This document shows positions 1 to 64,000 of a stretch of 64,000 bases of DNA, in pieces. The notes under the pieces were generated by a model, which worked only from the letters and a program-made list of their open reading frames with translations, was not told the DNA's origin and searched no databases. The DNA comes from Piper betle (taxonomy: Eukaryota > Streptophyta > Magnoliopsida > Piperales > Piperaceae), in contig JAURVB010014533.1 of assembly GCA_033002965.1 (NCBI GenBank), positions 1 through 64,000 on the forward strand, in the 5' to 3' direction. The position numbers and the translations under genes were made by a program. Each line of letters starts with the position of its first letter. The stretch's first letter is position 1.

Positions 1-1459
1 GGGGGCATTTCTCATCAACTTCACGACACAGATAAAATGTCGCCATCGGCCTTTGTCTTTGTTAACTGTTTTTGTTTGTGGATAACAAATTAATTTTACT
101 TAAAAAACTAAGACCGTGTTCGTGGCCAGAAAAATCTTTATTTTTTATATTCTTAAGAACTGCCGTTTCATTGAACTATCCGTATTAAACTCGAACGAGG
201 ATTTGAAATATATATTTGACAATTTGAACATGAGTTTTTTCTTCCCTCAATACAAACCGTGCTATTATGGACTTTTCTGATCGTCAATAGTTTCAATATT
301 GTGGTTTGGTGAATTGGTAGGTCTTTTGAGTTTTACCATGAGGCTTTGAAAATCCAAACCAATAGTTTAGATCATCTCTGGATAGTACTAAACATGGGGT
401 AGGAGCTAGGTATTAAGTTTGTACTTGTAATTTGTTTTCTGTTTTTCCCCACCAAACCATGTTATTGCGTATATAGAGATGCATTCATATAGTCTATCCC
501 CGAGGATGCCGTTATGCCCGCCTACAAAAAAAGTATAATTTGAATGGCTAAATTACAGTATATATATGTATATTTACAGTAATTTTATTGAGAACTTGAT
601 TAACCATGCTCTTCACGGGAACGTGCAATTATGATTTTAAGTACAGCGAAGGAACATTCTAGGAGGCAAATTGTTTTTTACTTAGCATAATTGCTATATA
701 TTATTGCATTGTTGTATATATATATATATATATATATATAAACGAAGCTGGTTTCCATGCATTCTGATGGTTCATTGTACATGAATACCCTTCATTGAGA
801 ATTTTGGCAGCTGCTTGTCGATATCTTATTGTCAATCATATTCATGTGGGTATTTTTTATGTTCCATGCCAGCTCTGTTGGAATAAAAAAATGTACAATC
901 TTTTTTTATATTGATCACATAGAGAATTTAAAGAGTGCACATTTTATGATCGTACGTCCGCATATTTTTTCCAGGTCGCGAGCATGTCACTGCCCACTTG
1001 TACGACAATCACCAATTCCAAATATACATGCCAGGCTTCTTCTCCGTTTGAACACAAATTATTATCTTGTTTATTCTCTTAGTCCTGCAACAGGTGAGGT
1101 TATCTTTCTTTTATTCATAGCGTCTTCTTCAAAGATTTTGTAATATTTTCCAAAATATACAAAGCATCAATAAATATTATAATTTTCTAAAATTCTTATT
1201 TTTATCTTGCGAGACTATATACTCATTCTTAAAAAAAAAGTACCTTCTTGATCAAACATATTGAAGTTTTGATCCCTTTATTTCCCAGTTGATCTATGTT
1301 TCAAAAAAAATTTTTTTAATAACAAATGAGGAATGATTTATTTTTTAGTTAAGATTTTTCAGGGTGGGCACTTCAAGCCATAAACAGTAAAATATAGGGG
1401 AGTTTGAAATTAAGTCGAAAGGATTAGCTCTTGATTACATTAGGAGAGTGATGGAAGAA

Positions 1460-1494
1460 CGACCATGAACTTTTCATGGTCGCACGACCATGAA
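1460..1494. repeat. Short hairpin with a third direct copy
   Basis: CGACCATGAA at 1460-1469 is followed by its exact inverse TTCATGGTCG at 1473-1482, and a third direct copy sits at 1485-1494. The function is unknown. It could be a relic of a small transposon end. Confidence 0.4.
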
Positions 1495-2104
1495 TGTAGA
1501 CTCTAATTTAACACAATTATCTTAATAAGCTTTGGGAATAAAAAAAACTGAACAAACAAGAGTAATTTTCAAAGAGGTTATCATCCACATGAGATAGGGT
1601 TGGGCCGCTATCTTTGACAAAGGAGTTGATGTGCCTTAAACGCCAGTTTAATTATATACATACATATATATGTATATATGTATATATATATATATATATG
1701 AGGTGATATTAACAAAGTATTTTTTATCACATAACCATGGTTCCATTACTCCAAATCCGACAAAGGTTTTCTAGATGCTCGATTATATAAAAACGGCAAA
1801 GAAGAGCTGAAAATTGTGGATCCCACCCTTTTTTAAAAATGGGTTGATTTGATAAAAAGGATCTTCATCAGGTGTACCTTCCGTTCCCTGCAGGCTTTGC
1901 AAATACATTAAGGGTTTTCTTCTTTTTTCTATTCATTTTTTTGGGGTGGTCAGGATTAATTTAATTTGGATTTATGGTCAGACTTATCAGTCGATGAGAG
2001 GTCGTCAACGTAATTATTTGAGTCTTAGTTGAAGATAATGATAATGATTTAATGGTTTATTTATATTTTTTTCCTTTTTAAAATTAGTTGATCAGTCATA
2101 ATTT

Positions 2105-2151
2105 CACTACTAAAAATCAAGTCAAATGTCTGTCACGATTTTTTCGTGACA
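2105..2151 (+). repeat. CACTA-like terminus with hairpin
   Basis: The sequence starts CACTACTAAAAA, which resembles CACTA transposon termini. It is followed by an 8-bp perfect stem (TGTCACGA at 2131-2138, TCGTGACA at 2144-2151). No matching opposite terminus or transposase was found, so at most this is a terminal fragment. Confidence 0.3.
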
Positions 2152-2825
2152 CATTTAGTCATTTAAGCTGTATGAAAGAAAAAGCAACGGTTAAAAGTCT
2201 CCATTTGCTCACTGCTTTATGTCACATGATTTTGTTCCACGTGTCAACGTAAACCAATTTAGTTTTATCAATGTGAAAAAAAGTTGAATATGGTGAATAC
2301 TTGTTGCGAAAAAAAAGAAGAATAGCAAAACAAACTAATTTTCTCAAGATATATATTATTTTAAGTAATAAATGGATTTATTTATGAATAGGGAATTTTT
2401 GGAGCATCATTGTCACAAGCAAAAATCTGAACATGACAGCCAAGATTGGAAACATATGTATATCTTTTGCACCTAGAGTTGGTTATGATACAAATAAGTT
2501 AGTGGTACAATAATTAGCTAGTTGACATAGATATGCTCTATATATATATATTCAAGGGGATGCACCTCATGTGTATATATAATTATAACGAAAGGGCCAA
2601 GATGAGTACTATATGGTTTATCTCCACCAAAATAATAATCATCATACTTATATATATACATATATTACCTTGCCTTTATTATAATTATACTCAATTCAAA
2701 AGAGCAAAGATATTGAAACTGTTACTTACCAAACTTTGTACGTTTGGAGAAAAAAATGCATTTTCTTTGATGACAAGAAAAGCACCATTTAGAAAAGAGA
2801 ATAGAAATATGATGGCTGAATAAAC

Positions 2826-3251
2826 ATGCATGGATCACCGACGGCGATGGCTCATCGATGTTCTCTTCTTTGCTCCTTGTCATTGGCAGCATTACGCTCA
2901 AAATTGGACCCCGTTACATGTATGGACACCTTTCATTTGATGCAGAAATTGGACTTACGAGCCAAAGAACATGTGAAGAAAAAACATTCATGGTGGTGGG
3001 CCTCTATCCACGGAGCTAAGATTCTTGAATGGGCCAAGACAAACAGTCATCAATCTCCCTCATCCCTCACAACACACTCCAAAGACTCGTTCTTAGGGCC
3101 TGAGAAATGGCTGCCAGGGACAGCATCTTCCAAAATTGCTTATCAGATCCCACATGCTCTGAAACTTCTTCGTGACAAGAACCCAACTTCCTTCCTTGGT
3201 AGGTCCACTGCTTTTATTACTTCGGAGCTAATTTCACCGTGCCTTTCTTGA
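2826..3251 (+). CDS. Hypothetical ORF, 141 codons, unrecognised
   Basis: This open frame is less AT-rich than its surroundings. Its product has no recognised domain: a short Cys/Leu-rich N-terminus, a Lys/Trp-rich middle (KKKHSWWW) and no clear transmembrane segment. Neither the other forward frames nor the reverse strand gave a convincing family match. It could be an exon remnant of a decayed gene, because the reverse strand also has broken protein-like runs. Its status as a real gene is doubtful. Confidence 0.2.
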   Translation: MHGSPTAMAHRCSLLCSLSLAALRSKLDPVTCMDTFHLMQKLDLRAKEHVKKKHSWWWASIHGAKILEWAKTNSHQSPSSLTTHSKDSFLGPEKWLPGTASSKIAYQIPHALKLLRDKNPTSFLGRSTAFITSELISPCLS

Positions 3252-3704
3252 GCAAGAGATGAGAAGTTGTAAGTTGTAACAGGTGAAAAATATAACAATT
3301 AGCAACCAAACCTCCATGTACAGTAGTACTGCTGGGGTAATCAAAATATTTATGATCGACCATGTTAACTGACAATAGTGTAGTATTTCAGATACATAAT
3401 GCTTCTTGTAAGCCGATGATGAAATACTACTTCAACAATAATAAAAGCACAGTGGTTTATCGGAATTTTACAAAGGTATGTAGCTATATTCATTGTTATA
3501 AATGAAACTTTGATAGTTCCGCCGACAATGCCTCTTCAACTTGGATACTCAAATCTGTAAAGATACGATGCTTGATCCACTTCATCTTCAACCACTAATA
3601 GTGGTGAGTGGGTTTTTTGGCTACTTGGAAGTGGTTCTTCTTTGTTATGATCATTTCTTCAATATGAGTATACGTTGCCCTGTCAGGGAACGTATTAGGC
3701 ATGG
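3252..3704. other. Intergenic, nothing recognised
   Basis: This is AT-rich sequence between an unrecognised ORF and the left LTR of an old Copia element. No gene, RNA or repeat was identified. Confidence 0.5.
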
Positions 3705-4160
3705 TGTTGACCTTGAACCCATCAAGCAGAAAGAATAAACCGAGGAAAACGCTCGGGCGCTTGAAGGCCCAAAAAAAGAAAAGCAGTGCTAACCTGAGTG
3801 GTGATGGCGCACCCACGGCGCGGGGTAACGCAATTCTGGGCGGTTTTCGTGTATATTTATATTATTTTTTATATTTTTCTTCTATGCATCCTTAAGTGTA
3901 ATCTATTTGTTTTATAAAGAGGAGGGTTATAAGGTGCTAGAAGAAGATTTTCTTCTAGGTTGAGAGAGGAAATTTTTTTTGTAAACTTTAATTTATAATT
4001 CTTCTTGATAAGAAATCTTCTTGTTATGTTTTTTTACCCTAGAGATTGGAGGTTTTCTATGTTAGTTTTTTGGTGTTTTTATTTTCAATATTTTGTTTCA
4101 TTGTTTGATTATGGGCGAATGTCTTATCACACACTTTCGCAGGACAGATCTACTCCAATA
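3705..4160 (+). repeat. Left LTR of the old Copia element
   Basis: It aligns by eye along its whole length with 8777-9286, sharing the AAAGATTTTCTTCTAGGTT block and the TTTTGTTTCATTGTTTGATT block. It differs from the right copy by many substitutions and indels, so insertion was not recent. Confidence 0.85.
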
Positions 4161-4175
4161 ATTAATATCACAGCC
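4161..4175 (+). other. Degenerate primer-binding site (tRNA-iMet type)
   Basis: ATTAATATCACAGCC directly follows the left LTR. It differs at three positions from the usual Copia sequence ATTGGTATCAGAGCC, complementary to the 3' end of initiator Met tRNA. Confidence 0.7.
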
Positions 4176-4229
4176 CGTTGGTTTGACATTCCATAAAAGG
4201 GTTAAAATTATTCTTCTAGATCTCTTTTA

Positions 4230-6480
4230 TGGATCCATTTAGTCAATGTTTTTCTTTAAAATTAGATGTTGAGAAGTTTAATGGAGAGATTAGTTTTGCT
4301 CTTTGGCAAGAAAAAGTTAAAGATAGTCTTATTAATTAAGGTTTTAAGGGTATTGTTTGTGAGGCTAAAAGGCATGTTGATATATCTAATAAAGACTAAT
4401 TTAATTTAGAAGAGATAATGTTGGGTGTCATTCCTATACATCTCCCTGATGAAATTTATTACAATATATTACATGTAATGTATTCATATGTTTTATGGAC
4501 AAAATTAGATAGTATATATATATGACAAAATCCTTGACTAGCAAGACCTATCTTAAGAGGCAGTATATTATTTGAGGATGCATGACTCTGATTCTTTGCA
4601 ATCTCATTTACATAAGTTTAACAAGTTGTGTAATGATTTGTTGTGCATTGATGAAAAAATTATATAGGATGATAAGGCCTACATGCTTATTAACTTCCTA
4701 AATTCAGTATATGAAGAGGTTGTGAAAACCTTATTTCATAGTAAGGATTTTATTGAATTTGATGACTTTGTTACAACTTTATTGTTTGAGGAATTAATGA
4801 TTAAGGATAAGAAGGAGATCAAGAATGATGAGGATCTTTTTTATGTAAATATAGAGCTTGGGAACAAGGGAAAAGTCTTTTAGGAAGGGAGTGGAAGCAA
4901 GGGAAAGGGTAAACATGATAAGCAGAAAGGTTGGTTACTATTATTGTAAAAAGGAGGGACAACACTTCAAGAAAGACTACAGTAAAAGGATCAAGCTAAT
5001 GTTGATAATTCTGGTGCTGATGGTGAGAATCCACTCAATGTTACATATGGTGTAAATAATGGTGAGGATAGTTGAATTTTGGATTCTGGATACTTATTTC
5101 ATATGTGTCCAAATAAGGAGTGGTTATATGATTATTAAGCTTTTGATGGTGGTTCAATTCTAATGGGAAGCAATTCTGCTTGCAAGATTGTTGGGATTGG
5201 ATATGTGAGAATCAGAGTGTTTGATGGTGTGATCCGAATATTGACTAATGGGATGTATATGCCAGAATTTGAGGAAAAATCTGATTTCACTAGGTTGTTT
5301 GGATAGCGATAGATGTAGAGTTGTCATGTCAGAGGCAGTTTTGAAGATCACTAAGTAGTTATCATTGATCATGAAGGGCCAGAAGAACGAAAATTTGTTT
5401 ATGCTACAGGGACACACAGTTGTTGGTGTTACTGCAGGTTCTAACTCTGAAAAGGAAATAAAGAACATTTTACTTTGGCATGCGAGGTTAGGTCATATGA
5501 GTGAGAGATGCATGATTGAACTCCAAAGAAGGGGTTTACTCAAGGGTTTAAAGGTATGTCATCTGAAGTTCTGTAAGTATTGTGTTCATGACAAGCAAAC
5601 AAAGGTACTGTTTTGATCACTTGTATCTCATAATAGTAGTTTTGTCTTGGGCTATGTTCATATTGATTTATGGGGGGCAGCATCTTTGAAATCTAATGGT
5701 TGTGTTGTCTATTTTCTTACCTTTATAGATGATTTTTTCAAGAAGGTTTGGGAATACTCCATGAAGCATAAGGATGAAATTTTTCTATGTTTAAACAATA
5801 GAAGATGGGACTTGAAACTCAAACGAGAAAGAAACTCATGTATTTGAGGTCAGATAATAGAGGTGAGAATAAGCCCAAGAAATTTGTTGATTTTTGTCAA
5901 TAGGAAGGTGTAAGCGAATATTTCACAACGCAATACACACCTCAGTAGAACAATGTTGCTGAAAGGATGAACAAGACTTTCCTGGAGAAGGAAAGGTGTA
6001 TGAGATTGAATGCGCGGTTGTGTAAGATATTCTGAGGTGAGGTAGTGAATATGACATGTTACATCATCAACATGACACCTCATGTTGCATTGGAGGAAAG
6101 CTTTGGAGGAAATATGGACATGTAAACCGATTGTCTAATATGATTTGAAAGTCTTTGGTTGTCTATATTTTGTGCATATACATGATACACAATAATCTAA
6201 GCTGGACTCCAAGTCAAGGAAGTATGAGTTTCTTGGGCTCAAGAAAGGCATGAATAGCTTTAAGCTATGGGTTGTAACATTAAAGAAAGTTATAGTGAGC
6301 ACAGATATTATCTTTGATGAGGAGCGCATGTTGAAACCGAGTTGATTGCATGTGAATCCAGTGAAGGGTAGGTTGATGAGGATAGGAACTATAAACTTTG
6401 GTCTTTTTGCCAGAGGGTTTTATTTTTAGTTCAGTCTTGACGAAGATCGAGACTTCCCAGACTCTTTTTGTCACGTATGG
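4230..6480 (+). pseudogene. Decayed Copia gag-protease-integrase
   Basis: The reading frame opens with a gag-like start (LDVEKFNGEISFALWQ) and is broken by many stops and frameshifts. Recognisable blocks, in order, are gag (4230-4900), a damaged zinc knuckle (YYCKKEGQHFKKD, about 4945), a protease-like DSG with CPNKEW nearby (about 5085-5125), the GAG-pre-integrase HLGH-type and Cys motifs (WHARLGHMS with CKYC, 5476-5590), and the integrase core (HIDLWG at about 5656, then LRSDNRGE at about 5848, where the usual second Gly is Arg). It stops being recognisable near 6480, just before the nested insertion. It encodes nothing functional now. Confidence 0.8.
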
Positions 6481-6495
6481 ATGTATTGCATGCTA

Positions 6496-6800
6496 TGTGT
6501 GAATTCAAGAAGTCATATAGAAGAAGTCACTACATTAAATTTTATAAATATGTGTGGAATTCAAAAAATCATTTGTGTGATAACGTAAAGTTAAAAAATA
6601 ATTATTAAGTTAATAAGAATAGATGTTAAATCTTAAAAATATTATAAACATCATTATAACGATATGCTAAAGGTAAAAATCAATAATTTATAATATTAAT
6701 TTTTTTCAAGAATTAATTTAATTAAATAATATTTATGGTTTGTTCTAAGATTTACAAAATCCTAAATAAAATAACCTAATTATTTTTTTAAGGTTTTACA
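6496..6800 (-). repeat. Truncated second LTR of the nested element
   Basis: It matches 8265-8558 closely, including the shared GAATTCAAGAAGTC and TAAATTTTATAAATATGTGTG blocks and the same terminal TTTTACA on the plus strand. A short local duplication (GAAGTC...GAAGTC) occurs near its broken end. Confidence 0.75.
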
Positions 6801-7276
6801 ATCTCCCAAGCTTAAAAATTTCCGTCCTCAAAAATATAATAAGGAAAAAAAATCGGGGTTTTATAATCTCCCTAACTTGGGAATTTTCGTCCTCAAAATA
6901 TAATAGGTCACGAGGAGAAAAATTGGAGTTTTTTTTCTTGATTTAAGCATTGCCACTTATATGTATAGCTAAAGTGGGGCACACTGTCTAATGACACAAT
7001 TATCCATATTGCACAAGTGTCACATACCACCCATATTACCTAGATAACACCTCTGATTGTAAAGGCATCTCATATACGCTCATTGGCTTAAGTGTCACGT
7101 ACACCTAGCATGACACATAAGTGGCACACCCATAATTATTTACCATATAAATAATAAAAATTAATTCTATAAAAGAATGAGCAATTCGTATATAAAAGAA
7201 TTTTATCCTTGGGATAGTGGACTCGTAGACTTTCAACAAGATAATGATTGATTTGCATGGTTTCGTGGGTAACACA

Positions 7277-7288
7277 ACTTTGATACCA
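7277..7288 (-). other. Primer-binding site of the nested element
   Basis: The minus strand reads TGGTATCAAAGT, close to TGGTATCAGAGC, two bases after the LTR end at 7291. This placement fixes the LTR boundary and orientation. Confidence 0.55.
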
Positions 7289-7290
7289 CC

Positions 7291-8558
7291 TGTACCGACC
7301 CGGCTGTTCCGAGCCATAAGCCAAGTGTTATCTCATAGATTAATTTTCTATTAATTTTCAAGATTTTAAATAAACTCTTGACATAAAAGTTAATATAATA
7401 AATGCTTAGAATAATCTAAGCCCCATGAATCGAACCAAAATCCCACTGCCATGTAAACAATCTCGAAAAAGAATAGTCTAAGAATAAAATCCTCCAGCTG
7501 TCTAAGAATAAAATCCTCCAGCTGTCCCGACTCTACCCATCCTTTCATGCTCATACCTACGGAGGCAATTCTGCTTTAGTAATAAAAACACTAAGTCGTA
7601 TAATTACAAGAAATAATTAATATATTTCACAACATCTGAATTACATCTTTTAGTGATTATATATGCTGGTAGGGTGGTCTCCCATCCAGGTACAATCTCA
7701 TGTATGCGCACACACGCTATGTGGCCTTCGGCCTGTAGTTACTGATATTTGTCATTGACTCACCCTCTCGGTATCACAAGTCCATAATGAGCCTCTTGCA
7801 CTACTACGCCCTATCACCCATTTTGGCATGGGGGCATGTATTTAATCTTTCAAGGGGGTGTTGCCCTTGGATTGAGTCAATTCATTGACCCCGATTGCGC
7901 TCGGCGCATGGTGATCGAATATGAACTCAAGTCGACCAAGACTCCCACATAATAATTTTTTTAAGGGTGCTGCCTTGTGTTGGACTGAACCCATTCTTTG
8001 ACCCCATCCGTGTTAGACTGAGCCCATTCTTTGACCGTGGTTTCCCTCAACACATGGTAATCGAATGTAGAGGCCGACCAAGACTTCCAAATCAAAATAT
8101 ATAACATTTCAAATAATTATACAGACTTAGAATTTTGATGAGGCACCTGCAACTACGACACATAATCCTAATATAAATGAAATTTCTCTAAAGCCAACTG
8201 TCCTCACAAACTATCCAAATGATGTTTCATTTAATAACAAAATTCTCATTTATATAAAAGAATATGTATAGAATTCAAGAAGTCACTACATTAAATTTTA
8301 TAAATATGTGTGAAATTCAAAAGTCATTTGTGTGATAACGTAAAGTCAAAAAGTAAATATTAAGTTAATACGAATAGATGTTAAATCCTAAAAATATTAT
8401 AAATATCATTATACTGATATGCTAAAGGTCAAAATCAATAATTTATATTATTAATTTTATTTGTAAGAATTAATTTAATTAAATAATATTTAAGGTTCAT
8501 TCTAAAATTTACAAAACCCTAAATAAAATGACCTAATTATTTTTTTCAGAGTTTTACA
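7291..8558 (-). repeat. Complete LTR of the nested element
   Basis: It runs from TGTAAAAC (8558) to a TACA end (7291) on the minus strand. Its first ~295 bp are repeated at 6496-6800. It contains an internal near-duplication (GTTGGACTGA/GTTAGACTGA followed by CCCATTCTTTGACC, about 7980-8035). No open frame of note. Confidence 0.6.
7470..7525. repeat. 24-bp tandem duplication
   Basis: The unit TCTAAGAATAAAATCC plus TCCAGCTG occurs twice head to tail within the nested element's LTR. It is a small local duplication with no obvious role. Confidence 0.6.
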
Positions 8559-8645
8559 GATAATGCAATTGAAATGTTTACTAAGTTGATGACTTCATAT
8601 AAATTCGAACACTGTCTAGACTTCATTGGAGTGTCTCATTGCTAG
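8559..8645 (+). pseudogene. RNase H C-terminal tail of the old Copia element
   Basis: The frame starting exactly at the nested-element boundary reads DNAIEMFTKLMTS then KFEHCLDFIGV and a stop. This resembles the conserved Copia ending (N-x-ADMLTK, then F-x-HC-x-DLIG). It shows that the nested element landed inside the Copia pol gene, and that the reverse transcriptase and most of RNase H were lost. Confidence 0.75.
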
Positions 8646-8765
8646 GTGATGGGAGTGCAGCCCAAGAGGGGCTATGGCCACACCGGTAGGGTGTGGTTTC
8701 GTGCCGCTTTTTATATGACGATAATCTTCATGTTGGTTTGAGAATATGGGGTATATTTTCCCACC

Positions 8766-8776
8766 AAGGTAAAGAT
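8766..8776 (+). other. Polypurine tract of the old Copia element
   Basis: AAGGTAAAGAT abuts the right LTR and resembles the common plant Copia form AAGGTGGAGAT. Confidence 0.65.
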
Positions 8777-9286
8777 TGTTGATCTTGAAACCTATCAAGC
8801 AAGATGAAGAAAGTGAGCGAGAAAGTAAGAGAATGCTAGGGCACTCAATTTTAGTTTGCCCGCCAAAAAAAAAGGCTAAGCGCTCAAGAGCTCTGAAACC
8901 AAACGTTTGAGCATGGGCAAAGCGCCCACGGAGCGGGTAACGCGATTATGGACAGTTTTCTATCGGTTCTTCAAATATTTATATTATTTTTCATCATTTT
9001 CTTCGATGTATCCTTAATTTTAGCTTATTTTTGCATAAAGAGGATTATTTTATGGCATTAGAAAAAGATTTTCTTCTAGGTTAAGAGAGAGAAGAAGTTT
9101 ATTATAAATTACAATTTGTAATTCTTTTACATAACAAAATTTATTCTTCATGGTTTTTTACTTTTGAGTTTGAGGATTTTTCACGTTAATTTTTTATTTT
9201 ATAATATCCTTAAATATTTTGTTTCATTGTTTGATTATTGGCTATTATTTTGTCACGCGCTTCCACATGGTAGATTTACTCCAACA
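8777..9286 (+). repeat. Right LTR of the old Copia element
   Basis: It is the partner of 3705-4160, starting TGTTGATC directly after the purine tract. It carries extra sequence relative to the left copy near its beginning. Confidence 0.85.
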
Positions 9287-11107
9287 TCAAATTCATGTAA
9301 AATGGTTTTTTTATGTTTATACATCTTTTAACGTTCGAAAATATAAATACTTTTATTTTTATTTTAAAAAATGCAACTGCATCGAAGATCCTTCTGTTTA
9401 GCATATACAAATTTCATTGTTTTGCCGCATATCTGAGCAGAGTTTAGTTTACCGGTCAGAGCTGACGCCTTTAAGTTTGGGGTAAAAAAATTGTGAGAAC
9501 ACGAAAGGGAAGTGGTGAAGCCCATTTAACATAAGCCTAGTCAGTCGAAGCCCACTTACACATGCTTCCGTGGAGAAGCATGTTGGATTTCGTTAATACC
9601 ATTGCCCACGAGGAGATCAAGTCGTCGATTTTAAATTTTGATATAAAATAACATTCATAATAATAGTCAACCCAACATAGGTGAATAAGGTGTTCATGGT
9701 TATAATCCAATCACTAAATCCCGGGCAGATTCTGTATTGAACATGGTTTATATATGGTCATAAAAAACGGTTTAAATATGGTCTTAAAAAATAATTTGTT
9801 GGAAGGTCTAAGAGTTAATATATGTCATAAATTATAGTCATCGTGTAAATATTCTTTAGAAATTGTTCAAAAAATATATACATAAACCATTTTATTTTGT
9901 TATTAATAAATTATGTGGTCTTCATGTGTTTTTTGTTAAGAAAAAGAAACAGTCAATAAAAAATATGTAAAAAGTTAAAGATAAAGTTTTTTTACTAAAA
10001 AAGGAGAATTTTTTTATATTGAGGGCTAATATATATGTTATAATATAATATTAATGCCCGCACAAATTGTTCCTTGGTCGGTTTGATTAGTGTCCATGCC
10101 TTATTAAATGTCCATACAAAAGAAATGGAGATAAGAACAAGTAAAGAGGAGATTAGATTTTTTGTGATGATTATGGAAAATTGAGGATATTGAGGTATAA
10201 AAATAGGAAGAGGATTGGCTTTGATCAATGCTAAGCTTAATTTATTGAGAACAACATTGACGAACTGCTAAAGCTTAATTTATTCTCGTTCATGCTTTTA
10301 ATGGAGAGCACCTGAATTATCGAGAAAGGGGTTGGAAATGTTGCTCATTGGGCGGACAACATTGAGGAACTCCTCATGCCCTAAAGAGGCGAGTACACCT
10401 TCTTGCCCATGCTTTTCATGGAGAGCACCTAATTTGGCATTTTATATATGTTCTGGCGACTAATAACTTGGCTAAACACATCGCTCATGCAATATTAGAC
10501 CAATTCCATCGTTTGCTTGAGATTGCCCTTCTCGAGACTATGGAATGCAGCACCGAAATAATTTGGATGCCAAGTTACAATGACAGCCTAGACTAAATGA
10601 TACTCAAAAAATAAATTTCAACACCCTCCCTTTCCCCTACTATGTCCGCTAAGGCCGCCCTAGGCTAGATCTAGCCACACGATCACCAAATCGGGGCACA
10701 CGACCAAATCTGGCCCACACTAATAGATTCAATAAAGTGGCCAGATTTAGCCATGTGGCCAGATTTGATCGTCGATGGCTGGAGTGAACCGCCCCTAGCC
10801 CAAATTTGGCGAGAGGGATGCTATGTCCGGTTGATAACAATTAGATTCGGTTGCTTGGGTGAGAGTTGATTTTTTTTTTTAAGATTCAATCACTTTGAGC
10901 AGCATGAATCTTGCCTTTGGGAAATCTTTCTCCTTTTGAAAAATATATTCTCTTTTTTTGGTAAAAAGTTCTTATAAATAAATCATCTTTAAGATTAAAA
11001 TTGAAGTCAATGTATCCCGAGGAAGGCATGAGGTTTGTTGACTGCCCTTTGGAAAAGACCCATGTTCATAGTGCTTAATGGGCTCAACGGGAGCTCCCCA
11101 TTTGGCG
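9287..11107. other. Intergenic, nothing recognised
   Basis: AT-rich sequence up to about 10640. The reverse and forward frames around 10240-10600 have protein-like runs but no recognised family. 10640-10860 is GC-richer and repeats a 'AGCCA-x-ATC/AAATCTGG' style wording, similar in flavour to the GC-rich filler in the (TA)n elements near 37.2 kb. Confidence 0.4.
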
Positions 11108-11699
11108 ATTCCAACTAGGGGTGGGCACGGACATTCGAATTTGTCCATCCGTCCGACGTCCGAAGCATGTCCGACCGAATTTAACCGACCGAATTTGACC
11201 AAATTAAAATAAACTAAACATGGACATTTTTTTGTCCGATCGAACGATCGACCAAGTGTCCGATATTTTATATCAATAATATAATGTCTTCAACATTTAT
11301 AAGACTAATATTATAGTTTATGAAAATTTTAAAATATAAATATACAGTAAAATTAATTAAGTTTATACATAAAATTGATATTTAATATCTTAAATATCTA
11401 AAAATGACATACATATAAAAAGGATAAAAGTCACTCTTATATTTAGGAATTTAGAACTATACATTCACATTAATAATCATATCAAACCACTTACAATTTA
11501 GCTAACATGCTCTCAATTTTTAAAGTCAAACAAAAGATAATCAATGTATAAAAACTTTAAAATAATCATTGGCATCAAAATGTAGTCCAATATTGCATTT
11601 ACTTCAAAGATAAAATATTCTAATAATTGATTCTTCATCTAGCTCACCTACATGAAAAAATATAAAAAAGTTAATTACTCATGTTTTATATCCTCTTTA

Positions 11700-11975
11700 T
11701 TTTGAAATTAGGATATTTCATTTCAATTTGCTTCTATAAATGAGTAGTTTCATAACTTTCAGTTCTTCAAACTTCTTTTCACAATAACGACAAATAGGAA
11801 ATGTTCCATTCTTCTAATATTATCTATCAAAATAAGCGTATACACCGGATACTATTTTTCTCTTTTTTGATAATGTACTGTCCATAGATTTTCCTTCTTT
11901 AGCAATCGAATTTTTGCTATCTTTTTCACATCCACTTTGTTCATTTACATTTAATAATAAACTTGTATGATCCAT
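11700..11975 (-). pseudogene. hAT transposase N-terminal remnant with BED-type finger
   Basis: From a possible Met at 11975 the minus strand reads an acidic/Lys-rich leader, then KKRKIVSGVYAYFDR followed by a stop, then TFPICRYCEKKF. The aromatic pair and the C-x2-C match the first half of a BED zinc finger found at the start of hAT transposases. Stops and frameshifts interrupt it, and no catalytic domain or hAT dimerisation region is present. Confidence 0.55.
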
Positions 11976-12165
11976 CTTCGAAAAAATATATCACATTATA
12001 AACATAATGTAAAAACCGCAATCTGAGTTAGGGTTTTATGCTTATGAACTTATCGGTTCAGACGTCGGTTCGAGTCGAGTATGTTTTAAAATATGTGTAC
12101 TGAGCCGATGCCGGTCGCGTGTATGAGCCATGAGAGTCATGTATACCCAAATATATGATGATAAT

Positions 12166-12470
12166 GTCATGAACACAAAAGAAAAAATAAGTTATTAGAA
12201 TATATAAAAATATGCCACTAATTTTTTTATTTTTATATATAGTGGATCGTAAAATTAATTTTAGGTCGTTTACTGCGTTAGGACGCGTTACAGGGAATTT
12301 GGGTGGGTTATTAGTTATAAAACATGTCGTTATGATGTTGTAGTGTTTGTTTTATTTCATGAAATTTTTTCTATTTTATGGATTTTTTTAGGATTTATTT
12401 CGAGTTAGTTGTTATTATTGACTCGCGACGGAGCCGAGTCTAGTCGAGTCAAGTCTTATTTACGATATTG
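12166..12470 (+). repeat. Dispersed repeat R1, copy 1
   Basis: It aligns by eye with 35668-35937. Shared blocks include AGAATATATAA(A/G)A(A/G)TATGC, ATATATAGT(G/T)GATCG and CGAGT...GAGTCAAGT, and both end in a GAGTCAAGT-(T)TTTATT-AC stretch that switches abruptly to GC-rich DNA. The family is not identified. It lies inside the hAT element. Confidence 0.6.
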
Positions 12471-13162
12471 CCATCACTCAAACCCCCCAACCCTTTTTCT
12501 CTTCTCCGTCCAAACCCTTGCCGCGCCGTCCCCTTTGTTGCCGCCGTCACTACCGCCAACGTCGCCCTGACCACCAATCGTCGCCACCAGGCCCCGCCGT
12601 GGCGTTGCCGTGATGCCCCAAGCGCCCCGGCCGTCGCTCGGCCTCCATGACGCCGCGCCTAGCGACGTGCTCGTGTCGTCGATTCCGCCGCCGGCGACCG
12701 TCGTCGCGGCCATCCAGTCACCGCTTTGACATTGCCGACCCTCCCACGGCCTTCCCCGACAAGAGCGGAGCCCATCGCCGCCCAGGCCGGCCGGATTTAG
12801 TCACCCACCACCGACCGCCTCTATTTAGCCATTTTTCGGCGAGTCGCCACCTCCGCCGAGCACGTCGACGTCGTAGATGTGTCAGGCTCGCCGAGCCGAT
12901 TCCAACAGTTCCAGCGGTAGGGGTTTTGCTAGTAGCGTGGAGTGCGGCCGCGGAGGGCAGGCGGCGACGGAGGCAACGGCGGTGCTGACGATTTTTTTGG
13001 AAAATAAGGTAATTTTGGACTGTCCGCGGACATTGTTCGGGCCCGATGGACAATTTGACGTTCGAAGTCGGTCGGACAAATTTTGTCCGATAAAATTTCC
13101 GACAGACGCAGACAATAATTCGTCCGATGTCTGTCCGACCGATGCCCACCCCTAATTCCAGC

Positions 13163-13881
13163 TTAGAAGCTTCATAGCCTTGAAGCACCGTATACTTGTA
13201 CCTTCCAAAAAGAAAAAACTATAATTGTTAATCTGGAGATTAATCGTGAGCTAATTAGATTCTGCCACCTTCAATTCTTTACAAAGTAAAGAAAAATTCC
13301 CAAATCCCAGTTGAGCTCATGCTTCACTTTGTATGGGTTGGGTTGTGCAAGAATGCTCTTCTCTATCATCTATACCTAGCATGATTCTGTAATTTTAACG
13401 TGTAGTCTCCTGGTAAGGTCAATCAGAAGAGATGCCACACAAATTCATGCAGTCCTCAACTAGGTCCCAGTTCAGAATCCCACCATACTTTTTCGTTTAA
13501 TATGCAAGAATCCACTTCGTAAAGAGAGATACCCATTTGCGAATGAGCCTAAAAGGAACAAAGATTACACAAAAGCAAGGCAATAATTTAGCAGTGGGTT
13601 CCGGTTATACGCAGGTCTGCGCGTTGGAATAAAGCAGTTTGCAATCAAGTTGTCTGAAATCCATACATGTACACAAAGGAAGAAAGAGATCGGAGTTCGG
13701 ACAAGAAAAGAGAGAGCATCTTTTGCAACTGTGTTTTCACAATCTAGAAGCACGGACACGCAAAAGACAAGAAAAAGGAGAAATATTCAACATTGTTTTG
13801 ACGTGTTTATGCGAGTCTTCTAGTGCTAAAGATAGAGCAGCAAGCTAAGGCTTCTGTTAGGGTACATTACTAGCTATCTGA
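13163..13881. other. Region downstream of the CEPR1 gene; possible orphan exon next to hAT
   Basis: No complete gene is seen. On the minus strand, a pyrimidine-rich stretch then AAG at about 13204 is followed by an open frame (KYTVLQGYEASKLE) that runs into the hAT element. If the element and one target copy are ignored, the frame continues for about 30 further codons on the far side (11107 downward) to a stop. The product is unrecognised. Confidence 0.3.
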
Positions 13882-16800
13882 TCATACAATGGATGAGACG
13901 ATGGTGGGAGATGACTCTTTGGCTCTGTTGGCCAATTTGCAGGGATCGAATCTGCAAGGGTCTGCTTCCGTTAATAGCTGCACAACCTCGTTCATGGCTG
14001 GGCGTGCCATGGGTGAGCCGCTGGTGCACCTGATTGCAATCCTAAGCGCTTGAACCATGTCATCTTTGAATGAACCTTCCAATCTCTTGTCCAGGACATC
14101 AACTGCACCTTCTTTGGTTGCTACTTTCTGCAAGACCCAGTAGATTACGTTTTTGTTTTCGCCCAATTCTGATTCGATCGGCTTCTTGCCGGTTATGAGT
14201 TCCATCAGAACCACGCCGAAGCTGTACACATCGCACTTAGTCGTCGCCTTTGCAGCGTATGCATATTCTGTGTTCAGATACACATTCAAGGATAGCAAGG
14301 TGTGTTAGACATATCATTCCTTAACAACTTGATTAAACATTTAGGACAAAACTGCACGTATTCAAATAAATTCATTCTGAAATATGCCACCAGAACTTGT
14401 TAGTCCTTTAATTTAATAATATTATAATCTGAAGGATTAAAGAAGATTAAATAACAATGCAACTACCACCCAAGCACATGGAGAATACACAAGCAAAGCC
14501 AATGTAAATGCAAAAGTTGAAGTAGATTGGATAAGTACCTGGAGCTAAGTACCCATATGTACCAGCAATGACAGTAGAAGATGAGTCCTTTCCTCTAGCC
14601 TGTAAGACCTTGGCAACTCCAAAATCAGCAACTTTGGGCAGGTAGTCAGCATTGAGAAGTATATTGGTAGACTTGATATCTCTATGAATAATGGGGGGAA
14701 GAAGATCATGGTGAAGATAAGCAAGCCCCTGAGCAACTCCAAGAGCAATTCTGTACCTAGCAGGCCAATCAAGGCTGCACTTCCCTCTGTGAAGAGCATC
14801 CCACAGGTTTCCATTGGGCATGTACTCATACACTAGAAGATTGGAATCTGAACTTGTGAAGCTGCAATAGAGCTTGACTATGTTCTTGTGCCTTATATTC
14901 CCCAAGGTCTCGACTTCTGCCTCTAGTGCTCTATCCTTGAAGAACTGATCCGAAGAACGGTCTTTGCTCCTCTGGGTCCGGAGCTTCTTGACTGCCACCA
15001 ATTGTCCACTGCTCAATTCAATCCGGTAGACTGCACTGGACCCTCCATGCCCAACTAAGTTCTTGTCACTCATTGCTTCAACAATCTCCTCTGATCAAAG
15101 GAAACTTTGTGAAAGCTTCTAACATCGTAAGAGAAGGAAGACCATGGAGATAGTTTGTCTTGATTCAGCCACAGTTTTTTCCCTCTTAAACCATTTCCTA
15201 AGAAAGAGAAAAGGCCAACAGCAACTATTGCACCACAAAGTGAAATTATCCATATGTGATTAAGTTTCTTGGGATTTTGGCCCTCTTGGCAAAGTGGAAT
15301 ACCTTCTATAGTTGAGTTTGCTTGCTCTGGAAGGCAGAGCCGAGGATTTCCAGCAAAGCTATCGTTTAGCCCTTCCTTCAACATTGGGAGAGGGACAGGG
15401 CCTGTTAGATCATTGTTTGAAAAGTCTAGAGAATTTGGTAGGAGTTCACAAAGGACAACTGGGATCCTTCCAGTGAGAAGATTGCTTGAAAGGTTGAGAA
15501 CATTCAATGATTTCAAAGAAGCTAGAGATGTGGGAATGGTGTAGTTGAGCCTGTTGCCTTGAAGCAATAGCAAATTTAGCTTCCTCAGTTTACCTATTTC
15601 AGATGGAATTGGCCCTGAGAAGAAATTGTAGCTCAGATCAATCTTCATCAAATTACTTGCACTTGATACCTCGGCAGGAATAGACCCCGAAAACCGATTG
15701 CCTTGAAGGAAGAGCGTCGACAAATTCTTCGCGTTTGAAATCGATTTGGGCATTGGACCATCAAATTTATTGTGAGCCAAATCAAAAATGTAAGCATGGG
15801 GAAGTGCCATTATCTTCTCCGGAATTGCTCCACTTAACTGGTTGTTACTAACTCTAAATCTAACAAGTGAAACACATCTTGTATAACTCTCTGGCAATCG
15901 ACCATAGAACCGATTTTCGAGTACTAGAAAGTAGCCCAACAACTCACCTCTGCATATATCGGTGGGCAATTCGCCCGAAAGCCGATTCTCCGACACGTCC
16001 AACACCTCAAGCTTCGAGTGCTTTCCCAAATTTTCCGGCAAAGGACCGGTGAGTGAGTTCTCATAGAGTGAAAGACCCGTTAGTGTGGTTGAATTGCCCA
16101 GAACTTGGGGAATTTCTCCTGTTAGGCTGTTGTTATAGAGCTGGATAACTCGGAGCTTTGGCAGACGGCACAAGCTCTCTGGTATGTTGCCGGTGAGACG
16201 GTTGACGGAGACGTCGATGTTGGAGAGCTGCGACAAGTTGCCGAGCTCCTCCGGCAAGTGGCCAGAGAGCTGGTTGTAGTAGAGTTCCAACTGAGCTAAA
16301 TTGGTCAGCCTACCCAATTCGGGTGGAATTGAACCAGTGAGGTAGTTCCCGCTCAGTTCAAAATCTACAATGGATGTCAAATTCCCAACTACTGCCGGAA
16401 TTGATCCGATGACAGAGCAGGTTGTGAGTATCATCTTCTTCAACTTCGTGAGCTTGGAAATCTCGTCAGGAATCTTCCACACGTCAAATCTCTCATTCTC
16501 ATTGAAATTGATCATTTCAAGATTGGTGAGGTTGGTGAAAGACGTGGGGAACTTGCCGGAGAACAAATTGTATGACAGGTCCAGCACTTTGAGAGCGGAC
16601 ATGGAGGACAAGTCGGGGACTTGCCCGGTGATGTTGGTGAAGCTGAGGACGAGCTTTTCCAAGGTGTTGCAGTTCGTGATCCCTTGGGGAAACCCTCCAT
16701 TTATATAAATGTGAGTGAATTTCAGAACTTGGAGTTTAGGGAGGTAAGTGCATATACCGGAGGGGAGGCGGCCGGTGAGCGACCAGCCAGAGAGGTCGAG

Positions 16801-16998
16801 CTCCCGAACATCACCGGCATCATCACATGCCACACCGGGGTAGCTGCAGTAGGGAGAGGAAGGAGGCAAGTCCCACCTGGAGATGGAGCTGCCCGAAAAG
16901 GATTGTTTCATGAGAGTGAAGAAATGGGAGTGGCTGGGGAAGTTGGACTGCGAAGAGAAGGTGAAGAAGGAGAGGAAGAGGAGGAGGAGAAGGGCCAT
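13882..16998 (-). CDS. CEPR1/XIP1-type LRR receptor-like kinase, single frameshift
   Basis: This is a plasma-membrane receptor kinase of LRR subfamily XI. In Arabidopsis, CEPR1/XIP1 perceives C-terminally encoded peptides for nitrogen-demand and vascular signalling. Exon 1 is 16998-14539 and exon 2 is 14267-13882. The 271-nt intron has GT/AG ends and splits the Glu of the kinase APE motif, as is usual for this subfamily. Visible are a signal peptide (MALLLLLFLSFF), an LRR cap with CSYPGVAC, about 20 LRRs, a transmembrane segment (about residues 577-600), VAVKKL, HRDIKSTNILL, DFGVA and GTYGYLAP. One base is missing near 15093 (after FDQR), so the frame stops at 15070 and resumes in another frame as MSDKNLVGHGG. 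With that base the protein would be about 948 residues. The start at 16998 is preferred over 17127 because a TATA box lies just downstream of 17127. Confidence 0.85.
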
Positions 16999-17114
16999 GT
17001 TTGCGACTGCAGTGGGAGAGGCCAGGGAAGAAGAAGAGTATTGCAAGGGAGATAGCGGAAGAACACAAGGAGAGCAGGAGTACAAGTAGAATGGAGGGAA
17101 AGAGAGGCTTTTGT

Positions 17115-17122
17115 GTTTTATA
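17115..17122 (-). promoter_or_regulatory. TATA box of the CEPR1-like gene
   Basis: The minus strand reads TATAAAAC about 117 bp before the ATG at 16998, followed by a pyrimidine-rich stretch (CTCTCTTTCCCTCC) typical of plant start regions. Its position excludes the in-frame ATG at 17127 as a likely start. Confidence 0.6.
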
Positions 17123-18314
17123 CCCACTAACTACCAAAGCTTCTGGTGGATGGACATGGGTCTTCTATACAAAGGGAGACAACCTATGGTGTATATATTT
17201 ATATTAGGTAAAATGTTTTTAGTACTTATATGTGCTATATCAAATTATCAATTAATTCAAAACTGGATTCGCTCCACCATTAAGTTATAATCCTCTTTTC
17301 TTTACTTTGTAGAAGTGGTGTTACCAACCTGCAATCAGGTTTGATGGGTCTTTATTGATTTGTATTTTTGGAAACATGAGATACATTAGCTAATGTTGCT
17401 TGAAGGAGGTTGAAGCCCATTTTGACATTGGGTTGGGAAAGGCCCAAAATTAGGAGAATCTGAAAGGGGATAAGGGGAGTGCAAAGTAAAGAGAGATGCT
17501 TCAATAATAGCTTAAGTAAAGAAGTGGTGAAGTCACACCACGTAGTCTAAGTGCTCCTTCTTTTTCTCTTTATATGGACTAATCTAATCAGGGATTTTTA
17601 GTGGGGTTTTTGATACCGAACAAGGTGGAAATCTTGTCATCAGGAGCCAATTCATCCTAACCAGCTTCTTGTCATAAAACCAATCTTCAGAAGAAGACAC
17701 TAGATTTTTGGTAGACGGACCAACCAATTATTCAAAGTCTACTGCATGATATTACATGTGATTGTAGCTCAAAATGATCCCCAATACTCTGGGTCCAGTT
17801 TCATTTTAACACTTACCGTCCCTTCGTTGTTGTGTAACACACTTAAAACGAAGTTTCCAGCGTTGCATGAAGGTTCACACGCTCCTTTTGTGTGCCACTA
17901 AAGTTGAACATAAAATAAGCTTACTTGTATGTACGCACGTGAGGGAAAGTAGCAAAGTGCTCATGTGTTGATGTTTAGAACTACTGAAGAGAACATTTTT
18001 TTTTCACCCCAAGACGACTAAATAGGACATTGAAAATATTGTACTTTCGCTTTTTTAATTAAGATCCTCCTTGTTCATAATCATTAAATTATAAGGGGTG
18101 AGCTCTTAATATAAAGTGTCAACTATCAATGCTGTATAAACTAATACGCAATCTTGTTTAATACCGACGAAGTTGAAGCATTCGACCGAGGAAGCTCAAT
18201 GAATACGTCTAACAGTTGCCTCCAAAAGGAGGAACGATTTATTTTGTGCAACTATACGAGCATACTGCACCATACTCTAAAACATATACACTTGGTTGAC
18301 TGCACTAATCCGAG
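17123..18314. other. Intergenic, upstream of the CEPR1-like gene
   Basis: AT-rich sequence with no gene recognised. The short open frame at 18154-18390 runs into the LTR and is not credible. Confidence 0.5.
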
Positions 18315-18908
18315 TGTTGAGAAAAATCCTCAAAATTGGAGATCAACCACAGCGAACAAAAGTAATGGGAAAATAAGACTTGAGAAATAAGAGACCACAA
18401 AAGAGCAGAGATTTAATATGGAAAACCCTCCTTCAATCAAGAGTCAAAAACCACGGGCAACAACGAACAATTCACTACTTCAACCAAAGATTACAGTCAT
18501 CAAATATATATAGAGATGTACAAGAAGATTGCTCACACACCCTATACTATTGAGATTACAAGATTTCACTCTCTCTCAATACTCCGTATAAGATAAACTC
18601 ATGAATATTTTTCCCTCTTCTTTTATCTCTATATCTCTCTCTATCTCTCTTTTTCTTGTCTTTTCTTCTGCTTGTCTTTCCTTCTTAGAATGAGACAAAT
18701 GAAGCTCAAATTTATAGAGAAGCTTTGAGACCCTTCAATCTCCATGGAACAACTAACAGTCACCTCTGTTAATATTCCGAGAAGCTTTGAGACCCTTCAA
18801 TCTCCATGGAACAACTAACAGCCACCTCTGTTAATATTCCGAGATTTCTTTAGTATTTCGAGTGTGACAATGGGCTACATGTCATTAATACAATTACACA
18901 TATTAACA
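18315..18908 (-). repeat. 3' LTR of the Tork-like Copia element
   Basis: It is closely similar to 23032-23614 and carries an extra CTCTATCT-type stretch near 18635. It contains a ~61-bp tandem duplication (GAGAAGCTTTGAGACCC... at about 18718 and 18779), also present in the other LTR, so the duplication predates insertion. Confidence 0.93.
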
Positions 18909-18921
18909 ATCTCCCACTTGG
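18909..18921 (-). other. Polypurine tract
   Basis: The minus strand reads AAGTGGGAGAT directly before the 3' LTR, the usual plus-strand primer position. Confidence 0.75.
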
Positions 18922-18988
18922 AGTCCGATTGGAACACACCAGTGCAAACTCTTCCTCCACTTGTTCGTTGTATGAGTCCACCTGCATG

Positions 18989-20593
18989 TTAGTGCAAGTT
19001 CACCAAAGTTGAGCAAAAACTCAACTTTTTTCCATCCACTGGTTTAGTCAACATATCCGCCAGATTATTTTTTCCATCTATCTTCTCCAACTTCAATTTA
19101 CGTTCTTTTAACAAAGATCTGATAAAATGATACCTTAACTGGATATGTTTGGTCCTAGAATGAAATGCCGAGTTCTTGGCTAAATGGATTGCACTTTGAC
19201 TATCACTGTACAACCTGCAATCAACCCCATTAAAACCAAACTCATTCATTAAAGTTTTAATCCAAATATATTCCTTGCTAGCTTCTGTAGCAGCCACATA
19301 TTCAGCCTCAGTTGAAGACAGAGCAACTATCTTTTACAATTTGGAAACCCAACTCACCGCGGTTCCACCAACTGTAAAGATGTATCCGGATGTACTCCTG
19401 CCATTGTCTCTATTTCCAGTATGGTCTGAGTCCACATAACCTTGCACATCAATATTATCACCCCCAAAATACAAACAGTAATTAGAAGTTCCTTTCAAGT
19501 ACCTGAAAATCCATTTTACTGCCTCCCAGTGTTCTTTTCCTGGGTTCATCATGAATTTGCTCACTACTCCCACTGCATGTGCAATATCTGGTCTTGTACT
19601 CACCATAGCATAGATAAGACTTCCAATAGCTGAAGCATAAGACACCTTTTTCATGTGAGCTTTATCCTCCTCACTCTTAGCACCTTGTTCTTTGGACAAT
19701 TGGAAACTACCCAAAGTAGTAGTCACAGGCTTGGATTCATTCATGTTGAATCTCTCAAGAACTTTCTTCACATACCCTTCTTGAGATAACCACAACTTCT
19801 TGTTCTTCTTGTCTCGGGTAATTTGCATCCCAAGAAGTTGTTTTGCTTCACCCGAATCCTTCATGGAAAAACTCTTGGCTAACCTCATCTTGAGACTAAC
19901 AATTTTCTCCATACAAGTCCCTGCAATAAGCATGTCATCTACATACAAAGTTAAAATAATGTAATCCCCATCATTAAACTTTTGTAGATATACACAGTGG
20001 TCCGAATTGCTCCTAGCAAATCCATTATCCAACATAAACTTGTCAAATTTTAAATACCACTGTGTTGGTGCTTGTTTGTCATTATATAGACTCCTCTTCA
20101 ATTTGCACACCATATTTTCTTTACCTTTAACTTCAAATCCTTTTGGTTGTTCCATATAGATCTCCTCCTCCAAATCACCATGAAGGAAAACTGTATTTAC
20201 ATCAAGCTGCTCTAAATACAAACCCTTTACAGCCACAATACTCAAAATAATTCTAATAGAAGTCATTTTTACAACAGGTGCAAATATATCATGAAAATCA
20301 ATCCCTTCTTTTTGACCAAAACCTTTCACTACAAGTCTTGCCTTATACCTTTGTACACCACCGGCTTCAGACTTGACCCGATAGATCCACTTGTTTTGTA
20401 GAACCCTCCTTTTTGGTGGCAACTTCACTAACTCCCATGTATGATTCTTCTCCAACGATGATATCTCATCTTTCATGGCCAACTCCCACTTAAGATGAGC
20501 TTTGTCACTCATGGCTTCATCATAGGACTCTAGTTCTCCTGCATCAGTATACAAAACATGTTGTACAATTAAATTTAATTTCTGAGTAGGCAT
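18989..20593 (-). pseudogene. Copia reverse transcriptase-RNase H, one stop
   Basis: The frame 20593-19334 carries RT blocks: NKWIYRVK, KARLVVKGF, LDVNTVFLHGDL (the usual K-T-A is N-T-V), QWYLKFD and the catalytic YVDD. It continues into RNase H with YVDSDHTGNRDNGRSTSGY. A stop falls at about 19333 after WVSKL. The frame then resumes at 19297 with AATEASKEYIWIK, DSQSAIHLAKN and the ADMLTKPV ending at 18989. One nonsense codon therefore separates two otherwise recognisable RNase H halves. Confidence 0.9.
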
Positions 20594-20785
20594 TCTAACC
20601 CTTGTGCTCCTCCTTGGTTCAGGAGCAACAACTATCTCTTGTGGTGGCTCTGAGTCATCAATTTCAACTTGTGCATCAGAATATTCAGAATCTGATGCAT
20701 CATTATTTGGTTGATTAGTCTGTGACTCACCTTCTTGTTCGGTCTCTTCAGAAGATAATTGTTCCTCATCACTTGGAACAAATCA

Positions 20786-21421
20786 TTAATTTTCAGCACT
20801 TGGCATCTCTTCATCTGTCTCATCGAGCTCCATATATTCTTTTTCTTTTGACTCCTCGTTCTTTTCTTCTTTCATGTCTTTGTACATGCACTCTTCATTG
20901 AATACAACATCCCGACTTCGAAACACCTTGTTGTTCTTGAAATCCCACATCCGGTAACCATACTCATCACCTCCATATCCAAGAAATACACATTTGCGGG
21001 ACTTTGTATCAAGCTTCTTTCTTGATTCCCTGTCAACATGTGTATATGCAATACAACCAAAGACTTTAAGAAAAGAGTAGTCAACTTTCTTACCAGACCA
21101 TACCTCTTCCAGTATTTTTCCATCTAAGGCCCTTGATGGACTTCGGTTTATTAGATAGACAGCTATATCCACTGTGGCACCCCAAAGATGCAAAGGGAGT
21201 CCAGCATGAACCCTCATGCTTCTCGCTCGCTCTAGGATGATCCTGTTCATTCTCTCCACCACCCCATTCTGTTGTGGTGTCCTTGGCACTGTCTTGATCC
21301 TTCTAATTCCCCATTGTTCACAATAGGAGTCAAACACCTTATTGCAATATTCTCCACCATTATTCGACAGAAGACATTTCAGTCTTAAACCTGTTTCATT
21401 CTCAACTCGGGCTTTCCACAT
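20786..21421 (-). pseudogene. Copia integrase, catalytic Asp replaced
   Basis: It carries the second half of the integrase core: LLSNNGGEY where Copia normally has a D-N-G-G-E-Y motif (D to N at the second catalytic acid), then TPQQNGVVERMNR with the catalytic Glu, then HLWGATVDIAVYLINRSP and the GYRMWDF C-terminal region. The first catalytic Asp (HTDVWGP) lies upstream in a different frame at about 21550-21570. Frameshifts therefore separate the parts and a key residue is lost. An acidic, Glu/Lys-rich linker follows and ends in stops near 20783. Confidence 0.85.
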
Positions 21422-21429
21422 CTTGAAAA

Positions 21430-21991
21430 TGTTAAAGACATCTGATTTTTCTTAATAGTGTAGATCCACATCTTCCTACTACAATCATCAATGAAAGTAA
21501 CAAAATAGAGATTACCTCTAAAAGATATATCATGGGCTGGTCCCCAAACATCCGTATGAACCAAACCTTTTAGATTTCATCTCTCGCCCACCCTTTGTAA
21601 AGTTGACCCGTTTCTGTTTACCTAAAACACAGTCTTCACAAAAACCAAAGTTAGAATCAATTATACCTGTCAAAACCTTCTTGGAATGTAAGATCCTCAT
21701 CCCACTCTCGCTCAAGTGACCAAGCTTTCTATGCCATAACGTTGTTATATCATTCTTCTCAGCTACCAAAGAAACAAACTGATCTACCTTGGTAGACAAT
21801 GGGTAAAGTGTACCCACCGCCTTCCCCTTGATCACCACCAATGCTCCTTTGTTGTTCTTCCACTGATTGTTTTCGAATGTGATCCTATAGCCCTCTTGGT
21901 CCAGCTTGTTAACAGATATACGATTTTTCTTTAATTCATGTATATACCTAACCTCCTTGAGAATAAGTTTACCTTCATCATATATCTTCAA
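21430..21991 (-). pseudogene. Copia GAG-pre-integrase and start of integrase, frameshifted
   Basis: It contains LWHRKLGHLSESGM and CEDCVLGKQKRV, the zinc-binding HHCC-type pre-integrase module. The frame breaks near 21575. The integrase beginning (LVHTDVWGPA, then FIDDCSRKMWIY) reads in a neighbouring frame, with another shift near 21440. Confidence 0.8.
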
Positions 21992-22018
21992 ATGAATTAC
22001 TCTTTTACCTTCAATTTT

Positions 22019-22978
22019 TCACTTCTGACCATTGCCAATTATTACATATCCACAATCACTCTTGACAAAATCACAAAACCATTCTTTGTGAGAAGTACAA
22101 TGAAATGAAGCACCTGAATCAATATACCATGTATCTATGTTGTAATCAACATGAGCAAATAAACAAAATTTCTCTTCATGACCATCAACAACATTAGCTA
22201 CATTCTTGACTCGCTCGGGACAATCCTTCTTTAAATGTCCTTCCTTGTCACAAAACCAACAAGTAGGCTTACCCTTGAATTTTCCTTTGGATTTAGAGCG
22301 CCCTCGGTTCTTAGGACCTCTACTTTGACTTCTTCCTCTTTCTTTGCCCTTGCTTTTGTCCACCGACAAAGCTGTGCCCGAGATGGACGGTATGCTATCT
22401 ACCATGCTTCTCTTCATCATCTCCTGATTCAAGATTGCACCTAGCACTTCATCAAACTTTAGTTTTTCTTTTGATGCATTACTTATAGATGTAATTACCG
22501 TATCCCAACTCTCCGGCAAAAAACACATGAACATTAAAGATTTAATATCTTCACTAAAAGTCAACTCCACGAATTCAAGTTGTGCCCAAATTTTATTGAA
22601 ATCATTCAAATGATTAGCAATAGATTTACCTTCGGGCATCTTTAAAGAGACAATCTTCCTCAACAAAAATAACTTGTTAGAGGCTGATGACTTCTCATAA
22701 ACACCAGCTAATGCCTCCATCAACCCTTTGACGGTCGTCTGTTTGGAGACATTAAATGCCACCGACTGTGTTAAACACAATCGGACGATGGCTAAGGCTC
22801 GCCTATCCAATAAGGCCCACTCTTCGGCTGACATCGCTTCTGGCTTGGTACCTACAAGCGGTTGATGTAGTTGCTTCTCGTATAGATGATCCTCAATCTG
22901 CATCCTCCACCATTGATAATTTGTTCCATCAAATTTTTCAATTTTCCTAGTCTTAGAACTGTCCGCCATGACTCCCAC
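22019..22978 (-). CDS. Copia gag with zinc knuckle and protease start
   Basis: An open frame of 319 codons. It starts with the Copia gag signature (KFDGTNYQWWRMQIEDHL), followed by a helical capsid-like region, an Arg/Ser/Lys-rich stretch, a CCHC zinc knuckle (CWFCDKEGHLKKDC), and the aspartic protease motif in YIDSGASFHCT. A single TGA after IGNGQK at 22019 separates it from the downstream pol frame, which continues as KIEGKRVIHLKIYDEGK. Gag itself looks intact. Confidence 0.9.
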   Translation of the reverse strand: MGVMADSSKTRKIEKFDGTNYQWWRMQIEDHLYEKQLHQPLVGTKPEAMSAEEWALLDRRALAIVRLCLTQSVAFNVSKQTTVKGLMEALAGVYEKSSASNKLFLLRKIVSLKMPEGKSIANHLNDFNKIWAQLEFVELTFSEDIKSLMFMCFLPESWDTVITSISNASKEKLKFDEVLGAILNQEMMKRSMVDSIPSISGTALSVDKSKGKERGRSQSRGPKNRGRSKSKGKFKGKPTCWFCDKEGHLKKDCPERVKNVANVVDGHEEKFCLFAHVDYNIDTWYIDSGASFHCTSHKEWFCDFVKSDCGYVIIGNGQK

Positions 22979-23011
22979 TCAAATCAATATCCGATTGAAT
23001 GAGTCCCAAAC

Positions 23012-23031
23012 TTCCCACAGACGGCGCCAAT
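23012..23031 (-). other. Primer-binding site, not the usual initiator-Met type
   Basis: Directly after the 5' LTR the minus strand reads ATTGGCGCCGTCTGTGGGAA. Its TGGCGCCGT start matches the beginning of sites attributed to tRNA-Asp (TGGCGCCGTTGCC) rather than TGGTATCAGAGC. The match fails after nine bases, so the primer is uncertain. Confidence 0.5.
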
Positions 23032-23614
23032 TGTTGAGAAAAATCCCCAAAATTAGAGATCAACCACAGTAAACAAAAGTAATGGAAAAATAAGACCGGA
23101 GAAATAAGAGACCACAAAAGAGCAGAGATTTAACATGGAAAACCCTCCTTCAATTGAGAGTCAAAAACCACGGGCAACAACGAACAATTCACTAATTCAA
23201 CCAAAGATTACAGTCATCAAATATATATAGAGATGTACAAGAAGATTACTCACACACCCTATACTATTGAGATTACAAGATTTCACTCTCTCTCAATACT
23301 CCGTATAAGATAAACTCATGAATATTTTTCCTCTTCTTTTATCTCTATATCTCTCTTTTTCTTGTCATTTCTTTTACTTGTTTTTCCTTCTTAGAATGAG
23401 ACAAATGAAGCTCAAATTTATAGAGAAGCTTTGAGACCCTTCAATCTCCATAGAACAACTAACAGTCACCTCTGTTAATATTCTGAGAAGCTTTGAGACC
23501 CTTCAATCTCCATGGAACAACTAACAGCCACCTCTGTTAATATTTTAGGATTTCTTTAGTATTCTGAATGTAACAATGAGCTACATATCATTAATACAAT
23601 TACACATATTAACA
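23032..23614 (-). repeat. 5' LTR of the Tork-like Copia element
   Basis: It is the partner of 18315-18908 with the same TG...CA ends and the same internal ~61-bp duplication. Confidence 0.93.
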
Positions 23615-23619
23615 CTGAG

Positions 23620-24831
23620 TATCAATTGACGAGCAAAACTTGCAAGTTTATACTCTTAAGAAGAAAAAACCTAACAAATTATGCCATATCCATAACAAGT
23701 GAGTAATTAGGAAGAGGGGTGCGGAGCAAAGGGAGTTAAATATTTGTAAATTATTGGTTTTCGAAGCGTGTGGACTCTCCTAAATATGCTTGATATTTGC
23801 TATTCCTTCAAACAAACTTAGATGCATTGCTTAAGTTCATGTGACAATTCATAAAATTTGCTTCCCTATATTACACAAGAAAGTTTTCCTAAGACTTGCA
23901 TAAAATGATATAATCATTTGGAAGAAAGCTTACCGTCTAGACAAAAAGATAGATCCCTAATTTATGAATTCTTGCAATCAAAGGTGACTCTTTAATTAGA
24001 GGGTCAAGTGCTTGAATGGCATCGAGAATTATAACAAGTCAAAAATATCTAGATTTGTCACCAACGTTTTCTGATATTTCATCTTCCATCTAATGTGATT
24101 CCTATATTTCAAGGACTTCATAACCTTTACCTCAATTCATGCTCTGTTGGTCTGAATATCCGCATTGGCTGACAATGTTGAGACATCCATCTGATGATCT
24201 GAGCCTTTTTCCAATACTTCTAGTCAAGGAGCTTTGCCTCCTTTGTTCCATGAAACAAGCTCCGTCCATTACTTGTCGGAAATTGCATTCAGAAATTCGC
24301 CTGATGATCATGAACTCACTGGTGAAATCTCTTTTGAATACAGGAAATTGCATTCAACGTCTAGCTCTTGTTTGAAGGGAAAGTTTTTGGCAGTCAGGAC
24401 CATTTTTTTTGGAAGTTCTATTGGTTAATGGTCAGGTTAGGTATTTATAGCCATATAAGTAAATGTTCTCGTGACAATGCGATTGTTCACTACGTCGGTT
24501 AGTTGTTTGTGATTAATGATTCACGGCCCATAATTGGCGGCAAAGTTGTTATGCGATTTTTTTCCTAGTCTTCGTCTTTGTCTAATTTCCAAGGGAAACT
24601 TGGACCAATTAAGTTTATTTGACAAGCATGAAGCAATTTTTTTATTTGAGTGGGAAGCTGGGCATGCGAGGATCGGTATTCGGTATTGTCTTTCTGGCTT
24701 TCCTTCAATTCGATTTTGTACTGATCAATATAATCCCGTGGCTGTGGAGTGCAAGATCATGCATTCCCACACTTGACCTTGTATCGTTGTGAGTTTTGTC
24801 ATCATCATCCTATGCGGTTACTGGGAGAATT
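23620..24831. other. Intergenic, upstream of a receptor-like protein pseudogene
   Basis: No gene is recognised. The sequence around 24130-24370 has short open frames and a repeated GGAAATTGCATTCA block, with no domain. Confidence 0.45.
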
Positions 24832-27634
24832 GAAGCCGCGAAGTGCCATCCTAGGGAGCAAGCAGCCATCCTCAAATTCAAGAGCGGCTATATCGTAGAC
24901 GATGGCAACATTTTAGAGTCTTGGAGAGAAGGTGAGGACTGCTGTAGATGGAGGGGGATCACCGTAACAACATAACTGTGTATGTTGTCCAACTCCAACT
25001 CTCAAACCTATATAAATATAAATCCAATGGTATGTTTACCAGTCAAGTCAGTGGAAAACTAGACCCATCTTTGCTTGAACTCTATCATCTCCAGTATCGT
25101 GATCTACGCCAATCAAACTTGGGTGGCGCCCAAATGCCGGTGTTTCTTGGTGCTTTCAAGAAATTGCGTTATTTAAATTTATCCGAACCACTTAATTTCA
25201 GTGGGGAAATTCCCCAAAGTCTTGGAAATCTATCTAAACTTGAGGTCTTGGATTTGAATCAGCAACATTCTATCAATGCAAATAGTCTTGGTTGGTTGTC
25301 CAATTTGAGGGTACTAAAGTACCTGAACTTGAACGGCGTAGATCTGCATAAGGTTGGGCATGAATGGATGGACGTTTTAAGTTCCCTCTCATCGCTCCAA
25401 GAGTTGCATGCGACTAATTGTAATCTTGCAGGAAGTACTTCAAAGCTGCCATTCTTAAATAGTAGCTCACTGAGCGTGATTGAATTCGGAGATAATCGCC
25501 AGCTTGGGCCATGTCTGAAACACTGGCTATTAAACTCAAACATGAGCTCACTTGTGTTCTCTGGAAGAAATTTATTTGTATGGAAAGTCGATGGAACAAA
25601 ATGTTTCTGAGATATTTCAAGTGGTTGGAGCAACATTAGGGTGATTGAACTTTATGGGAATCGTTTGCCCGGAAAATTGCCCGCTTCAATTGACAACTTT
25701 AGTGCTTCCCTCCAAACACTTGACCTTTCTAATAACCTCATTACTGGTGCCATACCAACAGAAATGGGACACCTTCAAAATTTGTGGGAACTGGATTTGG
25801 GGAATTACCTAGCTGGACCTAAGTCCGGTGGAAGCTTTACAGCTTGAGAGAGTCGCATCTCATCTCCAACAAGATTGAGGGTGCCTTACCGCACTCGTTA
25901 TGTCAGCTCAAGAAATTGGTAAAGCTTTCCTACGGCTATAACGCGCTAAATGGCACCATTCCAGATTGTTTGGGTTTCTTAACATCTTTGGAGACCTTAT
26001 CACTAGAACGTAATCAATTGGAAGGAAACTTACCCGTCACACTTGGGCAGCTCTCTCATCTAAGGACGCTTCTTCTTGGTGGTAACACTCCGGAGGGTCC
26101 AGTGCTTGACATCCATTTGCATAATTTAACCAAACTGGAAGAGTTAGATATTTCGTCAAATCTTCTCAAGCTTCAACTTTCATCACATTGGATTCCTCCG
26201 TTTTAAGACCTTGAATTTCTTTACCTGGATTCATGTTCAGTTGGGCCTGGCTATCCTCCTTGGCTCCGAATACTGAAACATTTTGCAGTCGTGGATCTCT
26301 CCGATGCATCTCTCGAAGGTTCTCTAACGCAATGTTTCTGCGAAAGCAGATCCTTGGCCGATATCGATCTCAGCAACAATAAAATCGGAGGGAAAGTACC
26401 TAGCTTTTCAATTTGTACTTTTGATTTGTGGAGGTCAAGGGACTTAAGTTTCAACTATCTGCATGGTCCAATGCCTTCCCTCAATGCAACCTTTAAATTT
26501 CTCAGCTTATCTTTCAACCAATTTCGAGGTCATATACCATCAAGACTAATGTTTAGTGATATCTCATGGAATTCTTTAGATCTTTCTCATAATGAGTTTA
26601 CTGGTGAAATACCTTCAAACATAGGGAACTGGACTGTTTTGAAGCTCTTGATTTAAGTGGAAACCATTTGTCCGGACAGTTAGCGGTCTCATTGGGCCAT
26701 CTTCAATATCTCAAGTCACTGCACCTAGATGATAACAGTCTCTCAGGAACGCTGCCATGGGAACTGAAAAATTGTACATACTTGGAGACCCTGGATCTTG
26801 GCGGTAATAGATTTACAGGGGGAATTCTGAAATGGATTGGTGAAAGCCTATGGTATCTTCATTTGCTTCGCTTGAGATCAAATTTCTTCTCAATGGAGAT
26901 TCCGCAAGAGCTAATGAAGCTTTCATTTCTTCATGTGCTTGATGTAGCAGATAACAACTTGTCAGGAACTATCCCTCGTAACATTGGCAATCTTACAACA
27001 ATGGGAACGAGGCAAACCGAAACAGAAACGTTAGACGTGAAAAGAAATAGCATACGATACAAATACACAGCAAGAATTCTTTCGCTTGCTACAACTTTGG
27101 ATTTATCAAGAAACAATTTGTCTGGGGAGATACCAGCTGAGCTCACATATCTCGCTGGTTTGACTGTGTTGAGCTAATCTCATAATCAGTTCTCCGGATT
27201 GATCCCAGAGAGATTAGGAAATTTGGTAAATTTTGATACACTTGATTTATGTGAAAATCGCCTTTCCGGATAAATACCACATACTGTGGCTCACATACCT
27301 CGCTTGGGTCAATTGAATCTGTCCCACAACAATCTCTCTGGCAATAGTCCAGACCTTGGTCGATCCGTCAATTTACTTTGTAAACAACGGATTGTGTGGC
27401 TTTCCACTCCAAAACAATTGTGAAGAAAAGAAAACAAATGCAAGTATTACGACCGGAAGTCCTTCCAAGTTGATTCATAAAGGTGATGAAGCTGTCGGGA
27501 TTTATGTTAGTGTTGTAGCTGGTTTTATCATGGGATATTGGTGCGTTTTAGGATCTCTGCCATTTAAAAGATCCCTCAGGGTTCTCTACATTTGGTATAT
27601 TGATCATGGTATTGGCAGCAACCAATGTTGGTGA
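24832..27634 (+). pseudogene. LRR receptor-like protein (EIX/Cf type), decayed
   Basis: This is the remnant of a cell-surface immune-type receptor without a kinase. The N-terminal cap reads AAKCHPREQAAILKFKSG then ESWREGEDCCRWRGI, the hallmark of EIX-like receptor-like proteins, starting in frame at 24832. A stop follows soon after. Many LRRs then appear in several frames (24948-25610, 25641-25847, 25844-26206, 26291-26656, 26668-27177). The C-terminal end has FVNNGLCGFPLQNNC, an acidic/basic juxtamembrane and a transmembrane segment (IYVSVVAGFIMGYWCVLGSL) at about 27500-27560, then a short basic tail. At least five frameshifts or stops occur. No intron is seen, as is normal for the family. 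A start Met could not be placed. Confidence 0.85.
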
Positions 27635-28832
27635 AGTTTCTTCCACCTGGAATAAAGCGATAAGGCAGGTATTTCTTTGCTTCATTTCTTTTACTGCTCG
27701 ATTGTACAAGCAAACATTAATTATTCTTAATTTTGTAGCTAGAAATAGAATTTTGTGCTCAAGTTTTCATAATGTATAATGTTTCATGTAGGCTACGTAG
27801 CTGTTACTATGAGGTTTTACTTCAATCAATTCTTGTGAATGTTTCAAGTTCATTATCTAACTCTATCAATTATTCTGCATTGCCGATCCTAAGTCAAGAT
27901 AAAGTATGGTTGGCATCATAATGGGCATATAGATTCCTAGTTTAGGGTTCATCCTTCGACGTCCTTTAGGTGCCGGGTGAAAGATGAAGAATTCTTCACA
28001 GCAGAATGTTTTGTTGCATTTGTTTCTCCGTTAAGCTAGCACCTTAGATAATGTCATCTTCAACATATACTCTAGTTGGATTTGAGGATGGTGGCTCTTA
28101 ATGTTCAGTGTCTAAAGAAATCACTTCTTTTTTAGGTACAAATATGTTATGTTTTGGATGCTAAAGGTGATCAAAGAAGTTGACAGTAAGGCAGCCCCTA
28201 TGTGGACCAATCAAAATGCGGCGTACTTTAGGCTCAAAAAATAGGACATGGCTAAAACTCTTTCAATAAGATATCATGAAATAAATTACGTCAGATGGTT
28301 CGTGGTTAATTTATACATTATTCAAAACTAGTGGGATGGGTCTGGTATATTTTGTATCAAGCTGCTTAAATTTTGATACATTTGCATTATTGTTAAGTGG
28401 ATTATGAACTTAATTATGATGTATTGTGAGAAAGGTTGTGATGTTTTCAGTTTCAGTAAGTTGATTTTGCAATGATACGCATAAAACTTTTTTGAATTCT
28501 ATCCCTCAAATGTTGTTGTGAAGCAAAGTCACACTCAAACCTTAGCCGCCATTCCAAAACTACTTCGAACTTAAAGTCCCAAATACAAGGCGATACATAC
28601 ATACATATATACATATATATATATATAGTAAAGTAAAGTAAACTTTGCTGCATCCTAATATGTAGTAGATAAGGGATTCATGGTGGGTTGGTTGCTTTGA
28701 TTCAAGTCCGTCATCCCATTTACACCTACCCAGAGAGGAGATTGTACACATCTCTAAGCAAAATGTCAAGAGTTACGTATGTGGACAGTGGACCTTTTTT
28801 TTTTGCAAGGCGTGGACAAGGGAGTTTGATCT
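27635..28832. other. Intergenic between a receptor-like protein pseudogene and the RLK7-like gene
   Basis: AT-rich sequence. A (TA/CATA)n microsatellite lies at about 28590-28627. No gene is recognised; part will be the 3' untranslated region of the RLK7-like gene. Confidence 0.5.
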
Positions 28833-31800
28833 TCACAACTTGCAACTCTTTCTTCCTTCCTCGTCTCCTTCTTTACCCTCCTTCACGCTAACTATCCTAA
28901 CCAACTTGCAAGGCTCTGCGTCCTCCAGCATCTGCACCACTTTCCTCATCGTCGGTCGCAGAGCGGGCAGCCTCGCCGTGCAGAGGACGGCGATCCTCAA
29001 AACCACCACCACTTCTTCCCTCAATGTCTCTGGGATTCTCTGGTCTATGACTCCCATCACATTCTCTCTACTCGTCATTTTGCTTGAAACCCATCCTACA
29101 ATGTCCTTGCTCTCACCAAACTCAGGCTCCACCGGCCTTTTACCAGTCACCAGTTCCATTAGTACCACCCCAAAGCTGTACACATCGCTCTTCTCGTTCA
29201 CCTTGTTTGTGTATCCATACTCTGCCAACAAAGACAGATCAAGATAAATTTCCTAACAAGAAAGGTGAAGACTGGTTACATAGATAACCAATTTTGTTTT
29301 ATTTATCATTCCCAATTACTCAATCAAATTAATAACCAACTCCTTCAAAAACAAATAACCAACTAGGAAAATGAAGTTCTGATCACAAGTCGCACTCACC
29401 GGGTGCGATGTAGCCGTAAGTTCCTGGTATCACAGACGCCGAGTCCTTGCCCGAGTCGGGCTCGACCATCTTAGCGAGTCCGAAGTCGGCGATCCGGGGC
29501 TTGAAGAAGTCATCTAGGAGGATGTTGCTAGACTTGACATCCCGATGGATGATCGGACGATCCCAGCCATGGTGCAAATACTCCAAACCCTTGGCCGATC
29601 CAAGGGCGATTTCGTACCGAGTGAACCAGTCCAGCTCGGTCTTCCCACACGTGTGAAGCCGATCCCACAGGCTCCCATTGGGCATGTACTCGTACACCAA
29701 CAGGCTCGACTCCTCCCCGGTGATGCTACAATAAAGTTTAACAACATTCACGTGCCGGACGGAGCTAAGCGCCGCCACCTCGGCCGCCAGCTCCGCCACC
29801 TTATCCTGCCGCCCCCGGCGACCCAACATGGCGGAGCTGCTCTTCCCCCTGGGGCCTCCATTTCCATCTCCATCTCCATTTCTAGCTGTTGATGTCAAAA
29901 TGTGCTTCACTGCTAGTTCCTTCCCACCGGCCAATGTGACCCGGTACACATCCCCTGACCCACCCTTGCCGATGAGATTCTCTTGTCGGATCCCGCCTAG
30001 CACATCTTGCTCCGTAAAAGTCAGCACCTGATATGGTTTGAGATCCCATGAATCTTGTCTTGATGGGCCTTCCTTTTCTGAGCCACGCTTTTTGACAAAG
30101 AGGAAGCAGCCGAGGGAGGCCAGGGTCACCGCGGTGACGGCCAGGAGGGAAGTGATTATTGTCCGGAGTCTGCCGGTCTTTCTCGCCTCCGGCGAGCAAG
30201 CCGGCAACTCGCCGCCGGTGGTTGAGCTGCATAGGCCGGCGTTGCCATCGAAGCTGCCCGCATAAGCTCCGATCACGAGTGAGTCCGGGACCTGACCCGA
30301 CAACCGGTTGTTGGTCAGGTCGAGTGTGCTCAATCTCAAGCCCGACAAGCTGGCCGGAATCTCGCCGGAGAGCTGGTTGCCGGAGAGATTCAAGTAGTTG
30401 AGTGACGGGATGGAGCCCAAGCTTGCCGGAATCTCGCCAGAAAATAAGTTACGGGCCAGGTTGAGCTGGTCGAGTGAGAGGCAGGAAGATAGATCCGCCG
30501 GGATCACGCCGGAAAACCGATTGTTCTGCAAATACAGGCTGTTCAGATCGCTTAGCTTTCCGATCTTCGCCGGGAGCTTGCCCGAGAACGTGTTGTCGCT
30601 GAGGTCGATGGAAAGCAGCTTTGCCGCCTTCAAGATGTCATCGGGCAGCTCCCCGGAGAACTTGTTATCGGCGATCAACAGCGTGCCGAGCTTCGCCGCG
30701 CCGCCGATGTCAGCGGTGATCGGCCCTTCCAACCGATTCGATTGGAGATCGATGATCTCAGCGTTCGGCAGACCCCAGATCTTCGCCGGAACGACGCCGG
30801 AGAGGTCGTTGTTGCTCACCCGGAATCGTATGATGGTCTTGCAGTCGCCGTAGGTGGCTGGGATCTGGCCGGTGAGGTTGTTGTTGAGGATTAGCAGCTT
30901 CTTCATCGTCCCATTCTTGCACATGTCCGGCGGGATCCCGCCGGAAAGGAAGTTGTCGGAGGCGTCGATGAAGTTGAACTCCGCCCAGCTCCCGATCGCC
31001 GGCGGCAGCGGCCCGGTGAACATGTTGCTGTAAATCGAGAGATTGACTAGGCGGCGGAAGTCGCCGAACTCGGGCGGGATATCGCCGGAGAGGGAGTTGT
31101 TGAAGAGCTGCAAAGAAACAAGATTCACCATCGGAACGAGCTCCCGAAGCGTCCCGGTGAGGCGGTTGGTGGATGCGTCGAAGTACTCCAAGCCGGTGAG
31201 GTTGCCCAGCCCCGCCGGGAACTCGCCGGAAAGTTGGTTCTCATAAAGCTCCAAAGTTTTCAGCTTGGAGAGCCTCCCGACCTCGGCGGGGATGTTTCCG
31301 GTGAGTGAATTGGTGGATAGCTCGAGCCGGAATAGCTCAGTAAGTCCGCCGATGGCCGGGGGGATCTTGCCGGCGAGGGAGATTTTGGAGAGGTAAATCG
31401 ATTGGAGCTTCTTCAAACCAAGGATTTCGGTCGGGAAATCCGACGGGGCAAAGGGGTTGTCACCGAGAATAAGCTGCTGCAAATCGGACAACCCCTTGAG
31501 CGACGGCCAGGGAAAGTCGCCGGAGAAGACGTTATCGGATAAGTTGAGGACCTGAAGCTTGACTAGAGCGGACAAGTCTGGGACGGCGCCGGAGAAGGAG
31601 TTGAAGGCGAGGTCGAGATGTAGCAGCCCGGTGCATGATCGGAGTTCCGGCCCGACGCCGCCGGAGAGGGAGTTGGAGCCGATGGCGAGCTTCTCAAGGG
31701 CGGGGAGGCGGCAGACGGTCCTAAAGTTGACGATGCCTGAGAGACCGCGTCCAGTGAGGTCTATACTCGTGACTGAGCCGTCCGAGTTGCAGGTGACGCC

Positions 31801-31980
31801 GGAGAAGGAGCAATACGGTGAGCCCGGCCGCCAGGAATCGAATGGGGAGGGGGCAGCGATAAGGTGGGACTTGAACTCGAGGAGGATGTCCCGCTCCGTG
31901 TCGTCCGATGACACAGCGGAGACGGCGACGAGGAGGAGTAGGAGGAGGAGTGGCGGTGGCCAGTGGATGGAGGCCGGCAT
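28833..31980 (-). CDS. RLK7/HAIKU2-like LRR receptor kinase
   Basis: Predicted plasma-membrane peptide receptor kinase, LRR subfamily XI. RLK7 perceives PIP-type peptides in immunity and root growth; HAIKU2 controls seed size. Exon 1 is 31980-29400 and exon 2 is 29221-28833. The GT/AG intron splits the Glu of APE (IAP-E-YGY). The joined frame is 989 residues and fully open. Visible are a signal peptide (1-25), an N-terminal cap (CSFSGVTC), about 20 LRRs, a transmembrane helix (about 606-629), a glycine loop GKGGSGDVY (about 671), KELAVKH, HRDVKSSNILLD, DFGLA, and a C-terminal PCKLVRIVSVKEGKE like RLK7. A Gly/Ser-rich insert of about 25 residues follows the catalytic Lys. GC is high, unlike its AT-rich neighbours. 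RLK7 and HAIKU2 orthology cannot be separated by eye. Confidence 0.93.
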
Positions 31981-32066
31981 GTTGTGGGCGGCAGTGGGTG
32001 GCGGAGTGGGAGTGGGGCGTTGGGGATGGGATGGTGGCGGGGTGGGAAGTCAGAGAAGGCGGTGTT

Positions 32067-32074
32067 GATATAAG
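32067..32074 (-). promoter_or_regulatory. TATA-like element of the RLK7-like gene
   Basis: The minus strand reads CTTATATC about 87 bp before the ATG at 31980. The long TA microsatellite further upstream (32148-32181) belongs to a mobile element and is less likely to be the core promoter. Confidence 0.4.
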
Positions 32075-32144
32075 TCGGCACCGGGGCCCTCCCTAGTGTG
32101 CAATGAAAACAAAGTTTGTGGTCGTTGGGCCCCACCCTTCTTTT

Positions 32145-32147
<3 letters not shown>

Positions 32148-32183
<36 letters not shown>

Positions 32184-32572
32184 GATCCTATCACGTGTTT
32201 TGAATGAGAGCCGTTGGATCAAAATCCAACGGTTCTTGTTCATCTTGTTTTTAGATTTGTGAGATTGCCCGGCTGACCCGCTTGAACTGGACCTCCCGCT
32301 AGCGACCACACCACTGCCTACCGCAGCCGAGCCGTGGAGGGCAGGGCTGCCGGCAGGGGCGAGGCTGCGGCTGTGGCAGGCGATGGCGCGGTCGCGAGCG
32401 GGAGGTCCAATTCGAGCAGGTCAGGCGGGTCAGGCAGGCAATCGGGTCACAAATTTGAAAAAAGCAAGATGAATGAGAGCCGATTGATTTTAATCCAACG
32501 GCTCTCGTTCAGCAGCGTATGGTGTACTGCAAAAACTTGTAGCGCACCATAGTGTATATATATATATATATA
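32148..32572. mobile_element. (TA)n-bounded fold-back element A
   Basis: It is bounded by TA microsatellites (32148-32181 and 32555-32572). Long inverted arms lie at 32202-32300 and about 32397-32505. The left arm holds CCGTTGGAT(N4)ATCCAACGG at 32211-32232, and the right arm an imperfect copy at 32480-32501. Outside the right palindrome is a terminal hairpin (32518-32551, TATGGTG...CACCATA). The short core is GC-rich with no gene. It lies about 170 bp upstream of the RLK7-like ATG. Confidence 0.7.
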
Positions 32573-33282
32573 GGAAATAAGGTTTCTGTGCTTGAGCACA
32601 GGCAGCTTGCCTGTGCTCAAGTTTTATCTTAGCCGTTGGATTAGCATCCAACGGCGAAGATCAAAAAAAAAAAAAAACAGGGGTGCGCCGGCGTGCCGCA
32701 GCAACGACGGCGGAGGGGCGGAAGGGGGCCCGGCCACGGCGACAGCCGGGGGGGGCGGCGGCGACAGGGGACGGGGTTGGTCCGAGGGGCGCGGCGCGGC
32801 GTGGTGGCGGGCGGGGGCCGAGGGGGCGCGGCGGGGTGGCGGGCGAGGGCCGACGGGGTGGCGGGCGGAGGCTGAGGGGGCGCGGCGGGGGACAGGGGAC
32901 GGGGGGGGGGGGGGCGTGGCGCAGCGGGGTGGCCGGCGGGGGACGGGCGGGTGGCCAGCGGGGGACGGGGCGGGGTGGCGGGCGGGGGCGCGACGGGGTG
33001 GCGGGCGGGGGACGGCGACAGGGAGGCGGCGGGCGGCGGACCGGCAAGGGAAGAGCGGGGCGGCTAGATCCGCCGCCCGCGCCGCCGGTGGTGGGGGGAG
33101 GGGGTCGCCGCCCGTCGGCCGGGGGCGGCGCGACGGGCCGGGCAGGGGTCCACGTCGGCCGGGGGCGGCGGCGACGCGTCGGCCGGCGGCGCGCGTTTAT
33201 CCAGCCGTTGGATTGAATCCAACGGCCGGATGGCTCAAGCTATCAGGCAGCTTGCCTGTGCTTGAGCACAGTAAATCCGCCC

Positions 33283-33314
<32 letters not shown>
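32555..33314. mobile_element. (TA)n-bounded fold-back element B
   Basis: It shares the TA tract at 32555-32572 with element A and ends in another at 33286-33314. The left end has a perfect 14-bp hairpin (CTTGAGCACAGGCA, 32591-32604, with its inverse 32608-32621), then a perfect 10-bp palindrome GCCGTTGGAT/ATCCAACGGC (32632-32655). The right end mirrors this: palindrome at 33204-33226, then GGCAGCTTGCC and CTGTGCT(TG)AGCACAG (33256-33271). The interior (about 32690-33190) is G-rich with degenerate GGGGTGGCGGGCGGGGG-type tandem units, and I do not believe its long open frames are genes. Confidence 0.7.
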
Positions 33315-33317
<3 letters not shown>

Positions 33318-33724
33318 GATGGATTTTCGGTTCTATGGAACAAGAACTTATCTATTTATTTCCACCTTGGCCCCCTTATTCTAGTGGCTCACATTCATTC
33401 TTTCCCCCCTACCTGGCAACAACCTCGCCCGCCCGAGCTTCTCGCCCCGTGCTGCTTTCCCGCCCGCTCAACTGTTTTAAAACCCCCTCCCCCGCCATCG
33501 GGCACCGCCTGCCCACCCCCCAGCCCCCGTTTGCAGTCGTGTCCCCCAACCCCAGCCGCGGCCCCCCTTCCCTGCCGCGCCTACTGCCACAAATCTAGCT
33601 GAATACTAGCATCAAGTAAGAGTGAAACCTTTTAAAAGTGCTTTGACTTAACTAAAGAACGTTTATTGTAACTATTTTAGTTGATTATATTCTTAGTTTT
33701 TCAAAATTTTGTATTTTATTAAGA
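33315..33724. other. Region between element B and the FAR1-like pseudogene
   Basis: C-rich to about 33590, then AT-rich. It may be the 5' flank or leader of the FAR1-related sequence. The open frames are Pro/Ser-rich low complexity. Confidence 0.35.
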
Positions 33725-35166
33725 ATGGACAATATTCAAGATAAAGGAAATGACGAAGAAAAATTAGGCCAACATATTATAACATTCTATCCTATTATAG
33801 AAAATGAATTCAAACCGAAGGTTGAAATGCAATTTAATTGTTTGTACGATGCACTCAACTTCTACACTAGTTATTCAAAAATGGCCGGATTTGGTGTACG
33901 AAAATATATAATAAATTATCATAAGAGAACAAAAAAGTTATGTTCTCAAGTATTTGTATGTTCTCGTATTTGTGTGTTCTAAAGAAGGACGTTCAAAAGA
34001 AGATGAGTGTAAAATATAAATTGGATATAAGGATGATAACAATAATAATGGAATGAGTATGAGCAAACAAAAGAAAGAAATACCCCACAAAGGAAAAAAG
34101 AGAATTTATCCTATAATTAAAGAAGATGGTCAAACATGCATTAGGGTAACTAAAAATAAAGAGGGTACATGGAAGGTCATGCATTTTGAAGAAGAACATA
34201 TTCATGCACTCCTTACACCATCAAAAACTCATTTTTTAGGTCACATAGGCATGTTATAAGTGTGCACTGAAATTTGATTGACACATTTGTAGAGGCTAAT
34301 ATAAAAACTTCTCAACTAATATCTATGCTAGAAATTGAGTTTATATATAAATTTGAGAGAGCTATCAAAAGATAAAGATAAAATGAAGCAAAAAAATCTT
34401 ATGAAAACTCGTATAAAAGCCCTATATTGGTCACTTCATTCAAGATGAAATATAAGATGGAAAAGGTTTATACTCGAAATTTTTTTATAAGTTTTAAGAA
34501 GAACTACAATACAGTTTAGTTTGTTGTTTATCTCATAAAAAATCAGATTAGGAGGATGTTAAACAGTATGATGTAACATGTTGTAGAAATAATAATGAGT
34601 TGGTTACGTGCTACTTACATACGAGTTGATAGTAGATGCACATGTAGTTGTAAATTTTTGGAAAGTGAAGGTATTTCATGTAAGCATTTGTTGTATATAC
34701 TGAGATTGAATGAGGGTGATTTTTTCTCAACTCTATGTCATGAAGAGATGAACAATTAAAATAGCAAAGGAAATTGTTTTTAATGGTGATGGAGTGGAAC
34801 GAAGTAGTGATTGCAACAATACTTTATTTTTTAACTGGGGAGAATTGCAGTGTATGTTCTATGGATTGGCCAAAAAGGCATATTCATCATCTGAAAAATT
34901 TGAATTCGCCAATCAAAAACTTTTGGAGATATAGAAATTGATAGAAAATATGGTAGATGATCCACATCATAGAATATAAGTACATCATGGAATACAAATA
35001 CATCATCCACCTGCACAATCAAAAACAAAAGGAAGTGGTAAAAGGTGGAAGTGGTAAAGAACTTGCAATTGAGCATATGGTAAAAGATAGGTTATATCAT
35101 GGTTGCAATAAATGGGAAGTTGGGCACGATAAGCGCACTTGCCCTGCAATTGTAACACATCGGTAA
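33725..35166 (+). pseudogene. FAR1/FHY3-related (FRS) or MULE-derived sequence, truncated
   Basis: FAR1-family proteins are transcription factors derived from Mutator-like transposases. The first frame (33725-33982) has the FAR1 DNA-binding start: KVEMQFNCLYDALNFYTSYSK then GFGVRKY. A 16-nt tandem duplication near 33953 (GTATTTGTATGTTCTC then GTATTTGTGTGTTCT) shifts the frame, after which CSKEGRSKED and GTWKVMHFEEEHIHALLTPSK complete the domain (34053-34259). A SWIM zinc finger (CTCSCKFLESEGISCKH, 34637-34687) and a zinc-knuckle-like tail (HGCNKW...GHDKRTCP, about 35100-35150) follow. The MULE transposase core expected between the domains is absent. Multiple stops indicate a pseudogene. Confidence 0.75.
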
Positions 35167-35667
35167 TATTGCTTAACACAAACCTTGTTTTGATCTTTGT
35201 TATAAATAATTTATGTGATTAGTTTCCATGTTTTGTTTTTAAATATATAGGAAAAAAATGTTCCATCTAAAAGTGGAGTTGTGGAGTCTATTCAGAGGCA
35301 TCGTTGCAATGATGGTGAATCTCAAAGCAATGATGGAGAACGACTATGATAGCTACAAATCTGGAAAGACTATATAATCTTAGTGATTTGTAACTTGTTT
35401 CCATGATTTGTAATTATCTTTAATAAAACTTGACAGATTTGTAACTTTTAAGTTATTCGCAGGCATGATCTTTTATTGTTTGTACTTGTATTCATCATGT
35501 GGAAGAAAATTAAATAAGATGGCTCTCATGTGTTTTGGCTCTAATATGTTTCTGAATTCATCAACATAAATTAAATGTTCTTAATAAGAGGCCAGCCATT
35601 CTTGAATACGGGCATCGATGTGTTTCCGAATTCTGGGAGGAAAAATCTATGCTGTTTTTACACATTA
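35167..35667. other. Intergenic, nothing recognised
   Basis: AT-rich sequence following the FAR1-like remnant. No gene or element boundary is clear. Confidence 0.45.
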
Positions 35668-35937
35668 CATGATGAATGCAGAAATAAAAAAAGAGTTATC
35701 AGAATATATAAGAGTATGCTATTTTTTTTAAATATATAGTTGATCGCAAACTTAATTTTAAAACTGTTTACCGAGTTAGGATGCATTATTTATTAATTTT
35801 GGAGCATGTTATTCAAGTTACAACTCCATTATTTTTATTTTATTGTATTTTACTATATTTTTATTATAGTTATCGAGATGTATTTTGTAATATTGACTCG
35901 AGTTGGGACCAAGTCAAGTTTTTATTACAAAACTACC
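35668..35937 (+). repeat. Dispersed repeat R1, copy 2
   Basis: It is similar to 12166-12470 and ends in GACTCGAGTTGGGACC then GTCAAGTTTTTATTACAAAA. The same ending recurs many times inside element D (42180-43320). GC-rich sequence follows at once. Confidence 0.6.
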
Positions 35938-36151
35938 CCGAGCGCAGAGGTGGCTGAGAGGGCAGCGAAGGGCAATAGCAGTTGGGGGGAGTGGTGATCG
36001 CAAGGGATGGTGGCTAGGGGCAGGGGGTGGGGGCGGTGAGGAGGTCTAATGGTGGCAGCAGGCGGCGACTAGGGGGGTGTGAATATCCAGCGGCTCTCGT
36101 TGGGGTGCACAGCATGCGCTGCAAAAGCATGCAGCACACCCCAAACTAACT

Positions 36152-36153
<2 letters not shown>
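35938..36153. mobile_element. Right end of a (TA)n-bounded element (C)
   Basis: A GC-rich stretch leads to ATCCAGCGGCTCTCG (a damaged half of the family palindrome, about 36085-36099) and a strong terminal hairpin at 36100-36144 (TTGGGGTG...GCATGC with its inverse). It then meets a 63-bp TA microsatellite. The layout is the same as the right end of element A. The left end was not identified. Confidence 0.5.
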
Positions 36154-36220
<67 letters not shown>

Positions 36221-37463
36221 TTTTATAAGCCCAGGGCAGGAATATTTTCCTTCCCCAAGCTCTAATCTAGGTCGTTTGATCATAAAAATGGCCTACATTT
36301 GATGAAAGCAAAAAAAAATCTTCCACCCCCTCCATCGGCAGCCAAGTTCTGGCCACGATCGGCTGCAGCGGCAAATCTGAGTCGAGGGCAGTGGGTGGGT
36401 AGGGTGGGGGTGTCGACATTGGGAGGGACGGCCAATCAGGTCTAGCTATCCCTTAGCCAGATCTGGTTGGGGGATGGCCAGGTCCTGCTAGCGGTGACCA
36501 GATTTGGAACCAGACCGGAAAAATGCCTCATCACCGTTGTCTTTCATCGCCAAGAGTTTGTTGGTCTGACGACAGCATCTCCCTCTTCGAAACCCATGTC
36601 GTAACAAGCACCGAACCTACCAGCACCGCTACTTCCTCCTCCAAGTCGAAGAGCTCAGCCCATTTGCTATCACACATCAAGTGGTTCCTTCGTCGGTGAG
36701 CGGCTGCCCTCGCTGCCATGGATGCCGGCACTGACGCCGAGGCCATCGCCACCCTCGCTGCCCCACCACCAAGCCCAAGACCCCTGTCCAGTGCTGCCAC
36801 AAGATTGAGAAGCTTTGCAAGCGCTACCGAGCTGAGAAGCGCTGCCCGGCCCCTGCCGCCTCCACCCGTTCCCCCTGCCCCACCGCTTGGCTATACTTCC
36901 AGAAGTTCAACGCCATGGAGCCCTCCCCCTCCCCATCCCCATTCCCCCTCATCACCATCGCCCGCCCCCTCCCCCTCTAACTCCGACTCTTCCGATTCCT
37001 CTCTCGGTGCCAACGACGACGGCACGAACAACACCCGCAGCCTCCATCGCCTCATGTCCAATGGCGTTGGCGTTGGCATTGGCAGGGTTGGGTAGTGCGG
37101 CAAGATAGCCACGGGGCGGCTATTTTTTTGTTGCATGGCCGGATCTGGGCGCCACTGGCCAAGTACATTTGCCGCCTGGCCGCACAGCCAAATCCGACCA
37201 CGGTTGGATTTGGTCTAGGGGTGGCCAAACATGGTCACCCTGGCCGGCACAGCGGCCGCCGGCGTCATTATCCGAGGTTTAGTTTTTATTTCTAAAAAAA
37301 TAATAGATATTGATCATCCTTATAATCGAACGGCTTAGATCAAAGTTTAGTTTAGTTTTTTTAAAATAATAGACATGGGCCGTCCAAATAAAACTTGCAG
37401 AGTAGAAATTTTTTTTGCCTCGGGTTCACTTCAACGTGTATATATATATATATATATATATAT
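36154..37463. mobile_element. (TA)n-bounded element E carrying a captured gene fragment
   Basis: It is bounded by TA microsatellites at 36154-36216 and about 37439-37463. Inverted arms are TCTAATCTAGGTCGTTTGAT(CATAA) at 36261-36285 and its degenerate inverse at 37320-37344, again centred on a CCGTT(T/C)GAT-like core. The interior is GC-rich and holds a trihelix transcription-factor fragment (36771-36914). Confidence 0.65.
36771..37095 (+). pseudogene. Captured trihelix (ASIL/SIP1-like) transcription factor fragment
   Basis: The frame at 36771 reads KPKTPVQCCHKIEKLCKRYRAEKR, then a short linker and AWLYFQKFNAME. This is the third helix and following region of plant trihelix factors, whose usual wording is an (R/K)-T-x-x-QC-(R/K)-x-K-(I/V)-(D/E)-x-L-KK-(R/K)-Y-(R/K)-x-E run and then an aromatic pair before K-x-(D/L)-x-ME. 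Upstream of 36771 the frame meets a stop (about 36732). Downstream, in another frame, NTRSLHRLMSNGVGVGIG (36718-37095 frame) also looks trihelix-like. No start and no intact domain remain. Confidence 0.55.
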
Positions 37464-40199
37464 GGCTTAAGGCAAGCTTTGGGGGCGGGGGAATCATATA
37501 TTGTATGGACAAGTTTTCATAAAAACAGTCTTTTTTCTGAAAGAAAAACATTTGTCTTTGAGTTACAATCTAGAAGGATTATATATGTTAGGACTCTAAG
37601 CTTTGATGATTTTTTTTGTTTCGAAGAATAAATAATTGAGGCCAAATACATGAGTTTCACTTTGCCCGAATATGGTAGATTAGATTATGTTACACTGTTA
37701 AGTGCAGGCTTTTATTAACTTCATGGCCCGTGTGTTTCATTAAATTAAAACTTAAAATATAATCATTTTTTCACGTTTGCTCATGGTCCTTTGATATTGT
37801 CCAGAACAGGGTAAATGTTTTTTTTAAATACAAATTTTATGCATGTAAATTTGTGTTGCAGATGACTCCTCGATTTGACCAATAATCTGTACTTCATTAA
37901 ATGTTAGATCCAATTAGTGCTATAAAGAATGGTGTAGAGAATCAGTGGTATATTTTCAAGAAGTTGGGGTTCCTTGAAACCTTGTTTAATATTAGATCAG
38001 GTTCAGGCTGGATTGACAATTATACTCGACATCGGATAAGTAAGTAACTAAGGGTGGAAACGACTTAATTTATTGCCAAGAATTACCATTACCACCTAAA
38101 CGAATACCTTACTGAAATGGCTTTAGAAATAAAAATTAATTTCTTTGACATTCCGAAGGTCACAATTCTTTAAAAATTACATGGGGTTGGAGAGGAGGGG
38201 AAAGATAGCGAAGAGGTGTATAAAAAAGGCAAGTGGGGAAGTTTTTAGGAAAGTTCCATTGAGAGCCGCCTTTGATGACTTTGTAAGTCTTCGTGTTTTG
38301 TCCCGATGTGACCTCCAATTAAATGTGCCTCCTTATCAAAACAGAAAATCACACACGTGTGGGACATATCTTGCATGCCTTTTTTTTTGCAGAGCATAAT
38401 CATAATGCCTTTATACAAAGATAAATCAATACACAACTATTCCAACTGTAAAATGTAAAATACGTGCCCAAATCCCAGGAGCGAACGAGATATTGGCATG
38501 GGATATGACACTTCCGTGGATTTGCGGCCTTTCATCTTTTCCTTTTTCAGGGGAAAAAAGGCGGATTTTCTTTTCCTGTCGAAAGCTTAGAAAAAAGGCT
38601 GATTGCATTTCACAATGAGACTTTCTCGAAGTAGATAGGAATTAGGATAGATAATATAAAAATTATACGAAATAAATATAAAAAATGAAATGTTAAAATT
38701 TTATTTGTATTTGGATATCTAAAAATTTTGTTAAGAGTTTGTTTGGATAATATGAAAATTAGAAATAGTCGACCTTTCAAAAATAGTTATAATTAATATA
38801 TTTAATATAAAAATATTTTTATATTTATTATTTTATATATAAATAAAACATGGTTGTCCACACAGCTCACCACCCAGGAAGTCGCCGACAGCCTTGTATG
38901 TCGTCATGGCCACGGTTCATACACATTTTACGTATAATTTTCTAGTTTTTAAAGTTTTTATTTTTTTGATAAACATGTCAATTATGATCGAAATATTTAT
39001 TGTTGCTATTTATTAATTGTTGTTGAATATTTATTGTTTACTGTTATGACGAATTTTTACTATTGTAGTTTATTTTGTGATTAATTATTATTGTTCTTTT
39101 GGATATATTTTGGAATTAGGGTAGGTGAGATTTTTTCTAAACTTATTAATTTGATTAAGTATTCAAATTCGTCCTTTTCTATAGTTGATTAATTTGGACT
39201 ACAATCAAGCATTATAATATAAGATCAAATACATTACTTAGTATTTTTCAAGACTTGATTAGTTTTGAGTTGTGTTGAGTACTATGATTTCATTAACAAC
39301 TTTTAATTTGTCATAATTTTATTTGACAATCATGTAAAACAATATTTTTTAAGTATTACCTATATTTTATATAAACATATAGACTATCTTATGTGTTATT
39401 GTATTATAGACATATCAATTAATTTATTTTCATTATTTAATGCATGCATTAATGAATACAAATAGGTGTGATTGGTTGCGTAAAAGTTGGTTAGGCGAAG
39501 ATCAACCCAGATTATGCGAAAAGAGTTGAAATGTTTCTTAATTTTACATTCTCGAGTGTAGGTATTTTTAGTAATTTAGAAATTCGTCTGTGCAATGGAT
39601 GTGTCAATCAATGGAGTATAAACCTTTATGATGTCAAATAATATTTTTAAAAGTTTTGTGATTGTAGATATGGTTCGTGGTCGTCGGCTAATTTAGCGTG
39701 GGAGCTCGTCACATGGATCTGGATCCTATGGCAGGGGTCACGTAGATGAACCGATTGCATAACCACAATATTAGAATGCCCATACACCCCTATTGGGTAA
39801 TGATGCGGAGAGTCTCATGCAGATGCCACCAATGAGGCATGTAGTTTTTGGCAGCTTTGAGGACCAAACAAATCGTAGGAGCCGAGCATTGTTGTATCTT
39901 CCGAAGCCTTGTTTTTTAATACAGATTTAGGATGAGCATGTTCTAATTATTTTGTGAATTTTATAGACTTTTTTATTTGAGTATGTCTAGACATATTAGT
40001 GTTATAAATAAGGGCAAATTTCATGGACCATATCCGATGTAGACTAACGTACTTTCTGATCTAATAGATATATAGTACAAAGAGTTGATGATTAATTACA
40101 TCAACATTCAATTTATATTATTTATACATGAAAATTTTAAATAAGTAAATAAGTGAGTTCAAATTTTCATTTCGAAATATGATTTTGTTCTAAAATTTA
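37464..40199. other. Long AT-rich region, one doubtful ORF remnant
   Basis: No intact gene is seen. Around 39668-39905 the plus strand reads MVRGRRLI, a stop, then a Gly/Ser/Arg-rich stretch and MQMPPMRHVVFGSFEDQTNR. It looks like a decayed protein, possibly from a transposon, but I cannot name the family. Confidence 0.35.
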
Positions 40200-40700
40200 C
40201 AAGTTTGTGTAAAACCAAGCATTTCCTACCCAACAAATGTGAAATTATTTTATAAATGTGTAAATTTTCTATCTATAATTCTATTTTTTACTATTTGTCA
40301 AATTTTTAATTATTGCCAACAATTCGAGTAAACAAATAAATATAAGTTGGATGAGCTTTTACGTTGTTTTTGCTTTGCAGGAGAAAGACATATGTAAAGA
40401 TCAAATATTTCCTACTTGATAAATATTAAATTATTTTATGAAAGTGTAAATTTTGCTTGTGTAATTCTTTTTTAAAATATTTTTCAAATGTTTAATTATT
40501 GCAAACAGTCTGAGTAAATGAATAAACATAGGTTAGAGGATCTTCTATGTTATTTTTACTTTGTAGGAAAATTACCTATGTGAAAACCAAGCATTTCCTA
40601 CTTAATGAATGTGAAATTATTTGTCGAATGTGTAAATTTTGGATGAAATATGAATTATAAAATTATGAAATATGAAATGCAAAATTTGTACAGGAGTAAA
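40200..40700 (+). repeat. 186-bp tandem repeat, about 2.6 copies
   Basis: The block around CAAGCATTTCCTACC recurs at 40216, 40402 (as CAAATATTTCCTACT) and 40588, exactly 186 bp apart each time. Shared following blocks include GTGTAAATTTT and TTTAATTATTGC. The copies have diverged, so it is an old local amplification. Confidence 0.75.
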
Positions 40701-41573
40701 TTTTATTCTAATGTTTTATTTACTAGGGAAACTCTGCCAGATTTTCCTTAAAATTATATATTTTATAATAATTTCAAATACATCAAACTTCTTTTTACAT
40801 AATGTCATATGATGTTCTACTTATTTTGTGCATGTTTTTTTAAAAAAATTGTTGACCTGATCTGTGCTAATTAATAACGTTTTTTCAGGCTAGGTATTGA
40901 GAGCATATAGATTCGACATATGGTACTAATCTTTCTAAGTAGCCATTTACAATCGATCTTATGGCATACTGATATCCGGTCGAAGAGCCAAACTAGGGTC
41001 TGTCAGACAAACAAGGGTCAGTATTATAGATTGGGATATGCATTGACGACAGTACACGACCTTCCTGCCAAGTCACATGGATCTACTTCTTACAGTGTCG
41101 ATGGTGTTGGGTCTAGTGTTGGTATGATGAGCGAGACTCCTTAGCCTAATGAGTTTTTTCTCAGTCGATTCGAAGATTTAAAGACCAGTGACTAAGATAT
41201 ACATGCAGACGAGGATAAGGGAGGAGATGACAGCATAGGTTGACACTCGAGACCGCTAGCTTACCCAGCTTGTTGACAAGAGAGACTAGTAATCGAAGGA
41301 GGATGTCAAGCAAAATTGTGCGACTTGTCCAACCATTACTACTACTTTGAATACTCGGATACATCGTCATATGATGATTATATGTAGATAACAATGTCGT
41401 GACCCTTTTGATTATGACCATGATATGTCCTCTCGTGATCCTCATTCCTCTTGCTTGATATAGATATATCTAGGTTTTTTTGTATTAAACAATTGATTTA
41501 TATTTTATGTATGAGATTGAATATTTTATTATATTTTAGATTAAACTTATATTCGATGTTTTTATATTTTTTT

Positions 41574-41575
<2 letters not shown>
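40701..41575. other. Intergenic with broken protein-like sequence
   Basis: The sequence around 40900-41440 is less AT-rich and has protein-like runs with stops in every frame. No domain is recognised. It might belong to the same decayed element as the remnant near 39.7 kb. Confidence 0.3.
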
Positions 41576-41639
<64 letters not shown>

Positions 41640-43785
41640 GCTACTATGCGCTGCCAAGAAAGGCAGCGCATAGGCAGCCTATAAAATCCAGGCCATTGGA
41701 TCCAGATCCAATGGCCTGGAGAACTCATCCAACCCATCCCTCCACCCCACCCCCCCCCGCTACCCTATGCGCACTATCTGCAGGCCGTTGGATCCAGATC
41801 CAACGGACTGGAGCACTCATCACTCATCACCCACCCCACACACCCCCACCCCCCTCCCTCCGCCACCCCCTACCACCGGCAATCGCCGCCTCCTGCTCCC
41901 CCACTCGCCGTCCCCTGGCCGCCAGTCCCCGGCCTGCCGCCACCCCCCAACATGCCGCCCCTCGCCATGCCCTACCGCTCCCCTGCTCCTCCCCCTGCCC
42001 TGCCGCCCCTGCCCCTCCCCCTGCCGCCGCCCCCGGCCTCCAACCCCTGGCCTGCCACCCCTTGCCCTGCCACCCCCAACCGCCGCCCCCTGCTGCCCCC
42101 TCGCCCCTCCCCCTGCCCTGTCGCCACCCCCCTCACCGCAGCCCCCCGGCCTACCGCCACGCCCCTCTGGTGCTGAAACAGGGGAGTGGGGTAGTATCGT
42201 AATAAAAATTTTATTCGGTCACGAATCATATTTTTATTACGAAATAAATTTTTAAAAAAATAAAATAATTCTGTAATAAAAACTTAACTCATTCATAAAT
42301 TAAGTCAATATTAAAAAATAAATTAAAAAATAAAATAATTTTGTAATAAAAAATTGACTCGATCCCTATCTAGATTCGATCCCTCGGGCCGCCACCTTCC
42401 ACCCTAGCCCTTGCCCGCTCAAAAGAATAAAATAATTTTATAATAAACATTTGACTCGATTCTGTGCGACTCGAGTCAATATTATAAATTAAATTTTAAA
42501 AAAATAAACTAATTTTGTAATAAAAACTTGATTGGATCCCACACTAATTTTTACCAATAATCGAGTCAAGTTTTTATTACAAAATTAATTTATTTTTTAA
42601 AATTTATTTCCTAATATTGACTCGAGTGCTGATCGAGTCAAATTTTTATTACTAAATTATTTTATTTTAAAAAAATTATTTTATAATAAAAACTTGAGTG
42701 AAGTTTATTTTGTAATAAAATTTTGATTCGATCCCGACTTGAGTGAAGTTTTTATTATGAAACTACCCTCCCCTGTTTTTCACCCCCTCTGTTTTGCCAC
42801 GTCACCCCATTGCCGGCGACCTCTTGCTGGCCAACACTGTCGCCGCTTCGCCTGCGGGGGCTGGGGGTTGGGGACCGAGTCAAGTTTTGTAATAAAAACT
42901 TGACTCGATCCCGATTCGAGTCAAATTTTTATTGCAAAATAAATATTAAAAAATAAAATAATTTTTTAATAAAAATTTAACTCGATCCATACTCCAGGTA
43001 ATATTACGAAATAAATTTTAAAAAATAAACTAATTTTATAATACAAACTTGACTCGATTATTGATAGAAATCCGTGTGTGATAAAGTCAAGTTTTTTATT
43101 ACAAAATTAGTTTATTTTTTAAATTTATTTTATAATATTAACTCGAGTCAATATTACGAAAATATTTTATTTTCTTAAAAATTTTATTTTAAAATATTGA
43201 CTCGAGTTGGGACCGAGTCAAATTTTTATTATAAAATTATTTTATTTTTAAATATTTATTTTATAATAAAAATTTGACTCGAGTCGAGATTGAGTCAAAT
43301 TTTATTACAAAACTACCCTCCCCTATTTCTCCCCCTCCCTCTATTTTGCCACGCCGCGTCACCGTCGGCGACCCTCGCCTTCGGCCGCCCGCGTGGGAAG
43401 GGGTGCAATTGTGGGCAGGGGGTGGGAACTGCGGCTTTGGGCAGGGGCAGGGGTGGCCACGCTCGCCCGGGTTGGGGGGGGGTGGCGGCGGCGGGGACGA
43501 GGGGCGAGGGGCGAATGCACCACCAGCCCTCTACACTCTCCCCACAGTACTTCGCGTCGTCGTCATCATCAGACGACTTCCTTGGCCAGCTCTACCCGCG
43601 GTGCCGGGTGGCGCACGTCGGTGGCGGCATGGGGAACCAGCCGAGTTGCCAGGCGAAGGAGGGCTCGACCGTCCTCAATGGGGGGATTGGCAGGATGCTG
43701 CGGGCCGTTGGATCACGATCCAATGGCCAGCAGCCCATGCGCTGCCTTTCTTGGCAGCGCATATGAGCATGGCTCTATATATATA
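41576..43785. mobile_element. (TA)n-bounded fold-back element D
   Basis: TA microsatellites flank it (41576-41636 and 43776-43785). The left end has a perfect 11-bp hairpin (TATGCGCTGCC...GGCAGCGCATA, 41645-41672), then a perfect 14-bp palindrome around CCATTGGAT (41688-41719) and a second palindrome with CCGTTGGAT at 41781-41810. The right end mirrors it: palindrome 43703-43728, then the hairpin ATGCGCTGCC...GGCAGCGCAT (43737-43762). The interior has C-rich (41830-42170) and G-rich (43380-43690) arms around an AT-rich inverted-repeat array. The open frames in the C/G-rich arms are low complexity. Confidence 0.75.
42178..43318. repeat. Array of alternating inverted 60-70 bp units inside element D
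   Basis: GAGTCAA(G)TTTTTATTAC(A)AAA and its inverse TTTGTAATAAAAACTTGACTC recur many times in both orientations (for example 42440-42480, 42560-42600, 42720-42760, 42880-42930, 43030-43110, 43200-43310), mixed with ACTCGAGT palindromes. Three copies lead into the same ACTACCC(T)CCCC(T) junction with GC-rich DNA (42768, 43313, and inverted at about 42180-42200). Confidence 0.7.
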
Positions 43786-43859
43786 ATCTATTATTATTAA
43801 AAGTAATTGAAAGCAAAAAATAAAAATTATTTTAAAATTTTTTGGATTATTTTGCAACT

Positions 43860-44180
43860 AAGTTATAATTGGTTTACATTAGCTTTGGGATCGTATCAGT
43901 ATTGAAAACCGGTTGTAAAGGTTTAGTGACCGGAAAAACTAGTGTAACCAAAGTTAAAATTTAATTTGCGACCGAAAATCCGGTTACAAATAATTTGTGA
44001 CTGGGTTTACAACCGTAAATACGGTCATTAATTTAGAAACCAAATTAAAATGGGCGAGTCCCGTTGTATTTTTGCGACCAAATTTCTTTAAAACTGTAAA
44101 TTTTATTACCAACCTTTGCTACTACAACCAGTTTACGTGGTCTCAAATTTTATCAGTGATCACATTTATAGTCTTCAGCA
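43860..44180. repeat. Subterminal-repeat-like block (possible CACTA or MITE fragment)
   Basis: It contains repeated short motifs in both orientations: ACCGGTT/AACCGG, GCGACC, GTGACCGG, CGGTTACAAA and AACCGTAAATACGGTC. Such dense short repeats are typical of subterminal transposase-binding regions in CACTA-type elements. No clear termini were found. Confidence 0.35.
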
Positions 44181-47100
44181 ATTAGATTTTCATCTGATTT
44201 TCTACTTTTGCCTACTATTTAAATATAAAATGAACATCTTTAAAATTTTCATGTCATTTATTTTATTGTATATATATTTCATATGAATTTTTATTTATTT
44301 ACATTATTTTCATATAAACCAAACATACTTCTAAAGATAATATTATTAGTAGTGTTTTTTTTTTTGTCAAGGCAAGTGGATCAAATCTGTTAGAAGTTAG
44401 AACCAAGTCAGGAAGTTAACCCCAAACCTCCTAGGGGAGGGACATGTTAGTCTGGGTTTGATTAACAGTATGCGATACATTAGATAAAATTAAATATGCA
44501 TTGGAAAAATATAAGTTAACAACGAGATTAACAATCAAGAGGCTCAAACTGAAAAATACTTCCACATAATACATACAGATAATTTGTAGTAGATATAGTT
44601 TTTCAATGCTTGTAAACAAATGAATCACAAATAGCCTCAGATCATTAAACACGAGATTCGATATTGTGTGAATAAAAAAGTAAGACATTGGTTTTGCTTC
44701 TACGAAAGTGCGATTGTATTATACATATGTGCATCTGAGTAGTTTTCTGTTTTTTCCCAAGCAAAAGCATTGAAAACAAGTATCTATTGTCACATAGCGG
44801 CTGGTAATAAGATGTCAGTTGGCAATTGGCGACAAAACATAATGCCGTAAGGCACCATTCCAGTTAAAGAAACCTACAAAAGCACACTCACGCTGATCGT
44901 GCCATCGTGTAGATCAGTGCCTCCCTCGATTTCCCTCGTTCGGGCATGCTGCAGATTATATCATTAAGATAACGACTTCGCTCTAATTTAGAATCATGAA
45001 CCCAAAGACTTTTCTCAATTGGGTTGCTCAAACAATTAATTTTTAAAATCTTTAGAAAAAAGAAATAAAGTTTTAAACCCTAAATGTATTCGAAGTCTCT
45101 GCTCAATCCCTGTTGTGCATGGCCGACTGTCAAGCGAAAATCTAATGAGTAGCATATTTACTATATATTATAGGAGGATTATTTTTTTACTATTTCAGCC
45201 TTTTTCTAAGATGTTTTTAATTCTTATATTTTTCCAACTCTCTCATTAATCCTCTGAACTTTTCAACTCTTTAAAGCACCTCCGAATAATTCCTCTAATT
45301 AATCTTATCATATCTCCAACTCTCTAATCTACCTCCTAATAATCCATTGTATCTTCAGCTCACTAACCTACCTCTTTAATTACCCAAAAATCTTTATTTT
45401 TGTTTCCTACATGTCTAAAACTCTCGCTTTAGCTAATATTTATTTTTAGTTGTTTTAAAATATATTTTTAAATAATTATATATTAATATTAAATATTTAT
45501 TTTTAAAATTTCTTCATATGACTTTTGTTTTTGATAACCTCAATTTAATTTCAATGAGCAAGATATTTTTAAATATATTTAGAAAATTTGTGTTTAAAAT
45601 TTAATATTTACTAATATTTGCATTTCAAAGTACTTTATAATTATTTACATATTATTAATTAAATTAAACTATATTGCATATTGAAAATAAAAAAGTTAAT
45701 GTACAACTTTATCTAATTACATAATGCTTTAAGTATAATTTTGATGATTAAAAGTTGAGGGCCACTTAGAATTTTGAATTTTTTTGGTGTAAGACAATTT
45801 ATATTAGTCTTTAATGTAAATATTAATTTTGATTTTGACAAAAATAATATTCGTTAGAAATTTTTAACTAAGATGTGGATGTTTTTTATTTAAATTTTAA
45901 ATTGTAAAATTATTTATATTTATTTATCATACCTTATTTAAAAGGGAAATTTTTTAATATTTTTTAATAGTATATATTCTAAATTTTAATTTGTAATAAA
46001 AATTTTAAAAATTTATCAAACAAAACCCACACATTGAGCCGATGTAAGCTATAAATATTAACTAGGTTCACGCGGGAGCTCATTGGGCTACGAAGCATGT
46101 TGCATGCTTCTTCTACTTAGTCGTGGAGTGCGAAAATTAAATTAACAGATTTGAGACCATAATTACTTTATGATCCAACAATAAAAAGATTTAAATTAAT
46201 TTCATAGTAAGTAGTTACCAATTAGATAGATGCATAAATTAATAACGCGAGTCATACATTGTTAATTTTCAATTTTCTGTAGCTTTCTTATTCACATCTA
46301 TCCCCTTATCTTTTCATATAATGTCGTAATTAGTCAAGATGTGCCATATGCTACCTATATTAGAAACAAACAAATAATTTGAAAGATAAATTTTCATTAA
46401 ATGAGGATATAAGTTATAGTTATTTAATAATTTGTTTTTTTATTTTTTTATTATATGAATTTTCTTGGCTGATTGACTGCTTTTAATCGGAACTCGAGTT
46501 TTAACCGTTCTTTTATTTAATAATAATAAAGAGTTGATTTGACGGGGGAAATGCCCAGGAATTAGGACTAGTTTAATCGTCTACTTAATTAATAAAAATT
46601 CATCTATCAGCAAATATCGTTAATAGGACTGCGATTTTTAAAAAATCATGGGCAAATAGACTAAGCCAGAGAAACTGATTGATCGAAGAGAGAGGTTTTC
46701 TTCTCAAGGCTAATTATAGGATCCACCTTTGACCACGTAAAGGTGCCTTTCCACCAAGAGCTGCCACTTGTAGAAAGTTAGCACCAGTAAGAAATGTAGG
46801 TTGTATCTTATCGGAACCCAAAGTTGCCCACCCATGGACTAGATTTGACCTCATTCCTATGTCGCCACTGTCCATAAATTTGAGCCCACAGCTACTAAAT
46901 TGTACAAATAAAAGGTAAAAACATCATTTTGGAAGTTGATTTCCTTTTTTGTTTACTTAATAGTAGACAGCACTAAATTTAGTCACTTAATTACTCTCGT
47001 TGTGTTCCTCGTTCCAAGAACACGGTCATGGTCAAGGAAATTATACAAATGTTTTCCTCCTCAATCTCTAAGCTCCTTGGTCGACAAGAAGTGATACAAG

Positions 47101-48243
47101 TAGCAAAACAAAAGGTCTACGACTTCTAGTGTTAAGTGGGGCGGCAATTAGAGGCGGCTGCTTGTTAACTTTATACACATAGGCATAGTGTTCTCGCTAG
47201 TTAGTCTCGATTAGTCGTTGCAGTGTATCATAATGAAATTGTTCGAGTTTGATTGAAATCTGTGACTGCTGTGAGCCCGGATCAGTTGAGGATTTTATAG
47301 CAGGTGGCTGTCAACACCAGTCTGCCGCTCCTTTTGTTCCTCTTGCGCCTTTTGCTTCTTTCCTATTGGACTTGTATAGTAAGTTTGACTGGTTTTTGGG
47401 CTTCAAAAAATGCTTTGTTCACGATCATTGAAGAGACGTGGCCACCCGAATCAATCTCCAATTATACTTCGTAATTCGCTGACTCATTGGTATCTTTATT
47501 TTAATGTAATTAGTCATGTATGTCTAATAGAAAACTTGGTATTGATGTCATAATATGTTAACTAAGATCAGCTTTAAAATTGCACTCAGACTGCAATTCT
47601 TTACATGTAATCAGTAATACCACCTTATAATGTTTAGGACTGAAGGAAGATCGGGTATGGCCATCAGAGGAGTTGAAGAGCGACCAGTCCGGATCCTCAT
47701 TAGCAAAGCGAAAACAGAGTAACCTATCTAGTATAGGTTTGGCAATTCAACTAAACATATTTTATATGGCTTATCTGTAAAAATATATGCTCAGGCTTCT
47801 TTTGTTTTTAACCTTATTAATCTCATCCTGTCTCAAAGTATGGATCAAAAGCAGATACATCAGCGGGCCAATAAATGTGTTCACTTAAGATAGTCCCATG
47901 CCTAGAAAAGGGACAGCAATGTGTTCTAATCACCATATATAGCCGGGTTCGAGCGGGGAAGGAGGATAAGCTCATCTTTCCAAGATGTTTGAACGCTATA
48001 TATTAAGACAGCAATGTGTCACGAGTCGATGGTCAAAAGCTTAATTATGCTCCTGAGAGTCGTCGAACATATTGAAAGGGACAAATTTGAGTTCCAGTTC
48101 AATATGGCCCGTTGACAAACATGCTAATTGAGCCCAAGCCCACTACGGATGGGTTTGGATATCTGGTATCCATAATTCCTATTCAAAACCGGCCCGTTTA
48201 TATTTGAACCGAAACAGCATCGAATTAGACTCGTTCAGATTTT
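44181..48243. other. Long AT-rich intergenic region
   Basis: No gene is recognised. The sequence is very AT-rich, especially 45150-46060, with many short A/T runs. The slightly GC-richer block 46680-47450 has no domain in any frame. A 60-codon open frame at 47249-47431 is not credible. Confidence 0.5.
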
Positions 48244-49771
48244 TTAAATATATAATATCTCAAAAAATATTAAGATCAAATATAAATTCAAAAATAGTTC
48301 TGATTTTGTTGGTCTCTTTTTCGTGGCTGTCAAGTTGCCGATGTTAAGAGGGATAAGTCCTGATAGGAGATTATGGGAAACAACTGTTACATGGAGTGAT
48401 TTGACGTTCAGTATCTCTGGTGGGATCTCCTTCGAGAGAAGATTGGACCTCAAGCGAAGCACGCGAAGATGACGAAGGTTTTCGCCAATCCAACCTGGAA
48501 TTCTCCCCGTGAGCAAGTTTTCACCAAGGTCAAGAGTTTGAAGCATTGTAATCGGTCCATGCAAGTTTTCCTTAACGCCCATGGAAGCATTCCTGAAAGG
48601 TTGTTATCGCTTAGGTGAAGTGTCTTGAGACTCCGAAGATGGCCTAATAAGCCCGGTATCTGTCCATGCAAATGGTTTCCAGGTAAATCGAGAGCTTCGA
48701 GTCCGGTGCAATTTCCAATGTTTGAAGGTAGTTCACCAATAAGATGATTGTTAGATAGATCCAAGAATCTAAAAGAAGTGGCCTGTATGTCCCACATTAA
48801 TGGTGGGATTTTTCCACTTATATTGTTTCTAGATGCATGGAATGAATATAGTGTAAGACCAATGCTAGAAATCATAATTCTTGATGGGATAGGACCTGTA
48901 AATTGATTGAAGAGTCGTGGGTATATAGTTTGAAATACATCGCGATAATTCTCCTTGGATACCATTTTTGCTTTGGAGACAAATCCAAAAAGAATAGTTT
49001 AGTTAAATTTTCAAATGATTTTTGAAAACATGGCCCTCAAGTGAGTTGTCTTGGAGAAGTATATATGCTATATTGGAGAGCTGGCCAAGTGTGGACGGTA
49101 AGCTTGCTCGCAACTGATTATCTGCAAGATTTAGACTCTGCAAAGACACTAGTGAACCCAAACAATCGGGAAGGGTTCCATTCAATGTGTTATTGTCCAA
49201 GGAAAGATCTACCAGTTTTTTAGCCGACATATGGAGTATGGTAAAGCACCCACAAACTTAATGGAGCTAAGGTCCAATTCTTCCAAGTTTTGTAAATTTC
49301 CAATCTCCGTTGGTATTGTTCTCCCAATTTGATTACCAAACAACTTCAGATACCGCAAGTTTTGAAGCTGTCCTACTTCTCTTGGTATGTGACCAGTAAT
49401 TTTCAAACAAAGATGGGTCCAGTTTGCCAGAGTGAAGAACAATTCTCATCATAAAGAACACATGGGTTCCAAAGGTGAAGCTCCGCAACGTACCCGGTTA
49501 TGTTATGGCAGGTGACCCCTCTCCATTTGCAGCAGTCATCTTCACCTTCACTCCAAGACTTGAGAAAGTTGCCTTCATCAACAAGGCCGTTCTTGAACTT
49601 GAGGAGGGCATCTTGCTCCCTAGGATTGCACTTCACAGCATCGATCTTCCAAGGAATTGCATGAACAGGGATGAAGAAATCTGCGATTAGGATCATGCAG
49701 GTGTAGGATATATTCCTCTCATTTTGAGGCAAAAGTTTCTTCCGGATCTCCATAAGGAGATCAAAAACCAC
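48244..49771 (-). pseudogene. Second LRR receptor-like protein (EIX/Cf type), truncated and decayed
   Basis: Reading on the minus strand from 49771: a hydrophobic leader (CMILIADFFIPVHA), then the cap AVKCNPREQDALLKFKNGL with GEDDCCKWRGVTC, closely like the cap of the pseudogene at 24.8 kb. LRRs follow in changing frames: 49442-49209, 49230-49003, then after an internal deletion 48965-48450 and 48582-48244. The sequence ends in an LRR (LSGLIPLNIGNL) and lacks the last repeats, the transmembrane segment and the tail. It is about half the usual family length. Frameshifts at about 49425, 49220 and 48560 make it non-functional. Confidence 0.85.
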
Positions 49772-51024
49772 ACTTAGTTGAGAGAGTGTGGATGGTCTTC
49801 ACTCAAAGTCTTCTTTATAAGACCAAAAGTGCTTAGCCCCTAATTATTTGATTGAATATTATCTATCCACACATTTAGCTAAAATTCCAAAAGTTTGGAC
49901 ACAAAGTTCCATATGCATTTTCTTTTTCAATGCAAAATGTCAATTACATTAGTAGGAATACGTCGAAATCGAGAGCAGAGTAAACCAGCAAGGCGTGAAA
50001 AGATGATATGATTGGGGCTTCAAATGGGGATAAGTGAGTGGACTTAAAATTCAATTACTTGAGGCAATATTCAACTTATTTAATTGAGTTTTCACACCTT
50101 GGGAACACAGCGTTGTTTTTAGAAGATTTATGTCAAGTAGTTAAAAGTCGTAGCCCAAAAACTCCGAGTTTGGCAAATTACATTAAAAATAGAAATTCTT
50201 TTTGCAACACTAATTTTTCTCCATTTTTTTCCCACTTTAATTTGATTGGCCTAAAATAATTGTCATATAATCATTGTCCTTGTGATTAATTTAATGAATC
50301 AATTAAATTCAAAGTAAGAAAAAATGGGAAAAAAATTTAACCATGTATAGCATTTCTCATTTAAAATAAATGCATCAATTAGTTGCGACATATCCAGAAG
50401 TCCATATACTCTATTGTTGTTGTGAAGCAATAAATAAATGGCTTTTATACATGTTCTTTGGATTTAAAGAGATTATTGAAAGAATAGTCCGCTCACATGG
50501 GGGCAATGAAGGCAATTGTTAAAATGGACCTTAAATATTGCCCACATTAAGAAAATTTGATGACTTTTAATTCGTATTTTGCCAAGTGTCCTCTTGTGAA
50601 TTTATAATATTACCCATTTTTTTCTAATAAAATTACTATTAAAAAAATATTATAAAAATCTTATCTTTTTAGAATTTGTTATACATGACTTTTATATATT
50701 TTGTAATATTGTTCTTTATTTTATATTCATAACTATAACTATTTATAATATTACATTTTAAGTTTTATATTTAGAATGATAATTTAAATTACAACTTTAA
50801 CTTTTCTTATGAATACAATAATAATAAAAGAATTATAATCATTATCATTAAGAATTAAGTCTTATCTTGTATTTAATAATTTTAAAATAAACAGAAATCT
50901 TAAATCAGTTAATTAATAAAGTAACAACTAAAGCATATTTTATATTTTTAAATATAATAAATTTATGTAAAAATTTGAATTAATTGATATTAAAAAAATA
51001 TTGACTTAGAGTAAAAAATTGTCA
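49772..51024. other. AT-rich intergenic region
   Basis: No gene is recognised. It may include the promoter of the former receptor-like protein gene. Sequence beyond 50570 is extremely AT-rich. Confidence 0.5.
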
Positions 51025-51685
51025 TGTATAAGCAACTAATTAAATGGATACGAGGAATACATAATCCACCATATGTATATAAAAATAAAATAAAATAAAA
51101 AGTCCTCAGAAGTAAAATTAAGTAAGAGATGCTTACTATTAGTTTTTAAATCAAACCATTGATTTAAATTACTTGATTGTAGTTTTTTTATATAAATAAA
51201 ATTAGTTTTATCATCTAATCTCTTTATAATCCAACACTTAATGTTAAAATCAACTTACATAAAGAACATCGGCTCAGATGATACTAATTATTTTTAATTA
51301 ATTAAGCCCATCAATATGTTAAGTCCTACAAATATTAAACAAAAAAACCTTCTTTTTTATTTTTTGGTAATTAAATAAATATGAGAAATATATAACCTTC
51401 CACTGTATGTATCTGAAAATAAAATAAAATGAAAAGTCCTCGAAGTGAAATTAAATAGAGAATGCTTAGTATTAGTTTTTAAATCATGTCATCAATTTGA
51501 ATCACATGATCCTAGTTTTTTATACAAATAAAATTATTTTTATCGTGTAATCGTCTTTATAATCCGACACCTAATATTAAATTTAATTTACATAAAAAAA
51601 CATCAGCGCTGCAGATGATACAAATTATTCTTAATTAATTAAGCTTCTCACTGTGTTAAGCCCCACAACTATTAAACAAAAAATA
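51025..51685. repeat. About 335-bp tandem duplication upstream of BUD31
   Basis: Two diverged copies (about 51025-51350 and 51358-51685) share blocks such as AAAATAAAATAAAA(T/A), TTAGTATTAGTTTTTAAATC-like sequence, CTTTATAATCC(A/G)ACAC and TATTAAACAAAAAA. Anchors 51101/51435 and 51321/51658 give a period of 334-337 bp. The second copy ends close to the presumed transcription start of BUD31. Confidence 0.65.
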
Positions 51686-52294
51686 AAAATAAAAATATGG
51701 AAACCTACCTCTTCCCCTTTCTTGGTCGATCTCCTCTTTCACCCGATCTTCCCCACCCGCGACGAAGAAAGGCGCCGCCTTTACATCCGCCGTTCGGCGA
51801 GTTCCCGGCGAACAAGGTTTTCACGGCAGGCAAGTTTCACACCCCCTCCCCTCCTTCCTCTATTTCCCATATCGCCGGCGGTAAACCGTCGCGGACATAT
51901 CGGGGACATATCGCCGATATCGTATTGCTTGCGGGTGGACGTCGCTTCGTGTCGCCTACCTGCCGACACAGAGCAGTAGCCGACTTGTCTCGGCACTGCA
52001 AACCCTGGTTTGATTTAGGGTTCTTGTTGTGTCATTCGTTCTTGGTAAAAAAATATATAATGTTCACTTTATTGTAGGTGATAAAAGCTCGATATGTTGT
52101 TGTGGCATTTGTATTTTTTGCAATGCTGAATGGAATTAAACTAAAAAGAAAAAACGAACGTGTGTGAGTGTGAGTGTTTTTTTTTCCGATTTGGTTGGCT
52201 AGGCTTGCTTATTATAAATGAATTTTTTTTATTTTTTTGTAGAGTCTTCTCGTAGGGGTAAATAAAAGAAGAAGAAGAAGCAATCCGAATCAAG

Positions 52295-53205
52295 ATGCCG
52301 AAGATAAAGACGAACCGAGTTAAGTACCCAGATGGATGGGAGCTTATTGAGCCTACCCTTCGGGAGCTAGATGCAAAGATGAGAGAAGGTATAATTAATA
52401 AGGTTTTATTCGCCCTATATTCTGATGTTGGGCTATCTGAATTTAATCATGTATTAGATGAATGAACGTTTCTTTATTTTGATTAAATTCTTTAATCAAT
52501 GTGTTAGCCGAGAACGATTCAAATGATGGAAGAAGAAAGTGTGAGGCGTTGTGGCCAATATTTAGGGTTTCACATCAGAAGAGCAGGTACATTTTTGACC
52601 TTTATCATCGAAGGAAGGAGATATCCAAAGAACTGTATGAGTTTTGCTTGGACCAAGGCCATGCTGATCGTAATCTAATTGCCAAATGGAAAAAGGTAAA
52701 TATTTCATACTTAGACCCCGCAATTTTTCACCATTCCAATAAGATATAGATATCATGGGTAGCAACTGTATGGTTACTCCTTTGTGGCCTATATAAAGTC
52801 ACGGACTTAGAGTTGAAGAAGCTTGCCAAGAACAAGGTGTGTTGTGTTTTAAGTGTTGTGTATGACTTAGGCCACACGTTTGCATTATTGCAAACCTGCA
52901 CTGAGGTCTCGCACTCACTGTACCTCCTTGAAGTTGTTTTTGCATCACTTTACACCTATACCTTTTATAATTAGTAACTGGCGCTTCTGATTTGATCTTA
53001 TAAACTTGTGGTGTCAACATACAAACAATCACCAAATTTGATTTTGTAGCCTGGGTACGAACGACTGTGCTGTCTAAGATGCATGCAGCCGCGTGACCAC
53101 AACTTCGCTACTACATGCGTTTGTCGAGTTCCTAAACACCTGAGAGAAGAGAAGGTCATAGAATGTGTGCATTGTGGCTGCCGAGGATGTGCCAGTGGAG
53201 ATTAA
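52295..53205 (+). CDS. BUD31 homolog (G10 family) pre-mRNA splicing factor
   Basis: BUD31 is a nuclear spliceosome protein associated with the Prp19/NTC machinery. Exons are 52295-52388, 52508-52695 and 53050-53205, with GT/AG introns (52389-52507, 52696-53049). The joined frame gives 145 residues, the normal family length. Conserved blocks are [59 protein letters not shown], and a Cys-rich C-terminus ([41 protein letters not shown]) whose nine cysteines form the zinc cluster of the family. The start is the first Met after a GAA-rich leader. A 5'-UTR intron is likely, because a CT/GC-rich leader lies at about 51690-51840. This is an intact housekeeping gene. Confidence 0.95.
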
Positions 53206-54396
53206 CTCACTGCCATGGAAGGGTGTCAGGGAAAATCGAATTCATCCATTTCACTGTCACCTATCGAATTCTAATCTAATCTATATGTGCTCGAAGCAGT
53301 TTCTAGAGATATTAGTTCTTCGAGAACTCATATGATGTTATGTGCTGTGGATTTGGGCAGAGATTAGAATCGGTGTTTCCGTTTCCTTGAAATCATGTTA
53401 TCGAGGTTAGCTTGTATTAGATGGTCCTACGTTATTGAGGCCTGCCTTGCTTGTGTCAAGAAACATATCTTGTTTGTGGATTATGTAATGTGACCTGACA
53501 GACATCCTACCTGAGTTTTCGATGACGGATAATTCTTAAGTTATATTGCTTGCTTATTTTAGAAGTGACTAAGTTAAGAATTTTTATTTGTATTAGCATT
53601 TGAGTCTCATAATAAGTTTAAGAGCAAATGCTTATTTGGATTCTTATTTAAGTCGTAGTTATTTCGTATCCAAGTAGGATGCTTAAGTTAATTTTTCAAT
53701 TTAAGTAGGGTTCTTATCTCTTCCAAATATACAAGCAGTAGAGGTTATTTGTCAAATAGACATTATATAAGTGAATATAAGAATTTTTTTGTTGTTGTGC
53801 TATTCCTTGTTTATTTGTCATTTTTGTGAGTTTGAATAAAGAAATCTGCATGAACTTTTTACTCTAATTTTCTTGGGGGCCTTATTCTTGCCCCAAGCCC
53901 TGGATATGGGTATAGCCGTTGGAATGCTGATTATTAATTCCTGGCTATTGTTTGATTAGATCATCCTAATTACAACATTTAAAATGACGATCTATGTGTT
54001 TTGGCAGGTCCTGCAACAAAAATTTTAATAACTACCTGAAAATTTTGCTATTTTCATCCCAACCAAGCCCAGACTAGGGGACAAACAAGTAGATTTACCA
54101 ACTGGGCAACCCTTGCTCCAATATTTCCCGCCGCCCAACCTTATAAAAGTGCAACAGTACTAATCCGGCTTTGCAAATTGTGGAACTAATAAATTCCTTC
54201 TGGAGAAAATTGTCATGTCATATACTGTCGTGAGAAGGAATAGATCTTGAACAGAAAAATGTTTTGGTTAATGAATGAAATATACAGCTAACGTAAACGT
54301 GTAAACTGGACATAAATGATTTGAGCTGCGTTTGGCACTATGATTCTGACGGAAATTACAATGCACTATACAAACTTGGACTGATTTCCTGGGTAT
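53206..54396. other. BUD31 3' region and intergenic DNA
   Basis: The first few hundred bases are probably BUD31 3'-UTR. No other gene is recognised. Confidence 0.5.
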
Positions 54397-54606
54397 TCAG
54401 GCATACGAGAAAATGGAAACGAGGAAGCTCTTGGATAGGTCAGAAACGTTTGGATAATTTGTCAAAGGATTGAATATGCGGTGGTGAGAATTTGGTTGAG
54501 CCAAATTGGGTACTGAGCTGTTTCCACTTGTGAGACTAGCTGCTCCTCCAGCGTTCGACATCTGCAATCTTAAACCTCGAATTCCACCATTTATATTCCA
54601 CGCATC
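54397..54606 (-). CDS. Possible isolated terminal exon, unrecognised
   Basis: On the minus strand a pyrimidine/A-rich stretch ending AAACAG (54607) is followed by an open frame DAWNINGGIRGLRLQMSNAG and about 49 more residues to a stop. The composition (Ser/Asn/Gly-rich, then FNPLTNYPNVSDLSKSFLV) looks more like protein than the surroundings. No upstream exon was identified before 55400, so it may be an orphan exon of a decayed gene. Confidence 0.25.
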   Translation of the reverse strand, partial: DAWNINGGIRGLRLQMSNAGGAASLTSGNSSVPNLAQPNSHHRIFNPLTNYPNVSDLSKSFLVSIFSYA

Positions 54607-54618
54607 CTGTTTTAAAAA

Positions 54619-55429
54619 TACAGAGCAAAAGATAGTTTTGTAGCCATACCTGCAGTCTTTTGGAAGAAATTTCATGTTAAGTGAACAAGCTGTGAATTTT
54701 TGGCATAACTCTTTATATAGAAACCACCTTAATCACGAACTTCTACATTGCATAAGCATTGATAATTCATTTCAACCTAAAATTTAGTAATGAATAAATC
54801 TCCCAAGAATAATAGAAAAGAGTGGTAATATTAAAAAAACGAGTTATTTACAAAAAAAAGATTTTTTTATATTATCACATTATGAGAGAATTATATCTAA
54901 TTATTAAAAAATGAAAATTTTCTGATATTAGCAACACTACCATCCAAATTATTTTTTCTTAAGTTAACAAAAGAGCCAAAGGAGGCCTGCCAAGCCTTGG
55001 CCGTGCGGCCAAAAAATTTGTTGTAGATAGTTTCGTCATTACAATAAAATTATTCATTTTTATAATTAAAAAAATTCCCTCGCCTTCCATTAATGTTAAT
55101 TTTTGTAATAAAAAACTCTAAAAAGTTGTTCATGTTTATTTAATTTAGTTCATTTTTTATATTTCCAAAGAAATATTAGCTACTCAGAAAAACAGACCAG
55201 TTTAAAAGCAAGAGCTTCTTTGGTCGGATCCCATCCGACAGGCGACAGCAAAAGCAACTCCAATATTTTGTTTCTACAGTCCCCATCTTCTTCATCCGAT
55301 TCGAATTTTCTTGATCCGATCTTCTAACTTCCTATTTTTTTATTGTTGTGTTCCAAACTCCTTTGTCTAACAAAGTCACAATCTTTTTCCTTCTTACCAT
55401 TCGCCGTCGACTCTCTTTGAAAGAAGAAC
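54619..55429. other. AT-rich intergenic and former MDH promoter region
   Basis: No gene is recognised. The CT-rich stretch 55260-55400 resembles a plant 5'-UTR and precedes the malate dehydrogenase pseudogene. Confidence 0.45.
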
Positions 55430-58174
55430 ATGCAGGAGAGATCGGATGCCAGCCTGCCAGGATCACTGCTCATCTTCACCCACCCAATACCAAGGTTCGG
55501 ATTATTCGTTTTATATGATCATCATCATCCGTCACCTGTGCCCACTATGGTTGACTGGTATTTATGATCTGCATGTCGTTTGGAGATTGGTAGATTACTC
55601 TCTTATTGTCTGTTTATCCTGATGCTGTGTCGTTGGGGTTTATCTTTTTAGTGTAATTCGTCTTTTGATTGAATCCTGTATTTTGTATTTGTTTCTGCCT
55701 GTTGGGTAACTCTTAATCCATTGGTTGTGATAGGTGCTCATATTGGTTTATTTTAGGCCTTATTTCATGTAATGCTTGATATCTTTTAATTCGAATCTTC
55801 TTTTGATTGTTAATACCTTCTGTTTGGATGGTTTAATACCACATATTTGATATTTGTTTCTCTTCTTCCTGCCGTCATCATGACGTTTGTAATAGTTAGC
55901 ATCCACGTCCATGCTTATATGGATTGTTAGGTGTCCGTTTTTTTTTTTTTGTCATAATTATTTGGTTAAAAACCATTCTAATTTTCCCTTAATATTTACT
56001 TGCAAAAGACGGAGGAAAGTTGTGGTCTGAGGCCTGCTGCTTGTCGAGCTAAAGGTGGGGCACCTGGATTCAAGGTCGCAATCTTAGGCGCTTCTGGGGG
56101 CATCGGTCACCCTCTTTCCTTGCTAATGAAGATGAATCCCCTCGTTTCTGTTCTTCATCTTTATGATGTTATCAACATGCCTGGAGTAACAGCAAATATT
56201 AGTCATATGGATGCTGGTGCTGTGGTAATTTAGTTTTTGTTCTTCTCTGTGCTGTGTGTGATTGCATTGCCTCGTCTCGATATTAAGTCCATGTTAATTC
56301 AAATCTCAGTTTGTCATTTGTATTATTTTGGTCGTTTTATGACATTTGTTATCCAGGTTCGTGGATTTTTAGGGCAACCACAATTGGAGAGTGCCTTGAC
56401 TGGAATGGACATAGTCATAATTCCTGCTGGGATTCCAAGGAAGCCTGGGATGACAAAAGATGACTTGTTCAATATTAATGCAGGAATATTTCGCGACCTA
56501 TGTCAAGGAATTTCTAAATTCTGTCCCAATGCCATTGTGAATGTAATTTCATACCCTGTGAATTCCGCTGTTCCAATTGCAGCAGAGGTTTTCAAGAAAG
56601 CTGGCACTTATGATCCAAGGCGTGTTCTTGGTGTGACTATGTTAGACATAGTGAGAGTCAACACCTTTGTGGTATGTTACCTTTGTTGGAGTTATCTTGT
56701 TAATATTATTAATTCTAATAACCAAAGCTAAATATTATAAATAGGGAAACATATGTTAACAGTTTACTCTCATCTTCTTAATCTTAGTAGTTAAAGACTT
56801 GAATTTTCATGATACTCATGAGGCCTACATTTGTACAGGCTGTACTTTTAGGTATTGATCCTAAAGATGTTGATGTTCGGTTGTTGGCGGCCATGCATAC
56901 CCCTTCTTTCAAAGGTCAGAAGCCTGGCATTTATTTTCTTTCTTTTTTGCCTAAGTGGTCTTATGTAGTGAGCATATCATGCAGGTGAAATCCCCTCGCT
57001 CTTTCACACCCGAGGAAATTAACTATCTTACAAATTGAATACAAAATGGAGGAACAGAAGTTGTTTAGGTTTGCAGTTTTATAAATTATTACAGCAAAAT
57101 CCTTGAGCAAATATTGTGTCATTCTTTAAATGAAACCCAATTCCATAAGATGAATCTTGGCTTGAAACCAAGTGGGAGAAAGATCTGCTCATACTCTTTT
57201 GTTTTCATGATAACAACCTCTCTGTTTGTTGAAGTACTGAATAGATTAATTTTTATTGCTTCCATGCAGGCCAAGGCTTTGGTAGGATCAGCAACACTGT
57301 CAATGGTAGGCTCCAATATCAATTAACGATTTGAAGTCAATTTCTAGTAGCATGAGGTGCTCTTGAAAAATTTGCAGGCATATGCTGCTGTAAAATTTGC
57401 TGATGTATGCTTGCGAGGTCTACGGGGAGACGCAGGAATTGTGCAATGTGCATTTGTAGCTTCTCAGGTCCAATTCTCCCTTTCCTATCCATGCAAGTTT
57501 GGGATTTAACTCAGGCCCTGCCATAAAGGTAGGATAGCCCTTCCACTAGCTAAGCTATGAAGTAGTGCTATACTAAAGTAGTTTTTATATTAACTATTTG
57601 AAATAAGATGTATATTATTCTCATGTAAAATTGTTTGGATTCTTAATTATTTCTCAATGCAGGTGACAACTTCCTTTCTTTGCGTCCAAAGTTAGGCTGG
57701 GATGTAGTGGAGTAGAAGAGATCTATCCTCTAGGACCACTAAATGAATTTGAAAGGTAAGAAAAGTATGTGTTTCCAAATAATTAGTGTATGATACTTTG
57801 ATATGTGCTTCTGTTTTTGTCATCATCATTCATAGAATAAAATGGAAGTTCTAGGAAAAGGAACTAGAACGTTGATCCCATTAGTAAGGTCGCCCTAATG
57901 AATTTGAAAGGTTATAAATAGTATATTCGTTCCCAAGTAATTAACAAATAGAGTACGATACTCTGATATGTGCATGTTACCATCAATTTTAGATTAATAT
58001 ATGGAAGTTCTAGGGAAAGAAAGTAAAAAAGTTAGATATCATTAGTAATGTTGTCCTCTAAAATACCAGAAAACAATGCTGGTGAACAAAAAGCATATTT
58101 CTTCAGACAGGATATTTCTTTTGATAGGGCTGGATTGGAGACGGCTAAGAGGTGTTTCTTTCGTCAGAAAATAG
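55430..58174 (+). pseudogene. Peroxisomal/glyoxysomal malate dehydrogenase, nine-exon pseudogene
   Basis: The ancestor interconverts malate and oxaloacetate with NAD in peroxisomes. Exon-like blocks are 55430-55494, 56008-56224, 56357-56671, 56839-56914, 56985-57068, 57270-57305, 57378-57467, 57663-57755 and 58128-58174, all with GT/AG borders, so it is not a processed copy. The NAD loop reads [19 protein letters not shown]. Damage: exon 1 reads the targeting peptide (RITAHLHPPN) out of frame with its ATG; the usual S-N-P-V-N-S reads SYPVNS, losing the substrate-contacting Asn; the G-G-H-A-G region in exon 4 is shifted and shortened; exon 5 has stops in LTN*IQNGG and at its end (TAG for Glu); exons 8 and 9 are frameshifted. 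It ends GVSFVRK in a shifted frame. Confidence 0.88.
57743..58050 (+). repeat. About 155-bp tandem duplication in MDH intron 8
   Basis: The exon 8 end AATGAATTTGAAAGGT and the following intron (TTCC(A)AA(A/G)TAATTA, ATACT(T/C)TGATATGTGC) recur at about 57897. This created a second, decoy donor-like junction inside the intron. Confidence 0.6.
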
Positions 58175-58743
58175 TGAGAAACCGATCATTGATGAGGAGT
58201 TGAAGGCTTCATTGTTTGGATTTAGTTCTTTGTCTACTTAAAAAACTCGGCAGTATTTATTTTTTCTTCTATCGAACTTGTACATTGATACTGATTGGAC
58301 ATCTACCGTCTATGTAACGGTCCCAAATTGCTTAAACCCAGTGACATGAAAGATTTTGTCGAAGGATTGCCAATAAAAAGTCCAAATTTGAGCATGCTTG
58401 CTAAGCATGAACAATACCGCCTCTATATGGCTTCGCCTGGCTAGCTCTGTAACTTGAAGCACTTTCAGTTTTCTTGATGGATCCCATCAAGAGAAGATTA
58501 TAAAAATTTTGATAAAACACAAATATCAGCCTTTAATTCGTAAATGTTTGTCCAGTAATCACAGTTGTATAAATATTTCGTATTCTGCCTAGGCTTCTAA
58601 CTCAATCTGGAATTTTTTCCGTTTAGATGAATACATAAAGCTCAGTGCAAGAACAAAACAAAACCAAAAAAAAGAAAGAATTTGTAGATATACATGGGTC
58701 GAACTTGACCCGAAAACCCATCAATCATCAAAACTAACAGGCT
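58175..58743. other. Tail-to-tail intergenic region
   Basis: This is the gap between the 3' ends of the MDH pseudogene (+) and the TIN1-like gene (-). It should hold the 3'-UTR of the latter. Nothing else is recognised. Confidence 0.5.
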
Positions 58744-60730
58744 TCAAAGAGTCATATAGTCCGGCGGGGGACGCACGACGGGCATGGATGTCATGGTTCT
58801 GTTCCCTGACAAAACATAGGGAGCAACCGTGTCCTCCACCTGAACTGGGTCTGGAACTTGCAACACCTTCTCAGCCACAACTCTATCACCTTCCACCTTA
58901 CCCAAGACCTCAAAAAACATCCGAATAGTCTCTGGCTTTGTCCTCCACTCGGGGAAGGAAGACCAATCCATCTCCCCTTCCTTGATCTTCCTATCCACTC
59001 TGAAACCCATCTTGATTGATGTCTGCGCAGAAACATCCGCTTTTACCAGACGGAACGAGCCTGCTTTCTTGGCCTTATCTCCAAGAACAGAGTATAGCAA
59101 ACTCTCAAATCCTTGTAAGTTGGAATTCGAGGCATCGAGAGAAGGAATTGGCCACAGTGTCGAGAAACGGCTTGGCGTCAAAATGGTGTGCCCCTTAACA
59201 TCTTCTTCCACCGGAACCAAAGGAATAGTAGTGGACTTTGCTTTTGAGAGCTCAACGAGACCATGGCCAAGGCGTTTGAGCTTAAGCTTGGATGCAGAAG
59301 CCGACGAAGGAGACGTAAGGGAAGTGGGACCAACAATTCTCAAGGAGAGAAGAGGCTTCTTCTCAGATATGGAAGTGAGGCGCAGGTGGTTTGCAAGAGT
59401 GAGAAGCCCGGAAGCAAGTCTACCATCAGAGGTTCCGTTAAGAGGGAGAGGAAGGTCTAGTGGGTGGCGTAGGCTAACCGATCGAGCTCCTGTAACAGTC
59501 ACCACAGCGCCCTCGGCAAGCATTACCTTCTTAACTATGCCAGCATCCACATCATGCTGCAATTTGGAACAAATTTGTCATCAGAATGCCAACAAATTAT
59601 AAGACAAAAAGTATTTCACTTCTGTCAGGCACTTTACACATCTAACATGTTTTGAACCTGGGAAGACAAGGAATGGGGTAAAAAAATTTCAAACTTGAAT
59701 CATCAGAGCAATGCCAACCACATTCTCACGTAGACAAATGTCCAAACACTACTCGCATTCTCAAAACATTGAAAGCTATAACTTTTAATGCCTCATAGGT
59801 TACATTTCACAAATTCATAAATTAGTATCCATCCATTAATAGGAAATTGCAAATATCATTTACTTTGCCCTCCAAATGCCTTGTTGATCCAATTATATCA
59901 AATGCTAAAGGTGGATGTCAAACAACAGATCACAAATAGTAATTAGCAGAAAAAATTACCGGTAGCGATACTCTCATATCATCTCCATCTTGAATCCATA
60001 GCTCCATCGGCCCCGCAAGCTGGAAAGGTGCCAACACCGGCAAGGCACGCCCGGCGGAGGTGCCGGCCTTGGCCAAACTAGTGTCCCCCGCCGCCGGGTG
60101 CTCGGTCCTAAAGATGGGCAAGTCGACATACTCCCACCGACTCACATCCTCCAGAAGCTTGATCGGATACATCTTCTTCCCCACCTCAATGTCGAACTCG
60201 TACGCCAAAGAGTGGCCGACCTGCGCGTCCCGGAGGTCGAACCCCGATATCTTCAAATCATCGGATTGAAGCCCCAATCCCTTCACGATCGCATCCTTGA
60301 GATCCTATAAAATAAAGACCCAAAGAATACCCACAATCAATCGAAAAGAGTTCGAATTCAATGCCAAGAATCCAAAGGATCTCGAAACATTGGCCATCAA
60401 AATCCCCTAGTTGAAAACAAGATTCAACCTTATTGAAATCCATCCAGAAAAAAGAGGATATATTCAATCTCCAACTTCAACAGTAACAAAGCCAAACATA
60501 TCCAACAAAAAAAATTAATACGAAAGAACCAATCCCCAATCCAAGAAACAAACGAATTTATCATAATAATAATAATAATAATAATACGCACGAAAACACA
60601 AAAACTTACTTACCGAGATCGCCTTCGGCGGCGGAGGATTAAACGCATCCGGGGAAGGCATAGACAACGCGACGCCTATAACGGAGAGGATGACGACGAA
60701 GGATGCCAAGATTTTTAGCGGGAGCGCCAT
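58744..60730 (-). CDS. TUNICAMYCIN INDUCED 1 (TIN1)-like ER-stress protein
   Basis: TIN1 is a plant-specific secretory-pathway protein induced by the unfolded protein response and linked to pollen surface formation. Its biochemical function is unknown. Exons are 60730-60614, 60304-59960 and 59556-58744, each intron falling between codons with GT/AG ends, giving 424 residues. A signal peptide (MALPLKILASFVVILSVIGVALS) is followed by a Pro-rich PSPDAFNPPPPKAIS, then DLKISGFDLRDAQVGHSLAYEF, MELWIQDGDDMRVSLP, and a long soluble C-terminal domain with SVSLRHPLDLPLPLN. No membrane helix or ER-retention tail is visible. The start at 60730 is chosen because the upstream ATG (60793) lies only about 14 bp from the TATA box. 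The family name is from memory of its wording. The promoter motifs agree with it. Confidence 0.75.
60564..60585. repeat. (TAA)n microsatellite in TIN1-like intron 1
   Basis: About seven AAT units lie in the first intron, shortly after the donor site. Confidence 0.8.
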
Positions 60731-60806
60731 GGCCGATCGCCGGAGACGAATAAGGCAGAAAGGAGGAGACAGGTACAAATTGTGCCGACGCATCGATGGC
60801 GGGTGG

Positions 60807-60814
60807 TATTTATA
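60807..60814 (-). promoter_or_regulatory. TATA box of the TIN1-like gene
   Basis: The minus strand reads TATAAATA, 77 bp before the ATG at 60730. This predicts a short 5' leader and rules out the ATG at 60793. Confidence 0.75.
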
Positions 60815-60835
60815 GGACGCGTGGGGACGACGTGA

Positions 60836-60843
60836 TGACGTGG
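60836..60843 (+). promoter_or_regulatory. UPRE-like bZIP site
   Basis: TGACGTGG lies about 25 bp upstream of the TATA box. This is the unfolded-protein-response element core bound by the bZIP28/bZIP60 class. A further CGTGATGACG context gives overlapping ACGT cores. Confidence 0.6.
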
Positions 60844-60873
60844 GAATAGCGCATAATTTGATGTCGGTGACGG

Positions 60874-60892
60874 CGTGGAGAGATGTAATTGG
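60874..60892 (-). promoter_or_regulatory. Perfect ER stress response element (ERSE)
   Basis: The minus strand reads CCAAT, nine bases, CCACG, matching the full CCAAT-N9-CCACG consensus (NF-Y plus bZIP28-type binding). It lies in gene orientation about 60 bp upstream of the TATA box. Confidence 0.8.
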
Positions 60893-62069
60893 TGGCCATT
60901 TACGAAGGCGTGGACCCTAGTCAAGAGGTGGGCTGGGCTGTTCCGCGTTACTAAGGTATCCTTTGTATTATATGCATGAATATGGGCTTTATTTACTTGC
61001 AGCCTTGGACAAATAAATTACTCATTTATGATACCCAATTTCGATAAAATAAATATTTTATAGGTAAAATATATAAATTAATTATAATCATTATTAAAAA
61101 ATATTAATCTTTCATTAAAAAATTCCTTTTTAAAAAAAAAAGCAATTTATGGGCAGATATAAGTAAGACTTTCCATCAATTTCACCTTTAAATATTTTCA
61201 TGGCAACAAATTTTTTTTACAAAAAATACAAGAAAAAGAAGAAATTTTTTTATAAGAAAATTTAACGTCATAATTAATTATATTTATATCATAACTAACT
61301 CGTTAGAAATAATAAGTTATTAAACTCTATGCATTATATAATTTTGTTTTATATTTCAAGACTTTTAAAAAAATCCTTATAGGATTGAAGAAGGTTAATG
61401 GACTTTGTGGGCATGCATATGCGTTTATTAAATTTAAATGGGTCCATGTGTTACAAGCTTTGCCCATTAAAACATAATTAAAACGTCCTTTTTAAAAAAA
61501 AATACCACGTAGGTTGTTTTACAAAACAAAAACAAAGGGAATATTATTGTCTGTCATCAACTATCAATCTCAATAGATTAGAGCTCGGACAAAAGTTGTG
61601 AGTTTTAATTTGTGAGTAACTTGAGGTTCTACAAGAGAAAGGGTGAATTCAATTATGCCACAAACTATTGGCTGTAGTCTTTGTCATTTCAAAATGGCTC
61701 TTATTTTGGGCAGATCTCATTTTGAAAATGGTTGACCTCGTTTAATTAAGAACATTGTATTTGTTAAAAAAATCACATATTTACATAATTTATAAATAGT
61801 GAAAAGACTAAGTAAAAAGTAAATGAATATACTAGGAAAAGGTAACTTTCAGCCAATCAACTCTTTTATCTAAATTTGTTAATAAATTTTTAAAAAAATT
61901 GTAGAAAAAGAGAGTTTGAGTTGGCCAAACTAAGGCCGTTGTTATGCCTATTATTGTGTACTACCAAAGATAAAATGGTTAAAATGTCCTTTTAGGGATG
62001 ATATCGATAATTTTAGTAATTTTGTGGTAATAATAAGAAGTTGAAATTGATTTTTTTTAAATTATTTGC
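60893..62069. other. AT-rich intergenic region
   Basis: No gene is recognised. The distal promoter of the TIN1-like gene may extend into the first few hundred bases. Confidence 0.5.
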
Positions 62070-62265
62070 AGTGAAATAACAAATTTAAATTATTAGAATT
62101 ATATTAGTATTTTTTAAAAAAAAACAATCAACCAAATATAAAAAGAGAAAATTTAGTATATTCTCCTCTATTAACTACATTTAAGTAAATGGATTAAAAG
62201 AATGGTTAGATTATTAGGGCAATTTTGTTTGAGTGACAAAAGATTATGATCATATTTGATGTAGA
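62070..62265. repeat. Direct repeat of about 195 bp, copy 1
   Basis: It shares with 62645-62839 the blocks ATTATATTAGTATTTTTTAA, CACATTTAAGTAAATG-type sequence, GGATTAAAAGAATGGTTAGA and CAAAAGATTA(T/C)GATCATATTT. Confidence 0.7.
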
Positions 62266-62644
62266 TGAATGGTTAGATTTTTATTGGAAAATTTTTAGCT
62301 ACACGCCCTCATTTTTTTGTGCCCTATTTTTGTCCCATTTTCATTGGGCCACTTGGAGCCTCCATGGACTCAACAAACAAGAGAATTAACTCCGTTTCAT
62401 ATTGAAAAATAACCCGGTTAACCTAAGAATGAAATTCAGTTGACAAAACATAGAAAAACACACGTGCTGTCAAAAACCCACTAAACACCTGTTGTAAAAT
62501 TTGGTTGGCATAACTCGAAAAATTCACAGGCACAAATTTTATTTTTCATTATATATTAACTTAAAAACTTAATAAGAACTTATAGTGAAATTCGGTTGAC
62601 ATAATTTTAAAAATTGACATGCATGAAATTTTATCATCTATTAT

Positions 62645-62839
62645 ATCATTTATTATTTAAATTATTATAATTATATTAGTATTTTTTAAAAAAAATACAG
62701 TCAACCATATATAAAAAGAAAAAAATAGTATACTCTCTTCTATTAACCACATTTAAGTAAATGCCAACTATTGGATTAAAAGAATGGTTAGACTACTAGG
62801 GTAATTTTCTTCGAGTAACAAAAGATTACGATCATATTT
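62645..62839. repeat. Direct repeat of about 195 bp, copy 2, cut by an LTR element
   Basis: It is the partner of 62070-62265. It stops exactly where TGTAACACCCC begins, so the LTR element inserted into this copy. It has an extra CCAACTATT insert relative to copy 1. Confidence 0.7.
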
Positions 62840-64000
62840 TGTAACACCCCGTTTCAGCTCACCCGTGAACCGACCCGGAAATGTCACCGGCGACCAAACC
62901 GTTCGCTAATCTACTAGATTCGGTTAAGCCGACCCGGATCTACTCTCGGCGTCTCAAGATGGAGATGCAAATATGAAATGCATGAATGGGAACAATTGGA
63001 TTCTAACGGAGTCCTACATGCATGCCATGACGTGCAAGCAAAGACAAGACAAAACAACAAATGAGAAACCAAAAGAAAATATATACTATTTTATGAAAAT
63101 ACGATAACACATAACAATCTACCATGACATTCAATCATTATCTCATTCGTTTTTACCTGAGCCGAGTCTGAACTCCAAGGCTCCCTACTCATTCATATTT
63201 ATCAGTTCGTTTCATAACAAGTAATTCATTCAAGCAAACACATCAAAATTATCATTTACATAACAATAACACACCATCATTATACATACGTTACACGCGG
63301 CAGGTACATGTGTGCGCGGTTCCGTGTTGCTCCTCCGCAGTCCCGACAGCTTTCATCGCTCGCATTCCTCACCTACATATATATAGAAAAACCGTCAGTA
63401 ACGAGTGTTACCGGCCCGAAAAATAACTAATATCAATCTGGCACAGGAGAGCAAACTCTCCTGTTGAATCAAAACCATATACTTCCTCAAGAACTCTCAT
63501 CAGGGCACATACGGGAGCCATTGCCGTCGAGCCGTCGCCCTCAGGTCGACAGCGTCCCCCTTCTTTCTCATTCTCATACCTTGGCCATTTCTCTATCGCT
63601 TCTCGCATCAAATTTCATTCCTTACCGCCCTCTGCACCTTCCATATTACTCCTGGCCTTGAGCACAAAGGCCGAGCACTCTCAGGCAGTCGCCTTCAGTA
63701 CCTTTTGAACCACAAGTCTAGACATGCGCTGCATTGCAGTACCCGTAAACCTCCACACTTCTCCGGGTTTGAGGAACTCAAAGGTGGAGTTGTCCGGATC
63801 CTTCGGGAACGAAGTGGGTTCTCCCCAGCTCCAGAGCCCGCTCTTCCGAGCACACGCCCTATCTGAAGACGTGGCCGCAAGTAACCCTCATCCCATCTCT
63901 CACCGAAAACGCGAAAACTATACATATATAGGCCTGGGTTGGGATTTATACAATAGGCCCGAAGGCAACTTGAGCTGGATCTGAAGTTCGAAAACAAACT
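62840..64000. mobile_element. Terminus of an LTR retrotransposon (Gypsy-like), running out of the window
   Basis: The sequence starts TGTAACACCCCG, a common beginning of plant Gypsy LTRs, and switches sharply from AT-rich DNA to a GC-richer, gene-free sequence with ACCGACCCGG motifs. Neither the other LTR end nor any coding domain is in the window, so class and orientation are not settled. The open frames inside are not credible. Confidence 0.5.

What the first reader, a model, noticed from the sequence alone, without database searches (positions are those of the whole stretch)
32148..43785. A family of (TA)n-bounded elements sharing a two-part palindromic end
Elements A, B, D and (in decayed form) C and E share one architecture at each well-preserved end: TA microsatellite, then a terminal hairpin of 10-15 bp, then a palindrome built on CCGTTGGAT/ATCCAACGG (CCATTGGAT variant in D), then GC-rich or foreign interior. 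The hairpin sequences differ completely between elements (CTTGAGCACAGGCA, TATGCGCTGCC, TATGGTG, TTGGGGTG), but within B and D the hairpin is the same at both ends. The palindrome core is shared by all. This suggests a mobile unit recognised by structure plus the CCGTTGGAT core and targeted to TA microsatellites. TA-targeting Micron elements of rice are a known precedent for the target, but I do not recall this end structure for them.
Basis: partly seen in the sequence, partly recalled or inferred. Interest (0 to 1): 0.75.

Follow-up and report, generated by a model that had tools for sequence, protein, structure and literature searches.

The report
TA-repeat-targeting plant transposons with palindromic ends
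A cluster of decayed plant jumping genes, most likely of a known sort (Mutator-like elements that settle in TA repeats), sits in front of a receptor-kinase gene, and their ends carry a palindrome that stays self-complementary although its letters have changed.

Summary
Seven CCGTTGGAT/ATCCAACGG palindromes (at most 3 mismatches) lie in the 64 kb window, all within 155 nt of a (TA)n tract. Elements A, B and D have significant terminal inverted repeats (TIRs; 0 of 300 shuffles). C and E do not (128 and 11 of 300), nor do four other TA-bounded stretches. Corrections: the palindromes lie inside ordinary imperfect TIRs, and the outer hairpins of A and C are alignable.

C carries frameshifted FAR1 and SWIM remnants, as in a Jittery/FAR1-type Mutator-like transposase; no DDE domain was seen. 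A-B-C-E form a TA-separated array in which I saw no unit inside another.

This fits a known kind: TA-microsatellite-targeting Mutator-like elements (MuTAnT, SaTar, Micron, TAFT); MuTAnT already has foldback TIRs. What I did not find in the texts read is a core palindrome shared by elements whose outer hairpins mostly do not align, with flanks that stay complementary while changing sequence (41 of 56 flanking pairs; covariation 0.451 against 0.163, 0 of 500). Empty sites and genome-wide copies could not be checked: the genome search did not complete in ten tries.

The parts
32148..32181 (.). TA tract left of element A
32182..32554 (.). Element A, 373 bp, foldback-type: TIRs about 32201-32328 and 32369-32511 (109 of 143 columns identical; the alignment was limited to half the element on each side), core palindromes 32211-32232 and 32480-32501, outer hairpin only at the right end
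32555..32572 (.). TA tract between A and B
32573..33285 (.). Element B, 713 bp, TIRs 32583-32655 and 33204-33274 (58 of 77 columns identical), outer hairpin plus core palindrome at both ends, interior 32670-33190 with 85% G+C
33286..33314 (.). TA tract between B and C
33315..36153 (+). TA-bounded unit C, 2839 bp: no significant TIR (128 of 300 shuffles); right end has outer hairpin 36100-36144 alignable with that of A and one arm of the palindrome
33725..33979 (+). Reading-frame piece with a remnant of the FAR1 DNA-binding domain, first part (profile 1-37), E 1.1e-5, 26.5 bits against a cut-off of 28.1
34020..34256 (+). Reading-frame piece with a remnant of the FAR1 DNA-binding domain, second part (profile 38-89), other frame, E 3.1e-6, 28.3 bits against 28.1
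34628..34693 (+). Remnant of SWIM zinc finger, E 1.2e-4, 22 bits against 19.6
36154..36216 (.). TA tract between C and E
36217..37438 (.). TA-bounded unit E, 1222 bp: no end hairpin, TIR weak (11 of 300 shuffles); carries a Myb_DNA-bind_4 fragment about 36774-36914, below Pfam's cut-off
37439..37463 (.). TA tract right of E
41576..41636 (.). TA tract left of element D
41637..43775 (.). Element D, 2139 bp, TIRs 41638-41744 and 43679-43770 (79 of 107 columns identical), outer hairpin plus palindrome at both ends
41781..41855 (+). Second, internal copy of the inner part of D's left end (original 41689-41766) with palindrome 41785-41806: a partial tandem TIR; the alignment does not include the outer hairpin and runs into C-rich sequence
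   Evidence: (D_L against D_L2, score 83, 0 of 200 shuffles, shuffle maximum 39)
43776..43785 (.). Short (10 nt) TA tract right of D

Best explanation
A, B and D are non-autonomous Mutator-like elements (MULEs) of the kind that inserts into (TA)n microsatellites, and C is most likely the ruin of a FAR1/Jittery-type MULE whose type of transposase could have moved such elements. Shown: TIRs in A, B and D, TA tracts on both sides, a TA-separated array, FAR1 and SWIM remnants in C, a weak gene-fragment match in E. Inferred: a FAR1-type transposase bound the subterminal CCGTTGGAT palindrome as an inverted, dimer-like site, cut at the TIR ends and integrated into TA repeats; the TA target kept receiving new elements at its edges, which gives tandem arrays; the outer hairpin is the fast-evolving, family-specific end of the TIR. 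Mobility itself is inferred, since no empty site was seen.
For: TIR scores 119, 45 and 80 for A, B and D with 0 of 300 shuffles reaching them, while four TA-bounded stretches elsewhere in the window give 146, 160, 146 and 230 of 300 (only stretches up to 6 kb were tested). All 7 of 7 palindromes sit near TA tracts. FAR1 and SWIM remnants lie in that order in C. A_R and C_R ends align, linking a short element to the unit with transposase-like remnants. D has a partial tandem TIR; tandem TIRs are known for MULEs (PMC3310237: abstract and passages). GC-rich interiors (A 75%, B 85%, D 75% and 69% in two parts) and a Myb_DNA-bind_4 fragment in E resemble gene-fragment capture by Pack-MULEs. Published elements share the target, foldback TIRs and array form (PMC4486113 parts 1-2 of 4; PMC5907723 abstract, passages, sections 13 and 16 part 1).
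Against: No DDE (MULE) domain was matched in the 12 distinct reading-frame pieces of C given to Pfam (5 and 8 pieces, one of them given twice; not every frame of C was tried), and a search with pieces read through found no relative at E 0.001 among 7994 candidates scored. C has no significant TIR, so the remnant may be a captured fragment or come from a FAR1 gene. Target-site duplications cannot be read inside TA tracts. E is weak. No other copies or empty sites were seen, since the host genome could not be searched.
Confidence: 0.72

Rival explanations
1. Several unrelated TA-targeting MULE families happen to carry a motif that is common in plant repeats; the palindrome is a general plant repeat motif and not a family mark. 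(Compatible with the main explanation as to MULEs; rivals it as to one family.)
For: Outside the core the outer ends of A, B and D do not align beyond shuffles. The 9-base core turns up, singly, in maize predicted small RNAs (PMC4802599), a pear small RNA (PMC4791883), poplar tandem repeats (PMC8584087) and a primer beside a rice mPing site (PMC3480845).
Against: All 7 palindromes here are at subterminal positions of TA-bounded elements (one of them in the inner copy in D) and none with at most 3 mismatches lies elsewhere in 64 kb. A and C share more than the core.
Confidence: 0.3
2. The palindromes stay complementary because quasi-palindromes are corrected by template switching during replication, or because one arm is copied onto the other, with no selection on the structure and no role in transposition.
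For: Flanks are palindromic but differ between elements, as self-correction would give. One full compensation separates the two tandem ends of D (A-T against G-C). The correction mechanism itself is recalled, from no call.
Against: The core itself is conserved in sequence, which self-correction alone does not explain.
Confidence: 0.3
3. The elements are a new superfamily, moved by an enzyme that recognises the two hairpins as structures, without relation to MULEs.
For: Outer hairpin differs in sequence but is kept as a hairpin at both ends of B and D, at A_R and at C_R; flank covariation.
Against: FAR1/SWIM remnants, long TIRs, partial tandem TIR and the array form are those of MULEs.
Confidence: 0.05
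4. Chance clustering of palindromes, TA repeats and GC-rich DNA.
For: TA tracts and short stems occur all over the window: 40 perfect stems of 8 bp or more in the filtered list.
Against: Shuffle and shift controls.
Confidence: 0.01

Closest known systems
MuTAnT / AutoMuTAnT of Medicago truncatula (PMC4486113)
   Same: MULE; insertion in (TA)n; short copies (90% are 200-300 bp) with TIRs built of modules that fold back; autonomous relative with a Jittery-like transposase
   Different: Ends there begin with a GGGG stretch; no shared CCGTTGGAT palindrome or two-part end is described in parts 1-2 of 4, which I read
SaTar elements of guayule, rice, sorghum and citrus, including Micron as rSaTar2 (PMC5907723)
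   Same: Non-autonomous MULEs of about 380-1900 bp flanked by (TA)n or other microsatellites, in non-nested arrays of unrelated families
   Different: Words beginning with hairpin or palindrom do not occur in the main text; the elements here share an end palindrome
TAFT elements of maize
   Same: TA-flanked and MULE-like, as cited in the two papers above
   Different: Original paper not held, so ends were not compared
MULEs with multiple TIRs (PMC3310237)
   Same: Tandem TIR, here partial and at the left end of D only
   Different: The terms microsatellite and TA repeat do not occur in the text
FARE foldback elements of Arabidopsis (named in PMC4486113)
   Same: Long palindromic repeats at both ends, now classed as MULEs
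   Different: No TA targeting stated in what I read

Membership tests
TA-microsatellite-targeting MULE (MuTAnT/SaTar kind) | Flanked by (TA)n on both sides | tested here: met
   A, B, C and E by tracts of 18-63 nt; D by 61 nt on the left but only 10 nt on the right
TA-microsatellite-targeting MULE (MuTAnT/SaTar kind) | Imperfect terminal inverted repeats, tens to hundreds of bp | tested here: met
   A, B and D met; C and E not
TA-microsatellite-targeting MULE (MuTAnT/SaTar kind) | Non-nested arrays of different elements | tested here: met
   A-B-C-E in order, each pair separated by one TA tract, with the reservation that C and E have no proven TIRs; D stands 4.1 kb apart
TA-microsatellite-targeting MULE (MuTAnT/SaTar kind) | 8-11 bp target-site duplication at non-TA insertions | not testable with these tools
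   All copies lie in TA tracts; no other copies were reachable
TA-microsatellite-targeting MULE (MuTAnT/SaTar kind) | Related autonomous element with MULE transposase (DDE) | tested here: inconclusive
   FAR1 and SWIM remnants in C, no DDE domain matched in the pieces tried
TA-microsatellite-targeting MULE (MuTAnT/SaTar kind) | Insertion polymorphism / empty (TA)n sites | not testable with these tools
   No related accession on hand; the genome search unanswered in 10 of 10 tries
Micron (rice) | TIR sequence similar to Micron | not tested
   No Micron sequence on hand
Pack-MULE | Carries a fragment of a host gene | tested here: inconclusive
   Myb_DNA-bind_4 fragment in E at E 3.5e-5, 24.6 bits against a cut-off of 27, and E has no significant TIR

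The most novel reading that the evidence does not exclude
TA-targeting FAR1-type MULEs recognise their ends through a conserved core palindrome whose outer pairs, together with a family-specific terminal hairpin, are kept by selection on the shape (cruciform or hairpin), so that families with unrelated end sequences can share one transposase.
Probability: 0.13. Interest if true: 0.65.

Novelty: new variant of a known kind. Interest (0 to 1): 0.37.

Why it matters
How MULEs of this kind find TA repeats, and how different families end up in the same arrays, is open (PMC5907723, section 16, discusses competing models). A shared subterminal palindrome with changing but complementary flanks is a concrete candidate for a common recognition site and can be tested by binding assays and by a genome survey.

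Tried and rejected
Genome-wide survey of the palindrome in the host genome: ten identical requests, none answered. Public collections: 0 viral contigs and 83 stretches in bacterial/archaeal contigs, used only as background; part of the latter are repeats of a few genomera of MAGs, so they overstate the chance rate. No plant genome collection is held. Literature search for the core motif: one search gave 82 papers (30 listed), one search gave 15 (15 listed), from their titles mostly unrelated; of all these I searched four for the motif and did not open the rest. Search with the transposase remnant found nothing at E 0.001, perhaps because the reading is broken and lacks a DDE domain. Pfam on further pieces of C gave only weak, unrelated matches below cut-off, and on reading frames in A, B, C (left end) and D nothing convincing. 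TIR test on E: weak (11 of 300), not counted as evidence. Organism: among the best 120 of 4272 matches listed for the neighbouring receptor kinase, the highest identities are 60-61% (Aristolochia, Tasmannia and others), while the top-scoring one, a longer Centaurea protein, has 50%; this says a flowering plant, and no more is claimed. Papers: PMC4486113 read in parts 1-2 of 4; PMC5907723 abstract, passages and sections 13 and 16 (part 1 of 2); PMC3310237 abstract and passages; PMC9569675, PMC9168764, PMC8599713, PMC4334395, PMC4802599, PMC4791883, PMC3480845 and PMC8584087 only searched for terms, the first four also seen as listings with the start of the abstract.

The shuffles and the control do not remove relatedness among the three palindromes of D or the two of A. 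One of the five measures is weaker than the rest: 8 pairs with a change on both sides against a shuffled 5.2, reached in 4 of 500. The 7 palindromes were chosen on the 9-base core alone (up to 3 mismatches), so the 8 flanking positions are independent of the choice. The random 100-mers were not matched for G+C. In one search, 21 pairs of outer ends were compared, so 1 of 2000 for A_R and C_R is less strong than it looks.
Full report
Observation. The window holds seven palindromes on CCGTTGGAT/ATCCAACGG with at most 3 mismatches in 18 bases; all seven lie within 155 nt of a TA tract of 10 nt or more (mean 0.47 of 7 under shifts, all 7 in 6 of 5000 shifts). Four are exact. The exact pattern occurs in 83 stretches of the bacterial/archaeal collection of 257 billion bases, part of them repeats of a few genomes, and in none of the viral contigs, so four in 64 kb is far from chance. 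Both ends of B and of D fold into an outer hairpin followed by the palindrome with energies far below shuffles; A_R has both more weakly, A_L the palindrome only, C_R the hairpin and by reading one arm, and C_L, E_L, E_R neither. Six of the ten unit ends have a stem score of 10 or more in their first 100 nt. Of 12 other 100-mers beside TA tracts, one reaches 10 (left of the tract at 1681) and the rest 8 or less; of 400 random 100-mers, 3 reach 10.

Terminal inverted repeats. The ends are not only hairpins. A has TIRs of about 128 and 143 bp (109 of 143 columns identical), B 58 of 77, D 79 of 107, each with 0 of 300 shuffles as good. C gives 128 of 300 and E 11 of 300. The TA-bounded stretches 741-1680, 1700-2538, 28628-32147 and 37464-41575 give 146, 160, 146 and 230 of 300 (longer stretches were left out). 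In B and D the outer hairpin and the palindrome both lie within the TIR; in A the TIR begins at the palindrome. The outer segments of different elements mostly do not align (21 pairs tested): of the between-element pairs only A_R with C_R stands out (score 24, 1 of 2000). Over the whole end these two align from the hairpin into the palindrome (score 32, 0 of 200). The inner part of D's left end, palindrome included, is present twice in tandem (score 83, 0 of 200).

Palindrome flanks. The seven palindromes were picked on the core alone. In the 8 positions outside the core, 41 of 56 pairs are Watson-Crick, against a control mean of 15.3 and maximum 27 in 2000 draws. On the alignment 90.8% of 119 cells pair (76.2% in shuffles, 0 of 500 as high); 20 cells have a change on both sides (7.8, 0 of 500), in 8 of 17 pairs (5.2, 4 of 500); the covariation score is 0.451 against 0.163 (0 of 500); sliding the partner by 1-3 columns drops pairing to 23-44%. 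So the palindromes remained palindromes while their flanks changed. The sequences are related within A and within D, which these controls do not remove. Whether selection on shape or self-correction of palindromes did this is not decided.

Content. C holds two parts of a FAR1 DNA-binding domain in different frames, contiguous in the profile (1-37 and 38-89), followed by a SWIM zinc finger (one of the three matches is slightly under Pfam's cut-off, one just over). No DDE domain was matched in the pieces tried, and a read-through search found no relative. FAR1 genes are described as derived from MULEs (PMC8599713, listing and passages), and the autonomous MuTAnT has a Jittery-like transposase (PMC4486113). 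E holds a Myb_DNA-bind_4 fragment at E 3.5e-5, below the cut-off; that this domain is typical of trihelix factors is recalled. Parts of the interiors of A, B and D are GC-rich (69-85%).

Context. Units A-B-C-E follow one another, each pair separated by one TA tract, and I saw none inside another; D lies 4.1 kb further on. The array begins 168 bp upstream of the likely start codon (31980, minus strand) of a gene related to receptor-like kinase 7/HAIKU2 (start placed by reading).

Comparison. MuTAnT (PMC4486113) has foldback TIRs, TA targeting and mostly 200-300 bp copies; SaTars (PMC5907723) have microsatellite flanks and non-nested arrays and include Micron; tandem TIRs are known (PMC3310237). 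These cover nearly everything seen. Not found in the texts read: a core palindrome shared between elements whose outer ends do not align. Words beginning with hairpin or palindrom do not occur in PMC5907723. I searched for the core in print (30 of 82 and 15 of 15 papers listed) and looked into four: maize predicted miR-7 and miR-81 hold the core and are exact reverse complements of each other, pear miRn18 holds it, poplar tandem repeats hold it, and a primer beside a rice mPing site holds it. The single 9-base core is thus not special to these elements; a transposon described by its palindrome did not turn up in those four, and the other listed papers were not opened.

Mechanism. Most likely a FAR1-type transposase bound the subterminal palindrome and moved A, B and D into TA repeats by cut and paste; the repeats then served as landing sites for more. 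Shown: TIRs, TA flanks, array, remnants. Inferred: which enzyme, what the palindrome does, and mobility itself. Decision: a real, decayed cluster, most likely of a known kind, with one feature worth a genome-wide look.

Noticed in passing
42200-43315 and 35848-35935: AT-rich (26% G+C) stretch inside D made of repeated direct and inverted copies around TTGACTCGA, with a related copy near the right end of C (73-74% identical over 88 nt); perhaps another repeat family held by both.
   Followed up: partly
36774-36914: Fragment of a Myb_DNA-bind_4 domain inside TA-bounded unit E, below Pfam's cut-off.
   Followed up: partly
29383-31980: Receptor-like kinase 7/HAIKU2-like reading frame on the minus strand; the element array starts 168 bp upstream of its likely ATG.
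   Followed up: partly
1460-1494: A 10-bp motif CGACCATGAA in direct and inverted copies, making two overlapping palindromes, about 190 nt from the TA tract at 1681.
   Followed up: no
40211-40582: Two tandem copies of a 186-nt unit, 76% identical, in AT-rich DNA between E and D.
   Followed up: no
32211-43726 (core palindrome), compared with papers PMC4802599 and PMC4791883: Predicted maize miRNAs 7 and 81 are exact reverse complements of each other and contain the same 9-base core, and a pear miRNA candidate has it too; repeats with this core may be sources of small RNAs.
   Followed up: partly
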